From assembly GCA_003650305.1 (NCBI GenBank), contig QMOV01000003.1:1-64000 (forward strand): a stretch of DNA of 64,000 bases, read 5' to 3'. Positions 1-64,000 of this stretch are shown piece after piece. The position numbers and the translations under genes are program-made. The notes below the pieces were generated by a model, which was not told where the DNA came from, searched no databases, and worked only from the letters and a program-made list of their open reading frames with translations. The stretch comes from Bacteroidota bacterium. GTDB lineage: Bacteria; Bacteroidota; Bacteroidia; Flavobacteriales; Flavobacteriaceae. The number at the start of each line of letters is the position of its first letter. Positions within the stretch are counted from its first letter, which is position 1.

Positions 1-1283
1 CTAGCATCTGCCTCAATTTCTAAATCGTAAAACGCTTGACCTCTTGTAAAATCGGAATTAGGAATCCCCGTGTCAGCATCAGCAGGTTCTGTCATAATCT
101 GAGTAGGTGCAGTTGCAAAAGCATCCGTTGTCGTATAAATATCTGCTGGACCACCCGTATTAGTTAATACCCAGAGTGTGTTAGCACTAATATTAGAAGT
201 TTCTATTTCAGTTCTATCAGCTCCTGCAATTGTTGTCATTAATGTAAAGGATAATCCATCAGTAGATCGGTAAATCTTACCTCCAGCAAAACCCCAACTG
301 CTTCTAGTTGTTGTAAACCAAATATTATTGCTGATATCTAATTCTATATCATTGGGATTTGATGGACTACCACCAGACTCATTTATTGTAAATTTAGTCC
401 ATGTGGCACCATTATCTACAGACTTGTATAATCCTTGTTCGCTTAAACCATGAAAATTACTTGGCGAAGAAGAAAACCTAAAAAATGATCCAGCCACTGC
501 TGCATATAACTCTGTTGTACTCCCAACATCTCTGGCTACAATATCATTGATATAAAAAACACCATCGATTAATTGAGTCCCAGTAAATCCTGTATAACCT
601 CCAAATATATTTGACCATGTTACTCCTGCGTCTATCGATTTCCAAATACCTCTACCAACAGCTTGTCCACTAGTATAGGATTCACCTGACCCAATATAAA
701 ACGTGTTCGAATTATTTGGGTCTGAAATAATTACTGTTACAGCTATATTTGCGCCTATACCAGGAACTAAGGTCCATGAAGAGTTGGCATCTGTTATATC
801 ATTGTTTACCCACAAACCTCCAGAAACACCTCCAGCAAAAACTCTTGTATAATCATCTGCAGGATTTACATTTCCAGTATCATTAGGGTCGAACATAATG
901 CCTCTTGTTCTTCCGCCAATATTATTAGGTCCTCTATCTACCCAAGGATTAGAAGCATCACCTCCAACGCCTCTAGAATTTTGTCTTTCTATATTTAGTT
1001 CTTGCTGCAACTCAAATACACGTTCTGGCATTGGTCTCCCTGTATTTGGGTCTAAAGTTAGTTCCCAAACCTGTTCGTTATACCCATTTGGAGGTAATCC
1101 CATTGCTTTACGTTCTTTTTTAGAAAGGTTAACTGTTTCTTTAAAAGGACTGTTGTCTAAAAAACTTTGATGTTGCTCTTTTAATTTTTCAACACTCCTT
1201 TTGTTTTCAATATTTTGAAAAAAAAGAAAAGAAATAAAAGTTAAGAGGAAAAGTGAGAGGAAAAGTAAAGTTCTTTTTTTCAT
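1..1283 (-). CDS. Partial CDS (3' end outside window): secreted VPS10/sortilin- or BNR-repeat-like protein
   Basis: Reverse strand is open from ATG at 1283 to the window edge: MKKRTLLFLSLFLLTFISFLFFQNIENKRS... then repeated 'GIWKSIDAGVTWSNIFGG', 'GLYKSVDNGATWTKF', 'KIYRSTDGLSFT' BNR-type motifs. Absent from the ORF track because it runs off the edge. Confidence 0.85.
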   Translation of the reverse strand, partial: MKKRTLLFLSLFLLTFISFLFFQNIENKRSVEKLKEQHQSFLDNSPFKETVNLSKKERKAMGLPPNGYNEQVWELTLDPNTGRPMPERVFELQQELNIERQNSRGVGGDASNPWVDRGPNNIGGRTRGIMFDPNDTGNVNPADDYTRVFAGGVSGGLWVNNDITDANSSWTLVPGIGANIAVTVIISDPNNSNTFYIGSGESYTSGQAVGRGIWKSIDAGVTWSNIFGGYTGFTGTQLIDGVFYINDIVARDVGSTTELYAAVAGSFFRFSSSPSNFHGLSEQGLYKSVDNGATWTKFTINESGGSPSNPNDIELDISNNIWFTTTRSSWGFAGGKIYRSTDGLSFTLMTTIAGADRTEIETSNISANTLWVLTNTGGPADIYTTTDAFATAPTQIMTEPADADTGIPNSDFTRGQAFYDLEIEADA

Positions 1284-1354
1284 GATTTTTATATTTTAGT
1301 GTTTATAATAAAAAAAAAGATTCTATAAAAATAAGCTATATTTCTAGTATTTAA

Positions 1355-2701
1355 TTAATTAAACTGAAAACCTTTAAACTTTTTGTAAATTAAGACAGAA
1401 TTACTATCAGATAATAACGAAACATAATGACAAACACTTATAAGCCTCATATATATTTGAGGGTTATCAATTTTAATAGTTTCTGGTAATAGTTTTAGAA
1501 TAAGTTTATTGTAATTAGAAGCTTCTCCTTTAAAGGTATTGTTTACTGCTGTAATAAAAGTATCTAAAAGTTGAGTTATCACTTCATGTCCAGCAATTTC
1601 TTTATCAATAACCTCTTTGGATTGGTAAATATTCTCAACACTTAATTTAATGATGTCATTTATTTGAGCTTCATATTTACTTTTGGCTAATAATGCAGTA
1701 GAGAAACTGCCTTTTAAAATGTCTTCTTCGTTTATCATAAAGACTTCAACAGCTTCATTAATTAACGTATTGATAGCCAAAGCGCGAAGATAGCTAACCC
1801 TATCTTGAGTGTTGATTAATTGATTGTATTTTTTGGTGTTAATAGATTCTCTAACTAAATTTATAAGATATTCTAAAGCAAAGTCTTCTTGAATTAATCC
1901 TAAATTTATACCATCTTCAAAATCTACAATTGTGTAACAAATATCATCTGCTGCTTCCACAAGAAAAGCTAGTGGATGCCTTGCAAAACTAATATCATTA
2001 CCTCCTCTTGTTCGAATTAGTCCCAACTCGTTTGCAACATCTAAAAAAGTTTCTTTTTCAGATTGAAAAAAACCATATTTTTTATCTGAAATATGATTAG
2101 TTTCTTTTTTTGGAAGTGACTCTTTTGGGTATTTTGTAAAAGCGCCTAGAGTAGCATAACTTAAACGTAGTCCACCTTCTCTCCCTTTTCTACTTTGGGT
2201 TAATATTTTAAACCCATTAGCATTTCCTTCAAAATCGCATAAATCCTGATATTCTTTTTCGGATAATTGGTTTTTATACTGTTTGCCTTTTCCTGTTTTA
2301 AAAAATTCTCCTATAGCTTTTTCACCGCTATGTCCAAAAGGCGGATTTCCAATATCATGAGCTAATGCTGCTGTTGCAACAATAGCTCCAAAATCATTAG
2401 TTTGAAACCCTTGTACTTCTTTTAAATGAGGATACTTTTTCAGCAGTTTTAATCCAACCTGCCTTCCTAAAGATCTTCCTACAACACTCACTTCTAAACT
2501 GTGTGTTAATCTTGTGTGTATAAAATCGGTTTGCGATAAGGGAATAACCTGTGTTTTATCTTGAAGACTTCTAAACTCGGAAGAAAAAATAATGCGATCG
2601 TAATCGACTTCAAAGCCTAAGCGCGTTTCATCTTGTTCTTTTCGTAATCTTTTATTTGTATCACCAAAGCGTTTTAAAGAGAGTAGTTGTTCCCAGTTCA
2701 T
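1355..2701 (-). CDS. dgt: Deoxyguanosinetriphosphate triphosphohydrolase (dGTPase, HD domain)
   Basis: FRSLQDKTQVIPL, RLTHSLEVSVVGRSLG, ALAHDIGNPPFGHSGE motifs. Confidence 0.92.
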   Translation of the reverse strand: MNWEQLLSLKRFGDTNKRLRKEQDETRLGFEVDYDRIIFSSEFRSLQDKTQVIPLSQTDFIHTRLTHSLEVSVVGRSLGRQVGLKLLKKYPHLKEVQGFQTNDFGAIVATAALAHDIGNPPFGHSGEKAIGEFFKTGKGKQYKNQLSEKEYQDLCDFEGNANGFKILTQSRKGREGGLRLSYATLGAFTKYPKESLPKKETNHISDKKYGFFQSEKETFLDVANELGLIRTRGGNDISFARHPLAFLVEAADDICYTIVDFEDGINLGLIQEDFALEYLINLVRESINTKKYNQLINTQDRVSYLRALAINTLINEAVEVFMINEEDILKGSFSTALLAKSKYEAQINDIIKLSVENIYQSKEVIDKEIAGHEVITQLLDTFITAVNNTFKGEASNYNKLILKLLPETIKIDNPQIYMRLISVCHYVSLLSDSNSVLIYKKFKGFQFN

Positions 2702-2835
2702 AATTAAATTTGTGTTGGCAAGATACTTATTTTATGTAAGTATAAAAATGAACTTTTGATTTAATGGTAATCTTTTAGAAACATTAAGTTAACATTAGAA
2801 TTGGTTATTTGTAACAACAAAAACGAATACTATTT

Positions 2836-4026
2836 ATGACTCTTAAAGCGAGACTTACTACAATATTAATATTAACACTAGCTTTTATAAATGCTCAAGA
2901 AATTCAGTCTCCTAAATTTGGAAAAGGGCTTTTTAATCTGGTAGGACAAGATAGTTCTTGGACAATGAAGATTGGAGTTAGAATGCAGATTTTGGCAATT
3001 TCTAATTGGGAAGACGGAGAAAGTAATGAATCGAATTTTTTAATACGCAGATCTCGATTAAAATTTGATGGTTTTGCAATTAGCCCAAAACTTAAATACA
3101 AAATAGAATTAGGTCTCTCTAATAGAGATATTTCTGGTGCCTCTAAATTTACAAGTAATACGCCAAGATATATTTTGGACGCTGTTGTTAAATGGAATTT
3201 TTACAAAAATTTCGTATTATGGTTTGGACAAACCAAACTACCAGGAAATAGAGAACGTGTGATTTCTTCGGCAAATCTACAGCAAGTAGATCGTTCATTA
3301 CTAAATAGTAGATTTAATATTGATAGAGATTTAGGTGTTCAGTTAAGGCATCACTTTAATCTTTCTGATAATTTCATTATAAAAGAAATTTTTTCTATCT
3401 CTCAAGGAGAAGGTAGAAATATAACCACAGGAAACCTTGGAGGACATCAATTTACAAGTCGTATTGAGCTACTTCCTTTTGGAAACTTCTCAAGCAAAGG
3501 CGATTATAAAGGTAGTGATTTAAAACGTGAAGGAACTCCAAAGCTTGCTATTGGAGTCACTTACGATTTTAATAACAACGCAGTAAAAACCAGAAGTAAT
3601 ATGGGTTCTTATATGGAAACAGATGCTGGTTTTTACGAAACTAATATTTCTACAGTATTCATAGATGCTATGTTTAAATACAAAGGGTTCTCATTTATGG
3701 GAGAATATGCCAACCGAGATGCTAAAGATCCTTTTGCTAAAAACGCTGAAGGATCTTTAACAGGAGATATTGTACAGGTTGGTAACGGTTTAAACCTTCA
3801 AGCTGGTTACTTGCTCAAAAACGATTGGGAAGTTTCAGGACGTTATACAAGCATAAAATTAGACAAAAGTATTACAGAAAAAAATGCTGAACATCAATAT
3901 ACTTTAGGTGTTTCAAAATATATTGTAGGACACAGTCTAAAAGTACAAAGCGATATTAGTTATTTAGATATTAATAATAGCAATAGTCAATTAATGTATA
4001 GGTTGCAGTTTGATATTCATTTTTAA
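2836..4026 (+). CDS. Phosphate-selective porin O/P family outer membrane protein
   Basis: Signal peptide, RRSRLKFDGFAISPKLKYKIELGLSNRD, terminal aromatic beta-barrel end (FDIHF); immediately upstream of PiT. Confidence 0.8.
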   Translation: MTLKARLTTILILTLAFINAQEIQSPKFGKGLFNLVGQDSSWTMKIGVRMQILAISNWEDGESNESNFLIRRSRLKFDGFAISPKLKYKIELGLSNRDISGASKFTSNTPRYILDAVVKWNFYKNFVLWFGQTKLPGNRERVISSANLQQVDRSLLNSRFNIDRDLGVQLRHHFNLSDNFIIKEIFSISQGEGRNITTGNLGGHQFTSRIELLPFGNFSSKGDYKGSDLKREGTPKLAIGVTYDFNNNAVKTRSNMGSYMETDAGFYETNISTVFIDAMFKYKGFSFMGEYANRDAKDPFAKNAEGSLTGDIVQVGNGLNLQAGYLLKNDWEVSGRYTSIKLDKSITEKNAEHQYTLGVSKYIVGHSLKVQSDISYLDINNSNSQLMYRLQFDIHF

Positions 4027-4101
4027 ATATAAAACATAACATTTTGGTAACCTTTTACTCAAAAACACTATAGATATTTGCAAACTATTTCTAATTAAAT
4101 T

Positions 4102-6414
4102 ATGGAAAATATATACTTATTAATGATTGTTGCCCTTGTCATTTTAGCTGTTGCTGATTTGGTTGTAGGTGTAAGCAATGATGCAGTAAATTTTTTAAAT
4201 TCGGCCATAGGTTCTAAAGCGATTTCTTTTAGAACTATTATGATTGTAGCAAGTATAGGTATTGCTTGTGGTGCTATGTTTTCTAGTGGAATGATGGAAG
4301 TTGCACGTAAAGGTATTTTTAATCCAGGAGAGTTTATGTTCGATGAAATTATGTACATCTTCATGGCAGTTATGATTACAGATATTCTACTCCTAGATTT
4401 CTTTAATACACTTGGTATGCCAACTTCTACAACAGTTTCTATTGTTTTCGAACTACTTGGTGCTGCAGTTGCTATGGCATTAATAAAGATAGGAGCAGAT
4501 GGTGGCAGTTTTTCCGATTTAGTAATTTATATAAACACGTCTAAAGCTACTCAAATTATATTAGGAATACTGCTCTCGGTCATCATTGCATTTTCCGTTG
4601 GTGCTTTTGTACAATGGGTTTCTAGGTTGCTTTTATCTTACGATTTTGAAAAGAAAGCGAATTGGGTAGGTGCTTTTTTTGGAGGTATTGCATTAACTGC
4701 AATGGTTTATTTTATTTTAATTAAAGGGATTAAAGGCACTGATATTGCAAGCGAAAGTTTCAACATTATTGGAGGCTCAACAATTAAAGATTTTTTAGAA
4801 ACTAAAATTTTATCAATTATTGCTATTAGTTTTGTGTTATGGTCTTTATTGGCTTACGCTTTAATTACTTTTTTTAAAATTAATATTTATAAACTAATTA
4901 TATTAGTTGGAACCTTTGCATTGGCATTAGCATTTGCAGGAAATGATTTAGTAAACTTTATTGGTGTTCCAATTGCTGCTTGGCAATCGTACGAAGCTTG
5001 GGTTGGTTCAGGTGTACCTGCTCATGAGTTTAGTATGGAAGTATTAGAATCAAAAGTTCCTACACCAACACTACTTTTATTTCTAGCAGGAATGATTATG
5101 GTTGTCACACTATGGTTTTCTAGCAAAGCTAAAGCTGTTTTAAAAACCTCTATTGACTTGTCAACTCAAGGCGAAATTAAAGAACGTTTTCAGCCTAATT
5201 GGTTATCAAGAGGTTTTGTAAGGTTTGCTATGGGTTCATCTAAAATGATGTCTTATATTTTACCTGAATCATGGCAAATCAAAATTGAAAAACAATTTGA
5301 AAAGCCAGTTATTTCTTTAACAAAAGATAAAACACATGAGCTTCCTGCATTCGATTTAGTCAGAGCAGCTGTAAATTTAATGGTTGCTGGTGTTTTAATC
5401 TCTATAGCTACTTCATATAAATTACCTCTTTCTACAACGTACGTTACTTTTATGGTTGCAATGGGAACATCTTTAGCAGATCGTGCCTGGGGAAGCGAAA
5501 GTGCTGTGTATCGGGTTGCAGGTGTTTTAAATGTTATTGGAGGTTGGTTCTTTACAGCAATAAGTGCTTTTATTGCTGCTGCTACAATTGCGTATTTAAT
5601 TAATCTTGGTGGTCCAACTGCAATAGCTGTTTTATTATTTATTGCTGTTTTACTCTTAAGTAGAAATTACATATCTCACAAGAAAAAAACTAGAGAAACC
5701 AAAGCAGAAGACAGTTTAACAAAAGCTGAAAGTAGTTCTGTACAAGGCGTAATATATGAAAGCGCAACTAACATTGCTAATGTAGTAAAACGTGGTAATA
5801 GAATTTACACTAATGCTATTAAAGGTCTTGCGCTACAAGATTTGTCTTTACTTAAAAATAATAAAAAACAAATTGTTAAACTTTCAGCTGAAGTTGATGA
5901 TTTAAGAGATAACATTTTCTATTTCATTAAAAATTTAGACGAGTCTAGTATAGGTGCAAGTAATTTCTATATTCATATTTTAGGATATTTACAAGACATG
6001 GCTCAATCTTTAGAATATATTTCTAAAGTAAGTCATAAACATGTAAATAATAATCATAAAAAATTAAAATTCAACCAAATAAAAGAACTTAAACAAGTTG
6101 ATGACGCACTCGAGATATTATTTAATAATACTAAAAAAGCTTTCGATTCACGTTCATTCGAACAGATTGGCAGTCTCTTAAAAAACAAAAGAGTTGTGTA
6201 TGATTTAGTGAAGGAAAAAATTCATGCTCAAGTTACCAGAACTCGAACAGAAGGAGGAAGTCCTAAAAACACAGCACTATATTTTAGCTTATTGTTAGAA
6301 ACTAAAGATTTGCTTAATGCTACAATGAATTTGTTAGAAGAATATCATAACGCACACGATAGCTCTGTTGAGCCAGCGACTTTGCCACATAGTGTTGAAG
6401 ATACGGAAAGCTAA
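4102..6414 (+). CDS. PiT-family inorganic phosphate transporter with C-terminal PhoU/DUF47-like domain
   Basis: VGVSNDAVNFLNSAIGS and AGNDLVNFIGVPIAAWQS PiT signatures, multiple TMs; soluble helical C-terminal ~200 aa. Confidence 0.88.
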   Translation: MENIYLLMIVALVILAVADLVVGVSNDAVNFLNSAIGSKAISFRTIMIVASIGIACGAMFSSGMMEVARKGIFNPGEFMFDEIMYIFMAVMITDILLLDFFNTLGMPTSTTVSIVFELLGAAVAMALIKIGADGGSFSDLVIYINTSKATQIILGILLSVIIAFSVGAFVQWVSRLLLSYDFEKKANWVGAFFGGIALTAMVYFILIKGIKGTDIASESFNIIGGSTIKDFLETKILSIIAISFVLWSLLAYALITFFKINIYKLIILVGTFALALAFAGNDLVNFIGVPIAAWQSYEAWVGSGVPAHEFSMEVLESKVPTPTLLLFLAGMIMVVTLWFSSKAKAVLKTSIDLSTQGEIKERFQPNWLSRGFVRFAMGSSKMMSYILPESWQIKIEKQFEKPVISLTKDKTHELPAFDLVRAAVNLMVAGVLISIATSYKLPLSTTYVTFMVAMGTSLADRAWGSESAVYRVAGVLNVIGGWFFTAISAFIAAATIAYLINLGGPTAIAVLLFIAVLLLSRNYISHKKKTRETKAEDSLTKAESSSVQGVIYESATNIANVVKRGNRIYTNAIKGLALQDLSLLKNNKKQIVKLSAEVDDLRDNIFYFIKNLDESSIGASNFYIHILGYLQDMAQSLEYISKVSHKHVNNNHKKLKFNQIKELKQVDDALEILFNNTKKAFDSRSFEQIGSLLKNKRVVYDLVKEKIHAQVTRTRTEGGSPKNTALYFSLLLETKDLLNATMNLLEEYHNAHDSSVEPATLPHSVEDTES

Positions 6415-6438
6415 AATAATTGCAAATCTGAATATAAG

Positions 6439-6466
6439 AACCATCTCCATCGAGGTGGTTTTTTGT
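6439..6466 (+). terminator. Rho-independent terminator after PiT gene
   Basis: aaccatctc-catc-gaggtggtt followed by T-run. Confidence 0.75.
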
Positions 6467-6499
6467 TTTGTATATTTGATATAACATAAAACAAGATGA

Positions 6500-7225
6500 A
6501 TGAAAGCACACATACTTTTTTTAACTTTTCTATTATTATATAATACCTCTTTTAGCCAAAATTTATCAGGACTCCAACTATTAGATAAAGCTATAGAATA
6601 TCATGACCCAAATGGTAATTGGGACTCCTTTAATGGTGAATTATTTGTTGCTATGGAAACACCTAACAATCCAAATCGTGATAGTAAAATTATTATAAAT
6701 CTTCCTGAACAATATTTTTATGTAAAGTCAAATCGTGATTCTATAACTATAGAATATGAACTTATTAAAAATGAATGTTTTATTAAATTTAATGACAGAA
6801 TAGATGTTACAGATGAAGAAATAAAAACCCATAGGCTCACTTGCGAACGTGCAACTATGTATAAAAATTATTACACGTATTTATATGGTTTACCAATGAA
6901 ACTAAAAGACAATGGTACAATAATTCATGATAAAGTTGAACGTAGAACATTTAAAGGAAAAGAATATCTTATACTAAAAGTTACTTATGATAAAGCTGTT
7001 GGAAGTGACATTTGGTATTTTTATTTTAATCCTAAAACATATGCTATGGAAGTCTATCAATTTTATAGGATGGATGAAAACGGAAATCAAAAAGAGGATA
7101 CTGGCGAATATATTTTACTTTCTGAAGAAAAAACTATCAATAATATAATAATGCCTAAAAAAAGAGCTTGGTATTATAATAAGGATGATAAATATTTAGG
7201 AACTGATATTTTAAAGAAAGAATAG
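6500..7225 (+). CDS. Secreted protein, DUF6503-like
   Basis: Signal peptide; GLQLLDKAIEYHDPNGNWDSFNGEL; LolA-like fold expected. Confidence 0.6.
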   Translation: MKAHILFLTFLLLYNTSFSQNLSGLQLLDKAIEYHDPNGNWDSFNGELFVAMETPNNPNRDSKIIINLPEQYFYVKSNRDSITIEYELIKNECFIKFNDRIDVTDEEIKTHRLTCERATMYKNYYTYLYGLPMKLKDNGTIIHDKVERRTFKGKEYLILKVTYDKAVGSDIWYFYFNPKTYAMEVYQFYRMDENGNQKEDTGEYILLSEEKTINNIIMPKKRAWYYNKDDKYLGTDILKKE

Positions 7226-7232
7226 TTTAAAC

Positions 7233-7670
7233 TTAAACGCCAATATCTTCATTCCATAATTCTGGATTGTTGGTAATGAAAGTTGCCATAAGATCTTTAC
7301 ATTCTTGGTTATCTTCAACCCTAACTGCAACACCTCGAGATTTTAAAAGCGTTTCTTCTCCTAAAAAGCTTTTGTTTTCTCCAATAACTACTTTTGGGAT
7401 TCCGTACAACAAAATCGCTCCTGCACACATCGCGCAAGGCGACAATGTAGTATATAATGTGCAGTTTTTATAAACCTTTGCAGGTTGTCGCCCAGTATTC
7501 TCAAAAGCATCAATTTCGCCATGCAATACAACACTTCCTTTTTGAATGCGCCGATTATGACCTCTACCAATAATTTTATTATTATGCACTATTACAGAGC
7601 CAATGGGAATGCCTCCTTCTTTTAATCCTTTTTTAGCTTCTTCTATTGCTGCGTTTAGGAATTTATCCAT
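7233..7670 (-). CDS. Cytosine deaminase, yeast Fcy1-like nucleoside/cytosine deaminase family
   Basis: GGIPIGSVIVHNNKIIGRGHNRRIQKGSVVLHGEIDAFEN...TTLSPCAMCAGAILLYGIPKVVIGEN...NEDIGV; probable start MDKF at 7670 rather than 7706. Confidence 0.82.
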   Translation of the reverse strand: MDKFLNAAIEEAKKGLKEGGIPIGSVIVHNNKIIGRGHNRRIQKGSVVLHGEIDAFENTGRQPAKVYKNCTLYTTLSPCAMCAGAILLYGIPKVVIGENKSFLGEETLLKSRGVAVRVEDNQECKDLMATFITNNPELWNEDIGV

Positions 7671-7735
7671 ATATTTTTTAGAAAGTAAAAACCGTAGTGA
7701 AAGCACTATTTTTTATAAAATTACTATTTTAAAAA

Positions 7736-10207
7736 TTAAGAGCCACACATTAAGCAATCGTCTCCTTCTGCAGCTTTAGCTTGTGCAATTAACGATTTCA
7801 TTTCTTCGGCAGACATTGGTTCTACTTCTGTAGTGATTTGTTGTGCAAATTTTTCTGCTGTTTTTATAGCATGTTGTTTTTGTTTTTCAACTAGTGTTTT
7901 ATCTGTCTCCAAAGGTTCTGCTGTTGATTCTTCTTTCTTTTTTATGTCTAAAGTGAATTTAATAGCATCAACCGCACTCTTTGTTCGCAAGTAATACATT
8001 CCTGTTTTTAAGCCGCTCTTCCATGCGTAAAAATGCATCGATGTTAGTTTAGCCATCGTAGCACCTTCTAAAAATAAATTAAGCGATTGTGACTGGTCAA
8101 TAAAGTACCCTCTTTGGCGTGACATATCTATAATATCTTTCATACTTAATTCCCAAACAGTTTTGTACAGTTCTTTAATGTCTTCTGGAATAATATCAAT
8201 ACTTTGAATAGAACCATTTGCTCTCATAATATCTTGTTTTAAGCTATCATTCCAAAGTCCTAATTCTACTAAATCTTCTAACAAGTGTTTGTTTACAACA
8301 ATAAATTCTCCAGATAATACACGTCGTGTATAAATGTTTGATGTATATGGCTCAAAACATTCATTGTTGCCTAAAATTTGAGATGTGCTTGCTGTTGGCA
8401 TTGGTGCAACTAATAACGAATTGCGTACACCAAACTTTAATACTTTTTTTCGTAGTTTATCCCAATCCCAAAGACCACTTAATTCTTCATCTTTAATTTC
8501 CCAAAGGTTATATTGAAACTCTCCATTACTTATAGGTGAGCCTTTATATGTTTGGTAAGGACCATCTTCTTTTGCCTCCTCCATTGATGCTGTTACAGCA
8601 GCAAAATAAAGGGTTTCAAAAATATCTTTATTTAATTGTTTTGCTTCATCACTTGTAAAAGGCAATCGTAATTTTATAAACGTATCTGCTAGTCCTTGAA
8701 CTCCTAAACCTATTGGACGATGACGAAAATTTGAGTTCTCTGCTTCTATTACTGGATAATAATTTCTATCGATTACTTTATTTAAATTTTTAGTGACGTG
8801 TTTGGTAATACGGAACAATTCTTTATGGTCAAACTCTCTATTTTTTACAAACATTGGCAATGCTATTGATGCTAAATTACATACAGCTATTTCATCGGGA
8901 GAGGTGTACTCCATAATTTCTGTGCATAAATTTGAAGAACGAATAGTTCCTAAATTCTTCTGATTAGATTTACGGTTTGCAGCATCTTTATATAGCATGT
9001 ACGGCGTTCCTGTTTCAATTTGAGATTCTAAAATTTTCTCCCAAAGTTCTCTTGCTTTTACAGACTTACGCCCTTTATTTTCAGTTTCATATTTTGTGTA
9101 TAAAGTTTCAAATTCTTCGCCATAAACGTCACATAATCCTGAACATTCGTTAGGGCACATTAATGTCCATTGTCCATCTTCTTGCACGCGTTTCATAAAT
9201 AAATCTGAAATCCACATCGCATAAAACAAATCTCGTGCACGCATTTCTTCTTTTCCGTGATTTTTCTTTAACTCTAAAAAATCAAAAATATCGGCATGCC
9301 AAGTCTCTAAATAAATAGCAAAACTCCCTTTACGTTTTCCGCCTCCTTGATCTACGTAACGTGCAGTATCGTTAAACACTTGCAGCATTGGCACAATACC
9401 ATTACTTGTACCATTTGTTCCTGCTATGTAGCTACCTGTTGCACGAATCTTATGAATAGCTAAACCAATTCCTCCAGCCGATTGCGAAATTTTTGCGGTT
9501 TGTTTTAATGTATCATAAATACCTTCAATACTGTCATCTTTAATTGTCAATATAAAGCACGATGACATTTGTGGTTTTGGAGTCCCAGAATTAAACAATG
9601 TTGGTGTAGCGTGTGTGAAATATTTTTTAGACATGAGCTCGTATGTCTCTATTGCAGATTCTAAATCGTTTAAATGAATTCCTATAGAAACTCTCATGAG
9701 CATGTGCTGTGGACGCTCGGCTATTTTACCATTTAATTTTAAAAGGTAAGAACGTTCTAGCGTTTTAAAACCAAAATAATCGTAGCCAAAATCACGATTG
9801 TAAATAATTGTAGAATCTAATTTTTCTTTATTATCCATAATGACTTGATGCACTTCATCCGACAAAAGCGGTGCTTTTTTTCCATTTCTAGGATTGATAT
9901 AAGTGTATAAATCTTCCATCGTTTCAGAAAACGACTTTTTAGTACTCTTATGTAAATTAGAAACAGAGATTCGCGCTGCAAGCTTTGCATAATCAGGATG
10001 TGCTGTTGTCATCGTTGCAGCTACTTCTGCAGCAAGATTATCAAGTTCGCTTGTAGTAACGCCATCGTACAATCCTTCTATAACTCGCATTGAAATTTTT
10101 ACAGGATCTACTAAATTATTTAAACCATAACACATTTTTCTCACTCTAGAAGTGATTTTATCGAACATCATTGGTTCTTTTTTTCCGTTTCTTTTTACTA
10201 CATACAT
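7736..10207 (-). CDS. nrdA: Ribonucleoside-diphosphate reductase, alpha subunit (class Ia)
   Basis: [33 protein letters not shown]-cone start; [26 protein letters not shown]-terminal CLMCGS. Confidence 0.96.
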
Positions 10208-10399
10208 ATTGTGTTACAAGTTTAATTTTTCTAAAGTTATTTTCAGAAAAAGGGTTAGTTAGTCTAAAATTTATAGCTGAAACAAATCAGAATAAAGGTT
10301 AGTGGTTTCAGTTTGGTTAAAAACTAAAGTTGTTTTTACTGAAGCTTCCAAACAAAGAAGACTTCTGGTTAATTATCAATAAGGTTTGTTTATTCAAGA

Positions 10400-11380
10400 C
10401 TAAAAGTCAGCATCAAAGCTGAATTTGTCTTTCTCTTCTTCTTTATTAAGCACGCCTGCTTTTTGGTATTCTGACACACGTTTCTCAAAGAAATTAGTTT
10501 TTCCTTGTAAAGAAATCATGTCCATAAAGTCGAAAGGATTTGTGGAATTATAGACTTTTTCGCAACCAAATTCCACCAATAATCTATCGGTTACAAATTC
10601 AAGATATTGAGTCATTAATTTTGCATTCATCCCAATTAAACTTACAGGAAGTGACTCGGTAATAAATGAACGCTCAATATCTAAAGCATTGGTTAATATT
10701 CCTGTAATTCTATCTTTTGGCACTTTATTTACAATATGATTTTGATGCAAATGCACAGCGAAATCACAATGCAGACCTTCGTCTCTTGAAATAAGCTCGT
10801 TAGAAAAGGTTAACCCAGGTAATAAACCGCGTTTTTTAAGCCAGAATATTGAGCAAAAACTTCCAGAAAAGAATATGCCCTCAACTGCTGCAAAAGCAAT
10901 TAAACGTTCTGCAAAACTTGGACTATCAATCCATTTTAAAGCCCAATCTGCTTTTTCTTTAATTGCAGGAAAAACATCAATAGCCCTAAATAAGTCATTT
11001 TTTTCAGCTTCATCTTTTACATAAGTATCAATTAATAACGAATATACTTCTGAATGGATATTCTCCATCATTATTTGAAATCCGTAAAAGAATTTTGCTT
11101 CGGTATATTGAACTTCTGAAACAAAATTTTCAGCTAAATTTTCATTTACGATTCCATCACTTGCAGCAAAAAACGCTAAAATATGCTTGATGAAATAGCG
11201 CTCGTCGTCATTTAGTTTGGTATTCCAATCAGAAATATCTTGATGTAAATCAATTTCTTCTGCTGTCCAAATACTAGCTTCTTGTTTTTTATACCATTCC
11301 CAAATATCATGATGTTTAATAGGAAAAATTACAAATCGATCCTTATTTTCTTGTAAAATGGGCTCAATTTGTTGTGACAT
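10400..11380 (-). CDS. nrdB: Ribonucleoside-diphosphate reductase, beta subunit
   Basis: [61 protein letters not shown]-terminal FSFDADF. Confidence 0.96.
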
Positions 11381-11624
11381 ATTTATAATTTGTTTTGAAA
11401 TTTATTACTCTGATTATTGCTTCGAATTGGAGCTAACAAATATTTAAAATTGATGCCAAAAAAGAAAGGTTATTTCACAAACATTGTTAACAAGTTCTTA
11501 ACAACGAACAGTTTTAAACTTAAATGAAGTAAAAATTAATCGCATTGTAGAGCGCTGTTTATTAGTGCTTTACAATTATAAACATAATGTAACTCCATGA
11601 ACTTGGGCTTTTTATGAGACGGCA

Positions 11625-11650
11625 AAAAGAGAATTTTAAAGTTCTCTTTT
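11625..11650. terminator. Terminator-like hairpin 1 (bidirectional)
   Basis: aaaagagaa-ttttaaag-ttctctttt. Confidence 0.6.
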
Positions 11651-11681
11651 GGACTCACTTAATTACAAATTAAACCAAATA

Positions 11682-11710
11682 AAAAGTGAGAGTTAACAAC
11701 TCTCACTTTT
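11682..11710. terminator. Terminator-like hairpin 2 (bidirectional)
   Basis: aaaagtgagagtt-aac-aactctcactttt, 13-bp perfect arms. Confidence 0.7.
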
Positions 11711-11745
11711 CCCAATAATTAACTGAACTAACTAAAACTAAACAA

Positions 11746-11771
11746 AAAAACCAGAATCTCTTCTGGTTTTT
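11746..11771. terminator. Terminator-like hairpin 3 (bidirectional)
   Basis: aaaaaccagaa-tctc-ttctggttttt, 11-bp perfect arms. Confidence 0.7.
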
Positions 11772-12015
11772 AATCGATTAATAGCAATTAACCTTAAAGT
11801 GACCCCTACATCACTTCATATATTTTTAGCCTAAACCAAAATTTTTACTTTAGGGCATAAATATCTTAAAAAAAAGATCTTAAAAATATTTCAATGTATG
11901 GATAGTCATTTTTAATGTATGAATGGTATATTCTTTTTTATACAATAAATTAGTAGCTTTACAAAAAACTAACTATACAGTAAATACTACCAGTTATACA
12001 AGCTGCTAAAAGATT

Positions 12016-12023
12016 TAACTTTG
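12016..12023 (+). promoter_or_regulatory. Bacteroidota-type -7 promoter element
   Basis: TAACTTTG matches TAnnTTTG, 20 nt before LytTR regulator start codon. Confidence 0.5.
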
Positions 12024-12042
12024 CACTAATTATTTTTAATAT

Positions 12043-12777
12043 ATGTTAAATGCTGTAATTGTTGACGACGAACCAAAAGCTATCCAAAGTTTATCTTGGG
12101 AACTTACTAATTTTAGTGAAGATATTAAGATTATTAAAACCTTTACTAATCCTGAAGATGCGCTGGGTTTTTTAAAAACCAATACTCCAGATTGTTTGTT
12201 TTTAGATATACAAATGCCAACTATGGACGGATTTCAGTTTCTTGAAAAATTAACGACTAGAGATTTTGCTGTCGTTATTACTACTGCTTATGATGAGTAT
12301 GCCATAAAAGCTTTAAAACATGAAGCAATGGACTATTTACTAAAACCTATTGATTCTGATGATTTAAGTGACACTATACAAAAAATAATAAAGTTTAATT
12401 CGCGTATTTTAAATTCTAATAAATTAGAGAAAATTCTTTTAGATATAAATAAAAAGCAGAGTAACAAGAAAATTACTTTGAATACAGATGGAAAATTAAT
12501 GTTTCTTAAGACTAAAGACATTTTATTTATTCAATCTGATGGTAATTACAGTACCTTCTTTTTAACAAAAAATCAAAAACTTGTGGTAACCAAAAAGCTA
12601 AAGGATGTAAATAGTCTTTTACCTGAACATGAATTTTTTAGAATTCATAATTCATTTATAGTTAATTTAAATAAGGTTAAAGAATTTTTAAAAACCGACG
12701 GTTATGTTGTCATGGAATCTAATCATAAAATTCCAGTAGCACGACAACGAAAATCAGATTTTTTAAAAAAATTATAA
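12043..12777 (+). CDS. LytTR-family response regulator
   Basis: VIVDDEPKAIQSL, DCLFLDIQMPTMDGFQFL receiver; C-terminal LytTR domain (FFRIHNSFIVNLNKVKEF). Confidence 0.92.
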   Translation: MLNAVIVDDEPKAIQSLSWELTNFSEDIKIIKTFTNPEDALGFLKTNTPDCLFLDIQMPTMDGFQFLEKLTTRDFAVVITTAYDEYAIKALKHEAMDYLLKPIDSDDLSDTIQKIIKFNSRILNSNKLEKILLDINKKQSNKKITLNTDGKLMFLKTKDILFIQSDGNYSTFFLTKNQKLVVTKKLKDVNSLLPEHEFFRIHNSFIVNLNKVKEFLKTDGYVVMESNHKIPVARQRKSDFLKKL

Positions 12778-14765
12778 TGTCTTTTAACACACATCTATCT
12801 TCTGCAATTAAATTATTAATCTTATGGATTATTATTACTCCACTGTTTTTACTTCACACTTCTAAAACAGTTGCACAAGGTTCTTTAGAAATACCTTTTA
12901 AAGATATTATAGATAACGCACTTACTTTAAAATCTCCAAAAATTGAGACAATAGATTCTATTTTTTTTAAATATAAAAATGATTCTATTAAAATGAAGCA
13001 TTTTGTCCTGTTAAGTAAAAACTCAAATTATTTAGAAGGTCAGTCTTATGCCCTAAATGCCCTTGGAACAATTTATAGAAATATATCTCATTACTCTAAA
13101 GCTATTGAGAGCCATAAACAAGCTGAAGAGTTAGCTGAAAAAACAAATAATATAGAATTAACAATCCTTAGTTTAAATATGCAAGGAGTCGCTTATAGGA
13201 GAATGGACTTTATTCGTTCTGCACTCGATTATCATGAAAAAGCACTTAACATTGCAAACACTATTGAAGATCCTTCAGATTATATTAAGAAAGGTATTGC
13301 TGTATCACAAAATAGTATGGGTAATATTTACTTGGCTCTAAAGCAATACGATTTAGCATTGGTGCAGTTTAACAAATCGCTTACCATAGAAAAAGATCTA
13401 AATAATAAACTTGGGCTAGCGATAAACTATCAAAATATTGGTTACGTTAAAGAATATAAAGGTCTTCTTGAAGATGCTCTAAAAGATTATGAAACGTCTT
13501 TAAGTTATTATAACGAAATAAATTCTCAAGTTGGTCGCGTAATATGTAACAATAGTATAGTGCGGATTTATATTAAACAAGAAAAGTTTTCTGATGCTCT
13601 TAAACTTTCAAAAAGCACTCTTAATAAAGCTTTAGAGGTTGGAGATCAGTTTTATATTTCTACCTCTTATATGAATTTGGGCTGGGCAAATTTTACTTTA
13701 AACAATTTAGCACAAGCCGAAGAAAATCTTAATCTCGCTATGGAGGTTTCTAAAAAGTATGGCTTAAAGTCTTCTGAAATAGAAGTTCATGAACATCTTG
13801 CTGAATTCTATACTAAAAAAGGTAATCATCAAGCTGCATTATTGGAGTTTAAAATGGCCCATGACATAGAAAAATCTATTAATAACGAAAGGAATTTAAA
13901 TTATATAAACGATTTGGTTTTAAAGTATGAAAGCGAAAGTAAAAGCAATACTATTAAAGCATTAGCATATGAAAATGAACTTGTTAAATCTAGACTAGAA
14001 AAAAACCAACTCGCACTACTCTTTGGATTATTAGGAATTATTTTAGTGTCAATCGTTTTTACTGTTTACGACAGGCACAAACAGTTAAAACAAGAAAAGA
14101 AAATTTTAACTTTAGAGCAGGATATGCTTCGTGGGCAAATGAATCCTCATTTCATTTTTAATTCTTTAAACTCTATTAAACTTTATATTATTAATAATGA
14201 AAAGGAAAATGCTGTTTATTATTTAAACAAGTTTGCTAAACTTATTCGCAAAATTCTTATGGCTTCATCTGAAAAAGAGATACCACTTTCTAATGAGCTA
14301 GATACAATGGAACTTTACATGAATATTGAGAACATTAGATTTTCTAACGAAATAGCATTTAATATCATGATTGACAATAATGTAAATGCTCATAGTATTA
14401 AAGTTCCTTCTCTAATACTGCAACCCTTTATAGAAAATGCGCTTTGGCATGGCTTATCTTCAAAAAAAGAAGATAAAAAAATTGAGGTAAAAGTAGAAAA
14501 AAATAAAAAAAAGCATATTACTATTTCAATAACAGATAATGGTGTTGGTAGAAAAGCATCAAAAAAAATAAATAAACAAAAAACTTTAAAACGAAAATCT
14601 TTTGGCATAGAATTAACCAAAGAACGATTAGAAAACTTCTCTAAAAGATATACAAATATATATACTATTAAAATTGAAGATTTACACGATAAACAAGGTA
14701 ATGCGTCTGGTACTAAAATAATTCTTGATATTCCAATACATTTAATCTCAAACGAAAAAGGTTAA
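12777..14765 (+). CDS. TPR-containing LytS/YehU-type sensor histidine kinase
   Basis: TPR repeats, TM, then LRGQMNPHFIFNSLNSIKLYI and PSLILQPFIENALWHGL; overlaps regulator stop (taATG). Confidence 0.92.
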   Translation: MSFNTHLSSAIKLLILWIIITPLFLLHTSKTVAQGSLEIPFKDIIDNALTLKSPKIETIDSIFFKYKNDSIKMKHFVLLSKNSNYLEGQSYALNALGTIYRNISHYSKAIESHKQAEELAEKTNNIELTILSLNMQGVAYRRMDFIRSALDYHEKALNIANTIEDPSDYIKKGIAVSQNSMGNIYLALKQYDLALVQFNKSLTIEKDLNNKLGLAINYQNIGYVKEYKGLLEDALKDYETSLSYYNEINSQVGRVICNNSIVRIYIKQEKFSDALKLSKSTLNKALEVGDQFYISTSYMNLGWANFTLNNLAQAEENLNLAMEVSKKYGLKSSEIEVHEHLAEFYTKKGNHQAALLEFKMAHDIEKSINNERNLNYINDLVLKYESESKSNTIKALAYENELVKSRLEKNQLALLFGLLGIILVSIVFTVYDRHKQLKQEKKILTLEQDMLRGQMNPHFIFNSLNSIKLYIINNEKENAVYYLNKFAKLIRKILMASSEKEIPLSNELDTMELYMNIENIRFSNEIAFNIMIDNNVNAHSIKVPSLILQPFIENALWHGLSSKKEDKKIEVKVEKNKKKHITISITDNGVGRKASKKINKQKTLKRKSFGIELTKERLENFSKRYTNIYTIKIEDLHDKQGNASGTKIILDIPIHLISNEKG

Positions 14766-15331
14766 CTACTCATGTCGTGTGCAACTTTTTCAAGTTCCAT
14801 ATACCAATCTTTTCCAAACTTTCTAATTAGAGCTTCTTTTACAAATTTATAGATTGGAACTTGTAGTTCTTTGCCTAAAGTACAAGCGTCATCACAAATG
14901 TGCCACTTTTGGAAATTAACTGCCGAGAACTCACTGTAATCTTTAACTCTTACAGGATATAAATGACATGATAAAGGTTTTTTCCAAGAAACCTCTCCTT
15001 GATTATAAGCCTCTTCTATCGCGCAAAGTGCAATCCCTCTATAATCATAATATACATAAGCACAATCTGTATTATTGATTAATGGTGTTTCTAATTCGCC
15101 ATCTTTAGTTGTAATAAAAGTTCCCTTTTTTTTAATAGTTTTAATGCTTTCTTGTCTTAAAAATGGTTTTATTTTTGGATAAATTTTTTGTAAAATTTCA
15201 GCTTCTTGCTTATCTAATGGTGCTCCAGCATCACCATCTACACAACACGCACCTTTACATGCATTTAAATTGCAAACAAAATCTTCCTCAATAATTTCTT
15301 CTGAAACTATTGCTTTTCCTAATTGAAACAT
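14762..15331 (-). CDS. DUF3109 family cysteine-rich protein
   Basis: FVCNLNACKGACCVDGDAGAPL, CAIEEAYNQGEVSWKKPLSCHLYPVR. Confidence 0.85.
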   Translation of the reverse strand: MFQLGKAIVSEEIIEEDFVCNLNACKGACCVDGDAGAPLDKQEAEILQKIYPKIKPFLRQESIKTIKKKGTFITTKDGELETPLINNTDCAYVYYDYRGIALCAIEEAYNQGEVSWKKPLSCHLYPVRVKDYSEFSAVNFQKWHICDDACTLGKELQVPIYKFVKEALIRKFGKDWYMELEKVAHDMSS

Positions 15332-15417
15332 TCTGCAAAAATAGAGAAACTTTACTATTTTTTATTCACAATTCAATAATAAATAGCGACATTTGCAGAC
15401 AATTAAAATTATAATAA

Positions 15418-15996
15418 ATGCAATTAGATTTTAAAGAAATATTTACAGCTTTTATGGTGTTATTCGCTGTAATAGACATAGTTGGGAATATTCCAATAAT
15501 AATTGATTTGCGTAAAAAAGTTGGACATATACAGAGTGAAAAAGCATCTATAATTGCTGGAATTATAATGATTGTTTTTCTTTTTCTTGGAGAACAGATT
15601 TTGAGCCTTATTGGGATTGATGTTAACTCTTTTGCAGTTGCAGGAGCTTTTATTTTATTCTTTATCGCTTTAGAAATGATTTTAGGAATTACACTTTATA
15701 AAGATGAAGATAACACTGCTTTAACTGCTTCTGTATTTCCGTTAGCCTTTCCATTAATTGCTGGACCAGGAAGTTTAACTACACTGCTTTCTTTAAGAGC
15801 CGAATTTAGATTAGAAAATATTATTGTCGCTGTTATTATTAATGTAATAGTTATTTACATCGTTTTAAAAACATCGTCACGAATTGAACGTGTTATTGGT
15901 AAAAACGGAATTAGTATTATTCGTAAAATATTTGGCGTAGTTTTACTTGCTATTGCTGTAAAACTGTTTGCGCACAACATTAAAGCATTATTTTAA
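15418..15996 (+). CDS. MarC family membrane protein
   Basis: FAVIDIVGNIPIIIDLRKK, VFPLAFPLIAGPGSLTTLL. Confidence 0.9.
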   Translation: MQLDFKEIFTAFMVLFAVIDIVGNIPIIIDLRKKVGHIQSEKASIIAGIIMIVFLFLGEQILSLIGIDVNSFAVAGAFILFFIALEMILGITLYKDEDNTALTASVFPLAFPLIAGPGSLTTLLSLRAEFRLENIIVAVIINVIVIYIVLKTSSRIERVIGKNGISIIRKIFGVVLLAIAVKLFAHNIKALF

Positions 15997-15998
15997 AC

Positions 15999-16202
15999 AT
16001 GAAGATATTTAGATACATTCTTTTAGTAATTGCAATTATACTTGTAATTTATAACTTAACTAAAATAGATTATAACGATCCTTTTAATAGTGAAAGTATT
16101 ATCGCCTTTATTACTGTGTTTGCTGGACTTTGTGTAGTTTTATTACTTACTATATTAAGACTTTCTAAAAAAATTGAGAACATTGAAAAAAGGAAATCTT
16201 AA
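15999..16202 (+). CDS. Small membrane protein
   Basis: 67 aa, two predicted TM helices, directly downstream of marC-like gene. Confidence 0.6.
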   Translation: MKIFRYILLVIAIILVIYNLTKIDYNDPFNSESIIAFITVFAGLCVVLLLTILRLSKKIENIEKRKS

Positions 16203-16211
16203 AGAATGTTA

Positions 16212-17804
16212 TTAGATACCTTCCTGAATTATTTGTTTGATTTTATCTAACATAACATCATTACTGTTAATAATCTTTTCATAGACCTCACTGCCATATA
16301 ATTGCTCTGCTAAAGTTGCTTTAATGTAAAGTTTTACTTCGTCGTTATACGCTAAAAAAGTTATTTTAAATCGTGTTCTCTCATTTAAATATTCTTCAAA
16401 GCGGCTCAAAAAAGCATCACTAACTTTAAAATTATTAATAAAATCTTCTTGCTTAACATCTTTGTAAATGCTTCTATCGCTATCTAAATCTTCAAAAACA
16501 AAATAACTCATAATACCACTAGCCATAATACGATTTATCGTTTCATTTTCCATTTTGTTATTAATAGGTACAAATACATCTGGAATAATGCCACCACCTC
16601 CATAAACCGTTTTGCCTTTTGGAGTTGTAAATTTTAAAGAATCGGCAACTTTTATTTTACTGGCACTTGACAATTCTCCATTATCTATTCTTTCAAAATA
16701 TTCGTGGTAGTAGTCTTTGTTCCCGTTTTTATAGGAACGCTGTATAGAGCGTCCTGTTGGTGTGTAATATCGCGATACTGTAAGTCGTATTGCGCTACCA
16801 TCTCCTAATGACATTTCGCGTTGTACTAACCCTTTACCGTAAGATCTACGTCCTACAATCGTTCCTTTATCGTTGTCTTGCAAAGCTCCAGCAATTATTT
16901 CGCTGGCAGAAGCTGAATTTTCATTTATAAGTACAAATACCTCACCATTTTCAAAACTTCCTCGACTTGTTGCAAAACTTTTTTGAACATTTCCTTTTTT
17001 GTTTTTTGTAAATAAAATGAGTTTCCCTTTTCCTAAAAATTCATCTGCAATTTGTTCTGCTATCCCTAAAAATCCTCCTGGATTATCTCTTAAATCTAGC
17101 ACAAGCTTTGTAACGCCTTCTTCTTGAAGTTTGTCAAGTCCATTCTTAAATTCTTTATAGGTTGACTCTGCAAAACGATTTATTTTAATATATCCTAAAT
17201 CGGTTGTGAGCATATATGCTGCATCTATACTTTTAATTGGGACTTCACTTCGTTTTACTTTAAACTCTAAAAGCTTAGGTTCACCTCTTCGGTAAACTTT
17301 CAAATTAACTTTTGTGTTGGCTTCGCCTTTAAGTTTATTAACAACAGCTTCATTAGTCCAGTTTTTTCCATAAATTGGTTCTCCATTAGCCACTACAATT
17401 CGATCACCTCCTTTTATTCCTGCCTTAATACTCGGTCCATCTTCTAATGCTCTTATTACAGTAACTGTATCTCTATAGGTGTAAAAGCTTACTCCAATTC
17501 CAACAAAATCGCCTTTCATATTTTCAGTAACACTTTGAAGGTCTTTTTTTGGAATGTATGTAGAATGTGGATCTAAATTAGCTAGAATACTATTAACAGC
17601 AACATCTACAATGCTGTCTGTATTTACTTCATCTACATATTCGTAATCAATATAGTCTATTAGCCTATTTAGCTTGTCCTTTTTTGAGTTTGAAGTAAAT
17701 AACCCTTTTGAAGAGTCTGTAAAGTTTAACTTTCCGCCAATAAAAATACCAGCTGCAATGGCAATGCTAATAATGAGAGGTAAATATTTTTTTTGAATAT
17801 TCAT
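16212..17804 (-). CDS. S41 family C-terminal processing peptidase
   Basis: PDZ domain (GPSIKAGIKGGDRIV), LRDNPGGFLGIAEQIADEFL, NENSASASEIIAGALQDN. Confidence 0.93.
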   Translation of the reverse strand: MNIQKKYLPLIISIAIAAGIFIGGKLNFTDSSKGLFTSNSKKDKLNRLIDYIDYEYVDEVNTDSIVDVAVNSILANLDPHSTYIPKKDLQSVTENMKGDFVGIGVSFYTYRDTVTVIRALEDGPSIKAGIKGGDRIVVANGEPIYGKNWTNEAVVNKLKGEANTKVNLKVYRRGEPKLLEFKVKRSEVPIKSIDAAYMLTTDLGYIKINRFAESTYKEFKNGLDKLQEEGVTKLVLDLRDNPGGFLGIAEQIADEFLGKGKLILFTKNKKGNVQKSFATSRGSFENGEVFVLINENSASASEIIAGALQDNDKGTIVGRRSYGKGLVQREMSLGDGSAIRLTVSRYYTPTGRSIQRSYKNGNKDYYHEYFERIDNGELSSASKIKVADSLKFTTPKGKTVYGGGGIIPDVFVPINNKMENETINRIMASGIMSYFVFEDLDSDRSIYKDVKQEDFINNFKVSDAFLSRFEEYLNERTRFKITFLAYNDEVKLYIKATLAEQLYGSEVYEKIINSNDVMLDKIKQIIQEGI

Positions 17805-18232
17805 TAGATTAAATCTTCAATAAGTTTTGTGTCTATTCCTGCCCTTTTTAAGAATTGTATTCCAGATTCTTCTCTATAAGCTTTACTATATACAACTCTG
17901 ACTATTCCTGCTTGATGGATTAGTTTACTGCATTCTTTACATGGCGAAAGTGTTATGTATAATGTGGCTCCTTGACAAGATTGGGTTGAAGCTGCTACTT
18001 TTAAAACCGCATTAGCTTCGGCATGCAACACATACCATTTTGTATAACCCTCTTCATCTTCGCAGTTGTTTTCAAATCCTGTTGGCGTACCATTATAACC
18101 GTCAGATATAATCATTCTATCTTTTACAATAAGAGCGCCTACTTGTTTGCGTTGGCAATGGGATAGTTTTCCCCATACTTGTGCCATTCGTAAATAAGCA
18201 ATATCGTATTTCAGTTGTTTTTGTTCTGACAT
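17804..18232 (-). CDS. dCMP deaminase family protein
   Basis: HAEANAVLK ... TLYITLSPCKECSKLI. Confidence 0.9.
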   Translation of the reverse strand: MSEQKQLKYDIAYLRMAQVWGKLSHCQRKQVGALIVKDRMIISDGYNGTPTGFENNCEDEEGYTKWYVLHAEANAVLKVAASTQSCQGATLYITLSPCKECSKLIHQAGIVRVVYSKAYREESGIQFLKRAGIDTKLIEDLI

Positions 18233-18366
18233 TAATAATTATTTTTCTAAAATTATACTAACGAAGATACTTGGTTCGTATTTTAATCACAACTTAACAG
18301 TCGTTAAAATTTTACCAAACTTTTATATTGAATTCTTAAACAACGACTGTATTTGTTAGTTAATAA

Positions 18367-20394
18367 TTATTTTAGTTGATTAAATACCTCCAATCCGCAT
18401 TGTAAGAATTGCGCATAATCTTCTTCATTTGGCGTATATCCAACAGGTTGGTTTAAAATTTGTTTACCATCTGGGCTTAACAACACATAAAAAGGTTGCG
18501 TGTTTGTTTGAAAGAATTGTGTTTGAAAATTTGCCCATTTATGTCCATAGTTCTCCAGTTTTCGTGTACCTCCATTTATTCGGGTTACATCTATTTGCTG
18601 ATCTGGCGGCAATTCTTTTTTATCGTCCACATATAACGAAATTAGCACATAATCGTTTCGTAAATAGTTGTCTATCGTTTTATCTGGCCAAACATGCTCT
18701 TCCATTTTACGACAATTAACACATGCATAACCTGTAAAATCGAGCATTATGGGCTTATTCACTTTTTGAGCATAAGCAATACCTGTTTTTAAATCTTTAA
18801 AGCAATTTAAATTATTAGGACAATCATTCGGAAACAAGAAACTATAACCAACTGGTGGTGCTAAACCACTTAACAAGGTTAACGGTGTAAATGTATTTGT
18901 GTCTTTATTTACTCTAAAACCAGAAACCAAGTATAAGGTAAAAGAAGCAACTAAGATTCCAAATGCAATTCTTGAAAACGAAAGCTTTTTTATTGGCGAA
19001 TCGTGAGGAAATTTAATTTTTGCAAATAAATACAATGCAAGACCTGCAAAAATGATTATCCACAATCCAAGGAATACTTCAATTTTTAAAATTCCCCAAT
19101 GTTTAACTAAATCTGCATTAGACAAGAACTTTAAGGCTAATGCTAATTCTAAAAATCCTAATACTACTTTAACTGTATTTAACCAACCTCCAGATTTTGG
19201 TAAAGATTTTAGCATATTAGGAAACATTGCAAATAAGGCAAAAGGAAGACCAAGTGCTAAACCAAAACCTCCCATTCCTGCAGTTAGCTGCCATGCTCCA
19301 CCATCGGCTGTTAAGGATCCTGCTAATAGAGATCCTAAAATTGGTCCAGTGCAAGAAAACGATACCAAAGCTAGCGTTAATGCCATAAAGAATACACCTA
19401 AAACACCTCCTACATTTTCACCTTTAGAAGTTTTTGCTGTCCAACTTGCTGGGAGTGTGAGTTCGAAATATCCAAAAAAGGAAAATGCAAAAATTAAGAA
19501 TATCAAAAAGAAAATAACGTTTAACCAAACATTAGTTGAAATATCATTTAATATATCTGGATTTACAGAATCTAATAAATGAAAAGGAATACTCAATATT
19601 AAATAAACAGCTAAAATGAAAAATCCATAAAGTATGGCTTTAGACATTCCAGAACTTTTCTTTTGGCCGTTGTTCTTTGTAAAAAAACTAACAGTCAACG
19701 GAATCATTGGGAAAACACATGGCGTTAAAAGCGCTAATAAACCTCCCAGAAAACCAAGCACAAAAATATTCCAAAGTGATTTTTCTGCTTTAACATTACT
19801 TGTTATAGATGTATATTCGTTTTCACATTTTAAATCGGATTTCGAAATATCACTTGGCGACAAGCCGTATAATATCTTATTCGTCTCTTCATCATTAACA
19901 GCAACATCGTTTATAATAGTTTCTTGTCCTAAACTTGTTCCTGAAGCAGACAAATTAAACTCAAAAGGCACATCTGTTGGGGCTAAACACTTTTCGTCAT
20001 CACAGGTCATAAATACTAGACTACCTTTAACTGTTGCATTACTGCTATTCAGTTTGATTTTTTGAGTGAACTTTGCTTTTATATAAAATTTAGACACAAT
20101 CATATCAAAAACAGGATCGTGTTTAGTTACCTTATTCTCATCACTTTCAATAACGCTATCAACTAATATAAACGCTTCACTCTCTTCAAAGGTAAACTCT
20201 GTTGGTATTGGTCCACCATCGTCAACAAATTGAGAATATACTGCCCAATGGTCATCAATATTAGCAGTAAAAATTAATTCGTATTCACTTTCGCTAATCT
20301 TGTGAGATTCAAACTCCCATTTAACAGGTTCAAGAATTTGTGCTGAAGCGACTATAGTGAATAAAAATATCGTCAGAAATATTATTTTCTTCAT
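18367..20394 (-). CDS. dsbD: DsbD-family thiol:disulfide interchange protein
   Basis: N-terminal DsbD alpha-like domain, TM block [21 protein letters not shown]-terminal thioredoxin [17 protein letters not shown]. Confidence 0.9.
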
Positions 20395-20612
20395 TACAAT
20401 TATTGCTTAAAAAATAATTGAGTACAAATAACTTAAAAAAACTTACATTAAACATATAAGTTCTTGTTAATATTATTTCTTGATCGCCTTTAATTATTCT
20501 GCGGTTAGTTTAGCCTTTGAAGTTAAAGTAAATTATACTGAAGTTATTAATCGGAAAGATTAATTGTCTATAATGCGCGAGAAATCCTAATTTGATATAA
20601 ATCTTAAAATAG

Positions 20613-20684
20613 TGACTCCATCAGGATTCGAACCTGAATCTAAAGTTTAGGAAACTTTTATTCTATCCCTTGAACTATGGAGCC
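20613..20684 (-). tRNA. tRNA-Arg(CCT)
   Basis: Reverse strand GGCTCCA...AAAGT-TTCCTAA-ACTTT...TCAGG-TTCGAAT-CCTGA-TGGAGTC-A; cloverleaf with anticodon CCT. Confidence 0.9.
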
Positions 20685-20692
20685 TTTTAACC

Positions 20693-20722
20693 AAAAAAAC
20701 CCAATTTATTTTCATAAATTGG
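20693..20722 (-). terminator. Rho-independent terminator downstream of DUF5679 gene
   Basis: ccaattta-ttttca-taaattgg, T-run on the minus strand. Confidence 0.65.
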
Positions 20723-20801
20723 ATTTGATTTTTAATCATCTATTTAGAACAGATGTTTCTTAAAATTGTTAAGTAAATTTAGCTATGAAAGATTAGCTGT
20801 C

Positions 20802-20945
20802 TTAAGCTTTTCCTAATATACGAAACATACCTGTCCCACATGTTGGGCATTTGCCTTTCATTGCTTTTCTACCATTTTTCATAACTACTTCTGCTCCATT
20901 TTCAATTTCTCTTTTTGATTTACATTTTACGCAATATCCTTCCAT
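20802..20945 (-). CDS. DUF5679-like small zinc-ribbon protein
   Basis: MEGYCVKCKSKREIENGAEVVMKNGRKAMKGKCPTCGTGMFRILGKA; two CxxC pairs; start is internal to the ORF-track call. Confidence 0.8.
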   Translation of the reverse strand: MEGYCVKCKSKREIENGAEVVMKNGRKAMKGKCPTCGTGMFRILGKA

Positions 20946-21247
20946 AATTTTAAAGATTTTGTTTTTTATTAAACTGTTTATCTTCAAATGTAAGGCTTCT
21001 ACTATGCAATTGCAAATAAAAATTGCCTTTGAAGACAACTTTTAAGCACAAAAGCTAAAAAATAGTGCTTACAAAAAGATTATACTTTAAAGATAAAATC
21101 AAAGACTTTTAGCTATATCTCTTTATTCATAAGGCTTTCAAGTAATATAAGTGATTCGTCTCTTAAAATTATTGTGCTTAAAATTTTATACTTAAATTGT
21201 TAATAACATCCTTAATTATGTGTATTAACTCGTAATTCTGCATTTGT

Positions 21248-21540
21248 TCATATATCATTCCAAAATAAATTGATATCTCCAGTATGATAATTCTTTTTAA
21301 AAAGAGCAAATATGCGCAATGGAAAACGTGGTAATGAAGTCCAAACCAATCCATCTGTGATTTTGATTTTTAGTGCCTTTTCATAAAATTTACTATTAAC
21401 GAAGTAAAACCTTTATGCTTTGAAAAATCTGTAATTACTGTAGAATCCCAAGTTATTGGATTAGTAGTTATTTTTCCTTTATACCAAATATCATATATAT
21501 TTTGGATATACTCCTAAAAAATCAGATGAGCTAATTCCAT
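21248..21540 (-). pseudogene. Frame-broken remnant of an unidentified gene
   Basis: Three successive frames carry coding-like peptide: GISSSDFLGVYPKYI* / YDIWYKGKITTNPITWDSTVITDFSKHKGFTSL / SKFYEKALKIKITDGLVWTSLPRFPLRIFALFKKNYHTGDINLFWNDI*. Confidence 0.6.
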
Positions 21541-21550
21541 TAATTAACCA

Positions 21551-21580
21551 AAAAAAACCCTACTATTCATAGTAAGGTTT
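21551..21580 (-). terminator. Terminator downstream of tRNA-Asn
   Basis: Minus strand AAAACCTTACTAT-GA-ATAGTAGGGTTTTTTT. Confidence 0.7.
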
Positions 21581-21591
21581 TCTCTTTATTG

Positions 21592-21665
21592 CTCCTCCTC
21601 TAAGACTCGAACTTAGGACCCTCTGATTAACAGTCAGATGCTCTAACCAACTGAGCTAAGGAGGA
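21592..21665 (-). tRNA. tRNA-Asn(GTT)
   Basis: Reverse strand TCCTCCTTAGCTCAGTTGGTTAGAGCATCTGACTGTTAATCAGA...CTAAG-TTCGAGT-CTTAG-AGGAGGA-G; anticodon GTT. Confidence 0.93.
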
Positions 21666-21673
21666 GTATGAAT

Positions 21674-21961
21674 TTAATATCTTTGTTTAAGTCTAACAAT
21701 GATTTTGGGATAATCCTTTAAGTCATTGATATACTTTTTACTTTTCATACTCTTAATGTGAGTTTCTATTTTTCTGGCTTGGACTCTTTCTTTGCAAACA
21801 ATTTTCAAAAACAATGTCCAATCATTTACTTTTGAAGTAAAAGCATTTTTATAGAAACCTGAATTGTGTTCTTTTATTCTTTCTTCAATATCAATAGATT
21901 CTCCAATATAAAATTGATCTAGTGTTTCAGAAAAAAGTATATAAACATAATTCTTAATCAT
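21674..21961 (-). CDS. Solitary GIY-YIG nuclease family protein
   Basis: MIKNYVYILFSETLDQFYIGESIDIEERIKEHNSG...RKIETHIKSMKSKKYINDL; 95 aa, GIY-YIG domain only. Confidence 0.9.
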   Translation of the reverse strand: MIKNYVYILFSETLDQFYIGESIDIEERIKEHNSGFYKNAFTSKVNDWTLFLKIVCKERVQARKIETHIKSMKSKKYINDLKDYPKIIVRLKQRY

Positions 21962-21984
21962 TTTTTAAAGAACATACTCGCTTT

Positions 21985-22028
21985 TGCTCTAACCTCCCGA
22001 TAGCTATCGGGATGAGCTAAGGAGGAGT
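21985..22028 (-). repeat. Partial duplicate of tRNA-Asn 5' end interrupted by an 18-bp palindrome
   Basis: tgctctaacc + tcccgatagctatcggga + tgagctaaggaggagt; tRNA at 21639-21667 has tgctctaacc + aac + tgagctaaggaggagt. Confidence 0.85.
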
Positions 22029-22097
22029 GTATTTTTCGCTTTAGCGAGCGCAAATATATATCATTTTTTAGCCACTACAAATATATTCTTTAAAATA

Positions 22098-23426
22098 TTA
22101 ATCGAATATAGCTTTAAAAATATCGTTGCCATTAGCAAAAAGCACTAATGCAATTAAAATAAAGAAACCAACCATTTGTGCATACTCCATAAATTTATCA
22201 TTTGGCTTGCGTCCTGAAACTATTTCAAATAATAAAAACACAACATGACCACCATCTAAAGCAGGTATTGGCAATAAATTTAAAACCGCCAACATAATAG
22301 ACAAAAAAGCAGTTATTGCCCAAAAGGCTTTCCAATTCCATGTGGAAGGGAACATGTTACCAATGGCAGCAAATCCTCCAACTTGTGAAGCTCCTTTTTT
22401 TGTGAAAATATATTTAAATTGTGCTAGATAGTCTTTTATTGTCCAATATCCTAAAGCAGCACCTCCATTTATACTTTCTCCAAGAGAATATTCTCTGTGA
22501 TTTAATTTTATAAAATCTGGATCTGTACCTATAGTACTTATACCTATTGTATCATCTTCATTTGGAGTTATCGTTAAATCTTTTTCTATACCATCTCTTA
22601 GTACCTTTAATGAAATACTTTCGGATGTGTTATATTTGATTGCATTGGTAAGATCTGAAAGATATTCAATAGGTTTACCATCAACAGAAAGTAATTTGTC
22701 GCTTACTAATAATCCTCCATTAAATGCAGGCGAATTTTGAATTACAGAATCTAGTTTAAAAGGGCTTCTAGGTGTCATTGCAGGGAAATCTCCTGCTTCA
22801 AAAAGTTCAGTTCCAATATCTTCAGGTAAACTTATTCTTTCTATTGTACCATCAAAATGTTCAACCGTAACTTGGCTAATTTCTCTTAATAACAAATGAC
22901 TATTTATGCTTCTAACCTCTTCAAAAGGTTGGTCGCCTACAGAAACAATTTTATCTCCATGTTTAAAACCGTATTTTTCTAGAGTTTTAGTTACACTATA
23001 TCCATATTTAATATCATCTTTTTTTGAATAATCAGTTCCCCAAACAAATAAGATTATGATATATAATATGAATGCTAAAATAAAGTTAACTGTCACTCCT
23101 CCAAGCATAATTATTAAACGTTGCCAAGCTGGTTTTGACCGAAATTCCCATGGTTGAGGTGGTTTTGCCATTTGTTCTGTGTCCATACTCTCATCAATCA
23201 TTCCGGCAATCTTAACATAACCACCAAGCGGTAGCCAACCAATACCATAAACAGTATCGCCAATTTTCTTTTTGAAAAGAGAATATTTTATATCGAAAAA
23301 TAAATAAAATTTTTCTACTCTGGTTTTAAATAGTTTTGCTGGTATAAAATGTCCTAACTCATGTAAAACAACAAGTATAGATAAACTCAAAAGTAATTGA
23401 GCAGCTTTAATTAAAAATACAATCAT
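22098..23426 (-). CDS. rseP: RIP metalloprotease RseP (site-2 protease)
   Basis: LVVLHELGHFIPAK, PDZ domains, LNLLPIPALDGGHVVFLLFE. Confidence 0.94.
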   Translation of the reverse strand: MIVFLIKAAQLLLSLSILVVLHELGHFIPAKLFKTRVEKFYLFFDIKYSLFKKKIGDTVYGIGWLPLGGYVKIAGMIDESMDTEQMAKPPQPWEFRSKPAWQRLIIMLGGVTVNFILAFILYIIILFVWGTDYSKKDDIKYGYSVTKTLEKYGFKHGDKIVSVGDQPFEEVRSINSHLLLREISQVTVEHFDGTIERISLPEDIGTELFEAGDFPAMTPRSPFKLDSVIQNSPAFNGGLLVSDKLLSVDGKPIEYLSDLTNAIKYNTSESISLKVLRDGIEKDLTITPNEDDTIGISTIGTDPDFIKLNHREYSLGESINGGAALGYWTIKDYLAQFKYIFTKKGASQVGGFAAIGNMFPSTWNWKAFWAITAFLSIMLAVLNLLPIPALDGGHVVFLLFEIVSGRKPNDKFMEYAQMVGFFILIALVLFANGNDIFKAIFD

Positions 23427-23597
23427 GTATTTATATTTAGAAATTTAATTGTTTAAAAACGCACAAAAATAAGACTTTAGTCTTACTATAAAAAGATATT
23501 TGTGCGATGTCTTACTTTTTAACATCTATTTAAGGTGTAAAAAAAATCTATGTGTATAATTTTCATTGTATTTTTGCAATCTCTTAAAGCAAAATAA

Positions 23598-24272
23598 ATG
23601 TTATTGTTTTTTAAAAAATATAGACTTTTTGGTATTGCCTTTTTTATTATTTCTATTATTATTATTTCTATTATCTATAACATATTAAATGTAAAAAAGC
23701 CGTTACCAATCTATCAACCATCTCAAGTAAATTTTGAAATGGTAGATAGTACAATTCAACATAAAAAAAAATACCATCGCATAGCCGATTTTAGTTTAAT
23801 TAACCAAAACGGAAAAACAATAACTCAAGACGATTATAAAGATAAGATTTATGTTGCCGATTTCTTTTTTACAACCTGTCAAACCATTTGTCCAATTATG
23901 ACAAAAAACATGCATGAGATTCAAAAAAAAATTATTGCAGACGATGAAATAATGTTGTTGTCTCACACTGTAACTCCAAAAATTGATACAGTTGCACAAC
24001 TAAAACGTTATGCTGATGAAAAAGGAGTAAATGCATCTAAATGGAATTTAGTGACTGGCGATAAAAAACAAATCTATGAGCTGGCTAGAAAATCTTATCT
24101 CGCTGTAAAGGATGAAGGAGATGGTGGTCCTTTTGATATGATACATACCGAAAATTTTATGCTCATTGATAAAAAACGACAAATACGAGGATTTTACGAT
24201 GGTACAGATTCCAAAGAAATTGAACGATTACTAAAGGATATAAAAGTTTTAAAAGCATCGTACAAAGACTAA
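23598..24272 (+). CDS. SCO family protein (SCO1/SenC)
   Basis: FFFTTCQTICPIMTKNMHEIQKK ... conserved late His (MIHTENFMLIDKKRQIRGFYDG). Confidence 0.9.
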   Translation: MLLFFKKYRLFGIAFFIISIIIISIIYNILNVKKPLPIYQPSQVNFEMVDSTIQHKKKYHRIADFSLINQNGKTITQDDYKDKIYVADFFFTTCQTICPIMTKNMHEIQKKIIADDEIMLLSHTVTPKIDTVAQLKRYADEKGVNASKWNLVTGDKKQIYELARKSYLAVKDEGDGGPFDMIHTENFMLIDKKRQIRGFYDGTDSKEIERLLKDIKVLKASYKD

Positions 24273-24281
24273 TCTTTTTAT

Positions 24282-24289
24282 TACTTTTG
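24282..24289 (+). promoter_or_regulatory. Bacteroidota-type -7 element upstream of feoA
   Basis: TACTTTTG matches TAnnTTTG. Confidence 0.4.
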
Positions 24290-24315
24290 CTTCTTTAAAA
24301 TGAATCTAAATAAGG

Positions 24316-24552
24316 ATGGGTTTCACTATTGCTGATTTAAAAAAAGGAGAACGAGGCATAATTACAGATATTTCTTCTGAAGCTATTCCGTTAAAACTAC
24401 TGGAAATGGGTTGTTTGCCAGGAAACGAAGTAGAATTAATTCAAGTGGCGCCATTTTCAGACCCATTGTATCTAGATATAAATGGTTGTCATCTAGCTAT
24501 TAGAAAAGAAATAGCAGCATTGATTTTAATTGAAAAGACAACTAATGAGTAA
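24316..24552 (+). CDS. feoA: Ferrous iron transport protein A
   Basis: ADLKKGERGIITDISSEAIPLKLLEMGCLPGNEVELI. Confidence 0.92.
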   Translation: MGFTIADLKKGERGIITDISSEAIPLKLLEMGCLPGNEVELIQVAPFSDPLYLDINGCHLAIRKEIAALILIEKTTNE

Positions 24553-26641
24553 GCAAATTAATGTTGCGTTAATAGGAAACCCAAATACAGGAAAAACTTC
24601 GGTTTTTAATGCACTTACTGGTTTAAATCAAAAAGTGGGGAATTATCCTGGGATAACTGTCGAAAAAAAAGAAGGTATCTGTAAACTTCCTCGAGGTGTA
24701 AAAGCTCATATTTTAGATTTACCAGGAACTTATAGTTTAAATGCTTCATCCATTGATGAAAATGTTGTTATCGAACTCCTTTTAAACAAGAATAATAAAG
24801 ATTATCCTGATGTTGCTGTTCTTATAAGTGATGTTGAAAATTTAAAACGAAATCTTCTTCTTTTTACTCAAATTAAAGATTTAAAAATTCCGACTATTCT
24901 TGTCATTAACATGGCAGATAGAATGAATAGAAAAGGAATTACCTTAAACACATCTATTTTAGAACAAAAATTAAATACCAACATTGCCTTAATTAGTACT
25001 CGTAAAAATGATGGCATACAACACTTAAAAGACCTTATAAACAACTACAAAGAATTATCTTTAGAGCCTTGTTTAGATACCTCAATCATTGATGTAGATT
25101 ATTTTGAAAGATTAAAAAAAGCATTTCCTAATCAAGACCTTTTTAAGCTTTGGTTAGTGATTACTCAAGATGTAAATTTTGGAAAAATGACCAGACAGGA
25201 ATTAGATTTTTCAGAATTCAAAACAAAATCGCATTCCGATTTAAAACGGCTTCAACAAAAAGAAACCATAAAGCGCTATCAATTTATTAATGAAGTCTTA
25301 AAGGAAGGGCAAACTATTGATGCCTCAAAAGCAACAGGATTGAGAGCAAAATTCGACCGTGTTTTAACTCACAAAATTTGGGGTTATGCCATTTTCTTTG
25401 TCATTTTACTTACCATTTTTCAAGCTATTTATGATTGGGCTAGTGTGCCAATGGACTTTATTGATGCTTCTTTTGCATCGCTTTCAAATTGGGTTAAAGG
25501 CACCTTCTCACCTGGAATTTTTACCGATTTATTGGCTGAAGGAATTATTGCCGGAATTGGTGGAATTGTTATTTTTATACCTCAAATAGCGTTCTTATTT
25601 CTATTCATTTCTGTTTTAGAGGAAAGTGGTTACATGAGTCGTGTCGTATTTTTAATGGATCGAATTATGCGTCGTTTTGGATTGAGTGGCAAAAGTGTTG
25701 TCCCATTAATTTCTGGAACAGCTTGCGCTATTCCTGCAATAATGGCAACACGAAATATAGAAAACTGGAAAGAGCGATTAATAACCATTTTAGTAACTCC
25801 TTTTACAACATGTTCTGCAAGACTTCCTGTGTATTTAATTATTATAGCTCTTGTAATTCCCGAAGGACGTTTTATAGGCTTAAGTTATCAAGCACTAACT
25901 TTAATGTTATTGTATTTAATTGGTTTTGGAATGGCTGTATTCTCAGCATATATTTTAGATAAGATTTTAAAAACAAAAAGCAAATCATTTTTTATAATTG
26001 AAATGCCTAATTATAAGATTCCTCTCTTTAAAAATGTAGCGATTACTGTAATCGAAAAGACTAAAACTTTTATTTTTGAAGCCGGAAGAATAATCTTAGC
26101 AATCTCAATTATTTTATGGGTTTTGGCATCTTATGGTCCCGGAAAGCAATTTAATGATGCTGAAACCATTATAACTGCTGAATACCAAAACTTAAATAAA
26201 ATAGAATTAGACGATAAAATTGCTGCACATAAATTAGAATATTCCTATATAGGAATTATTGGAAAAACCATTGAACCAGCTATTAAACCATTGGGTTATG
26301 ACTGGAAAATAGGGATTGCTTTAATTACATCTTTTGCAGCAAGAGAAGTTTTTATCGGTACGCTTGCCACTATTTATAGCGTTGGAAGTGCTGATGCCGA
26401 ACAAGAAGAAACCATTAAACAGAGAATGGTTGCAGAAGTCTATCCTAATGGTAATAAAATATTCACTTTAGCTTCTGGAATTTCTTTATTGCTATTTTAT
26501 GCTTTTGCCATGCAATGCATGAGTACTTTAGCTATAGTAAAACGTGAAACCAATAGTTGGAAATGGCCATTAATACAGCTATTTAGTATGACATCTATAG
26601 CTTATGTTGTAGCATTGATTGTGTTTCAGTTTTTGAAATAA
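24545..26641 (+). CDS. feoB: Ferrous iron transport protein B (full length)
   Basis: [46 protein letters not shown]-terminal TM gate domains; ATG at 24545 overlaps feoA stop. Confidence 0.95.
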   Translation: MSKQINVALIGNPNTGKTSVFNALTGLNQKVGNYPGITVEKKEGICKLPRGVKAHILDLPGTYSLNASSIDENVVIELLLNKNNKDYPDVAVLISDVENLKRNLLLFTQIKDLKIPTILVINMADRMNRKGITLNTSILEQKLNTNIALISTRKNDGIQHLKDLINNYKELSLEPCLDTSIIDVDYFERLKKAFPNQDLFKLWLVITQDVNFGKMTRQELDFSEFKTKSHSDLKRLQQKETIKRYQFINEVLKEGQTIDASKATGLRAKFDRVLTHKIWGYAIFFVILLTIFQAIYDWASVPMDFIDASFASLSNWVKGTFSPGIFTDLLAEGIIAGIGGIVIFIPQIAFLFLFISVLEESGYMSRVVFLMDRIMRRFGLSGKSVVPLISGTACAIPAIMATRNIENWKERLITILVTPFTTCSARLPVYLIIIALVIPEGRFIGLSYQALTLMLLYLIGFGMAVFSAYILDKILKTKSKSFFIIEMPNYKIPLFKNVAITVIEKTKTFIFEAGRIILAISIILWVLASYGPGKQFNDAETIITAEYQNLNKIELDDKIAAHKLEYSYIGIIGKTIEPAIKPLGYDWKIGIALITSFAAREVFIGTLATIYSVGSADAEQEETIKQRMVAEVYPNGNKIFTLASGISLLLFYAFAMQCMSTLAIVKRETNSWKWPLIQLFSMTSIAYVVALIVFQFLK

Positions 26642-26653
26642 TTAATAACTATT

Positions 26654-26753
26654 CCTTCCCTTTTCAAGGGAAGGTGTTCGAAGGACGGAAAGGTTAATTA
26701 ACCACCTCGTCTTTCAACTTTGTTGAAATTCACTCCTCCTTTTAAAGGAGGAG
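26654..26753. repeat. Multi-hairpin intergenic palindromic repeat
   Basis: ccttccc-ttttcaa-gggaagg; ggttaattaacc; ttcaac-ttt-gttgaa; ctcctccttttaaaggaggag. Confidence 0.7.
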
Positions 26754-26776
26754 AAAAAATTATAGTAATAAACAGA

Positions 26777-26914
26777 ATGAACAACACCATACAAACCATA
26801 TTTGTTATTATTACAGTTAGTGTTGCTGTTGGATTTTTAGTGAAAAAATTCTTGTGGAACCCAAAGAAGAAAACTAACAAATCCTGTGATAATGATGATT
26901 GTGGCTGTCACTAA
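26777..26914 (+). CDS. FeoB-associated Cys-rich small membrane protein
   Basis: MNNTIQTIFVIITVSVAVGFLVKKFLWNPKKKTNKSCDNDDCGCH. Confidence 0.85.
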   Translation: MNNTIQTIFVIITVSVAVGFLVKKFLWNPKKKTNKSCDNDDCGCH

Positions 26915-26918
26915 ACTT

Positions 26919-28952
26919 TTATTTTTCGTTATACTTTCTTAACCAAGCTAAGGTATGTGCCACTTTACTTATAAGCTGGCTTGGTCGTCTTGCAATACCA
27001 TGCGATGCTCCTGGAAGTTCTACTAAAACAGTTTCAATTTTACGCAATTTTAAAGCATGATATAGTTGTTTTGCTTCGCTTGGAGGTGTTCTTAAATCGT
27101 TCATTCCAACCATAACCATTGTTGGGGTTTCTATATTCCCAACCAAAGAAATTGGAGAGAATTTCCAATAGGTTTCAAAATTCTCCCAAGGTTGTCCAGG
27201 ATAACGAGAATTAGCATAACCGTAATAATTGTCTGCAACCAAAGTTTTACTAATCCAATTCATAACAGGTTTAACAACAACAGCAGCTTTAAAACGGTTG
27301 TTCTTTCCAATCATCCAAGCTGTCATAATTCCTCCTGCACTTCCTCCTGTTACAAAAAGTTTGTTGTTATCCACAATGCCATTATCCACTAAATAATCCA
27401 CACCATCCATCACATCGTTATAATCTTCACTAGGATAATTATTGAATAATAAATTCCCAAATTCTTCACCATAACTTGTGCTTCCTCTTGGGTTTGGATA
27501 AAACACAACATAGCCATCTGCTGCATATAACTGAATTTCGGCAGTAAAGCGATCTCCATAATTTAAAATTGGTCCTCCATGATTTTCAACCAATAAAGGG
27601 TATTTTTTAGATGCATCATAAAAAGGAGGTTTTACGATCCAGCCTTGAATATTTCTGCCATCAAACGAAGACTTATACCAAACTTCTTCAACTTTACTCA
27701 ATTCGCGATGGCTTAAAACATCTTCATTTAGTTTCATAATTAGTTTTGGTGTTCTTTGTTTAGGTTGAATTACAGCCAATTCTGCAGGATATTCTGGTCT
27801 TGTTTGTGTGTAAACAATAGTTCCGTTTTGCGATACCGAATACGATCCTGAAGGATAAGGTCTTCCTAAAGTTGTACCTCCAACATTATTTGCCAAATGT
27901 GATATTTTTTTGCTTAAACTAATGCGTGCTATTTTTGTGTTGCCTTTATCATCATAAGTAAAATAGAGTCCTTTGCTTTCTTTATCCCAAGTAATATTAG
28001 AAATGCTTCTGTCTAAATCTCCTGATAATAATTGTCGCTTACTACCATCTGCATTCATAATATATAGCTGTCTCAATTGATAGGTTTGCACTTTATCCTT
28101 AAAGCTTATAAATGCTACTTTTTTTCCATCTGGAGAAACCATTGGTGAGTAATCTGGTCCTTGTTGCGTGGTAAGTTGAGTAATTTCTTCAGTGTCGATA
28201 TTTACTTTATAGACTTCGCTATTTCTAAAATCGTACTCCCAGTTTTCATGCCTGTTTGAAGAAAAATAAATCTCTTTTCCATTAGCGGAAAACGATAACG
28301 ATCCTCTATGGTTATAATTGTTGTTTGTTAATTGTCTCGGTGTTCCAGCTTCGGCAGGAAGAATGAAAATATGTGTAAATCCTGGCTCAATATAACCTGC
28401 TCCATCTGCTTCATGTTTTAATCTATCTGTAATTCTAGCAGGTTTTGCCCATTCTGCGCCTTTAGGTTTAGCTGGAGTTTTTATAATTACAGGAGCTTTC
28501 TCGTCAATTTTCATTGTGAACGCTAATAAATTCCCATTTGGTGACCACGTTAAAGAACTTGGAGATTTTTCGAGTTGAGACAGTTTAGCAATTTGTCCTG
28601 TATTAACCCAATACATATAAACTTCTGTGCCTTCTTTTGTGCTACTTACAAAAGCTATTCTGTCTCCATTTGGAGACCATCTGGCTTGAGACTCCCTAAC
28701 TTCTCTTGAGGTAAGTTTTCTATTTGAAGAACCATCAATATTAACAATCCAAAGATTTCCTTTGGCATTGTCTTTCATTATATCAAAACCATTTCTTCGG
28801 TAAACTACTTGAGTCCCATCTGGAGAAATTTGTGGATCGGAAACGTATTCTAACTCAAATACATCTAAAGGTTGAAATGGTAATTTTTCGCTTTGACCAA
28901 ATGAAAATTGAAAACAAAAAATAGTAACAAGGAGGATTGAAAATTTATACAT
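26919..28952 (-). CDS. S9 family peptidase (prolyl oligopeptidase / DPP-like)
   Basis: beta-propeller TolB-like repeats; GGSAGGIMTAWMIG catalytic motif; GASHGIARRPSQ. Confidence 0.93.
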   Translation of the reverse strand: MYKFSILLVTIFCFQFSFGQSEKLPFQPLDVFELEYVSDPQISPDGTQVVYRRNGFDIMKDNAKGNLWIVNIDGSSNRKLTSREVRESQARWSPNGDRIAFVSSTKEGTEVYMYWVNTGQIAKLSQLEKSPSSLTWSPNGNLLAFTMKIDEKAPVIIKTPAKPKGAEWAKPARITDRLKHEADGAGYIEPGFTHIFILPAEAGTPRQLTNNNYNHRGSLSFSANGKEIYFSSNRHENWEYDFRNSEVYKVNIDTEEITQLTTQQGPDYSPMVSPDGKKVAFISFKDKVQTYQLRQLYIMNADGSKRQLLSGDLDRSISNITWDKESKGLYFTYDDKGNTKIARISLSKKISHLANNVGGTTLGRPYPSGSYSVSQNGTIVYTQTRPEYPAELAVIQPKQRTPKLIMKLNEDVLSHRELSKVEEVWYKSSFDGRNIQGWIVKPPFYDASKKYPLLVENHGGPILNYGDRFTAEIQLYAADGYVVFYPNPRGSTSYGEEFGNLLFNNYPSEDYNDVMDGVDYLVDNGIVDNNKLFVTGGSAGGIMTAWMIGKNNRFKAAVVVKPVMNWISKTLVADNYYGYANSRYPGQPWENFETYWKFSPISLVGNIETPTMVMVGMNDLRTPPSEAKQLYHALKLRKIETVLVELPGASHGIARRPSQLISKVAHTLAWLRKYNEK

Positions 28953-29016
28953 TATAAGCTTTTAAAATTAAAACTGAAAGGTAATAATTCTATGCTTTAG
29001 TTCATAAAAGATATTG

Positions 29017-29775
29017 CTACTCTTTTTCTGTTTTGGAAATATTTATACTAGCTCCAACTGAAAAATAGTTCATAGTGTGATTAAGACCAGTTCCGAAAGA
29101 AACATCTAATTGAAAGTTATCTTTTACTAAATAGGTGATTCCAGCATCAAAACTCGCCTCATGTTGGTCTAAATCTATGAGGTTACCATAAGGTTCTAAA
29201 TAAACTCCTATTTTGTTGTTAATGCCAATTCCTAAAGCTACTGAATAGGTTAAATTTCCTTTTCCAACTCCAAAATAGTCGTATCCAATATTATATCCAA
29301 TCCCAACTTTTTCACTAATGCTATGTGAAATTGAAAGTTTATTGATAGTTCCCAATCTATCAATAGTAAGCTCTTTGGTTCCTGTAGGGAGAATTAAATG
29401 CGTTAAAAAAGCTATTTCTGTATTTACATCTTTTCTTTGAAAAATTTGAAATTTTGTGCCAATCTCTAAATCACTTATTCCATTTACTTTTTCAGAAGAA
29501 GTCTTGTTTTTTATGCTTTCAAATTGATTTACGAGCCTTAATTCTATACCTTTTGTAATTCCATATCGAAATAATGTTGAAGGTGCTAAAGTTTGTCGCA
29601 AGGAAATTCCTTCACTTTTAGAAGACCCAAACAAAACTCCAGTTTCTATTTGAAAGCTTCCTTTTGGAACAGTAGAAGAACTTTCGGTTTGGTCTGGTCT
29701 ATCAGTGATAATAGCTTGTGCATTTATTGATAAATTTATCAATAGTAGCATTACAAAAATTATAACTCTAATCAT
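29017..29775 (-). CDS. Outer-membrane transporter-like protein (MetA-pathway phenol degradation family type)
   Basis: Signal peptide, ITDRPDQTESSSTVPKGSFQIETGV; beta-barrel. Confidence 0.75.
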   Translation of the reverse strand: MIRVIIFVMLLLINLSINAQAIITDRPDQTESSSTVPKGSFQIETGVLFGSSKSEGISLRQTLAPSTLFRYGITKGIELRLVNQFESIKNKTSSEKVNGISDLEIGTKFQIFQRKDVNTEIAFLTHLILPTGTKELTIDRLGTINKLSISHSISEKVGIGYNIGYDYFGVGKGNLTYSVALGIGINNKIGVYLEPYGNLIDLDQHEASFDAGITYLVKDNFQLDVSFGTGLNHTMNYFSVGASINISKTEKE

Positions 29776-29793
29776 ATTGTTTTTTTATCCTAA

Positions 29794-31209
29794 TTAAAAT
29801 AATCTCCAAATTTGAGTTACTAAAAATGTAATCACAAATCCCATTATTACTGGCAAAATTGAAGCAACTGTGGTCCATTTTGCACTTTTAGTTTCTTTAT
29901 AAATGGTGTAAATTGTTGTGCTACACGGATTATGCAATAAGCTGAACAACATTAAATTAATTGCTGTAAGCAAAGTCCAACCTCCTGCTCTTAAAATATC
30001 TCCTGTGGCAGTAACCGAATCTAATTCAAACATTACTCCCGCTCCTGCTCCTCCTACAATACCACTTGCCATAACGGTTAACATTAAAATAGTAGGAATC
30101 ACAATTTCATTAGCAGGTATAGCAACAATATATGCCAGTAAAATAACTCCGTTCATTCCTAACAAAAACCCAAATCCATCCAACGAATTAATTGTCCAAG
30201 TAGCAACACTTTCGTTACCAATATAAATATTTGAAATCAGCCAAATAACAGCTCCTGCTGGTGCAGCAAAAAGGATAGCTCGCCATAAAACAATTATAGT
30301 TCTATCAATCAAGGATGTGTAAACTGTTTTCCAAAAACGTGGTGGACGATATGGAGGCAATTCTAAATTAAATGTAGAAACTTCACCTTTTAAAACTGTT
30401 TTTGTTAATGCCCAAGAGGTAAAAAACATAAAAAACAGTCCTAAAATTGCTACTCCAATAACTGCCGATAACGATGCAAATGCAGAAAAAGAAGCAGGAA
30501 CAACAGCACCAATAAAAATGGTAGCAATTAATATTTGTGTTGGCCAACGACCATTACACAAAGAAAAATTATTAGTAATAATAGCGATTAAGCGTTCTCT
30601 GGGACTATCAATTATTCGAGTGGCAACAACTCCTGCTGCATTACAACCAAAACCCATACTCATTGTTAAAGCTTGCTTGCCATGTGCACCAGATTTTTTA
30701 AACATATAATCCAAGTTGAATGCAACTCTTGGTAAGTAACCAAAATCTTCAAGAAGTGTAAACATTGGGAAAAATATTGCCATTGGTGGTAGCATCACAG
30801 CAATTACCCAAGCGACTGCTAAATAAACGCCGTCAATTAAAAAACCATCTAACCACCAAGGCATTCCTATATTCGTTGCAAAACTTTTTAAAACTGGATG
30901 TATATTATCTAGTAACAAGTTTGCTAACATCGATGAAGGATAATTTGCTCCTATAATGGTAAGCCAAAGAATCACACCTAAAATCAAAAACATAATTGGA
31001 AAACCCCAAGTTTTACTTGTTACAATTTTATCTATTTTAGAATCTAAACGGAAACGGGGGGTTTCGTTATCGATACTAATAGATCCATTTGCAATTTCAG
31101 AAGCATCAGCATAGATTCCTTCAGCAAGTCCGTCATGAAAATCATCTCCAATCTTCCAACGTAAATCGCTAGACAAGGCTATTATATTTTCTATAGAATT
31201 TTTGCTCAT
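29794..31209 (-). CDS. FeoB-type membrane (gate) domain protein, stand-alone
   Basis: [83 protein letters not shown]; no G domain. Confidence 0.9.
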
Positions 31210-31219
31210 TGCTTTAATT

Positions 31220-31984
31220 TCATACTAGCTCTCCTGTTTTTAACGCATCAACAATATGTGTGTCTCCTTCTAATAATCGAAAAGCGATCCATCGACTATT
31301 TGGTATTGTTGGGAATTGTTTTTTAATTTCTGTGCTCAATGTTCTTACAGCAGTTTCTATGTTTTTTGGTACATTCTTTATCTGGTGAGGTTTGCAAATT
31401 ATTTCTCCATTTGCAACTTCGTTTATAGTATGAATTAAATCTGAAATGCCTTGACTGTATCGTGCACTTGTTGGTACTACAGGAATTCCTAAATCTCTGG
31501 CTAAAGTTCTTATATCAATTTTGATATTATTTCGTTTAGCTTCATCCATTAAATTCAAACACAAAACAGCTTTGTCAGTTATCTCTAAAATTTGCAGAAC
31601 TAGGTTTAGATTCCGTTCTAATCTGCTAGCATCTACAACAATAACGGTAACATCAGGTTTCCCAAAAAGAATAAAATTGCGAGCGACTTCTTCATCTTGT
31701 GATGTTGAAAGCAAAGAGTAAGTTCCTGGTAAATCAATTAATTTGAATTTTTTAGAATTATACTCAAAAGCACCTTCGGCTCTAACAACTGTTTTTCCAG
31801 GCCAATTCCCTGTATGTTGACGCAACCCTGTTAAGGCGTTAAAAACTGTGCTCTTTCCAGTATTTGGATTCCCAGCCAGCGCAACTACAAAATCATAATT
31901 GTTGGTATTCACTCCTAACTTTTTTAAGCCTTTTGCGTTAAAATGTGTACACATATCACAAGCACTATTAACTTTATTCACCAT
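31220..31984 (-). CDS. FeoB-type N-terminal GTPase domain protein, stand-alone
   Basis: [56 protein letters not shown]; ends [24 protein letters not shown]. Confidence 0.9.
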
Positions 31985-31987
31985 AGC

Positions 31988-33010
31988 TTAATCTTTTTTA
32001 ATGAGTATTTTGGATGCTTGATCTCTTCGTAATGCTATAGAAGTTCCTTTAACCAAGTAGGCTATAGGATCTTTCATAGGGCTCATCAAATCAATACAAA
32101 TCTCAGTACCTCTTACAAAACCTAAATCTAATAATCGTCTTCTGTTATCTCCTCTACTTTCTTTTGAAATCCCTAAAATATGTGCTATCTCACCATCTTT
32201 TAGGTTTGATAACCTCACTATATTTTCTTCAACTACTTCATCTTTTTCAAGAACAGCAACTGTTATATTTGCTGCAACAATTGGTGCTAATTTAAATTCT
32301 TCGCCTTCTGCATAAAAAACCACTCTTTGGTTGTTATTTTCTACCACTCTTATTTGAGAACCAATATGAATGTTCTCGGCAAGGATTTGTTTGTAAATTA
32401 CATCTGGTTCATCTTCAATATGAACTATTTTTCCAACAGTATTTACCCCCAAAGAAGATAAAAACTCTCCATGAACATCAGCCATTTTTCCAGTGTTTGT
32501 GGGAATTGGGTCTCCATGCGGATCGTATATTGGGTTCCCTAATTGTGTTGCTAACAAATTTGTTTCTTCATTACTTAATTCATGCTCTTTCGATTCTGCC
32601 ATTTCATGCCACTCCTTTTTATCATAACCTGTTTTTTCTGCCAAATACTTTTCCCAAAGCCTATGAACTCTAACAATACGCAAAGCATAATCTCTTCCAG
32701 AGTTTGTTAACTTTAAAATATCTCCATCAAATTGTATCAGCTCATTAATGGCCATTTTTTTAATAACATCAACTATAATACTGTCCTTAAACTTTAAGGC
32801 TCTTGTTAAAGCATTTACATTATCTTCTTTACCAGAATTTTCGCTGTGATATAAATGTTTTAGAACATCTTCGATAACTATTTTTTCATTCGATTTTAGA
32901 TTGTTTTTAATTAGCCAAAACCAACCCTTTCTTGGTCGGAATAACAAATACCCTAAAAATGAAATAACAAAAAATAAAAGTAAAGCGTATATAGGATTAT
33001 AAGTATTCAT
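31988..33010 (-). CDS. Membrane-anchored DtxR/MntR-like protein with C-terminal FeoA domain
   Basis: N-terminal TM (YALLLFFVISFLGYLLF); RVHRLWEKYLAEKTGYDKKEWHEMAESKEHE...DPHGDPIP; C-terminal LKDGEIAHILGISKESRGDNRRRLLDLGFVRGTEICI. Confidence 0.85.
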   Translation of the reverse strand: MNTYNPIYALLLFFVISFLGYLLFRPRKGWFWLIKNNLKSNEKIVIEDVLKHLYHSENSGKEDNVNALTRALKFKDSIIVDVIKKMAINELIQFDGDILKLTNSGRDYALRIVRVHRLWEKYLAEKTGYDKKEWHEMAESKEHELSNEETNLLATQLGNPIYDPHGDPIPTNTGKMADVHGEFLSSLGVNTVGKIVHIEDEPDVIYKQILAENIHIGSQIRVVENNNQRVVFYAEGEEFKLAPIVAANITVAVLEKDEVVEENIVRLSNLKDGEIAHILGISKESRGDNRRRLLDLGFVRGTEICIDLMSPMKDPIAYLVKGTSIALRRDQASKILIKKD

Positions 33011-33011
33011 G

Positions 33012-33668
33012 TTAATTGATTTTTACATACATATTACTTGCTATCTCTTTAGAAATAGTCAGCTCTGAATTATTTATTTTAATAGTCATAGACTCATCAA
33101 AAGCTTCTTTGGTTAAAACCTGTATAGCTGTTCCTATGGCAATACTATTTTTATCAAGATATTTAAGAAAATTATCTGAAGAATCTTTTACACCAACACA
33201 AGAACAATTAACACTTGGATTTACTTGTGATAAAAAGATTTTTTGAGATTTTTGTAAGTTACCTTCTCTATCAGGAATTGGATCTCCATGTGGATCATGA
33301 GTAGGAAGCCCTAAAAAAGCATCCAATTCATTAATTAGTTTTTGAGACTTAATATGTTCTAATTGCTCGGCAATATCGTGAACTTCATTCCAAGAAAAAT
33401 TTAGCTTTTCTACAAGGAATACTTCCCAAAGACGATGTTTACGAACAACATTCGCGGCAATAATTTTACCTTCTTTAGTTAAAGAAACGCCTTGATATTT
33501 TTTGTAGTCAACAAGTTCTTTTTCCGCTAGTTTTTTTAACATGTCTGTAACCGAAGATGCTTTAGTGGTCATCTTTTCTGCAATAGCGTTTGTGCTTACA
33601 GAAATGCTGCCTTGTTTACCGAGATGATAAATGGCTTTTAAATAATTTTCTTCAGATTGTGTAACCAA
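33012..33668 (-). CDS. DtxR/MntR-family metal-dependent transcriptional regulator
   Basis: SEENYLKAIYHLGKQGSISVSTNAIAEKMTTKASSVTDMLKKLAEKELVDYKKYQGVSLTKEG. Confidence 0.93.
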   Translation of the reverse strand: MVTQSEENYLKAIYHLGKQGSISVSTNAIAEKMTTKASSVTDMLKKLAEKELVDYKKYQGVSLTKEGKIIAANVVRKHRLWEVFLVEKLNFSWNEVHDIAEQLEHIKSQKLINELDAFLGLPTHDPHGDPIPDREGNLQKSQKIFLSQVNPSVNCSCVGVKDSSDNFLKYLDKNSIAIGTAIQVLTKEAFDESMTIKINNSELTISKEIASNMYVKIN

Positions 33669-33722
33669 AACTTGTGTTTTATGTTACAAATATACAAAAA
33701 TTTACTTAACGGTAAATATTTT

Positions 33723-33738
33723 TTTAGACAAGTCTAAA
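33723..33738. promoter_or_regulatory. Candidate DtxR/MntR operator
   Basis: Perfect dyad TTTAGAC-AA-GTCTAAA, 55 bp upstream of regulator start; TATATTTG -7-like box lies between. Confidence 0.5.
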
Positions 33739-33743
33739 ACATA

Positions 33744-34484
33744 TTAAAACCCTCTCTCTTTCTGCAATTGCTCGTAAGCACCTTGTACTTGCCTAAACTT
33801 TTCTTCAGCTCCTTTTTGGTGTTCTTTACCTAAATGCATCACTTTGTCTGGATGGTATTTTTTTGCCATTCTTCGGTAGGCTCTTTTAATTTCGGTATCA
33901 GAAGCAGATTTGTCGATTTCTAAAATTTTATAGGCATTTTCCTTGCTACTATAAAACATGGCTTTAATGCTTTCAAAATCACGAGCACTAATCCCTAAAT
34001 AACCTGCAATTGTATTAATTTGTTTAGCTTCAACTTCTGTTACAAATCCATCTGCTTTTGCAATACCAAACAAAAAGTGCATAAGTTGCAAACGTGCAGG
34101 ATGTCCCATCATTTGTTTAATCTGTAAGCAAACTTGTCGTGTAGAAATTTTGGTTTGCTTATTTATGTTTTTAAATAACTTAAATGCATGGTTTGCTCGT
34201 TCTTTACCATACATTCCTACAAATTGCTGACGCACAAAATCTAATTCGCGCTGGTCTTGTTTGCCATCAGCTTTTATTACAATTGACGACAAGATAAGTA
34301 GGCTGACTTCAAAATCTCCCGATTGGGTTTGTCCACGTTGAAATGTTCTTCTTCTGGTTCGTGTCGTAGTATTTTCATTTCCCATCGCATCAACAACACT
34401 TCCTAATGCCAATCCAATAATAGCGCCAATTGGCCCACCAAATGACCAACCTAACGATGCTCCTATCCATTTTGAAAAACTCAT
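33744..34484 (-). CDS. TerB-like/DnaJ domain protein (DjlA-like)
   Basis: GGPIGAIIGLALGSVVD; TerB-like core; C-terminal J domain YKILEIDKSASDTEIKRAYRRMAKKYHPDK. Confidence 0.9.
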   Translation of the reverse strand: MSFSKWIGASLGWSFGGPIGAIIGLALGSVVDAMGNENTTTRTRRRTFQRGQTQSGDFEVSLLILSSIVIKADGKQDQRELDFVRQQFVGMYGKERANHAFKLFKNINKQTKISTRQVCLQIKQMMGHPARLQLMHFLFGIAKADGFVTEVEAKQINTIAGYLGISARDFESIKAMFYSSKENAYKILEIDKSASDTEIKRAYRRMAKKYHPDKVMHLGKEHQKGAEEKFRQVQGAYEQLQKERGF

Positions 34485-34603
34485 GTAAGTAATAAATTTT
34501 GTTTATCGTCAAATATAATATTAGTTAGTAGATAGTTGCGTTAATATGTTACACAATTATGTATCTTTGTCGTCTATATTATTAAAAATAAAAAAAATTA
34601 AAT

Positions 34604-35014
34604 ATGTATCCAGCAGAATTAGTAAAACCAATGCGTGAAGATTTAACCAATGTTGGTTTTGAAGAATTATGTACATCTGAAGCTGTTAATGTAGCTATTG
34701 CAAAAGAAGGGACGACTTTATTGGTTGTAAATTCGGTTTGTGGTTGTGCAGCAGCAAACGCAAGACCAGGAGCTCGATTAAGTTTGCAAAACGCTAAGCG
34801 TCCAAACCATTTAACGACTGTTTTTGCAGGTGTCGATAGAGAGGCTACTGAAAAAGCAAGAGAATATATGATTCCGTTTCCTCCAAGCTCACCTTGTATT
34901 GCACTGTTTAAAGATGGAGAATTAGTGCATATGTTAGAACGTCACCACATTGAAGGTCGTCCAGCAGAATTAATTGCTGAAAACTTAATGGATGCTTATA
35001 ATGAGCATTGTTAA
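34604..35014 (+). CDS. BrxA/BrxB family bacilliredoxin
   Basis: LLVVNSVCGCAAANARPGARLSL (CGC motif). Confidence 0.93.
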   Translation: MYPAELVKPMREDLTNVGFEELCTSEAVNVAIAKEGTTLLVVNSVCGCAAANARPGARLSLQNAKRPNHLTTVFAGVDREATEKAREYMIPFPPSSPCIALFKDGELVHMLERHHIEGRPAELIAENLMDAYNEHC

Positions 35015-35063
35015 AAAGAAGTAGGAAGCACGAAGACAGGAGACAAAAGTTTTTTAACTATTT

Positions 35064-35092
35064 AAACCACGATAAAATCGTGGTTTTTTATG
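35064..35092 (+). terminator. Rho-independent terminator
   Basis: aaaccacgat-aaa-atcgtggttt + T-run. Confidence 0.8.
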
Positions 35093-35106
35093 CTTATTTT
35101 TGAAGC

Positions 35107-35841
35107 ATGCTAAAACTTATGGCCTATCCAATATCCGTTATTTATTTCTTCTTTTTCGGATTAACATTGCTAGTGTTTCATCCAATTCAATGGATTTGTT
35201 TAAATGTGTTTGGATATAATACGCATAAAAAAAGTGTGTCTTTAATGAATTTCTTTTTATTAAGATGTTCAAATATATTAAGGACGCGTTTGACGTTTAA
35301 CAATCCTTATAATATATCAACAAATCAGCCTTTAATTGTTGTTTCCAATCATCAAAGTTTGTTAGATATTCCTCCTATTTTCTGGTATATGCGAAAACAT
35401 CATCCTAAATTTATAAGCAAAATAGAATTAGGAAAAGGCATTCCGAGTGTGTCTTATAATTTAAAACATGGAGGTTCTGTACTAATTGATAGGAAAAAAC
35501 CAATGGCATCTGTAACTGCTATTAAAAAGTTTGCTGATTATATTGAAAAAAATAATCGTGCAGCTGTAATTTTTCCTGAAGGTACACGTAGCCGAAACGG
35601 AAAGCCAAAGAAATTTCAAACCAAAGGTTTATTAACTTTAATCGAACATATTCCGTCTGCAATTGTAGTTCCTATTACTATTAATAATTCATGGAAAACG
35701 CTACGTTATGGAAAATTCCCGATGGGTTTAGGTGCGCATATTACATTTACTGTACATCAACCTTTAAAAGTAAATGAGCATGATGCTAATGCCTTAATAA
35801 AAACTATTGAAACACAAATAACTCAAGCTATTATATTATGA
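35107..35841 (+). CDS. plsC: 1-acyl-sn-glycerol-3-phosphate acyltransferase
   Basis: VVSNHQSLLDIPPIFW, FPEGTRSRNGKPKKFQTKG. Confidence 0.9.
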   Translation: MLKLMAYPISVIYFFFFGLTLLVFHPIQWICLNVFGYNTHKKSVSLMNFFLLRCSNILRTRLTFNNPYNISTNQPLIVVSNHQSLLDIPPIFWYMRKHHPKFISKIELGKGIPSVSYNLKHGGSVLIDRKKPMASVTAIKKFADYIEKNNRAAVIFPEGTRSRNGKPKKFQTKGLLTLIEHIPSAIVVPITINNSWKTLRYGKFPMGLGAHITFTVHQPLKVNEHDANALIKTIETQITQAIIL

Positions 35842-36494
35842 CTAATATAGAAATTATTGAAGCTACAAAAGCATTTGTGCAAAAAGAGCTAACTAATGCT
35901 GAAGGTGGACACGATTGGTTTCATATTTTAAGGGTGTTTAACAACGCCAAATTAATCTCTGAAAATGAAAGTGTTGATGGATTTATAGTTGCTTTAGGTG
36001 CATTATTACATGATATTGCTGATAGCAAATTTCATAAAGGCGACGAAAGTGTTGGACCAAAAGTTGCTCGAGAATTTTTATTTCAACAAAATGTTGATAG
36101 CACTGTTATTGAGCATATAATAAAAATAATTGAGAATATTTCTTTTAAATCTTCTTTAGATGAAAAGAAGAATTTCAATTCACCTGAATTAGAAGTCATT
36201 CAGGATGCTGACAGATTGGATGCCATTGGAGCTATTGGTATTGCACGATGTTTTAATTTTGGTGGTTTTAAAAATAGAAAGTTATTCGATCCATCTATAA
36301 AACCAAATCTCAAAATGACCAAAGAAGAGTACAAGGCTTCCGACTCACCAACTATAAATCATTTTTACGAAAAGCTACTGCTTTTAAAGGATAAAATGAA
36401 TACCAAAACAGGAAAGCGAATTGCAGCTAATAGACATCAATTTATGAAGTTATATTTAGAACAGTTTTATGCAGAATGGGATGGTGAAAAATAA
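35838..36494 (+). CDS. HD domain-containing phosphohydrolase
   Basis: GGHDWFHILRVFNNA, ALLHDIADSKFH, VIQDADRLDAIGAIGIARCF. Confidence 0.9.
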   Translation: MTNIEIIEATKAFVQKELTNAEGGHDWFHILRVFNNAKLISENESVDGFIVALGALLHDIADSKFHKGDESVGPKVAREFLFQQNVDSTVIEHIIKIIENISFKSSLDEKKNFNSPELEVIQDADRLDAIGAIGIARCFNFGGFKNRKLFDPSIKPNLKMTKEEYKASDSPTINHFYEKLLLLKDKMNTKTGKRIAANRHQFMKLYLEQFYAEWDGEK

Positions 36495-36936
36495 TATTTT
36501 ATATAAAACTATTGAAGGTTATCCTGACACTAAAATATATCAAGATATAGTAAACCTATACTCTGAAATTTTTGAAGATGCCGATTTAGAATTCTTAAAA
36601 AAACGCGTTGAAAAAAACGCTAAACTCTTTTCTGTCTTAGCTTATTATAACAACCAATTTATTGGGTTTAAAGTTGGCTATCCTTATGATAAGGATACCT
36701 TTTATGGTTGGATTAGTGGAGTTTTACCTAATTACAGAAAACAAGGTGTTGGAACACAGATAGCTATAATTCAGGAAAATTTCGCAAAAGATAATGGCTT
36801 TAAAAAATTAAGAACAAAGTCGATGAATACTTATAAAGCAATGATGATATTGAATTTAAAAAACGGATTTGATATTACTAAAGTTTATACAAATGCAAAA
36901 GGGCAAACTAAAATAGTGTTTGAAAAATTACTCTAA
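36481..36936 (+). CDS. GNAT family N-acetyltransferase
   Basis: WISGVLPNYRKQGVGTQIAIIQENFAKDNGFKKLRTKS; likely start ATG at 36481. Confidence 0.88.
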   Translation: MVKNNILYKTIEGYPDTKIYQDIVNLYSEIFEDADLEFLKKRVEKNAKLFSVLAYYNNQFIGFKVGYPYDKDTFYGWISGVLPNYRKQGVGTQIAIIQENFAKDNGFKKLRTKSMNTYKAMMILNLKNGFDITKVYTNAKGQTKIVFEKLL

Positions 36937-39900
36937 TTACTTATAAAAAAATTTATCTAAAGTCACTTTTTGTTTTTGTTCGTAAAGCTTAATCACTTTT
37001 ACCTCTTTCGTTTCATTAGCTAAACCATAATTTTTATAAACAGTATATTTTAAATATGTAGGATTAAGAATGTCTTTGTTACTTAAACATTCAATATTAA
37101 TAATCCATTCGCCTGCATCAGCATCATCTATTATATATTCTTCGGTATGATAGCCATAGTTGATTTCATCTATCATGCGTTCCTTATTTTCAAAACGCGT
37201 ATGTGACCATTTGTAATATTTCTTTTGTGGATTTACAAACTGTATTTCAAATTCTGTGTTTGGATCATTCCATTCAAAAACGATTCGAAGATCATACTTA
37301 AAGTCAACAGATAAGAAGTCTGTAGGAAGGTCTCTAAACGTTACTTTGCTTCTATGAAAAGTAATTAAATGTTTTAGTTCATTACTAACCACCTGCAATA
37401 AACCATCAAAATCAAGACCTTCAATAGTGTTGCTTAACATTTTTTTATAGAGATTCATAGCTTTTTGATAACCTCCTGTTTTGCTGTAAATAAGTGCTAA
37501 ATCTCTATAAGACTGTTCATGATTTGGTCGTAATACAAGTAGCTGTTCATAGATATATTTTGCCTCTTCATATTTATTTAATTCTTCTAGTTTATATGCT
37601 AATGATTTTAAAGCTTTAGGGTTATCATTTGCAACAGAAGCGATATTAGTTAAAATTGTAAAAGCAAAATCTTCATTCCATTTCGTAAAATAATTTGAAA
37701 CATCTAAATAATATGAAATTGATAACAGACTATCTTGGTTTTGCTGTTTATAATAAATGTTTTGGGCTTCTTCGAATGTTATTGATTTTTCTAATTCTAA
37801 AATATATGGTGAATTGTTAATATTATAATTTAATAACTGAATATCATTTTCAGTATAATCATTCCCTTTAATTAATGCAGTATCTATAATGTTTTGATCT
37901 TGATTACCACTTGTATATTTCGTTAAAATTTTAATAACTCCACCTCTTCCTTGAGTTCCATATTTATTAGTAGCAGCTAACGACTTTAAAATAGTAATAC
38001 TCTCAATTTCTTGTGGATCTACAAATGGTGGGTTTTCAGTATAAATTGATCCATCAATATCTAATATAGCTAAAGCTGGATTGTTAATAGAACCTCCACC
38101 TCTAATAACGAATTTAGGATTGTTAGGATCCAAACCTGTTACTTGAACTCCAGCAAACTGTCCTCTAATAACATCTGCCAAAGTATGATGATTTTGTTTA
38201 ATATCTTTTGATGTAATAGTATTTAAAGAGTAGCCTATTCCATCCTTATCCCTTTTACCAAATCCTCCTTCAATATCTTCATCTTTTTTACTTTCTCCAG
38301 TAAGCACAACCTCATCAAGTAATTCTCCATCACTTTTTAGTAAAATATAAATATCTTCAGGGTTTGTAACCAAAACTTCTTTTTCAATCATACCAAGATA
38401 ATTAACAATCAAAATGTCATCTTCTTTAGCTTTAATACTAAAGTATCCTTCTGAATCTGATTGTGATTCAACAAAGGTGTTTTTTAATCTTATAGTAGCT
38501 CCTTGAATTGGCCCAGCAGCATGAAAAATTTTTCCTTGTAGTAAGTTTATTTGTTTTAATTCTTTATCATTAATATCGTTATATGTTTCTATATCATAAA
38601 CTTCATTTATAATAAAATCTAATGCAAGTTTTGAACTTACTTTATTTAAATTAATATAATGTCCATCTGCGTAGAACGCTGTTTTTTGAAGTAAGTAATG
38701 ATTAGCTTTCTCTAAAGAATTAATACAAAATGTTGGAACGTTGATACCTGGTTCTAGTGGTGAAAAATTAGATATCCCATTTGTGAAAAGCATAACCACA
38801 TCTGCATTGAAGGTATTTGATTTCAAAATGTTTTTATAATCGGTAGCACCATCATAAAAACTGTTTTTTAAATATTCTATTAATTCTTTTGACTTCCCAT
38901 TTAAAACATTAAACAATTTTGCTTGTTTATTAATATTGCTAAACTTAATTACTTCAATATCTACTTTTTTTAAAACTTTTAAATAACCAGATAGCAATTC
39001 AAACTCTTTTTCAGACACTCTGTTTTTCATTTGTTTTGAAACATCGTAGAAAAGTGTTATTTTTTTTGGTTTTTCTCTTTCAATTATAACTTCTCTGTCT
39101 TTTTCTACAGGGAAGGACGTTAAAACACTAAAATTCATCCCAACATTAGCAAACCGTTTCCATTTAGCTTGACTTATAAGTCTTAAAAATGATGTTCCTC
39201 TGTTATTTGAAGCTGAAACTGCAAAATTTACATTTTCTCCGTAAACTTCAACAAGTTCTATTCCAAAAACTACATCATCATTAACCATTATATTATATGG
39301 TCTTAAGTCTATAGCTTCCTCTCCTTCTTTTCTTGTTATTATATGAAAAATATTAGTTTTTAATATATTCTTTTTGGGATAGCTTTTTTTATAATCGTAA
39401 ACATTTACACGGATTTTAATACTGTCAGAAGTATTTTCAATTATATTAAATTTTATATCTAAAAGTTTAGTTTTTTTATTCTTAATTTTAATTTTAGTAG
39501 TAATTTCTCCTCCAAGTGCTTCTTTATCTTTCCAATAACCCATTACAGAAGAAGAAACGCTTGTATTCCCCAATCTAATTTGGCTTCGTTTTTCATTTGA
39601 AATTAAAACCTCATCAAGTAACTCAAGTGATGGTTCTAAATAAAATTTATTAGTGTTGGTAAGAAATTTAACCAGTTGTGAAGCTCTTACTTTAAGTGTT
39701 TTGTATCCTAAAGCGGAAAACTGCAAAAACTCTTTCCCTCCTACAATGTCTTCATGGTATGTTAATTTAAATTTTTCCGTCTCGTCGCTAACAGTTCCAA
39801 TACTTTTCTCAATAAATCCAATATTTACATAAGGAATAGGTTGATTTGTTACTTTGTCTAACACAAAAGCTTCTATAGTAACTTCGTATTGTGCAAAAAG

Positions 39901-39951
39901 TGAGGTTGAATAAAAAAGAGTCGCAATAAATAATACAAGTGTAGTTTTCAT
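36937..39951 (-). CDS. Multidomain secreted protein: CarboxypepD_reg-like + vWA-like + TonB plug domain (no barrel) + TPR + DUF2135-like
   Basis: ITLFYDVSKQMKNRV; GKIFHAAGPIQGATIRLKNTFVESQSDSEGYFSIKAKEDD; GVQVTGLDPNNPKFVIRGGGSINNPALAILDI; TPR; DLRIVFEWNDPNTEFEIQFVNP. Confidence 0.75.
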   Translation of the reverse strand: MKTTLVLFIATLFYSTSLFAQYEVTIEAFVLDKVTNQPIPYVNIGFIEKSIGTVSDETEKFKLTYHEDIVGGKEFLQFSALGYKTLKVRASQLVKFLTNTNKFYLEPSLELLDEVLISNEKRSQIRLGNTSVSSSVMGYWKDKEALGGEITTKIKIKNKKTKLLDIKFNIIENTSDSIKIRVNVYDYKKSYPKKNILKTNIFHIITRKEGEEAIDLRPYNIMVNDDVVFGIELVEVYGENVNFAVSASNNRGTSFLRLISQAKWKRFANVGMNFSVLTSFPVEKDREVIIEREKPKKITLFYDVSKQMKNRVSEKEFELLSGYLKVLKKVDIEVIKFSNINKQAKLFNVLNGKSKELIEYLKNSFYDGATDYKNILKSNTFNADVVMLFTNGISNFSPLEPGINVPTFCINSLEKANHYLLQKTAFYADGHYINLNKVSSKLALDFIINEVYDIETYNDINDKELKQINLLQGKIFHAAGPIQGATIRLKNTFVESQSDSEGYFSIKAKEDDILIVNYLGMIEKEVLVTNPEDIYILLKSDGELLDEVVLTGESKKDEDIEGGFGKRDKDGIGYSLNTITSKDIKQNHHTLADVIRGQFAGVQVTGLDPNNPKFVIRGGGSINNPALAILDIDGSIYTENPPFVDPQEIESITILKSLAATNKYGTQGRGGVIKILTKYTSGNQDQNIIDTALIKGNDYTENDIQLLNYNINNSPYILELEKSITFEEAQNIYYKQQNQDSLLSISYYLDVSNYFTKWNEDFAFTILTNIASVANDNPKALKSLAYKLEELNKYEEAKYIYEQLLVLRPNHEQSYRDLALIYSKTGGYQKAMNLYKKMLSNTIEGLDFDGLLQVVSNELKHLITFHRSKVTFRDLPTDFLSVDFKYDLRIVFEWNDPNTEFEIQFVNPQKKYYKWSHTRFENKERMIDEINYGYHTEEYIIDDADAGEWIINIECLSNKDILNPTYLKYTVYKNYGLANETKEVKVIKLYEQKQKVTLDKFFYK

Positions 39952-39974
39952 ATATACAAGAGAATCAAATTATA

Positions 39975-40757
39975 TTATTCCCCAGGAAAATTAGCTTTTC
40001 GTTTTTCTAAAAATGCTGATGTTCCTTCCTTAAAATCATTGGTTCCAAAACAGTTGCCAAATTCTTCAACCTCAACATCAAAACCGTTTACACCGTCTTT
40101 AAAATTTGCATTAATAGCTTTTATGGCCGATCCAATTGCCACTGAAGAATTACGCATAATCTTTCCAGCAATTTTTTCGCAAAGCGGAAGTAATTCTTCT
40201 TGAGTAGTTACATGATTTACCAAACCATAATTAAGCGCTTGGCTAGCGTCAATCATTCCTGCTGTCATTATCATTTCCATTGCTCGTCCTTTACCAACCA
40301 ATTGTGGCAAACGTTGCGTGCCACCATAACCTGGAATAACGCCAAGCGAAACTTCTGGCAAACCCATTTTTGTATTATCACTAGCGACTCTAAAATGTGC
40401 TGCCATGGCTAATTCCAATCCTCCTCCAAGAGCAAATCCATTAACAGCAGCTATAACTGGACTGGATAGGTTTTCTACAAAATTGAACAGTAATTCCTGC
40501 CCTTCGGCAGCTAATTCTTGACCTTCATTTACATCAAAATCGGCAAATTCGCTTATATCTGCTCCTGCTACAAAGGCTTTTTCGCCGCTTCCTGTTACGA
40601 TAATAACTTTTGTATTCTTATCTTCATTAGCAGATTTAAATGCCTTATGCAATTCTTCAATAGTTTCAATATTTAGGGCATTTAATTTCTTTGGTCTATT
40701 AATTGTTATGGTTGTTATTCCATTATGGGTTTGGGATAAAATATTATCGTAATTCAT
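39975..40757 (-). CDS. Enoyl-CoA hydratase/isomerase family protein
   Basis: FVAGADISEFADF, VNGFALGGGLELAMAAHFRVAS, GVIPGYGGTQRLP. Confidence 0.94.
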   Translation of the reverse strand: MNYDNILSQTHNGITTITINRPKKLNALNIETIEELHKAFKSANEDKNTKVIIVTGSGEKAFVAGADISEFADFDVNEGQELAAEGQELLFNFVENLSSPVIAAVNGFALGGGLELAMAAHFRVASDNTKMGLPEVSLGVIPGYGGTQRLPQLVGKGRAMEMIMTAGMIDASQALNYGLVNHVTTQEELLPLCEKIAGKIMRNSSVAIGSAIKAINANFKDGVNGFDVEVEEFGNCFGTNDFKEGTSAFLEKRKANFPGE

Positions 40758-40796
40758 AATTGTTTAAATGAGATTCCTGAATTCTCAGGAATTGGA

Positions 40797-42248
40797 TTAA
40801 TCTCTAGGAAAAGTTACAATAAATGTTGTGCCTTTTCCTTCTTGAGATGTAAAAGTAATACTTCCGTTATAAGTTTCAATAATTTTTTTAATCATTGGTA
40901 AGCCTAATCCCATTCCGCTAGTTTTAGTTGTAAATTTTGGCTCAAATACTTTAGGACTATTTTCTTCAGAAATACCATTTCCGTTATCTGCTACAGTAAT
41001 AATTACATCGTCATCTTTAGAATAAACAGTTACTATAATTTTAGGCTCTTGAGTATTCGGAATAGATTGAATTGCATTTTTTACCAAATTAGTCACCACA
41101 CGAATAAGTTGTGTTCTATCAAATTTGGCAATAATCTCTTTTTCTTTTGAAGTGAAACTAATATAATCTTCTGTAAAAATATCAAGTGCCAAATTAACAA
41201 CCTCAACGATGTTAAGCATTTCATTTTTTTGCGCTGGCATTTTAGCAAAGTTTGAAAATGCTGAAGCTATAGAGCTCATCGTATCTATTTGCTGAATTAG
41301 TGTTTTACTATACTCTTCAACTTTTTGATACACTTCAGGATCATTAGAATCGAACTTGCGCTGAAAGCTTTGTACGCTCAATCGCATTGGGGTTAACGGA
41401 TTTTTTATTTCGTGTGCTACTTGTTTTGCCATTTCTCTCCAGGCTTGTTCTCTTTCGCTTTGTGCTAATTGTACAGCACTTGCTTCTAACTCATCTATCA
41501 TATTATTATAAGACTCTACTAATACCGAAACTTCCTGGCTGGCTCCTTTAAGTTCAATTTTTTTATTGTGCTTTTCGAGTCGCGTTTCTTTCATTTTATC
41601 ACTAATAGTTTTAAGTGATTTTGTAATAAATCTTGAAACAAAATAGGCAAAAGCAATGGCGACTAGCAACATTACAAAATAGGCATAACCCAAGCGAACT
41701 AAAAACTCTTTAAGTTCGGCATCACTAAACGAATCGTCATCAAAATAAGGTACGTTAAGTATTCCTAATGGCTTGGCTTTTACATCTGTAAATATTGTAA
41801 ATGAAGATCGATAATCTCCTCCTAATCGTTCGTTTTTTTCAACATAATGCTTACTGGAGCTTTGGTTTAGCTGGTTCAATGTTTCGGTTGAAATACATCT
41901 TGTTATTGAGTCGCTTTCAAAACTAGGCTTTGAGCTCTTTATTAAAGACCCTTCTAAATCGTAAATGTTAAATTCAACATTTAATTTATCGGCAATTTCA
42001 TAAATTTTATCTTTGAATATTAGTTTAAGATGTTCTGTTTCTCTAGGCCAAGAGGTTTCCCTTAACACATAATTCATACTTGTAATTAACTGAGCCTCCT
42101 TACGTTCTAATCGTTGTTTGTGATAATCTTTAGATTGCTCGTTATATTGATAAATGGTAACTGCTGCAATTAAAACAGAAGCAACAACTACCAATAATAT
42201 CATGTAAATAAAAATACGAGATCGTAAAGAAAGTCTGTTTGAAGCCAT
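40797..42248 (-). CDS. HAMP-domain sensor histidine kinase
   Basis: MAKQVAHEIKNPLTPMRLSVQ, NLVKNAIQSIP, GMGLGLPMIKKI. Confidence 0.94.
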   Translation of the reverse strand: MASNRLSLRSRIFIYMILLVVVASVLIAAVTIYQYNEQSKDYHKQRLERKEAQLITSMNYVLRETSWPRETEHLKLIFKDKIYEIADKLNVEFNIYDLEGSLIKSSKPSFESDSITRCISTETLNQLNQSSSKHYVEKNERLGGDYRSSFTIFTDVKAKPLGILNVPYFDDDSFSDAELKEFLVRLGYAYFVMLLVAIAFAYFVSRFITKSLKTISDKMKETRLEKHNKKIELKGASQEVSVLVESYNNMIDELEASAVQLAQSEREQAWREMAKQVAHEIKNPLTPMRLSVQSFQRKFDSNDPEVYQKVEEYSKTLIQQIDTMSSIASAFSNFAKMPAQKNEMLNIVEVVNLALDIFTEDYISFTSKEKEIIAKFDRTQLIRVVTNLVKNAIQSIPNTQEPKIIVTVYSKDDDVIITVADNGNGISEENSPKVFEPKFTTKTSGMGLGLPMIKKIIETYNGSITFTSQEGKGTTFIVTFPRD

Positions 42249-42291
42249 TATTAAAATTTACTCAATCAATATAACAATAATCAAGCCGTGT

Positions 42292-42840
42292 CTAGGCTTT
42301 AGGGTTTTTATCTCTTATTCTTTTATAGAGTTTTATCCCCAATATTAACAATAAAACTAAAACAAATAATCCTACAACACCAAAAATCCAATCAATGCCG
42401 TTTTTCAAGATTGCCAAAAACACTACTGAAAATAAAATAATCGTTGATCCTTCATTAAAAATACGCATAAAGCTAGACGTGTATTTTACATCATCTTTTT
42501 GCAACTGATTAAAAATTTGATGAGTCTTTAGATGATACAAAATAAGTAATACTACAAATGCTAGTTTTATTAGCATCCAATCTTCATTTAATAAGTTAGG
42601 CATTAAAATTAATAACCAAACTGCAAAGATTGTGGTAAGTATTGCAGATGGCCAAGTAATAATAAACCATAATCGTTTGGTCATTAGTTTTAACTGTTCA
42701 GACAAAATCTCTTTATCTGGTGAGGGTTTATTGCTTGCTTCAATTTGGTACACAAATAGGCGAGGAATGTAGAACAGACCTGCAAACCACGTGATTACAA
42801 AAATAAGATGAAGGGCTTTTATGTATTGATAATACTCCAT
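42292..42840 (-). CDS. hemJ: CopD family / protoporphyrinogen oxidase HemJ-like membrane protein
   Basis: MEYYQYIKALHLIFVITWFAGLFYIPRLFVYQIEA. Confidence 0.8.
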   Translation of the reverse strand: MEYYQYIKALHLIFVITWFAGLFYIPRLFVYQIEASNKPSPDKEILSEQLKLMTKRLWFIITWPSAILTTIFAVWLLILMPNLLNEDWMLIKLAFVVLLILYHLKTHQIFNQLQKDDVKYTSSFMRIFNEGSTIILFSVVFLAILKNGIDWIFGVVGLFVLVLLLILGIKLYKRIRDKNPKA

Positions 42841-45800
42841 TAATCTTCAATAAATAAATAGTTCAAATTTTTTGCGTTAAATGCTGCGTTAAATGATTTA
42901 ATCTCGTTATCAATTAAGTTATTGAAAGTTGAAAGTTGTTCGTTAATTTTTTTGGACAACTCATCTTTTACTGCTATATCTTGCTCTGTTGGAGGAAAAT
43001 CTCCCATGCTTACCAATGAGTTTAAATGTCCTAACTTATTTGTTAATTGTATTGGAAAATTTAAAGGATCTTGTCCACTTCTATTTTTGGTTTGATACAA
43101 TGCTTTTTCAATTTCTGAAAACTGATCTTTCAATGCTTTTGCTTTTTCCACAAGTTCTTTTACATTTTCATTAGCTGCATATTGCGACTCAAAAGCACTT
43201 AATTGTTTGTTTATCTTTCTAATCTTTTTAATAGACTTATGAGCGTTGTCCATCGTTTTGTTAACATCCTTTATAAAATCGAATTGAGTTTGCATTTCTG
43301 ATAAAGAACTTTCAGATCTTGGATCAGCTACTACAGTAAAAGGCTGTTGAATGCTTTCGTCATTTACATTAAGACTTACCTTATAATTACCAGGAATAGC
43401 ACGAGGACCAGATAAACTTGCCCACCATAAAATCATGCCTTCAAGACGTTCTGCTCCATCGTAAGTCATATTCCAAACAAACTGATTTGTTCCTTTTTTT
43501 ACTTTCAGTTTGTCTTTCTTTTTATGTTTTGTACTAAAGGTTTTAATGGTGTCTCCTTTAGTATCAAAATAGGTGAGCGATACCTCATCTTTTTCGTCAG
43601 AATCTTTCAAATAAAAATACGTTATTACTCCATTAGCATGGTTAGTACCTTCTGTTTTACTCCCTTTTCTGCTTCCACCACGCATTCTATAAGTGTCTTT
43701 TGGCCGAAATAAAATATTATTGCCTTTATTAATTGCATATAATTGATGTAAAACGGTTAAATCATCTATTATCCATACACTTCGTCCTTGTGTAGCTACA
43801 ATTAGGTTATCATCTTTTATAATTAAATCGGTAATTGGAACGATAGGTAAATTTAATTGAAACGGTTTCCAATTTTTCCCATCATTGAACGAAATATACA
43901 TTCCTGTTTCTGTTCCAGCATATAATAATCCTTTTTGTTTTGGATCTTCACGAAGTACTCTTGTAAAATGCTCTGAAGCAATTCCGTTAGTGATTTTTGT
44001 CCAAGTTTTTCCATAATCTTTAGTTTTGTAAAGATATGGTGCAAAATCGCCTGTTTTGTATTTCGTTCCTGCAATATAGCATGTCCCTGCATCAAAAGCG
44101 CTTGGCTCAACACTATTAATCATCATCCATTCTGGCATTCCTTTTGGTGTCACATTTTCCCAGTTGATACCTCCATCTCTAGTAACATGAATTAAGCCAT
44201 CATCACTACCAACCCAAAGCAATCCTTCTTGTAATGCTGATTCTTGTGCAGCAAAAATGGTACAATAATATTCTACAGAAGTATTATCTTGGGTAATTGG
44301 TCCACCAGATGATTTTAATTTTTCAGGATCGTTTCGTGTTAAATCAGGACTAATAATTTTCCATGATTGTCCTTCATTTTCTGTAACATGAACCTGATTG
44401 GAAAATGTATATAATTTGTTTGGATTATGTTTTGAAAAAATAATTGGAAAATTCCATTGAAAACGATATTTCATACCTTCTGCTCCATGACCCATTGGAT
44501 TGTCTGGCCAAACATTAATGGCTCTTACTGTTCCTGTTTTATGATTTACTCTGGTTAAAAAGCCATCATAACTTCCTCCATAAATAATGTCATTATTTTC
44601 AGGATCTACTGCAATATGAGCAGATTCTCCTCCTGCTGTACTCTCCCAATCATCTTCACTAATCGACCTACCACTTGTTCTGTGAGGTATTCTTATTGCT
44701 GAATTATCTTGCTGAGCAACATAAATTCTATACGGAAAATGATTATCGGTTGTTACACGATAAAACTGTGATGTTGGTTGGTTATGGTATGTGCTCCATG
44801 TTTTGCCTCCATCGTATGTTACTTGAGCTCCTCCATCATCTCCTATAACCATGCGATCAGGATTTTCGGGAGCAATCCAAAGATCATGATGATCGCCATG
44901 TGGTGCATTATATGTGCTAAATGTTTTTCCGCCATCTGTACTTTTATGATAACGAACATTTAAGACATAAACCACATCTACATCTTTTGTATCTGCATAA
45001 ACTCTTGTGTAGTACCATGCACGTTGACGTAGTTTTCGCTCACTATTTACTTGTGTCCAAGTTTCTCCTCCATCATTACTTTGGTATAATCCTCCTTTCT
45101 CTTTATTCTCTACTATTGCCCAAACACGTTGATTATTAACTGATGAAACCGTTACACCAATAATACCTAATGTGTCTTTTGGAAAGCCTTTGTTTACAGA
45201 TATTTCTTTCCAAGTTTCTCCACTATCTGTACTTTTCCAAAGTGCCGAACCTTCTCCTCCAGAGCTTAAACTGTAAGGTGTACGTTGTATTCTCCAAGTT
45301 GAAGCATATAAAATTCTTGGATTGGTTGGATCGATAATTAAATCTACTGCTCCTGCATAATTATTAGCAAAAAGGATTTTGTTCCATGTTTTTCCGCCAT
45401 CTGTGCTTTTATAAACACCTCTATCTTGAGTTGGCTTGTAAATGTTTCCTAAAACTCCTGCATAAACAATATTATGATCTGTAGGATGTACAGCAATTCT
45501 CGGAACATGTCTCGAATTTTTCAGTCCCGATTCTATCCATGTTTTTCCAGCGTCTACACTTTTCCATAAACCATATCCAGAAGATACATTACCTCGAACC
45601 GTTTTTTCTCCACCTCCAACATAGATTACATTTGGATCGCTTTTAGAAACTGAAATAGCTCCAATACTACCTCCAAAATAACCATCAGAAATATTTTCCC
45701 AAGTTCTTCCTCCTGTTGTGGTTTTCCAAACACCTCCACCTGTAGCTCCAAAATAAAATAGATTTGGCTGATTAGGAACTCCTGTTACAGCGGCACTTCG

Positions 45801-45932
45801 TCCTCCTCTAAAAGGCCCAATAAGTCTATACTCTAAAGCATCGTAAAATTCTTCGTTAAAAGTTTGTGCATTGATTTGGTCGTTACTAAATAGCAATAAG
45901 AATGTTGCTACTATTACAGTTGAAAATCGCAT
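42840..45932 (-). CDS. Secreted VPS10/sortilin-like, BNR-repeat protein
   Basis: RLIGPFRGGRSAAVTGVPNQPNLFYFGATGGGVWKTTTGGRTWENISDG; many DGGKTW repeats. Confidence 0.9.
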   Translation of the reverse strand: MRFSTVIVATFLLLFSNDQINAQTFNEEFYDALEYRLIGPFRGGRSAAVTGVPNQPNLFYFGATGGGVWKTTTGGRTWENISDGYFGGSIGAISVSKSDPNVIYVGGGEKTVRGNVSSGYGLWKSVDAGKTWIESGLKNSRHVPRIAVHPTDHNIVYAGVLGNIYKPTQDRGVYKSTDGGKTWNKILFANNYAGAVDLIIDPTNPRILYASTWRIQRTPYSLSSGGEGSALWKSTDSGETWKEISVNKGFPKDTLGIIGVTVSSVNNQRVWAIVENKEKGGLYQSNDGGETWTQVNSERKLRQRAWYYTRVYADTKDVDVVYVLNVRYHKSTDGGKTFSTYNAPHGDHHDLWIAPENPDRMVIGDDGGAQVTYDGGKTWSTYHNQPTSQFYRVTTDNHFPYRIYVAQQDNSAIRIPHRTSGRSISEDDWESTAGGESAHIAVDPENNDIIYGGSYDGFLTRVNHKTGTVRAINVWPDNPMGHGAEGMKYRFQWNFPIIFSKHNPNKLYTFSNQVHVTENEGQSWKIISPDLTRNDPEKLKSSGGPITQDNTSVEYYCTIFAAQESALQEGLLWVGSDDGLIHVTRDGGINWENVTPKGMPEWMMINSVEPSAFDAGTCYIAGTKYKTGDFAPYLYKTKDYGKTWTKITNGIASEHFTRVLREDPKQKGLLYAGTETGMYISFNDGKNWKPFQLNLPIVPITDLIIKDDNLIVATQGRSVWIIDDLTVLHQLYAINKGNNILFRPKDTYRMRGGSRKGSKTEGTNHANGVITYFYLKDSDEKDEVSLTYFDTKGDTIKTFSTKHKKKDKLKVKKGTNQFVWNMTYDGAERLEGMILWWASLSGPRAIPGNYKVSLNVNDESIQQPFTVVADPRSESSLSEMQTQFDFIKDVNKTMDNAHKSIKKIRKINKQLSAFESQYAANENVKELVEKAKALKDQFSEIEKALYQTKNRSGQDPLNFPIQLTNKLGHLNSLVSMGDFPPTEQDIAVKDELSKKINEQLSTFNNLIDNEIKSFNAAFNAKNLNYLFIED

Positions 45933-46023
45933 GTTTATTTTTGGTTTAGTTATGAATAAATAAATGTAAGGATTAAATATTGTTATGCCTTAATTCGATT
46001 CAATTTTAACTTAACTTCAAAAA

Positions 46024-47046
46024 TTATTTGCCAGAGTCCCACTCATTAACCCACCTTGATAATAGAGTAACCCAATCTTCATTATCATTCAAACAGGCAA
46101 CTGTTATAAATTTTTCTCCTCCCATTTCCTTAAAAATTTCTTTACCTTCCATAGCTATTTCTTCCAGTGTTTCTAAACAATCACTAACAAAAGCTGGTGT
46201 TACTATTGCCATATTCTTTATGCCTTGCTTTGCTAATCGCTCAATGGTATGATCTGTATATGGTTGTAGCCAAGGATCGAATCCTAATCGAGATTGGAAC
46301 GACGTTGAAAATGTTTCAGGTTTAAGTTGAAGGTTTTCAGACACCAATCGTGTTACTTCGTAACATTGATGTCGATAACAAAATTCATGTGCTTTTGAAT
46401 GTGTTTCGCAACATGTTTTATCAATCTTACAATGCGATTTTGTGATGTCTCTTTTTTTAATATGTCTTTCTGGCACACCATGATAAGAAAACAAAATGTG
46501 CTCGAATTCTTTATCTTTTAATGTGCCTTTTATCGAATTTGAAAGCACTTCTATATAATCAGATTTATTATAAAATGCTGGAAAAGATTCAATTTTAAGG
46601 TTTGGAAAATATTTTTGCTGCTCTTCTTTAGCTTTTACTAAAATAGTTTCAGTTGTTGCCATTGCGAATTGTGGATAAAGTGGAAATAATAAAACCTCCT
46701 CCAAATCTTTATCAACTAATTCCTGAAGCCCTTTTTTTATAGTCATACTTCCATAGCGCATAGCTAATGCCAAAGGAATATTAACTTGTTTTTTAACCTT
46801 TTCTTTAAGTTTTTCTGAAATGACTATAAGCGGAGAGCCATCCTCCCACCATATTTTTTTATAAGCTGCTGCCGAAGCTTTGGGTCTAGTGTTTAAAATA
46901 ATGCCTTTAACAAGCAAAGTTCTTGCCCAAAGTGGAATATCAATCACACGTTCATCCATTAAAAATTCACCTAAATACTTTTTTACCTCTTTTGGTTCTG
47001 GGCTATCAGGTGATCCGAGATTTACTAATAGAACGCCTTTTTTCAT
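46024..47046 (-). CDS. hemH: Ferrochelatase
   Basis: GVLLVNLGSPDSPEPKEVKKYLGEFLMD, LFSYHGVPERHI, FQSRLGFDPWLQPYT. Confidence 0.96.
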   Translation of the reverse strand: MKKGVLLVNLGSPDSPEPKEVKKYLGEFLMDERVIDIPLWARTLLVKGIILNTRPKASAAAYKKIWWEDGSPLIVISEKLKEKVKKQVNIPLALAMRYGSMTIKKGLQELVDKDLEEVLLFPLYPQFAMATTETILVKAKEEQQKYFPNLKIESFPAFYNKSDYIEVLSNSIKGTLKDKEFEHILFSYHGVPERHIKKRDITKSHCKIDKTCCETHSKAHEFCYRHQCYEVTRLVSENLQLKPETFSTSFQSRLGFDPWLQPYTDHTIERLAKQGIKNMAIVTPAFVSDCLETLEEIAMEGKEIFKEMGGEKFITVACLNDNEDWVTLLSRWVNEWDSGK

Positions 47047-47059
47047 ATAATTTTTTGGA

Positions 47060-47968
47060 TTACGAAGATAGAGACATTATATATTTTTTTGGTGTAGTCC
47101 CATATTTCTTTTTAAAAGCCGAAATAAAATGACTTGCTGTACTATAACCTACTTTTAAACCAACTTCGGTTACGTTATAGTCGCCAGATTCTAATAATTT
47201 TCTGGATACTTCCATTTTATATTCAAACAAAAAACTATAAACAGAGTCACCATAAATTTGTTTAAAACCTTCCTTAAGTTTTTTTAAGCTTAATCCGATT
47301 TCGTCGGCAAGCTCTTTTAAGCTTGGTGGTTCTGCCATTCTAGAAATAATAATATCCTTTGCATTTCTAATCTTTGCCACATTAGTTTCATCTACCAAAA
47401 AAGGGCACTGCTCTACATTTGTGTCTTCATTTCTGTTAAAATATAAACTTAAAAGCTCGTATGCTTTTCCTTTAAAATATAAATTTTTTATGGAAAGATT
47501 AAGATTATAGTTGATTAATTGATATAAAATAATAGCCATTGAAGGTGTGATTTTTCCATCTTTATAGTACTTCTTGTCTTTATTGTCATCGCTCAAAAAC
47601 GTAATATAATCGGCTTCTTGAGAAAACAAGCTATGAAATTTTTTAATGGGAATTAATATAGTGATTAACCATGATTTGAAATTAATTTCTAGATTTAAAG
47701 GCAATTCTTGTTGTGGATTATATAGCAATAATGAATTTTCTTCAAATATATCTAAAGCATATTTTCCGCTATTAAAGTTAAATTTACTAGAACCCTTTAA
47801 ACAGAAATGAAACTGTATAATATCACTATTTATTTCACGACTAACGCGTTGTATTTTATTGCTTTCATTTTGATATAACAAAATAAAAAAACCGTCTTCA
47901 ACTTTAGTTTCGTTGTAAGTTCTTTGAGCGACATTTTTTTTTGTATTATTTTTCTTATATGGGCTCAT
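47060..47968 (-). CDS. AraC-family transcriptional regulator
   Basis: C-terminal SLKELADEIGLSLKKLKEGFKQIYGDSVYSFLFEYKM...VGLKVGYSTASHFISAFKKKYGTTPKKY. Confidence 0.93.
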   Translation of the reverse strand: MSPYKKNNTKKNVAQRTYNETKVEDGFFILLYQNESNKIQRVSREINSDIIQFHFCLKGSSKFNFNSGKYALDIFEENSLLLYNPQQELPLNLEINFKSWLITILIPIKKFHSLFSQEADYITFLSDDNKDKKYYKDGKITPSMAIILYQLINYNLNLSIKNLYFKGKAYELLSLYFNRNEDTNVEQCPFLVDETNVAKIRNAKDIIISRMAEPPSLKELADEIGLSLKKLKEGFKQIYGDSVYSFLFEYKMEVSRKLLESGDYNVTEVGLKVGYSTASHFISAFKKKYGTTPKKYIMSLSS

Positions 47969-48154
47969 ATTATTTAGTTTGAATTAACAATTGACCTATT
48001 AAAAAACACTGATTATACTGTAAAAATATGATAAATATCATATAATATTAAAAATAAAGTTTAAAAACCCACAAACGATACTAAAAGTTCTTTGAGCGTT
48101 GTTTTTATTAATTGAAGCTACTTAATTTTGTTTAATAATTCCGATTAAAATATA

Positions 48155-49414
48155 ATGGACCAATATAATATTTCTAAAGACAATTCCTTTTACGTAATAG
48201 GTTTAAGTTATAAAAAAGCTAATGCAAGTATTAGAGGTCGTTTTAGTTTAGATGCAACTTCTAAATTAGAGCTACTTAATCAAGCCAAAATGAAAGGTGT
48301 TAAAAGCTTAATTGTAAATTCTACTTGTAATCGTACAGAAATTTATGGATTAGCTCAACATCCTTTTCAGTTAATAAAATTACTATGCGATAATACTGCT
48401 GGAACTATAGACGAATTTCAAGAAGTAGCATACATCTATAAAAATACTGAAGCCATTTCTCATATGTTTAGAGTTGGTTCTGGACTAGATAGTCAAATTC
48501 TTGGTGATTTCGAAATTATAAATCAGTTAAAGACAAGTGCTATAGTTTCAAAAAGACTTGATTTATTAAACAACTACTTGGAGCGTTTGGTAAATGCAGT
48601 AATACAAGCGAGCAAGCGCATTAAAACAGAAACTCTAATTTCTTCTGGCGCTACTTCTGTTTCATTTGCATCAGTGCAATATATTTTAAAGCATGTAACA
48701 AACATTTCCGATAAAAATATATTACTTTTTGGTACAGGAAAAATTGGTAGAAATACTTGCGAGAATCTTGTAAAACATACCAAAAACGAGCAAATTACAT
48801 TAATTAACCGAACAATAGGTAGAGCAGAACGAATAGCTGGAAAATTTAATTTGGTGGTCAAGAACTATGCTAATTTACAAGAGGAAATTACCAAGTCTCA
48901 TGTTTTAATTGTTGCAACTGGAGCTCAAAATCCAACAATCGATAAGCAAATTATTCATGCCAAAAAACCGTTATTAATTTTAGATTTATCTATCCCAAAA
49001 AATGTAGATGATGATGTAAAGAAATTAAAAAACGTGACGCTTGTTCACCTAGATGATTTATCTCAAATAACCGATGAGACTCTTGAAAAAAGAAAAACTC
49101 ATATTCCTTTAGCAGAAGCTATAATTGAAGATATTAAAAGCGAATTTTTTGAGTGGTTGGAAACAAGAAAATTTGTTCCTACAATTAAAGCTTTAAAAGG
49201 TAAATTACAAGATTTTGCTACTGCTGAATTAAATTTACAACGGAAAAAAAATATTAACTTCAACGAAGAACAAGCAGAGTTAATTAGTAATAATATTATT
49301 CAAAAAATCACCAATCATTTTGCACATCACTTAAAAGATGATGATATACCTACCAACGAAAGTCTTGAATTAATTAAAAAAGTATTTCAGTTAGAAACTT
49401 TAGAAAATGTCTAA
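48155..49414 (+). CDS. hemA: Glutamyl-tRNA reductase
   Basis: VNSTCNRTEIYG, GLDSQILGDFEIINQLK, GTGKIGRNTCENL. Confidence 0.96.
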   Translation: MDQYNISKDNSFYVIGLSYKKANASIRGRFSLDATSKLELLNQAKMKGVKSLIVNSTCNRTEIYGLAQHPFQLIKLLCDNTAGTIDEFQEVAYIYKNTEAISHMFRVGSGLDSQILGDFEIINQLKTSAIVSKRLDLLNNYLERLVNAVIQASKRIKTETLISSGATSVSFASVQYILKHVTNISDKNILLFGTGKIGRNTCENLVKHTKNEQITLINRTIGRAERIAGKFNLVVKNYANLQEEITKSHVLIVATGAQNPTIDKQIIHAKKPLLILDLSIPKNVDDDVKKLKNVTLVHLDDLSQITDETLEKRKTHIPLAEAIIEDIKSEFFEWLETRKFVPTIKALKGKLQDFATAELNLQRKKNINFNEEQAELISNNIIQKITNHFAHHLKDDDIPTNESLELIKKVFQLETLENV

Positions 49415-50981
49415 AATTATTAGAATTGGCACTCGCGATAGTGAATTAGCACTATGGCAGGCAAAGACTGTCCAAAAATTACTTGAAGATTTAGGTCATA
49501 AAACCGAACTAGTTCCTGTAAAATCTACTGGAGATTTAGTGCTAAATAAACCCTTATACGAACTCGGAATTACTGGAATTTTTACAAGAACATTTGATAT
49601 TGCAATGCTCAATAACGATATTGATATTGCTGTACATTCTTTAAAAGATGTGCCAACAATTTTACCAAAAGGGATTGTGCAAGCCGCTGTTTTAAAGCGA
49701 GGGAATATTAAAGATACTTTGGTTTTTAAAAACAATGAAGAGTTTTTGTCCCAACGAGATGCAGTTATTGCTACAGGAAGTTTAAGACGAAGATCGCAAT
49801 GGCTAAATAGACACCCAACACATACGCTTGTAGATTTACGAGGCAATGTAAATACCCGTCTACAAAAACTGGAAGATAACAATTGGAATGCTGCAATTTT
49901 TGCTGCTGCTGGTTTAGGCAGAATTGGATTAAGACCAAAAAACGCCATCAATTTAGATTGGATGATTCCTGCTCCAGCACAAGGTGCAATTATGATAACT
50001 GCTTTAGACGAAGATGATTTTATTAAAAGCGTTTGTACTGAATTAAATCATGACGAGACTCAAATTTGTACAACTATTGAACGTGACTTTTTAAACCTTT
50101 TAGAAGGTGGTTGTACTGCTCCTATTGGAGCCATTGCTTATATAAAAGAAGAGCAAATATTTTTTCAAGGTGTTTTACTAAGTAAGGATGGGCGAAAAAA
50201 AATAGAGGTTTCCAGAACTGAAAAATTAGGCGAACATCATAAAATTGCATCCTTTTGTGCAAACTATATTATTGAACGTGTTGGCAAACGCTTAATGGAA
50301 GACATAAAGAAAGTGGACAAGAAAGTTAATATATATTCCACAAAAGCTTTAACTGATTCTCAACAACATTTATTTCATAACGACATTAAAGTCGATGGAT
50401 CAGATTTTATTAAAATCAACTTTAACAGAATAAAACCATTCCTCTTAAAATCTGAAATAAAAAACGTAATCATTACTAGTAAAAATACTGTAGAATCTAT
50501 AATTACAAATATTTCTTCTGAAGAATTACAGTTTAAAAATATCTATTGTGTTGGACGACGTACAAAACGTTTGGTAGAGCAAAAAATTGGAAAAGTGACA
50601 CATACTGAAAAGAATGCAAAAAAATTAGCCGAATACCTTGTAGAATTTATTGAAGGCACAGAGGTTACCTATTTTTGTAGCGATTTACGTTTAGATGATT
50701 TACCAAAGATTTTAACCGAAAATAATATAACTGTAAACGAAGTTGAAGCCTACAGTACAAAATTCGATAGTGAAAAAGTAGGTGAAACTGTTGAAGGAAT
50801 TATGTTCTACAGTCCCTCAACAGTAAAAAGTTATTTACTAGAAAACAAGGCTGATAAAATTGCTTTTTGTATTGGCGAAAGCACTGCAACTGAAGCAAAA
50901 AAACATTTTAAAGACGTAAGGATTGCCAAAGTACCAACTGTAGAAAGTGTTATAGAATTAGTGAACTTAAATTATATTTAA
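49407..50981 (+). CDS. hemC/hemD: Hydroxymethylbilane synthase - uroporphyrinogen-III synthase fusion
   Basis: N-term [42 protein letters not shown]-term ~220 aa HemD-like ([12 protein letters not shown]...[12 protein letters not shown]...[14 protein letters not shown]). Confidence 0.92.
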
Positions 50982-51070
50982 AAGAAAACATACTGTCTGG
51001 TCGAGCGCAGTCGAGAACTAAAAAAATTGAAGTAAAATTAATAAGATTCCCGCTTTCGTGGGGAATAAAT

Positions 51071-52099
51071 ATGATAAAAAACGATTTATTTTTAAGAGCT
51101 TTAAAAGGCGAAACTGTAGAGCGTCCTCCTGTTTGGATGATGCGTCAAGCTGGACGTTATTTACCTGAGTTTATTGCAATCCGAGAAAAGTATGATTTTT
51201 TTACACGTTGTAGAACTCCAGAACTCGCAAGCGAAATTACAGTACAACCCATTCGTCGTTTTGGTATGGACACAGCAATCCTGTTTAGCGATATTTTGGT
51301 AATTCCTCAAGCTATGAATATTGAGGTGCAAATGAAACCTGATTTTGGACCTTATCTACCAAATCCTGTGCGTGACCAAAAAGGAGTAGATAATGTAATT
51401 GTTCCAGATGTAAATATGGAATTGGATTATGTGATGCAGGCTATAAAAGCTACCAAAGAGATTCTTAATAACGAAATTCCATTAATTGGTTTTGCTGGTT
51501 CTCCATGGACTATTTTATGCTATGTTGTGCAAGGCCAAGGCAGTAAAACCTTTGATAAGGCAAAGGAATTTTGTTTCACTAATCCTGTTGCTGCACATCA
51601 ATTATTGCAAAAAATTACAGAGACGACTATTGCTTATTTAAAAGCAAAAGTAAAAGCTGGAGTTGATGCTGTTCAAATTTTCGATTCTTGGGGAGGAATG
51701 CTATCTCCAGTCGATTATCAAGAATTTTCATGGCAATATATCAATCAAATTATTGAGGCATTAAAAGATGACGCTCCAGTAATAGCTTTCGGAAAAGGAT
51801 GTTGGTTTGCGCTTGAAGAAATGGCAAAAAGCAATGCTTCCGCATTAGGAGTCGATTGGACCATTACACCTCAAAATGCACGTTATTTAACTGGTGGAAA
51901 TATCACGCTTCAAGGTAATTTTGATCCTTCTCGCTTATTATCGCCTCCTTCTGAAATTAAAAAAATGGTGATACAAATGATTAACGATTTTGGTAAAGAC
52001 AAATATATCGTTAATTTAGGTCATGGCATTTTGCCTAATATTCCGTTAGATCATGCCAAAGCGTTTATTGATGCAGTAAAGGAATATAAGCCCAATTAA
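51071..52099 (+). CDS. hemE: Uroporphyrinogen decarboxylase
   Basis: [39 protein letters not shown]. Confidence 0.97.
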
Positions 52100-52147
52100 C
52101 CTTGGCAAAAGAAAAAATAGTAGAAACAGGAAATAAACAAAAAAGTT

Positions 52148-53137
52148 ATGTTCCCATTAAGACGAAATAGAAGATTAAGAACCAACGAAGCTATTCGTTC
52201 ATTAGTTCGAGAAAACACTATTACACCAAACGATTTTTTAGTGCCACTTTTTGTTGTTGAAGGCAAAGGTGTAAAAGAAGAGATTGCCTCCATGCCAAAC
52301 TACTTTAGATTCAGTTTAGATTTATTGGAGAATGAAGTAAAGACACTTTGGTCGCTTGGTTTAAAATCAGTCTTATTGTTCGTAAAAGTTTCAGATAATT
52401 TAAAAGACAATGCAGGAACAGAAGCCTTAAATCCAAATGGTTTAATGCAACGTGCTATTAAAACTGTAAAAAATGCATGTCCAGAAATGTTAGTAATGAC
52501 AGATGTTGCGTTAGATCCTTATTCCTCTTATGGACATGATGGGATTGTAGAAAATGGCAAAATCATCAATGATGAAACTGCCGATGTTTTAGCAGAAATG
52601 AGCATTTCTCACGCAAAAGCTGGAGCCAATTTTGTTGCACCAAGCGATATGATGGATGGTCGTATTCTTACTATTCGTGAAGCTTTGGAAGACCAAGGGT
52701 TTATAGACACAGGTATTATGAGTTATTCTGCAAAATATGCTTCTGCTTTTTATGGTCCTTTTCGTGATGCTTTAGATTCTGCTCCTGTTGATTTGGTAAA
52801 CGTGCCAAAAAATAAAAAAACATATCAAATGGATTTTGCTAATCGTTATGAGGCACTTCGCGAAACCGAAATGGATATTGATGAAGGAGCAGATATTGTG
52901 ATGGTAAAACCAGGAATGACTTATTTAGACATTGTTAGAGATGTGAAAAACGAATTTGATGTTCCAGTTGCAGTATATCAAGTTAGTGGCGAATATGCAA
53001 TGATAAAAGCAGCAGCAGAAAAAGGCTGGTTAAATCACGATCAGGTAATGTTAGAAAGTACGCTCGCTTTTAAAAGGGCTGGAGCAGATATTATCGCCAG
53101 TTATTTTGCTAAAGATATTGTAAAATTGATTTCGTAA
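52148..53137 (+). CDS. hemB: Delta-aminolevulinic acid dehydratase
   Basis: RRNRRLRTNEAIRSLVRENT, GADFVAPSDMMDGR-type motif (AGANFVAPSDMMDGR), VMVKPGMTYLDI. Confidence 0.97.
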   Translation: MFPLRRNRRLRTNEAIRSLVRENTITPNDFLVPLFVVEGKGVKEEIASMPNYFRFSLDLLENEVKTLWSLGLKSVLLFVKVSDNLKDNAGTEALNPNGLMQRAIKTVKNACPEMLVMTDVALDPYSSYGHDGIVENGKIINDETADVLAEMSISHAKAGANFVAPSDMMDGRILTIREALEDQGFIDTGIMSYSAKYASAFYGPFRDALDSAPVDLVNVPKNKKTYQMDFANRYEALRETEMDIDEGADIVMVKPGMTYLDIVRDVKNEFDVPVAVYQVSGEYAMIKAAAEKGWLNHDQVMLESTLAFKRAGADIIASYFAKDIVKLIS

Positions 53138-53160
53138 ATTAGCATCAAGAAAAATCATTC

Positions 53161-54240
53161 ATGGGTTTACTCTTTTTATATGCATTCACCTCTGTTTTCA
53201 TTTCCTTCTTGTGTTCAATTCTCGAAGCTGTGTTATTAAGTGTTTCTCCTACTTTTATTAATTTAAAAAAGAAAGAAGGAAAAACATTTGCTACTTCTCT
53301 TGAAACTTTAAAAAAAGATATCGATAAGCCTCTTATTGCCATACTAACCTTAAACACGATTGCGCATACAGTTGGTGCTATTTTAGTAGGTGTCCAAGCC
53401 GAAAAAGTATTTGGCAATGGAGATAATTCAATCTTGATTGTTTCTGCGCTAATGACGATATTGATTTTAGTTGCTTCCGAAATAATACCAAAAACAATAG
53501 GTGCAACCTATTGGAAACAATTAGCAGGAATTTCTACAACAGTTTTAAATGCCTTAATATTTTTCTTCACATGGACAGGTATTATTTGGGTTTTACAATT
53601 ATTTACAAAACTATTTGGTAAAAACACAAAAGGTAAAAGTGTATTAAGCCGTGAAGATTTTCATGCTATGGCTGATATTGCACAAGAAGAAGGTGTTTTT
53701 CTAGAATCTGAAAGTACTATTATAAAAAACCTTATCAACTTTAAAGCAGTTCTTGTTACGGATATTATGACCCCACGAACAGTTATGAAAATAGCTTCAG
53801 AAAAGATGAAAATTCAAACCTTTTATGATGAAAATCCGAATTTGAAATTTTCTAGGATTCCTATTTATGGAAACAATACAGATGAAATTTCTGGATATTT
53901 TTTAAAAGACAATTTGCTAGAAGCAATTATAAAAGGAAATGGAGGGAAAACATTAAAATTTATACAACGTGAATTACTGTTTACTACAAGAAATATCCCA
54001 ATTCCTGAGTTGTTTGAAATCTTAATCGCTAAACGAGAACATATTGCTTTAGTGGTTGATGAATATGGATCTGTAAGTGGATTGGTAACACAAGAAGATG
54101 TAATCGAAACCCTTTTAGGGTTGGAAATTATGGATGAAAGCGACAATGTAGCTGACTTACAACTATTAGCGAGAAAAAGTTGGGAAATAAGAGCAAAACG
54201 CCTTGGTATTATTGATGAAAAAAAACCTGAAAACGAGTGA
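53161..54240 (+). CDS. CNNM/CorC-type hemolysin family protein with CBS domains
   Basis: DUF21-like TM region, DIMTPRTVMK, HIALVVDEYGSVSGLVTQEDVIETLLGLEI. Confidence 0.92.
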   Translation: MGLLFLYAFTSVFISFLCSILEAVLLSVSPTFINLKKKEGKTFATSLETLKKDIDKPLIAILTLNTIAHTVGAILVGVQAEKVFGNGDNSILIVSALMTILILVASEIIPKTIGATYWKQLAGISTTVLNALIFFFTWTGIIWVLQLFTKLFGKNTKGKSVLSREDFHAMADIAQEEGVFLESESTIIKNLINFKAVLVTDIMTPRTVMKIASEKMKIQTFYDENPNLKFSRIPIYGNNTDEISGYFLKDNLLEAIIKGNGGKTLKFIQRELLFTTRNIPIPELFEILIAKREHIALVVDEYGSVSGLVTQEDVIETLLGLEIMDESDNVADLQLLARKSWEIRAKRLGIIDEKKPENE

Positions 54241-54710
54241 GTACTTGCACAATAGAAACACCTCTTGGTATTGCTAAAATAGTTGGAGATTCAAACGGAA
54301 TCAGTTCAGTTTCAATTTTAAATTCTAACGAGGATGTTTCAATTATTATTCCTGAAGAACTTCAGGATTGCATATATCAGCTTCGAGATTATTTTAAAGG
54401 AGAGCGTGAAAACTTCAGTTTAAAACTAAATCCGCAAGGAACAGAGTTTCAAAAAAAAGTTTGGCGCAAATTACAAACTATTCATTTTGGTAAAACCATA
54501 TCTTATCTTGAACTTTCAAAACAATTAGGTGATGTAAAAGCTATTCGAGCAGTAGCCAATGCAAACGGTAAAAATCCACTTTGGATAATTATACCTTGTC
54601 ATCGTGTTATTGGTAGTAATGGTAGCTTAACAGGATATGCTGGAGGATTGCATAGAAAACAATGGTTATTAGAGCATGAAAGCCCTTATAAACAACAATC
54701 TCTGTTTTAA
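54237..54710 (+). CDS. Methylated-DNA-[protein]-cysteine S-methyltransferase
   Basis: IPCHRVIGSNGSLTGYAGG; GTG start overlapping upstream stop. Confidence 0.94.
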   Translation: MSTCTIETPLGIAKIVGDSNGISSVSILNSNEDVSIIIPEELQDCIYQLRDYFKGERENFSLKLNPQGTEFQKKVWRKLQTIHFGKTISYLELSKQLGDVKAIRAVANANGKNPLWIIIPCHRVIGSNGSLTGYAGGLHRKQWLLEHESPYKQQSLF

Positions 54711-54777
54711 TCTTGTTCACACAAAGTGAAAATCTCATCTTAAATTACTATATTTAATTCTAATTAAAGACACTCCA

Positions 54778-55935
54778 ATGAAATTTCTAAAAAAGCTTTT
54801 AAAGTGGATAGTTATTCTATTCGGCTTACTCATTATTACACTTTATATTTTTGATTATGATTACTTATTAAAAGCAGTAAGAACTATATATGGAAAAGGA
54901 CATAAAACTGCTTATTTAGAAGACTATAAAGTGTTTGATAACAGAACTATTGAAAAAGGGACTGCACAACCTTGGAATTTACACAAAGACTACAATACAG
55001 TAAAAGAAACTGAAACACTTACAACTCTAAATAATGATAAAGGAACTATTGCTTACCTTATTATAAAAAGCGACAGTATTTGGTTTGAAAATTACTACGA
55101 TGGCTTTAATAAAGACTCTAAAAGTAATTCGTTTTCTATGGCAAAAAGTATGATTTCTGCATTGTTAGGAAAAACCATTATGGAAGGTAAAATTAAAAGT
55201 TTAGATCAACCAGTAAGTGATTTTTATCCAGAGTTTAGTGAAGGATTGGCCGCTAAAATGACTGTTGGCGATTTGTCGTCTATGGCTTCTGGTTTAAATT
55301 GGGACGAAGCTTATTATTCGCCTCTTTCAATTACAACAAGAGCTTACTTTGATGATGATCTTAAAAAATTAATTCTTGGTTTAAAAGTTGTTGATGAGCC
55401 AGGAAAAAGTTATAAGTATTTAAGTGGAAGTACTCAACTTTTAGGAATGGTAATTGAAAAAGCCACTGGTGTAAAATTATCCGATTATTTAAGCGATAAC
55501 TTTTGGAGGCCAATGGGAGCAGAGAACAAAGCGTTTTGGCAAATTGATAGCGAAGAAAGTGGGCTAGAAAAAGCCTATTGCTGTATTGCTAGTAATGCGC
55601 GTGATTTTGCACGCTTTGGAAAATTATACAAACAACATGGTAAATGGAATGGTAAGCAAATATTAGATTCGGCTTTTATCGTAAAATCAACAACGCCTCG
55701 TTTTGCTGAGAGTCCTGAATATGGTTACGGTTGGTGGTTGGCAAATCATCATGACAAAAAGATATTTTACATGAGAGGACATTTAGGACAATTGGTTATT
55801 GTTATTCCTAAAGATGATGTTATTATTGTCCGTTTAGGACATAGAGTTGAATTACCAAAAGATATGGAAATAGAACCGCATTCACCAAATTTTTATACAT
55901 ATATTGATGAAGCCTATAAAATGATGGATAAATGA
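54778..55935 (+). CDS. Beta-lactamase/serine hydrolase family protein
   Basis: FSMAKSMISALLGKTI (SxxK), YKYLSGSTQLLGMVIEKATG. Confidence 0.92.
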   Translation: MKFLKKLLKWIVILFGLLIITLYIFDYDYLLKAVRTIYGKGHKTAYLEDYKVFDNRTIEKGTAQPWNLHKDYNTVKETETLTTLNNDKGTIAYLIIKSDSIWFENYYDGFNKDSKSNSFSMAKSMISALLGKTIMEGKIKSLDQPVSDFYPEFSEGLAAKMTVGDLSSMASGLNWDEAYYSPLSITTRAYFDDDLKKLILGLKVVDEPGKSYKYLSGSTQLLGMVIEKATGVKLSDYLSDNFWRPMGAENKAFWQIDSEESGLEKAYCCIASNARDFARFGKLYKQHGKWNGKQILDSAFIVKSTTPRFAESPEYGYGWWLANHHDKKIFYMRGHLGQLVIVIPKDDVIIVRLGHRVELPKDMEIEPHSPNFYTYIDEAYKMMDK

Positions 55936-56645
55936 TTAGCAAACTCCAATTAGAAAACATACTTTTTATGGACATTGAAACCGTTCCAGAGGTTCAACAT
56001 TTTTCTGATTTGAATCAAACTAAACAAGACCTTTGGGAGCAAAAATCGCAATATCAACGTAAAGATGAATTTACAGCTCAAGAATTTTATCCAAGAGCAG
56101 GAATTTGGGCAGAGTTTGGCAAAATTATTTGTGTTTCGGTTGGCTATTTTACTTATTTAAGCGATGTAAGAACTTTTAGGACAACTTCTTTTTATGGTGA
56201 TGAAATTAAAATTTTAAAAGATTTTAAAAATCTTCTTATTTCACATTTTAGCCAAGCAAAACATTTATTGTGTGCTCATAATGGTAAGGAATTTGATTTT
56301 CCTTATATAGCACGTCGTATGATAATTAACAATCTAGAACTACCATATAAACTCAACTTATTTGGTAAAAAGCCATGGGAAGTTCCTCATTTAGATACTT
56401 TAGATTTATGGAAATTTGGAGATTATAAAACCTATACATCTTTAAAATTATTGACTAATGTACTAGGGATTCCCTCTCCAAAAGATGACATTGATGGTAG
56501 TGAAGTCTATCATGTTTACTATGAAGAAAACAATATCGACAGAATTATTAATTATTGCGAAAAAGACACTATTGCAGTAGCTCAAATACTCTTAAGGCTT
56601 CGCGGCGATGATATATTAAATGAAGAAGAAATAATTCATATATAA
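55932..56645 (+). CDS. 3'-5' exonuclease (PolB-exo-like, RNase H fold)
   Basis: ILFMDIETVPEV, CAHNGKEFDFPYIARRM, YCEKDTIAVAQILL. Confidence 0.9.
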   Translation: MISKLQLENILFMDIETVPEVQHFSDLNQTKQDLWEQKSQYQRKDEFTAQEFYPRAGIWAEFGKIICVSVGYFTYLSDVRTFRTTSFYGDEIKILKDFKNLLISHFSQAKHLLCAHNGKEFDFPYIARRMIINNLELPYKLNLFGKKPWEVPHLDTLDLWKFGDYKTYTSLKLLTNVLGIPSPKDDIDGSEVYHVYYEENNIDRIINYCEKDTIAVAQILLRLRGDDILNEEEIIHI

Positions 56646-56939
56646 AATTAGCCACTGAAAAAAATTATAGCATCAATATCTTTTTTGTTAATAATATTAA
56701 TCTTTGTAGAAGTTTTAATGTTTTTTGAAAACTTATGAATGCTTTTTTTAATCTATAAGTAGGTTCAGGTAAATTTGAAAAAACATTCATAAGTTAAATT
56801 CATGGTAGATTTGGGAATCTATAAGACTAATTTGGGGACTGCTAATATGAAACTAAATTTTGAATAAATCAGTTTAAAAGCGTAATAAATCGATGAAATG
56901 CTTAAAATTTTAACATTTAATTTCTTAGTTAAGTTATTT

Positions 56940-57590
56940 TTAACTCATTTCTGGAATTTCTCCAGCGATAATTAAAACTCCTTCTGTCGCATTTTTTATA
57001 TCTTCAACTGAAACTCCTGGAGCACGTTCTAAAAGTTTAAAACCTTTTTCTGTAACATCCAACACTGCAAGATTAGTTACAATTTTTTTTACACAACCAA
57101 CTCCTGTTAAAGGCAACGAGCATCTTTTAAGAAGTTTAGATTCACCTCGCTTATTGGTATGCATCATTGCAACTATAATGTTTTCTGCACTTGCAACTAA
57201 ATCCATAGCTCCACCCATGCCTTTAACCATTCTACCTGGAATTTTCCAATTGGCAATATCTCCGTTTTCGGCTACCTCCATAGCTCCAAGAATAGTTAAA
57301 TCAACATGTTGTCCTCTAATCATTGAAAAACTAAGAGCAGAATCAAAAAAACTGGCTCCAGGTAAAGTAGTTATGGTTTGTTTTCCTGCATTAATAATAT
57401 CGGCATCCTCTTCTCCTTCAAAAGGAAAGGGTCCCATTCCTAAAACACCATTTTCGCTTTGAAAGTCAACATCAATATCTTCTCTTACAAAATTTGCTAC
57501 AAGTGTTGGAATACCAATTCCAAGGTTAACATAGTAACCATCTTTTACTTCTTTTGCAATTCGTTTTGCAATTCCGTTTTTATCTAACAT
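56940..57590 (-). CDS. scoB: 3-oxoacid CoA-transferase subunit B
   Basis: VNLGIGIPTLVANFV, ENGVLGMGPFP, MVKGMGGAMDLV. Confidence 0.94.
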   Translation of the reverse strand: MLDKNGIAKRIAKEVKDGYYVNLGIGIPTLVANFVREDIDVDFQSENGVLGMGPFPFEGEEDADIINAGKQTITTLPGASFFDSALSFSMIRGQHVDLTILGAMEVAENGDIANWKIPGRMVKGMGGAMDLVASAENIIVAMMHTNKRGESKLLKRCSLPLTGVGCVKKIVTNLAVLDVTEKGFKLLERAPGVSVEDIKNATEGVLIIAGEIPEMS

Positions 57591-57602
57591 AAATTTAATG
57601 TG

Positions 57603-58304
57603 TTAATTTCTTTGTCTAACTGTACGTTGCTCAATTCTTTTCTCATGTTTTTCGCCTTGAAAAATACGTTGCACAAAGATTCCTGGTATATGAACTTGGT
57701 TAGGATCTAATGTTCCTACTGGAACTAGTTCTTCTACCTCAGCTACTGTAATTTTTGCTGCGCCACACATATTTGGATTAAAATTTCTAGCAGAACCTTT
57801 AAAAATTAAATTTCCTGCTTCATCACCTTTCCATGCTTTTACAAAAGCAAAATCGGCTTTAAAGGCATATTCCAACACATGCATTTTATCATCGAACTCA
57901 CGAGTTTCTTTTCCTTCGGCGACTTCGGTGCCATAACCTGCTGGAGTATATATTGCAGGGAAACCTGCTTGTGCAGCTCTGCAGCGTTCGGCAAGTGTGC
58001 CTTGTGGAATAAGCTCTACATCCAATTCGCCACTTAACATTTGGCGTTCAAACTCATCATTTTCACCTACATAGGAAGAAATCATTTTTTTTATCTGGTG
58101 CTTTTGAATTAATAAGCCCAAACCAAAATCGTCAACTCCTGCATTATTAGAAATACATGTAAGTTCTTTTACATTTAGTTTAACCAATTGGTCAATACTG
58201 TTTTCAGGTATTCCACACAAACCAAAACCTCCCAACATTAAGGTCATATTATCGGCAACACCTTGTAATGCCTCAGTAACATTATTCACTTTTTTGTTAA
58301 TCAT
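57603..58304 (-). CDS. scoA: 3-oxoacid CoA-transferase subunit A
   Basis: [58 protein letters not shown]. Confidence 0.94.
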
Positions 58305-58371
58305 TTATACAAAATTTAGTGCTTGAAAATTACGAAATAAAAAAGGTATTCTAAAAAGAACCCATAGGATT

Positions 58372-60705
58372 TTAAAAATCAATTTCTGGGTCATCGTCAA
58401 GCGCATTTTTTCTTTCGCTTTTCTCTTCTTGATGTTTTCCACAATCTAATACTATAGACAAATCTTCTGGCTCATCGAAATCGTCTTTTGATACATTTAG
58501 TGTTTCATCGTTATAACAGCTTTTCATGTACAATGCCCAAATAGGCAATGCCATTGAAGCGCCTTGACCATAAGTAATTGTTTCAAAGTGAGCCGCTCTA
58601 TCTTCGGCACCAACCCAAACTCCAGTTACTAAATTTGGTACCATTCCCATAAACCATCCATCACTTTGGTTTTGTGTAGTTCCTGTTTTTCCAGCAATTG
58701 GATTATCAAATTGATAAGGATAGCCTGTAATTATTTCTTTATATACTGGCTGGTCTCCTGAAGAAGTATGTCTTAATCTTGTTCCTGAACCTCCTTGAGT
58801 AACGCCTTCTAATAAATTAATAGTGACATACGCTACTTCTTTGCTTAATACATCTTTAGTCTCTGGAGCGAATTGATATAATATAGTCCCATTTTTATCT
58901 TCAATACTCGTAATCATTACTGGTTTTGTATAAACTCCCTTATTTGCAAAAGTAGAATATGCTGCAACCATTTCGTAAACACTTAAATCTGGTGTTCCTA
59001 AAGCTATTGATGGCACTGGAAGAATATCCTGTTCGATACCCAAACTATGTGCTAAATCAATAACTGGCTGTGGTCCAATTTTATCCATTAATCTTGCTGT
59101 AACAGTATTTACAGAATTGGCCAAAGCATTTTTTAGAGTTCGTATGTTTCCATATTTTTCGCCTGAATTTTTAGGACACCATTCTTCTGGGTTTCCATAT
59201 TTATTTTTTTCAATGCAAAAAGGAGAATCCGGAAGCGTATCACAAGGCGATAAGTGTAATTGATCTATAGCAGCTGCGTAAACAAAAGGTTTAAAAGTAG
59301 AACCTATTTGACGTTTCCCTTGTTTTACCATGTCGTACTGAAAATGCTTATAACTAACGCCACCAACCCAAGCTTTTACATGTCCTGTTTGGGGTTCCAT
59401 AGACATCATTCCTGTTCTTAAAAACGATTTGTAATACCGCATAGAATCCATTGGCGTCATTATTGTATCTATTTCACCTCTCCATGAAAACACACTCATT
59501 TTGGTTGGTTTATAAAAGGATGCCTTAATTTCTTCATCTGCTTTTTTTAAATCATATTTCATTTTCCGCCAACGTTCAGATTGTTTTATGGAACGTCTCA
59601 TTAAAGTATCGATTGCTCCATATGTGAGTTCTAAAAAGGGAGCTGTTGGATTTCGTCTTGCTGTATTTTGATAAAAAAATTCTGCTTGAAGTCTTGGCAT
59701 ATGTTGAGCTACAGCATCTTCAGCATATTGTTGCATACGTGAGTCTATTGTAGTATATATTTTTAAACCATCTTTGTAAATACTATATTTTGAGCCATCA
59801 GGTTTTCGATTTGCTTTATTATTTACCCAATCTTTCATAAAGCCTTGTAAATAAGCTCTAAAATAGGTAGCCAATCCTTCACGATGAGATTCTGGAGTAT
59901 ATCTTAAATCTAATTCTGTTTTCTGTAAAGAATCTTTAACGGTTTCAGTAATGTAATCGTATTTTCCCATCTGGCTTAAAACAACATTCCTTCTGTTTTT
60001 AGTCCCTTCTGGATTTCTATGAGGTCTTGGATTGTACAATGAAGAGTTTTTAAACATCCCAACCAACATAGCCGACTCTTTTAAATTCAACTCTTTTGGT
60101 TCTTTGCCAAAGTAAATTCGTGCAGCACTTCTAATACCATCCGCATTGTTTCCAAAATCATAAATATTGAAGTATTGTGCTATGATTTCTTCTTTAGTGT
60201 ATTGCCGCTCTAACCTAATAGCAATAATCCATTCTTTAATTTTTTGGGCTATTCTTCCTAAAGTGCTTTTAGAGCCTTCTCCATGAAACAATTGTTTTGC
60301 TAATTGTTGAGATATTGTACTTGCGCCTCCACCTCTTCCCATTTTTACCATAGCTCTCAATGTTCCTCTAGCATCAACACCTGAATGCTTATGAAATCGC
60401 ACATCTTCTGTAGCTATAAGTGCATCAACCAAATGCTGTGGTAATTCTTTATAATCGACCGGAGTTCTATTATCGTTAAAATAAAATTTGCCAAGTGTTT
60501 CTCCATCTGAAGAAATAATTTCTGTAGCAAGGTTTGTTTTAGGGTTTTCTAAAATAGTATGATCAGGCATTTCACCAAAAGCTCCCCAAGATGCAAGTAA
60601 AAAGAGTAATACTATTACTAATAATCCGCCAGAAAAGAGCATCCAAAACCATCGAATATAGTTCGAAAAAATTAATTTTTTCTTCGTTTTCTTTTTTGCT
60701 GTCAT
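58372..60705 (-). CDS. Penicillin-binding protein 1A (transglycosylase/transpeptidase)
   Basis: ATEDVRFHKHSGVDARGTLRAM, QIGSTFKPFVYAAAI, GKTGTTQNQSDGWFMG. Confidence 0.95.
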   Translation of the reverse strand: MTAKKKTKKKLIFSNYIRWFWMLFSGGLLVIVLLFLLASWGAFGEMPDHTILENPKTNLATEIISSDGETLGKFYFNDNRTPVDYKELPQHLVDALIATEDVRFHKHSGVDARGTLRAMVKMGRGGGASTISQQLAKQLFHGEGSKSTLGRIAQKIKEWIIAIRLERQYTKEEIIAQYFNIYDFGNNADGIRSAARIYFGKEPKELNLKESAMLVGMFKNSSLYNPRPHRNPEGTKNRRNVVLSQMGKYDYITETVKDSLQKTELDLRYTPESHREGLATYFRAYLQGFMKDWVNNKANRKPDGSKYSIYKDGLKIYTTIDSRMQQYAEDAVAQHMPRLQAEFFYQNTARRNPTAPFLELTYGAIDTLMRRSIKQSERWRKMKYDLKKADEEIKASFYKPTKMSVFSWRGEIDTIMTPMDSMRYYKSFLRTGMMSMEPQTGHVKAWVGGVSYKHFQYDMVKQGKRQIGSTFKPFVYAAAIDQLHLSPCDTLPDSPFCIEKNKYGNPEEWCPKNSGEKYGNIRTLKNALANSVNTVTARLMDKIGPQPVIDLAHSLGIEQDILPVPSIALGTPDLSVYEMVAAYSTFANKGVYTKPVMITSIEDKNGTILYQFAPETKDVLSKEVAYVTINLLEGVTQGGSGTRLRHTSSGDQPVYKEIITGYPYQFDNPIAGKTGTTQNQSDGWFMGMVPNLVTGVWVGAEDRAAHFETITYGQGASMALPIWALYMKSCYNDETLNVSKDDFDEPEDLSIVLDCGKHQEEKSERKNALDDDPEIDF

Positions 60706-60707
60706 AA

Positions 60708-61202
60708 TTAATTCTTACCCTGCATTTTCTCTATTCTAAATCCAATATCTGTAATGCCTTCGAGATTTTCTATACCTCTAACACTACCATTTTCTCTCAT
60801 AGCATGTTGAATATTAACTTTATATTCTCCGCTTTCAGTAAAAACAACAGCTTCTTTATACCATAATTTATTTTCTTTTACATCTGAAAATCCTGTGCCT
60901 AAAAATTCTCCATTTGGTTTTGTCATTAAATACTCTAAAGTATCTTTTGTTACTTTTCCGTTCGGAAAATTCATTTCAACTATTAAAAACAAATTACTGT
61001 ATTTAAAATCGGAAGTGTTTCTAATATTTACAAACAAATTATATTGGTTAGTTGTGTCTGGAGGAGTGATGATAAACTCAATAATGGAATCTTTATGCCA
61101 ACTATTAGTTATGGTTTTATACTCATCGAAAACTTGACTAGAATCGCAAGATGTAAATCCTAATATAATGACTATAAAAAGAGACCATGAATTATTTCGC
61201 AT
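60708..61202 (-). CDS. gldH: Gliding motility lipoprotein GldH
   Basis: Lipobox FTSCDSSQVFDEYKTI; FPNGKVTKDTLEYLMTKPNGEFLGTGFSDVKENKLWYKE; adjacent to PBP1A. Confidence 0.88.
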   Translation of the reverse strand: MRNNSWSLFIVIILGFTSCDSSQVFDEYKTITNSWHKDSIIEFIITPPDTTNQYNLFVNIRNTSDFKYSNLFLIVEMNFPNGKVTKDTLEYLMTKPNGEFLGTGFSDVKENKLWYKEAVVFTESGEYKVNIQHAMRENGSVRGIENLEGITDIGFRIEKMQGKN

Positions 61203-62358
61203 TGTTTTGAGGCTTTCTTTTATTTCTATTCCTGCTTCTATTATTTCTACGTTTCTTTTTGCGTCTTGGACTATCGAATCGTGTTAAACTGTCTTGACCT
61301 ACAACGTTTTCAAAGTCATTTTTAGTGTCTTCTATTAGCTCTTCGGCATATTCTTCTAGGCTTATAACTTTTTTATTTTTTGAATTTATTTCTATTATCT
61401 CATTGGCTTGGTCTGCTGTTAATTTATGCCAATTCATCCATTCGCCTTCGTAAGCATACCACATGTGTCCTTCAAAAATATCTGTTTTTTGACAAACAGC
61501 TACACCTTTTTCTGTTTGCAATTTTATATCTGTTTTAGGAAAGTCTTTCAACGCATCAATGTATGTGTCCAGTTCATAATTTAAGCAACATTTAAGTTTT
61601 CCACATTGTCCTGCTAATTTTTGAGGATTTAAAGATAATTGTTGGAATCTTGCTGAAGATGTGCTTACCGTACGAAAATCGGTTAACCATGTTGAGCAAC
61701 ACAATTCTCTACCACATGAGCCAATGCCTCCAAGTCTTGCGGCTTCTTGTCGAAACCCAATTTGCTTCATTTCAATTCTTGTTCTAAACTCTTTAGCAAA
61801 TACTTTAATGAGTTCGCGAAAATCTACGCGCTCTTCTGCAGTATAATAAAATGTGGCTTTACTTGCATCGCCTTGATATTCAATATCTGAAATTTTCATT
61901 TGCAATTTAAGATCTATAGCAAATTGTCTTGCTTTTACTTTCATTGCCTCTTCTTTGTCTCTAGCTGTACACCAAATATCGATATCCTTTTGAGTTGCTT
62001 TACGATATATCTTTAGTGTCTCCTCACTATCTTCTTCAATCTTTTTGCGTTTCATTTGCACTCTTACAAGTTCTCCTGTAAGAGTTGCCATACCAACATC
62101 ATGTCCTGATTGTGCTTGTGTAGCGACCACATCTCCAATACTTAATGATAAATTTTCGGTGTTTTTGTAATAGTGTTTTCTTCCGTTTTTAAAACGAACT
62201 TCAATAAAATTAAAAGGGGGTTCTCCATTGGGAAGAGACATGTTTGATAGACAATCGAAAACAGTTAGTTTATTGCAACTATCATTACCACAAGTTCCAT
62301 TATTTTTGCATCCAGTAGGCTGACCATCTTTACCAGTTGAACAACTGTTACAAGCCAT
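61192..62358 (-). CDS. PSP1/RicT-like protein with N-terminal Cys-rich extension
   Basis: ARLGGIGSCGRELCCSTWL, LAGQCGKLKCCLNYELDTY; N-term MACNSCSTGKDGQPTGCKNNGTCGNDSCNKL. Confidence 0.92.
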   Translation of the reverse strand: MACNSCSTGKDGQPTGCKNNGTCGNDSCNKLTVFDCLSNMSLPNGEPPFNFIEVRFKNGRKHYYKNTENLSLSIGDVVATQAQSGHDVGMATLTGELVRVQMKRKKIEEDSEETLKIYRKATQKDIDIWCTARDKEEAMKVKARQFAIDLKLQMKISDIEYQGDASKATFYYTAEERVDFRELIKVFAKEFRTRIEMKQIGFRQEAARLGGIGSCGRELCCSTWLTDFRTVSTSSARFQQLSLNPQKLAGQCGKLKCCLNYELDTYIDALKDFPKTDIKLQTEKGVAVCQKTDIFEGHMWYAYEGEWMNWHKLTADQANEIIEINSKNKKVISLEEYAEELIEDTKNDFENVVGQDSLTRFDSPRRKKKRRNNRSRNRNKRKPQNNAK

Positions 62359-62550
62359 AAAATATAGATATATAGATTCTGAAAACATTTCATTTTCAGA
62401 AGATGATTAATAAAAAATACGAGATTCACACTTTAGTATGAATTACAATCCAACGTTTTTACTTTGGATTGTAAAGATAGGATTATTCTAAAGATTTAAA
62501 ACAAAGAATACTAATTCAATAATGTATTATACCCTTATTGGAGTTAAAAA

Positions 62551-62781
62551 TTAAACGTTCTTAACACTAATAATCTTAACAGGGCAAGATTTTGATGCTT
62601 TCTCGCTGTGTTCAAAAATAAATTCGTCTTGAGACTTTATAGTGAAGAATCCTTTTTTTTCTACAGAATGTAACAATACCGCTTTCCCGTCTTTTTTTGA
62701 CATTTGAAACTGATTAGGAGCTAACTCTACACAATAGTTACAGCCAATGCATTTAGCGCGTTGCAAGGTAATAATTACCAT
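62551..62781 (-). CDS. Small ferredoxin-like protein
   Basis: RAKCIGCNYCVELAPNQFQMSKKDGKA...KASKSCPVKII. Confidence 0.88.
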   Translation of the reverse strand: MVIITLQRAKCIGCNYCVELAPNQFQMSKKDGKAVLLHSVEKKGFFTIKSQDEFIFEHSEKASKSCPVKIISVKNV

Positions 62782-64000
62782 TAAGCTTCAGCTTTGTTTT
62801 CTACAAGTTTGTATAACTTGTCGGAAGGTCGAATTCTAAAGTCTAACGGAATAGTTACAGAATCCCCTTTAGTTCCTTTGTCTTGCTTTTCGTCATTAAC
62901 CAACATGTCTTTTACTTGCATTTCTTTTGCTCCTGTTGTTGGTCCTGTAATCAGAATTGTATCTCCAATAGAAATGTCGTAAGCTTCAATTTTAAATTCA
63001 CCAATTTTTGCTTTAGTAAAAAAATGCATGCCTTTTCCAATATAAACTTTCTTTTGTGTAGCATGAGATCCAGAGCCTTTACTCCATTCTCCCAGTTTTT
63101 GACCTAAATAATATCCATTCCAAAATCCACGATTATACACTTTTTCTAACTCCTGCATCCAAACAATCACTTCTTCTTTTTTGTAAGTTCCATTTGCTAC
63201 ACTATCTATAGCTTCGCGATAACATTTAATTACATTTGCTACATACTCTGGAGCTCTTCCGCGTCCTTCAATTTTTAACACTTTTATTCCTGCATCTGCA
63301 ACCTGATCTAAAAAATGGATGGTACATAAATCTTTTGGAGACATAATATATTCGTTATCCAACTCCATTTCAAATCCTGTTTCCTGATCTATAACTGTAT
63401 ATTTTTTTCTACAATTTTGCTTGCATGCACCACGATTGGCAGATGAATTATGTGAATGTAAACTCATATAGCATTTCCCAGAAACAGCCATACAAAGTGC
63501 CCCATGACCAAATATTTCAATTTCTACAAGTTTACCTGAAGGTCCTTTTATGTGTTCTTTTTCTATTTGCTCTGTAATCTTTTTTACTTGTCGTAAGCTT
63601 AACTCGCGACTCAACACCATAGTATCTGCAAACATCGCGTAAAATTTAACTGTTTCAATATTCGTTATGTTAATTTGAGTCGAAATATGAATTTCCATTC
63701 CAACTTCTCTTGCAGATGCAATAACAGCTTGATCCATTGCAATAACAGCAGTAATATTTGTTTCTTTAGCTTTTTTAATTAATGTTTTAACGACTATAAG
63801 ATCATGGTCGTAAATAATAGTGTTTAGCGTTAAATATGTACGAACATTTTTTGATTTGCAACGTTTGGATATTTCAGGCAAGTCGTCTAAAGCAAAATTA
63901 ATAGAAGCTCTAGCTCTCATGTTTAATTGCTCCACTCCAAAATACACCGAATCCGCTCCATTGTCTAAAGCTGCTTGAAGCGATTCGAAATTTCCGGCAG
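62781..64000 (-). CDS. Peptidase U32 family protein (TrhP-like), 5' end outside window
   Basis: PAGNFESLQAALDNGADSVYFGVEQLNMRARASINF upstream of the ORF-track start; EIFGHGALCMAVSGKCYMS, NRGACKQNCRKKY. Confidence 0.93.
   Translation of the reverse strand, partial: AGNFESLQAALDNGADSVYFGVEQLNMRARASINFALDDLPEISKRCKSKNVRTYLTLNTIIYDHDLIVVKTLIKKAKETNITAVIAMDQAVIASAREVGMEIHISTQINITNIETVKFYAMFADTMVLSRELSLRQVKKITEQIEKEHIKGPSGKLVEIEIFGHGALCMAVSGKCYMSLHSHNSSANRGACKQNCRKKYTVIDQETGFEMELDNEYIMSPKDLCTIHFLDQVADAGIKVLKIEGRGRAPEYVANVIKCYREAIDSVANGTYKKEEVIVWMQELEKVYNRGFWNGYYLGQKLGEWSKGSGSHATQKKVYIGKGMHFFTKAKIGEFKIEAYDISIGDTILITGPTTGAKEMQVKDMLVNDEKQDKGTKGDSVTIPLDFRIRPSDKLYKLVENKAEA

Follow-up and report, generated by a model that had tools for sequence, protein, structure and literature searches.

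A GIY-YIG gene between an intact tRNA-Asn and a hairpin-marked tRNA fragment: a candidate mobile cassette in Bacteroidota

Organisation of the tRNA-Asn locus

The window (the whole 64,000-nt stretch of DNA that was analysed) carries on its minus strand a compact unit in which a displaced 5' fragment of tRNA-Asn, interrupted by a palindrome, is followed by a short ORF for a GIY-YIG protein and, after a spacer of 8 nt, by an intact tRNA-Asn (Table 1). This unit is preceded by a site-2-protease/rseP-like gene with M50 and PDZ domains. The original prediction had described repeats of 16 + 10 identical bases from the tRNA-Asn 5' end, a stand-alone GIY-YIG ORF of 95 aa and a complete tRNA-Asn(GTT) just after it. 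These were confirmed, with the repeats being exact copies, the ORF matching the Pfam GIY-YIG domain (PF01541, 1.9e-12) and the tRNA being called by both ARAGORN and Rfam. The stranded 5' copy had been described as merely broken; the displaced copy is real, but its D-loop holds a defined 18-bp palindrome which had been overlooked, and hairpin inserts of this kind are typical for its homologues. The tRNA 5' end is restored by the right-hand end of the cassette, in agreement with the suggestion that the element supplied a replacement 5' segment.

Table 1. Features of the tRNA-Asn unit of the window and its surroundings
Feature	Position	Strand	Basis or remark
Putative tRNA-unit promoter TTTG-N19-TATATTTG, before the displaced fragment	22051..22081	-	direct reading
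ACTCCTCCTTAGCTCA, tRNA-Asn nt 1-14 plus AC, exact 5'-end copy	22028-22013	-	direct reading
Displaced tRNA-Asn 5' fragment, nt 1-14	22013..22026	-	exact match to intact tRNA-Asn
TCCCGATAGCTATCGGGA, perfect 18-bp palindrome replacing D-loop nt 15-17 (GTT)	21995..22012	-	direct reading
GGTTAGAGCA, displaced tRNA-Asn nt 18-27, exact copy	21985..21994	-	direct reading
GTTCTTTAA, boxA-like, in ORF leader	21965..21973	-	recurs in Asn 5'-type units
GIY-YIG ORF, 95 aa	21674..21961	-	ORF call and Pfam; conserved Y7, Y18, G20, R28, H32, E66
Whole cassette, 361 bp (fragment, palindrome, ORF, spacer)	21666..22026	-	length equals the tandem unit of G294
Intact tRNA-Asn(GTT), 5' part regenerated by cassette	21591..21665	-	ARAGORN; Rfam 70.7 bits
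Small DUF5679 protein, downstream of tRNA-Asn	20802-21038		PF18930, 3.4e-16

The GIY-YIG ORF is the sole gene of the unit, in which no integrase, intron or transposase was found; the absence of an integrase and of an intron had been noted beforehand. It lies outside any intron or intein, next to its putative tRNA target. No intron family was matched in the window at the Rfam gathering thresholds, and the tRNA copy beside the insert is intact. Searches of plasmid and phage collections found no relatives of the protein. A group I intron, an integrase element and plasmid or phage cargo were rejected as explanations, having no support in the window or in the collection searches.

The putative promoter has what we take to be the Bacteroidetes −33/−7 type consensus, and its sequence also precedes tRNA-Asn at the empty site of G089, a genome of the same genus. 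In units of this layout (the 5'-type, described below) the ORF is placed after the tRNA promoter and before the tRNA, and the two genes are probably transcribed together. The boxA-like motif may have a role in antitermination.

Residues Y7, Y18, R28 and E66 are invariant across 33 family members. An AlphaFold2 model of the protein (pLDDT 96) was obtained, and the nearest solved structures by profile and fold were UPF0213 and Slx1 proteins (including 1zg2 and 1ywl), ahead of I-TevI and UvrC. From its sequence and model the protein is assigned to the GIY-YIG superfamily as a predicted nuclease. Slx1 acts on branched DNA, and an Slx1-like fold would fit, without proving, a hairpin or tRNA-shaped substrate. 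Comparison of the ORF with that of G294, also of the same genus, gave a dN of 0.096 and a dS of 0.98 (dN/dS about 0.1), indicating that the ORF is under purifying selection.

A family of tRNA-linked units

The window cassette is one case of a phylum-wide family. A protein search matched 156 of 301 family genomes, and a profile of 33 members found matches in 189 of 297 sampled Bacteroidota genomes, representing 102 of 141 genera. At 172 of 220 homologous loci across Bacteroidota, chosen largely by similarity to the window query and many of them from draft genomes or MAGs, an intact tRNA gene lies less than 120 bp from the ORF, and on the same strand in all 172 cases. With some 50 tRNAs per 3.5-Mb genome, a random position would, by our own rough estimate, have a chance below 1% of lying so close. 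Of the remaining 48 loci, several of which lie at the end of a contig or inside an array, 37 have a tRNA or a fragment derived from one within 300 bp. The tRNA targets include Asn, Met, Val, Phe, Asp, Arg, Pro, Ala, Thr, Gly, Leu, Ser and Lys. No published tRNA-linked GIY-YIG cassette in Bacteroidota was found in the open-licence literature. It should also be noted that another GIY-YIG gene of the window genome (L297, C40:1500-3200) follows the tmRNA gene on the same strand, at a distance of about 260 nt.

Two layouts were observed. The 5'-type has the order tRNA 5' fragment with hairpin, ORF, intact tRNA, while the 3'-type has the order intact tRNA, terminator, ORF, tRNA 3' fragment with hairpin, terminator copy. 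The use of the tRNA 5' end, which had been singled out beforehand, therefore holds for the window, but the mirror-image 3'-type is at least as common in the family. A piece of the same tRNA was found on the far side of the ORF in 156 of 174 adjacent copies, and this duplication beside tRNA genes is what had been expected of homologues of a mobile cassette. In 125 of the 174 the fragment is split by a hairpin-forming insert, a split being scored automatically as two collinear pieces around an insert with an inverted repeat (stem of at least 5 bp). Controls gave 5 fragments and 7 splits with the reversed tRNA, 24 and 2 with its complement, and 28 and 26 with another isotype; sequence further away gave 10 and 4 of 164.

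The position of the hairpin differs between cassette types. It replaces the D-loop in Asn 5'-type units (1-14|18-27), the anticodon loop in the Met 3'-type (25-35|41-75), the anticodon arm in Val, Arg-tct, Ala and Pro units and the variable loop in the Asn 3'-type, and stands in place of the T loop in Phe units and of the T arm in Pro-tgg, where the tRNA-Pro fragment retains a cloverleaf fold. Hairpin letters also vary between types, with ends that are often TCCCG...CGGGA. Across a dozen genomes the palindrome of the Asn 5'-type units is constant except at its centre while the spacer and the protein (about 50-80% identical) diverge, which argues that the hairpin is maintained. At two loci (L074 and L092) ARAGORN called a "tRNA-Stop" and a "tRNA-SeC" which resemble the hairpin-substituted pseudo-tRNAs of the cassettes.

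Target isotypes cluster on the protein tree. Across 148 proteins, in a tree built from few columns with many open forks and with near-copies adding to the clustering, the target label required 41 changes against 114 when shuffled, and none of 200 shuffles was as low. The Gly and Leu 3'-types form single groups, with Pro, Phe and the Asn 5'-type needing two to three changes. Vertical inheritance at orthologous tRNA loci could explain part of this pattern.

This isotype specificity, together with a maintained fragment, hairpins placed exactly at tRNA loops and arms and the cloverleaf of the marked tRNA-Pro fragment, would also suit a protein that acts on tRNA or pre-tRNA, the hairpin-marked fragment serving as a decoy or for leader control in a regulatory or toxin-antidote pair at the tRNA locus instead of in DNA homing. 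Such a role is considered very unlikely: the characterised GIY-YIG enzymes compared here cut DNA, many of the fragments, including that of the window with its 27 nt, are not long enough to mimic a tRNA, and the arrays and empty sites described below resemble mobility.

Occupied sites, empty sites and scattered palindromes

To the relatives of the window genome the original prediction had looked for an empty site, and G089 provides a clean one. The end of its rseP is 91% identical to that of the window over the last 603 bp, and the shared upstream sequence leads straight into a single intact tRNA-Asn. The search for this site retrieved 15 other Flavobacteriaceae genera, in which the tRNA-Asn site is also empty. 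In G294 two tandem 361-bp units and an older, decayed hairpin fragment lie at tRNA-Asn. The second cassette of the window genome lies at tRNA-Ala on contig C71 and has a D-loop hairpin unlike that of the first; this cassette is absent in G089 and present in G294. G089 may have lost its cassettes instead of never having gained them. A tandem pair of intact tRNA-Asn genes was rejected as the ancestral state, since a single tRNA-Asn is found in near relatives; the two intact copies of Gillisia lutea (L024/L240) are accompanied by a 3'-type cassette.

At both the Asn and the Ala loci the letters of the displaced fragment match the local tRNA, and the tRNA-Asn variants TCCTCAGT, TCCTCTTT and TCCTTCTT are each mirrored in their local fragment. 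This indicates that the resident tRNA is the source of the fragment, or that the fragment is kept identical to it. A T-stem variant of tRNA-Asn is common to the window and G294 and absent in G089 (loci compared with the window, L249 and L251), whereas the window terminator resembles that of G089. From these letters, co-conversion of tRNA-Asn together with the cassette is possible.

Arrays of ORF and tRNA fragment are common in the family, with tandem units reaching seven copies in G159 (spacing 378-381 bp) and five consecutive units in each of G124 and G583. Stubs made of a tRNA 5' fragment with the same D-loop palindrome and no ORF were also detected, lying in the window genome directly before an intact tRNA-His (L004/L283) and two tRNA-Leu (L015, L290), and before tRNA-Trp in two other genera (L278, L282).

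These loci could be read as a static host arrangement, in which the tRNA 5' end was duplicated in tandem long ago around a resident nuclease gene, the outer copy decayed and took up a palindrome, arrays arose by unequal crossing over and empty sites are losses. The window and G294 are both occupied, their ORFs (83% nt identity) have diverged about as much as rseP (77%), as under vertical descent, and the same rseP site is occupied in several genera. The reading is nevertheless judged unlikely, for the same plan recurs independently across many isotypes and at either end of the tRNA, the nearest congener is empty at two loci and 15 other genera are empty at tRNA-Asn, and the palindrome is maintained, not decayed.

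The palindrome also occurs away from the cassettes. Its 16-bp core CCCGATAGCTATCGGG, with an expectation of 0.00 in shuffled windows, is present 27 times in the window genome (reversed control, 0) and was found in 46 of 151 family genomes, in up to 53 copies. Comparison with G089 and G585 identified it as a polymorphic insertion within the genus. It sits in the loop of a terminator, in the loop of another hairpin and in coding DNA, where it seems to keep the reading frame, and relatives lack the insert (L289/L303; L008/L300; L010/L305). A further copy lies in the RNase P RNA (RF00010) of the window genome (L291:419-771, C70), and is degenerate in G089 (L298) and absent in G585 (L299). Being polymorphic on its own at other sites, the palindrome has spread at least partly independently of the cassette. 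It may be moved by the nuclease, or may reach tRNA fragments by a route of its own and then be retained there. An origin of the palindrome from the GIY-YIG nuclease alone was found to be unsupported, as G089 has 53 copies without an Asn cassette.

It is conceivable that the palindromes come first, with the GIY-YIG protein mobilising them through recognition of DNA hairpins, so that tRNA cassettes would be autonomous and scattered palindromes non-autonomous copies. The hairpin inserts of the tRNA fragments, the polymorphic insertions in loops and in RNase P RNA, and the Slx1-like fold agree with this, as do outer stems of at least 5 bp around 12 of the 27 copies, a count made without a shuffled control. 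However, in G089, with its many palindromes, the search with the window protein gave only a weak GIY-YIG match, and palindrome letters differ between cassette types, making this order of events distinctly improbable. A broader form, in which one structure-recognising GIY-YIG nuclease and DNA hairpins make up phylum-wide minimal mobile elements, is regarded as doubtful. Here the nuclease would attack the loops of tRNA-shaped DNA, the regenerated tRNA would be re-invaded into arrays, and the copies of the palindrome dispersed over terminators, coding genes and RNase P RNA would be non-autonomous products.

Proposed mechanism and comparison with known systems

The explanation preferred here, and thought probable, is that of a free-standing, selfish, tRNA-specific cassette of homing type that is copied into a tRNA arm during break repair and restores the tRNA. 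The original mobile-cassette model is supported, mobility being suggested by occupied and empty sites, arrays and target clustering. The nuclease would break the cognate tRNA gene in an arm or loop, and a cassette-bearing copy would serve as repair template, with the tRNA sequences that flank the break (nt 1-14 on one side, nt 18 onwards on the other) providing the priming homology. Repair would copy in the palindrome, the ORF and the tRNA 5' end, and in doing so rebuild the tRNA and displace the old 5' end. Since the rebuilt tRNA would again be a target, arrays could arise by repeated rounds or unequal exchange, and deletions would leave hairpin-marked stubs without an ORF. Most likely the palindrome is a mark of the former cut site that protects the displaced copy from cleavage, or else it is the end that the protein recognises.

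If this is correct, the cassettes would be among the smallest autonomous mobile elements, leaving an essential tRNA gene working and re-invadable, and would explain the abundant small GIY-YIG genes of Bacteroidota. Dozens of natural nuclease/tRNA pairs would make specificity directly testable. For annotation, hairpin-substituted pseudo-tRNAs are a trap, as they may be called as odd tRNAs.

The window protein is, like UPF0213/Slx1-type GIY-YIG proteins, a single small domain. We know of no UPF0213/Slx1-type protein that is a tRNA-linked mobile gene, and relative to these it is the tRNA cassette context that is new. Integrase elements and genomic islands at tRNA genes likewise duplicate part of the tRNA and leave one intact copy; unlike them, the window cassette has no integrase, consists of one 95-aa gene and carries a hairpin inside the displaced copy, and its family uses both tRNA ends. 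REP/RAYT and the Rickettsia RPE are also short scattered palindromes, including in-frame ones in genes (PMC3733652). The 18-bp palindrome of the window repeatedly occurs together with tRNA fragments and a GIY-YIG gene, whereas REP sequences go with a Y1 tyrosine transposase.

The cassette resembles the free-standing homing endonucleases in part only, since in the occupied allele an intact tRNA persists beside it, where homing would leave no cleavable target. Unlike in ordinary homing, the rebuilt tRNA should remain a target, and self-cutting must therefore be tolerated or limited; context-dependent protection is possible. The closest precedent and nearest demonstrated process is that of phage SegB, a GIY-YIG enzyme which cuts tRNA genes and amplifies tRNA and segB through microhomology (PMC13096335). 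As with SegB and the free-standing GIY-YIG homing endonucleases of T-even phages, a lone GIY-YIG gene lies by tRNA genes, and the tandem amplification of tRNA and nuclease gene proceeds for SegB via homology at the tRNA 5' end (PMC13096335). SegB is phage-borne, and the passages on it that were consulted (PMC13096335) describe neither a hairpin-marked displaced tRNA fragment nor a family with isotype-specific clades at both tRNA ends, as found for the Bacteroidota cassettes. The tRNA-linked GIY-YIG biology of SegB would, if the proposed mechanism is correct, extend to bacterial chromosomes.

Follow-up and report, generated by a model that had tools for sequence, protein, structure and literature searches.

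The locus examined here raises the question of why a DtxR-type metal sensor should be tethered to the membrane and joined to FeoA just ahead of a split FeoB, and whether such a protein acts on DNA, on the transporter, or on both. The gene lies in the window, a 64,000-nucleotide stretch of a contig from a member of the Flavobacteriaceae. It runs along the minus strand from an ATG at 33010 to a stop codon at 31988 and encodes a 340-aa protein that is named TDF here, for TM-DtxR-FeoA. An earlier note, made from the letters of the DNA alone, had described a membrane-tethered DtxR-FeoA protein at this position, and that observation is confirmed: the coordinates are correct, and the TM helix and the DtxR and FeoA domains were borne out by Pfam and AlphaFold2 (Table 1).

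Table 1. Features of the TDF locus and domains of TDF (window coordinates; residue numbers refer to TDF).
Feature	Position	Strand	Basis or remarks
DtxR box, palindrome TTTAGACAAGTCTAAA	33723..33738		Upstream of the operon
Soluble DtxR/MntR-type regulator, 218 aa	33012..33668	-	PF01325 61 bits, PF02742 105 bits; recognition helix conserved
TDF, 340 aa	31988..33010	-	TM helix, wHTH, DtxR metal/dimerisation, SH3/FeoA-like, FeoA; family of 96 sequences
TDF residues 6-24, predicted membrane helix, N-out/C-in by positive-inside rule	32939..32995	-	AlphaFold2 helix and charge
TDF residues 45-105, winged helix	32696..32878	-	Recognition helix (75-90) unconserved
TDF residues 102-171, metal-binding/dimerisation domain	32498..32707	-	PF02742 E 3.8e-23; ligands conserved
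TDF residues 180-254, SH3/FeoA-like domain, invariant H197 and D200	32249..32473	-	AlphaFold2 and alignment
TDF residues 265-338, canonical FeoA domain	31997..32218	-	PF04023 E 1.5e-23
FeoB2 G-protein subunit (split FeoB), N-terminal CxxC	31220..31984	-	PF02421 E 8e-62
FeoB2 membrane subunit (split FeoB)	29794..31209	-	PF07670, PF07664; subfamily alignment
Outer-membrane-barrel-like gene	29017..29775	-	PF13557 E 6e-24; downstream of feoB2

The FeoA domain and the DtxR dimerisation/metal domain of TDF scored far over the Pfam cut-offs, and both were found in every relative searched (PF04023 and PF02742, 62/62 each); the DtxR DNA-binding domain left a sub-threshold trace only (12.6 bits against a cut-off of 26). 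An AlphaFold2 model built on a 62-sequence alignment (pLDDT 93.3, pTM 0.84) predicted a TM helix at residues 6-24 and a complete wHTH, whose recognition helix spans residues 76-88, as well as the dimerisation helices and a pair of SH3-like barrels. The wHTH-like segment noted earlier is thus complete as a predicted fold, although its recognition helix is unconserved, and the C-terminal FeoA SH3-like domain is present, although the protein has two FeoA/SH3-like domains and not the one first described. In Foldseek, the solved structures that best matched the model were all Mn/Fe regulators: 5zr6, a Mn regulator with a target-normalised TM-score of 0.88, together with SloR, ScaR, and IdeR. The body of TDF is predicted to be cytosolic and anchored by its N-terminal helix, a 19-residue hydrophobic segment (KD 2.3). 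Such a helix was predicted in 93 of 96 TDFs, and positive charge was greater after it than before it in all 88 TDFs tested. Two family members from Chloroflexi and Thermogutta MAGs (L111 and L149) showed no clear N-terminal TM helix, and these are either natural TM-less versions resembling the soluble PgMntR discussed below or start errors. No PF00950 (ABC-3 permease) match was found in TDF, which has a single TM helix.

TDF is encoded in a compact minus-strand operon, behind a DtxR box, in the order soluble DtxR, TDF, FeoB G domain, and FeoB membrane domain, with its start codon one base past the stop of the soluble DtxR gene. As the earlier note had held, this adjacent gene (33668-33012) is a real soluble DtxR by its PF01325 score of 61 bits, and Pfam places the two parts of FeoB in separate ORFs. 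The soluble DtxR is likely the repressor of the operon. Of the 50 loci that start with a soluble DtxR, 30 had an exact TTTAGN6CTAAA upstream of it, compared with 0.1% of shuffled sequences; a DtxR box also stood ahead of TDF in 9 of the 32 loci without an adjacent soluble DtxR. Among 14 genomes examined whose TDF locus has no soluble DtxR, 13 encoded a soluble-size DtxR elsewhere, the exception being a 2.3 Mb MAG, and the idea that TDF is the sole DtxR where none adjoins was therefore rejected. Since almost every genome checked encodes a soluble DtxR, next to TDF or at another site, transcriptional control is accounted for without TDF, and the DtxR boxes are explained as well.

The barrel-like gene downstream of feoB2 possibly belongs to the operon and is possibly an outer-membrane component of metal uptake; homologues of this PF13557 gene were seen near several ABC-type and TDF-type DtxR loci. 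The window also carries a separate iron-type feoA-feoB-Cys-rich set at 24316-26914. Its FeoB1 (24530-26641) has SGTACAIPAIMATR and PFTTCSARLPVY, and the membrane part of the FeoB next to TDF, referred to as FeoB2, differs at both motifs, a possible metal-selectivity signature. The N-terminus of the FeoB2 G subunit (window 31940-31984) bears a CxxC that is conserved in most relatives across phyla (e.g. CETCP.HN..NL.KLGI) and possibly has a metal or redox role. In one genome (G014), the G and membrane subunits of FeoB2 were found on separate contigs with different neighbours (L037 on C137 and L198 on C8), so the two halves need not adjoin.

The proposal in the earlier note called for metal ligands in the DtxR part, and these are present. 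The predicted ligands are D48, contributed by the wHTH, together with H116, E120, H135, E139, E142, and H143. Five of them (H116, E120, H135, E142, and H143) were conserved in 96/96 TDFs, D48 was Asp in 93/96, and E139 was E or D in 93/96; in the SH3 domain, H197 and D200 were invariant across the 96 sequences, as was the pair D163/H165. Nearly every member accordingly keeps three ligand clusters, namely D48/E139/E142/H143, H116/E120/H135 with H197/D200, and D163/H165. A broken sensor was rejected because of this conservation. The recognition helix (75-90), in contrast, was the most variable region of TDF, with a mean entropy of 2.73 bits versus 1.25 bits in the adjacent soluble DtxRs. The same was seen when TDF and soluble DtxR from the same loci were compared (2.61 versus 1.36), and the difference held in equal-size subsamples. 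The mean net charge of the winged helix was -2.7 in TDF and +2.9 in the soluble neighbours, and PF01325 was matched by 4 of 62 TDFs versus 13 of 13 soluble DtxRs. A variable recognition helix is an absence of constraint and no proof against DNA binding; as judged from the alignments, the lost constraint favours the view that TDF does not bind DNA. Of the two options in the earlier note, gating "rather than, or as well as, binding DNA", the first is favoured.

The partnership with FeoB was found to extend well beyond the Bacteroidota, to which the earlier survey proposal had been restricted too narrowly. A scan of named genomes, many of them MAGs, yielded 80 TDF loci in nine phylum-level groups, with record titles from Bacteroidota, Ignavibacteria, Chloroflexota, Verrucomicrobiota, Planctomycetota, Gemmatimonadota, Acidobacteriota, Calditrichota, and KSB1. 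A FeoB G domain lay directly downstream on the same strand in 79 of them, at a median gap of about 0 nt, and the 80th stops at a contig edge; FeoB was split in most of these loci and whole in others. A full-length TDF was present in 15 of 121 genera of the same family. Within a phylum-wide sample, TDF was detected in 43 of the 398 genomes and 34 of the 174 genera, and each of these 43 hits covered at least part of the TM region. For a reverse search, FeoB2 was defined as the FeoB subtype recognised by a profile of the window's FeoB membrane part. TDF was present in 48 of the 54 genomes with FeoB2: in the family sample, FeoB2 occurred in 16 of 121 genomes, 15 of which had TDF (Fisher p 3e-18), and the class and phylum samples gave 5/5 and 34/39, respectively. 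The co-occurrence anticipated in the earlier note is thus near-obligate, and chance linkage of TDF with FeoB was rejected on the downstream position of FeoB together with the co-occurrence in the family and phylum samples. The architecture is common to the 96 family members, which likewise excludes chance. A natural TDF-FeoB fusion was looked for and none was found, the long L144 frame being out of frame with TDF.

The six FeoB2 genomes without TDF (G020, G446, G499, G509, G523, and G544) each encoded a short stand-alone FeoA ahead of the G part of FeoB2, and a FeoB2 without a FeoA partner was rejected accordingly. The free FeoAs tested scored 81-95 bits against a profile of the second FeoA domain of TDF, on which the iron-type FeoA1 scored 37-41 bits. 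That a free FeoA takes the place of TDF in these loci indicates that the C-terminal domain of TDF is FeoB2's own FeoA; each FeoB2 locus examined has a FeoA, either bare or behind a membrane-anchored sensor. The six genomes also show that the sensor is not essential for transport, a point against the gating of FeoB2 that we propose below.

With moderate confidence, we propose that TDF is a membrane-anchored, cytosol-facing regulatory subunit that gates the FeoB2 importer by cytosolic metal. Two TDF chains would dimerise through the DtxR domain beside the split FeoB, and the DtxR sites would bind Mn2+ or Fe2+ at the inner face of the membrane. The SH3 domain would relay the metal-induced change to the C-terminal FeoA domain, and FeoA would in turn set the GTP state of FeoB-G, such that uptake slows at sufficient cytosolic metal by feedback or trans-inhibition; metal on the DtxR dimer may do so by moving or releasing FeoA from FeoB-G. 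The winged helix, if freed from selection for DNA reading, could be a protein-contact surface, and the soluble DtxR, acting at the DtxR box, would control transcription separately. We infer both the contact between TDF and FeoB and the direction of the effect. In the FeoAB fusion of Bacteroides fragilis, the rate at which FeoB hydrolyses GTP is lowered by FeoA, an effect that the authors propose keeps transport on (PMC8980893). The interpretation in the earlier note is partly supported by the data above, and we infer the direct gating of transport.

Several known proteins share parts of this arrangement. Ordinary FeoA (PF04023), including that of B. fragilis FeoAB, resembles TDF in placing a FeoA domain beside the FeoB G domain, but it comes without a sensor; FeoA-DtxR proteins were excluded from the survey in PMC8980893 together with other non-Feo fusions. 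FeoC, which attaches to the G domain of FeoB, is cited in PMC10710835; this winged-helix protein is described as acting on FeoB as a protein partner and not on DNA, as is proposed here for TDF. FeoC differs in being small, soluble and, in Klebsiella, equipped with an Fe-S cluster. The MetNI/ModABC/YiiP-type domains (PMC10710835) offer a functional likeness, in that a cytosolic substrate-sensing domain sets transporter activity, although their folds and transporters are different; the latter review makes no mention of DtxR. Compared with DtxR/MntR transcriptional regulators, TDF has the two-site ligand set, but it lacks a conserved recognition helix and is predicted to be membrane-anchored, not soluble.

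A close characterised relative by description is PgMntR (PG1044) of Porphyromonas gingivalis (PMC4805248), which, like TDF, combines a DtxR wHTH and a dimerisation/metal domain with two FeoA domains and shares an operon with a FeoB-type transporter, the Mn transporter FB2. Comparison by the published residue numbers paired the ligands of PgMntR and TDF at a constant offset of 31 in the dimerisation and SH3 domains (H85/H116, E89/E120, H104/H135, C108/E139, E111/E142, H112/H143, D132/D163, H134/H165, H166/H197, and D169/D200), and the wHTH ligand D19/D48 at an offset of 29. In PgMntR, removal of the last FeoA domain abolished Mn binding (PMC4805248), which indicates that FeoA and the metal site communicate. 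Unlike TDF, PgMntR is a highly soluble protein of 310 aa with no room for an N-terminal membrane helix, and its binding to promoter DNA was shown in vitro. No twin-FeoA DtxR was found in 11 genomes of a candidate genus (G198).

PgMntR also provides the main argument for a different role, in which TDF would be a membrane-bound or proteolytically released repressor that autoregulates the feoB2 operon, with FeoA as an accessory to the dimer or to the metal site. The soluble PgMntR, which resembles TDF in its ligand positions and its twin-FeoA layout, binds the promoter of the FB2 operon in vitro (PMC4805248). In Chlamydia, YtgR is reported to be cut from the end of a permease fusion, to bind DNA, and to repress genes (PMC7755916; PMC5599777). 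Consistent with such a role are the boxes upstream of TDF in the nine loci described above, the predicted intactness of the wHTH fold, and the four TDFs that still match PF01325. On the other side, the recognition helix is the least conserved part and the wHTH is net negative, PF01325 is absent from the remaining 58 of 62 TDFs, and the soluble DtxRs account for the boxes. The TM helix has moreover been kept in 93/96 TDFs and is at least partly matched in every hit of the phylum sample, and a released fragment would need a DNA-reading helix, which selection does not appear to maintain. The retained TM helix, the unconstrained recognition helix, and the near-universal soluble DtxR make a repressor role less likely, and we regard it as unlikely while giving it some weight.

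Two further roles appear improbable. The DtxR part might serve as a metal relay or buffer that takes the metal leaving FeoB2 and passes it on, with FeoA as the docking part and no gating; the three ligand clusters, the predicted membrane-proximal position of the DtxR part, and the binding of three Mn per monomer by PgMntR (PMC4805248) would agree with this. However, the very high affinity of a DtxR-type site (in PgMntR, Mn is bound with an overall Kd of 2e-11 M) suits sensing better, and the dimerisation domain shows conservation like that of allosteric regulators. Equally doubtful in our estimate is a mere dimerising, membrane-anchoring scaffold that concentrates FeoA at FeoB2 around a structural metal: FeoA alone suffices in six FeoB2 loci and both the TM helix and the dimer domain are kept, but both DtxR metal sites are conserved almost without exception in nine phylum-level groups, which exceeds what a scaffold needs.

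Kinship of the tethered module with another class of transporters was seen in ABC permeases. In a related genome (L033), the same flanking genes and the same soluble DtxR surround a troABCD-like ABC importer that occupies the place of TDF-FeoB2. Both of its permeases (L033:5099-7370; 372 and 386 aa) carry a C-terminal wHTH-like tail, and the second showed a weak but significant match to TDF 18-111 (28% identity, E 2e-6). In other Bacteroidia, permeases of 412-500 aa extend into a complete YtgCR-type DtxR module. The TDF profile matched 18 permeases collinearly from the last TM helix to the dimerisation domain (hmmsearch E 1e-22 to 2e-45), the best match aligning profile positions 6-251 with L154 255-493 (E 2e-45). 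A hinge after the helix (P..G, then E-D/N-x-L-K) was present in 82/96 TDFs and 14/18 fusions, in 0/7 plain permeases, and in 0.6% of shuffled sequences. Permease-DtxR fusions have been reported in 11 phyla (PMC5599777), and Chlamydia YtgCR is described as one of them (Thompson et al. 2012, as reviewed in PMC5599777). Like TDF, these fusions place a tethered DtxR module after the last TM helix with a P..G hinge; unlike TDF, they have an ABC-3 permease in place of FeoA, and the majority of the Bacteroidota fusions seen stop behind the dimerisation domain.

A first tree that left out further soluble DtxRs (unrooted, about 131 columns) was less clear and, as drawn, placed TDF nearer the soluble group. 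With 25 diverse soluble DtxRs added, a single branch divided the soluble from the tethered modules (SH-aLRT 98; also unrooted, on about 131 columns); this split lends weak support to a common tethered group, being open to long-branch error. The simplest reading of these alignments would be one tethered sensor module on two unrelated importers, FeoB2 and the ABC-3 permease. We put forward more tentatively that a DtxR sensor may have been recruited across many phyla as a membrane-tethered feedback gate, not binding DNA, of ABC-3 permeases and, via FeoA, of FeoB2. The wHTH of the permease tails has a charge of +3.4 and has not lost its positive charge, which limits the claim of no DNA binding to TDF.

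The distribution of these importers also bears on the substrate. Across the 121 genera, the sets with FeoB2 and with ABC-3 permeases did not overlap (0 versus 6.9 expected, p 6e-5), and there was a weak tendency of FeoB2 to avoid NRAMP (p 0.07). The slot beside the soluble DtxR was filled by TDF-FeoB2, by an ABC importer, or by an NRAMP with a UspA-like extension; two of the latter (L277:2464-4332 and L278:1209-3101), of 622-630 aa, carry the extension at the C-terminus beside a soluble DtxR. P. gingivalis has a proven Feo-type Mn2+ transporter (PMC8749426; FB2 in PMC4805248). The mutual exclusion of FeoB2 and ABC-3 permeases, the importers sharing the DtxR slot, and the P. gingivalis transporter together suggest that FeoB2 is probably a Mn importer.

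DtxR-FeoA proteins and permease-DtxR fusions are already on record, and no description of a transporter-gating DtxR was found in the open-licence literature. Judged by that literature, several points are new: that the FeoA version occurs tethered to the membrane, that it partners FeoB2 near-obligately and is equivalent to FeoB2's FeoA, that it is akin to permease tails, and that conservation of the metal site is decoupled from that of the recognition helix. The permease-fusion kinship, the published PgMntR, and the stand-alone FeoA replacing TDF in some FeoB2 loci are absent from the earlier note.

TDF bears on how FeoA controls FeoB and on how Mn/Fe uptake is stopped faster than transcription allows. 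With a high-affinity sensor of known fold covalently attached to FeoA and operon-locked with FeoB, metal feedback on the FeoB GTPase becomes directly testable, and the presence of the same module on ABC permeases makes this one testable rule for two transporter classes. It also offers another reading of the permease-DtxR fusions now called transcriptional repressors: if the tethered-module view is true, DtxR-family "repressors" fused to transporters would be transporter gates and not transcription factors. These data suggest that metal is perhaps sensed directly at the transporter, beyond the switching of genes.
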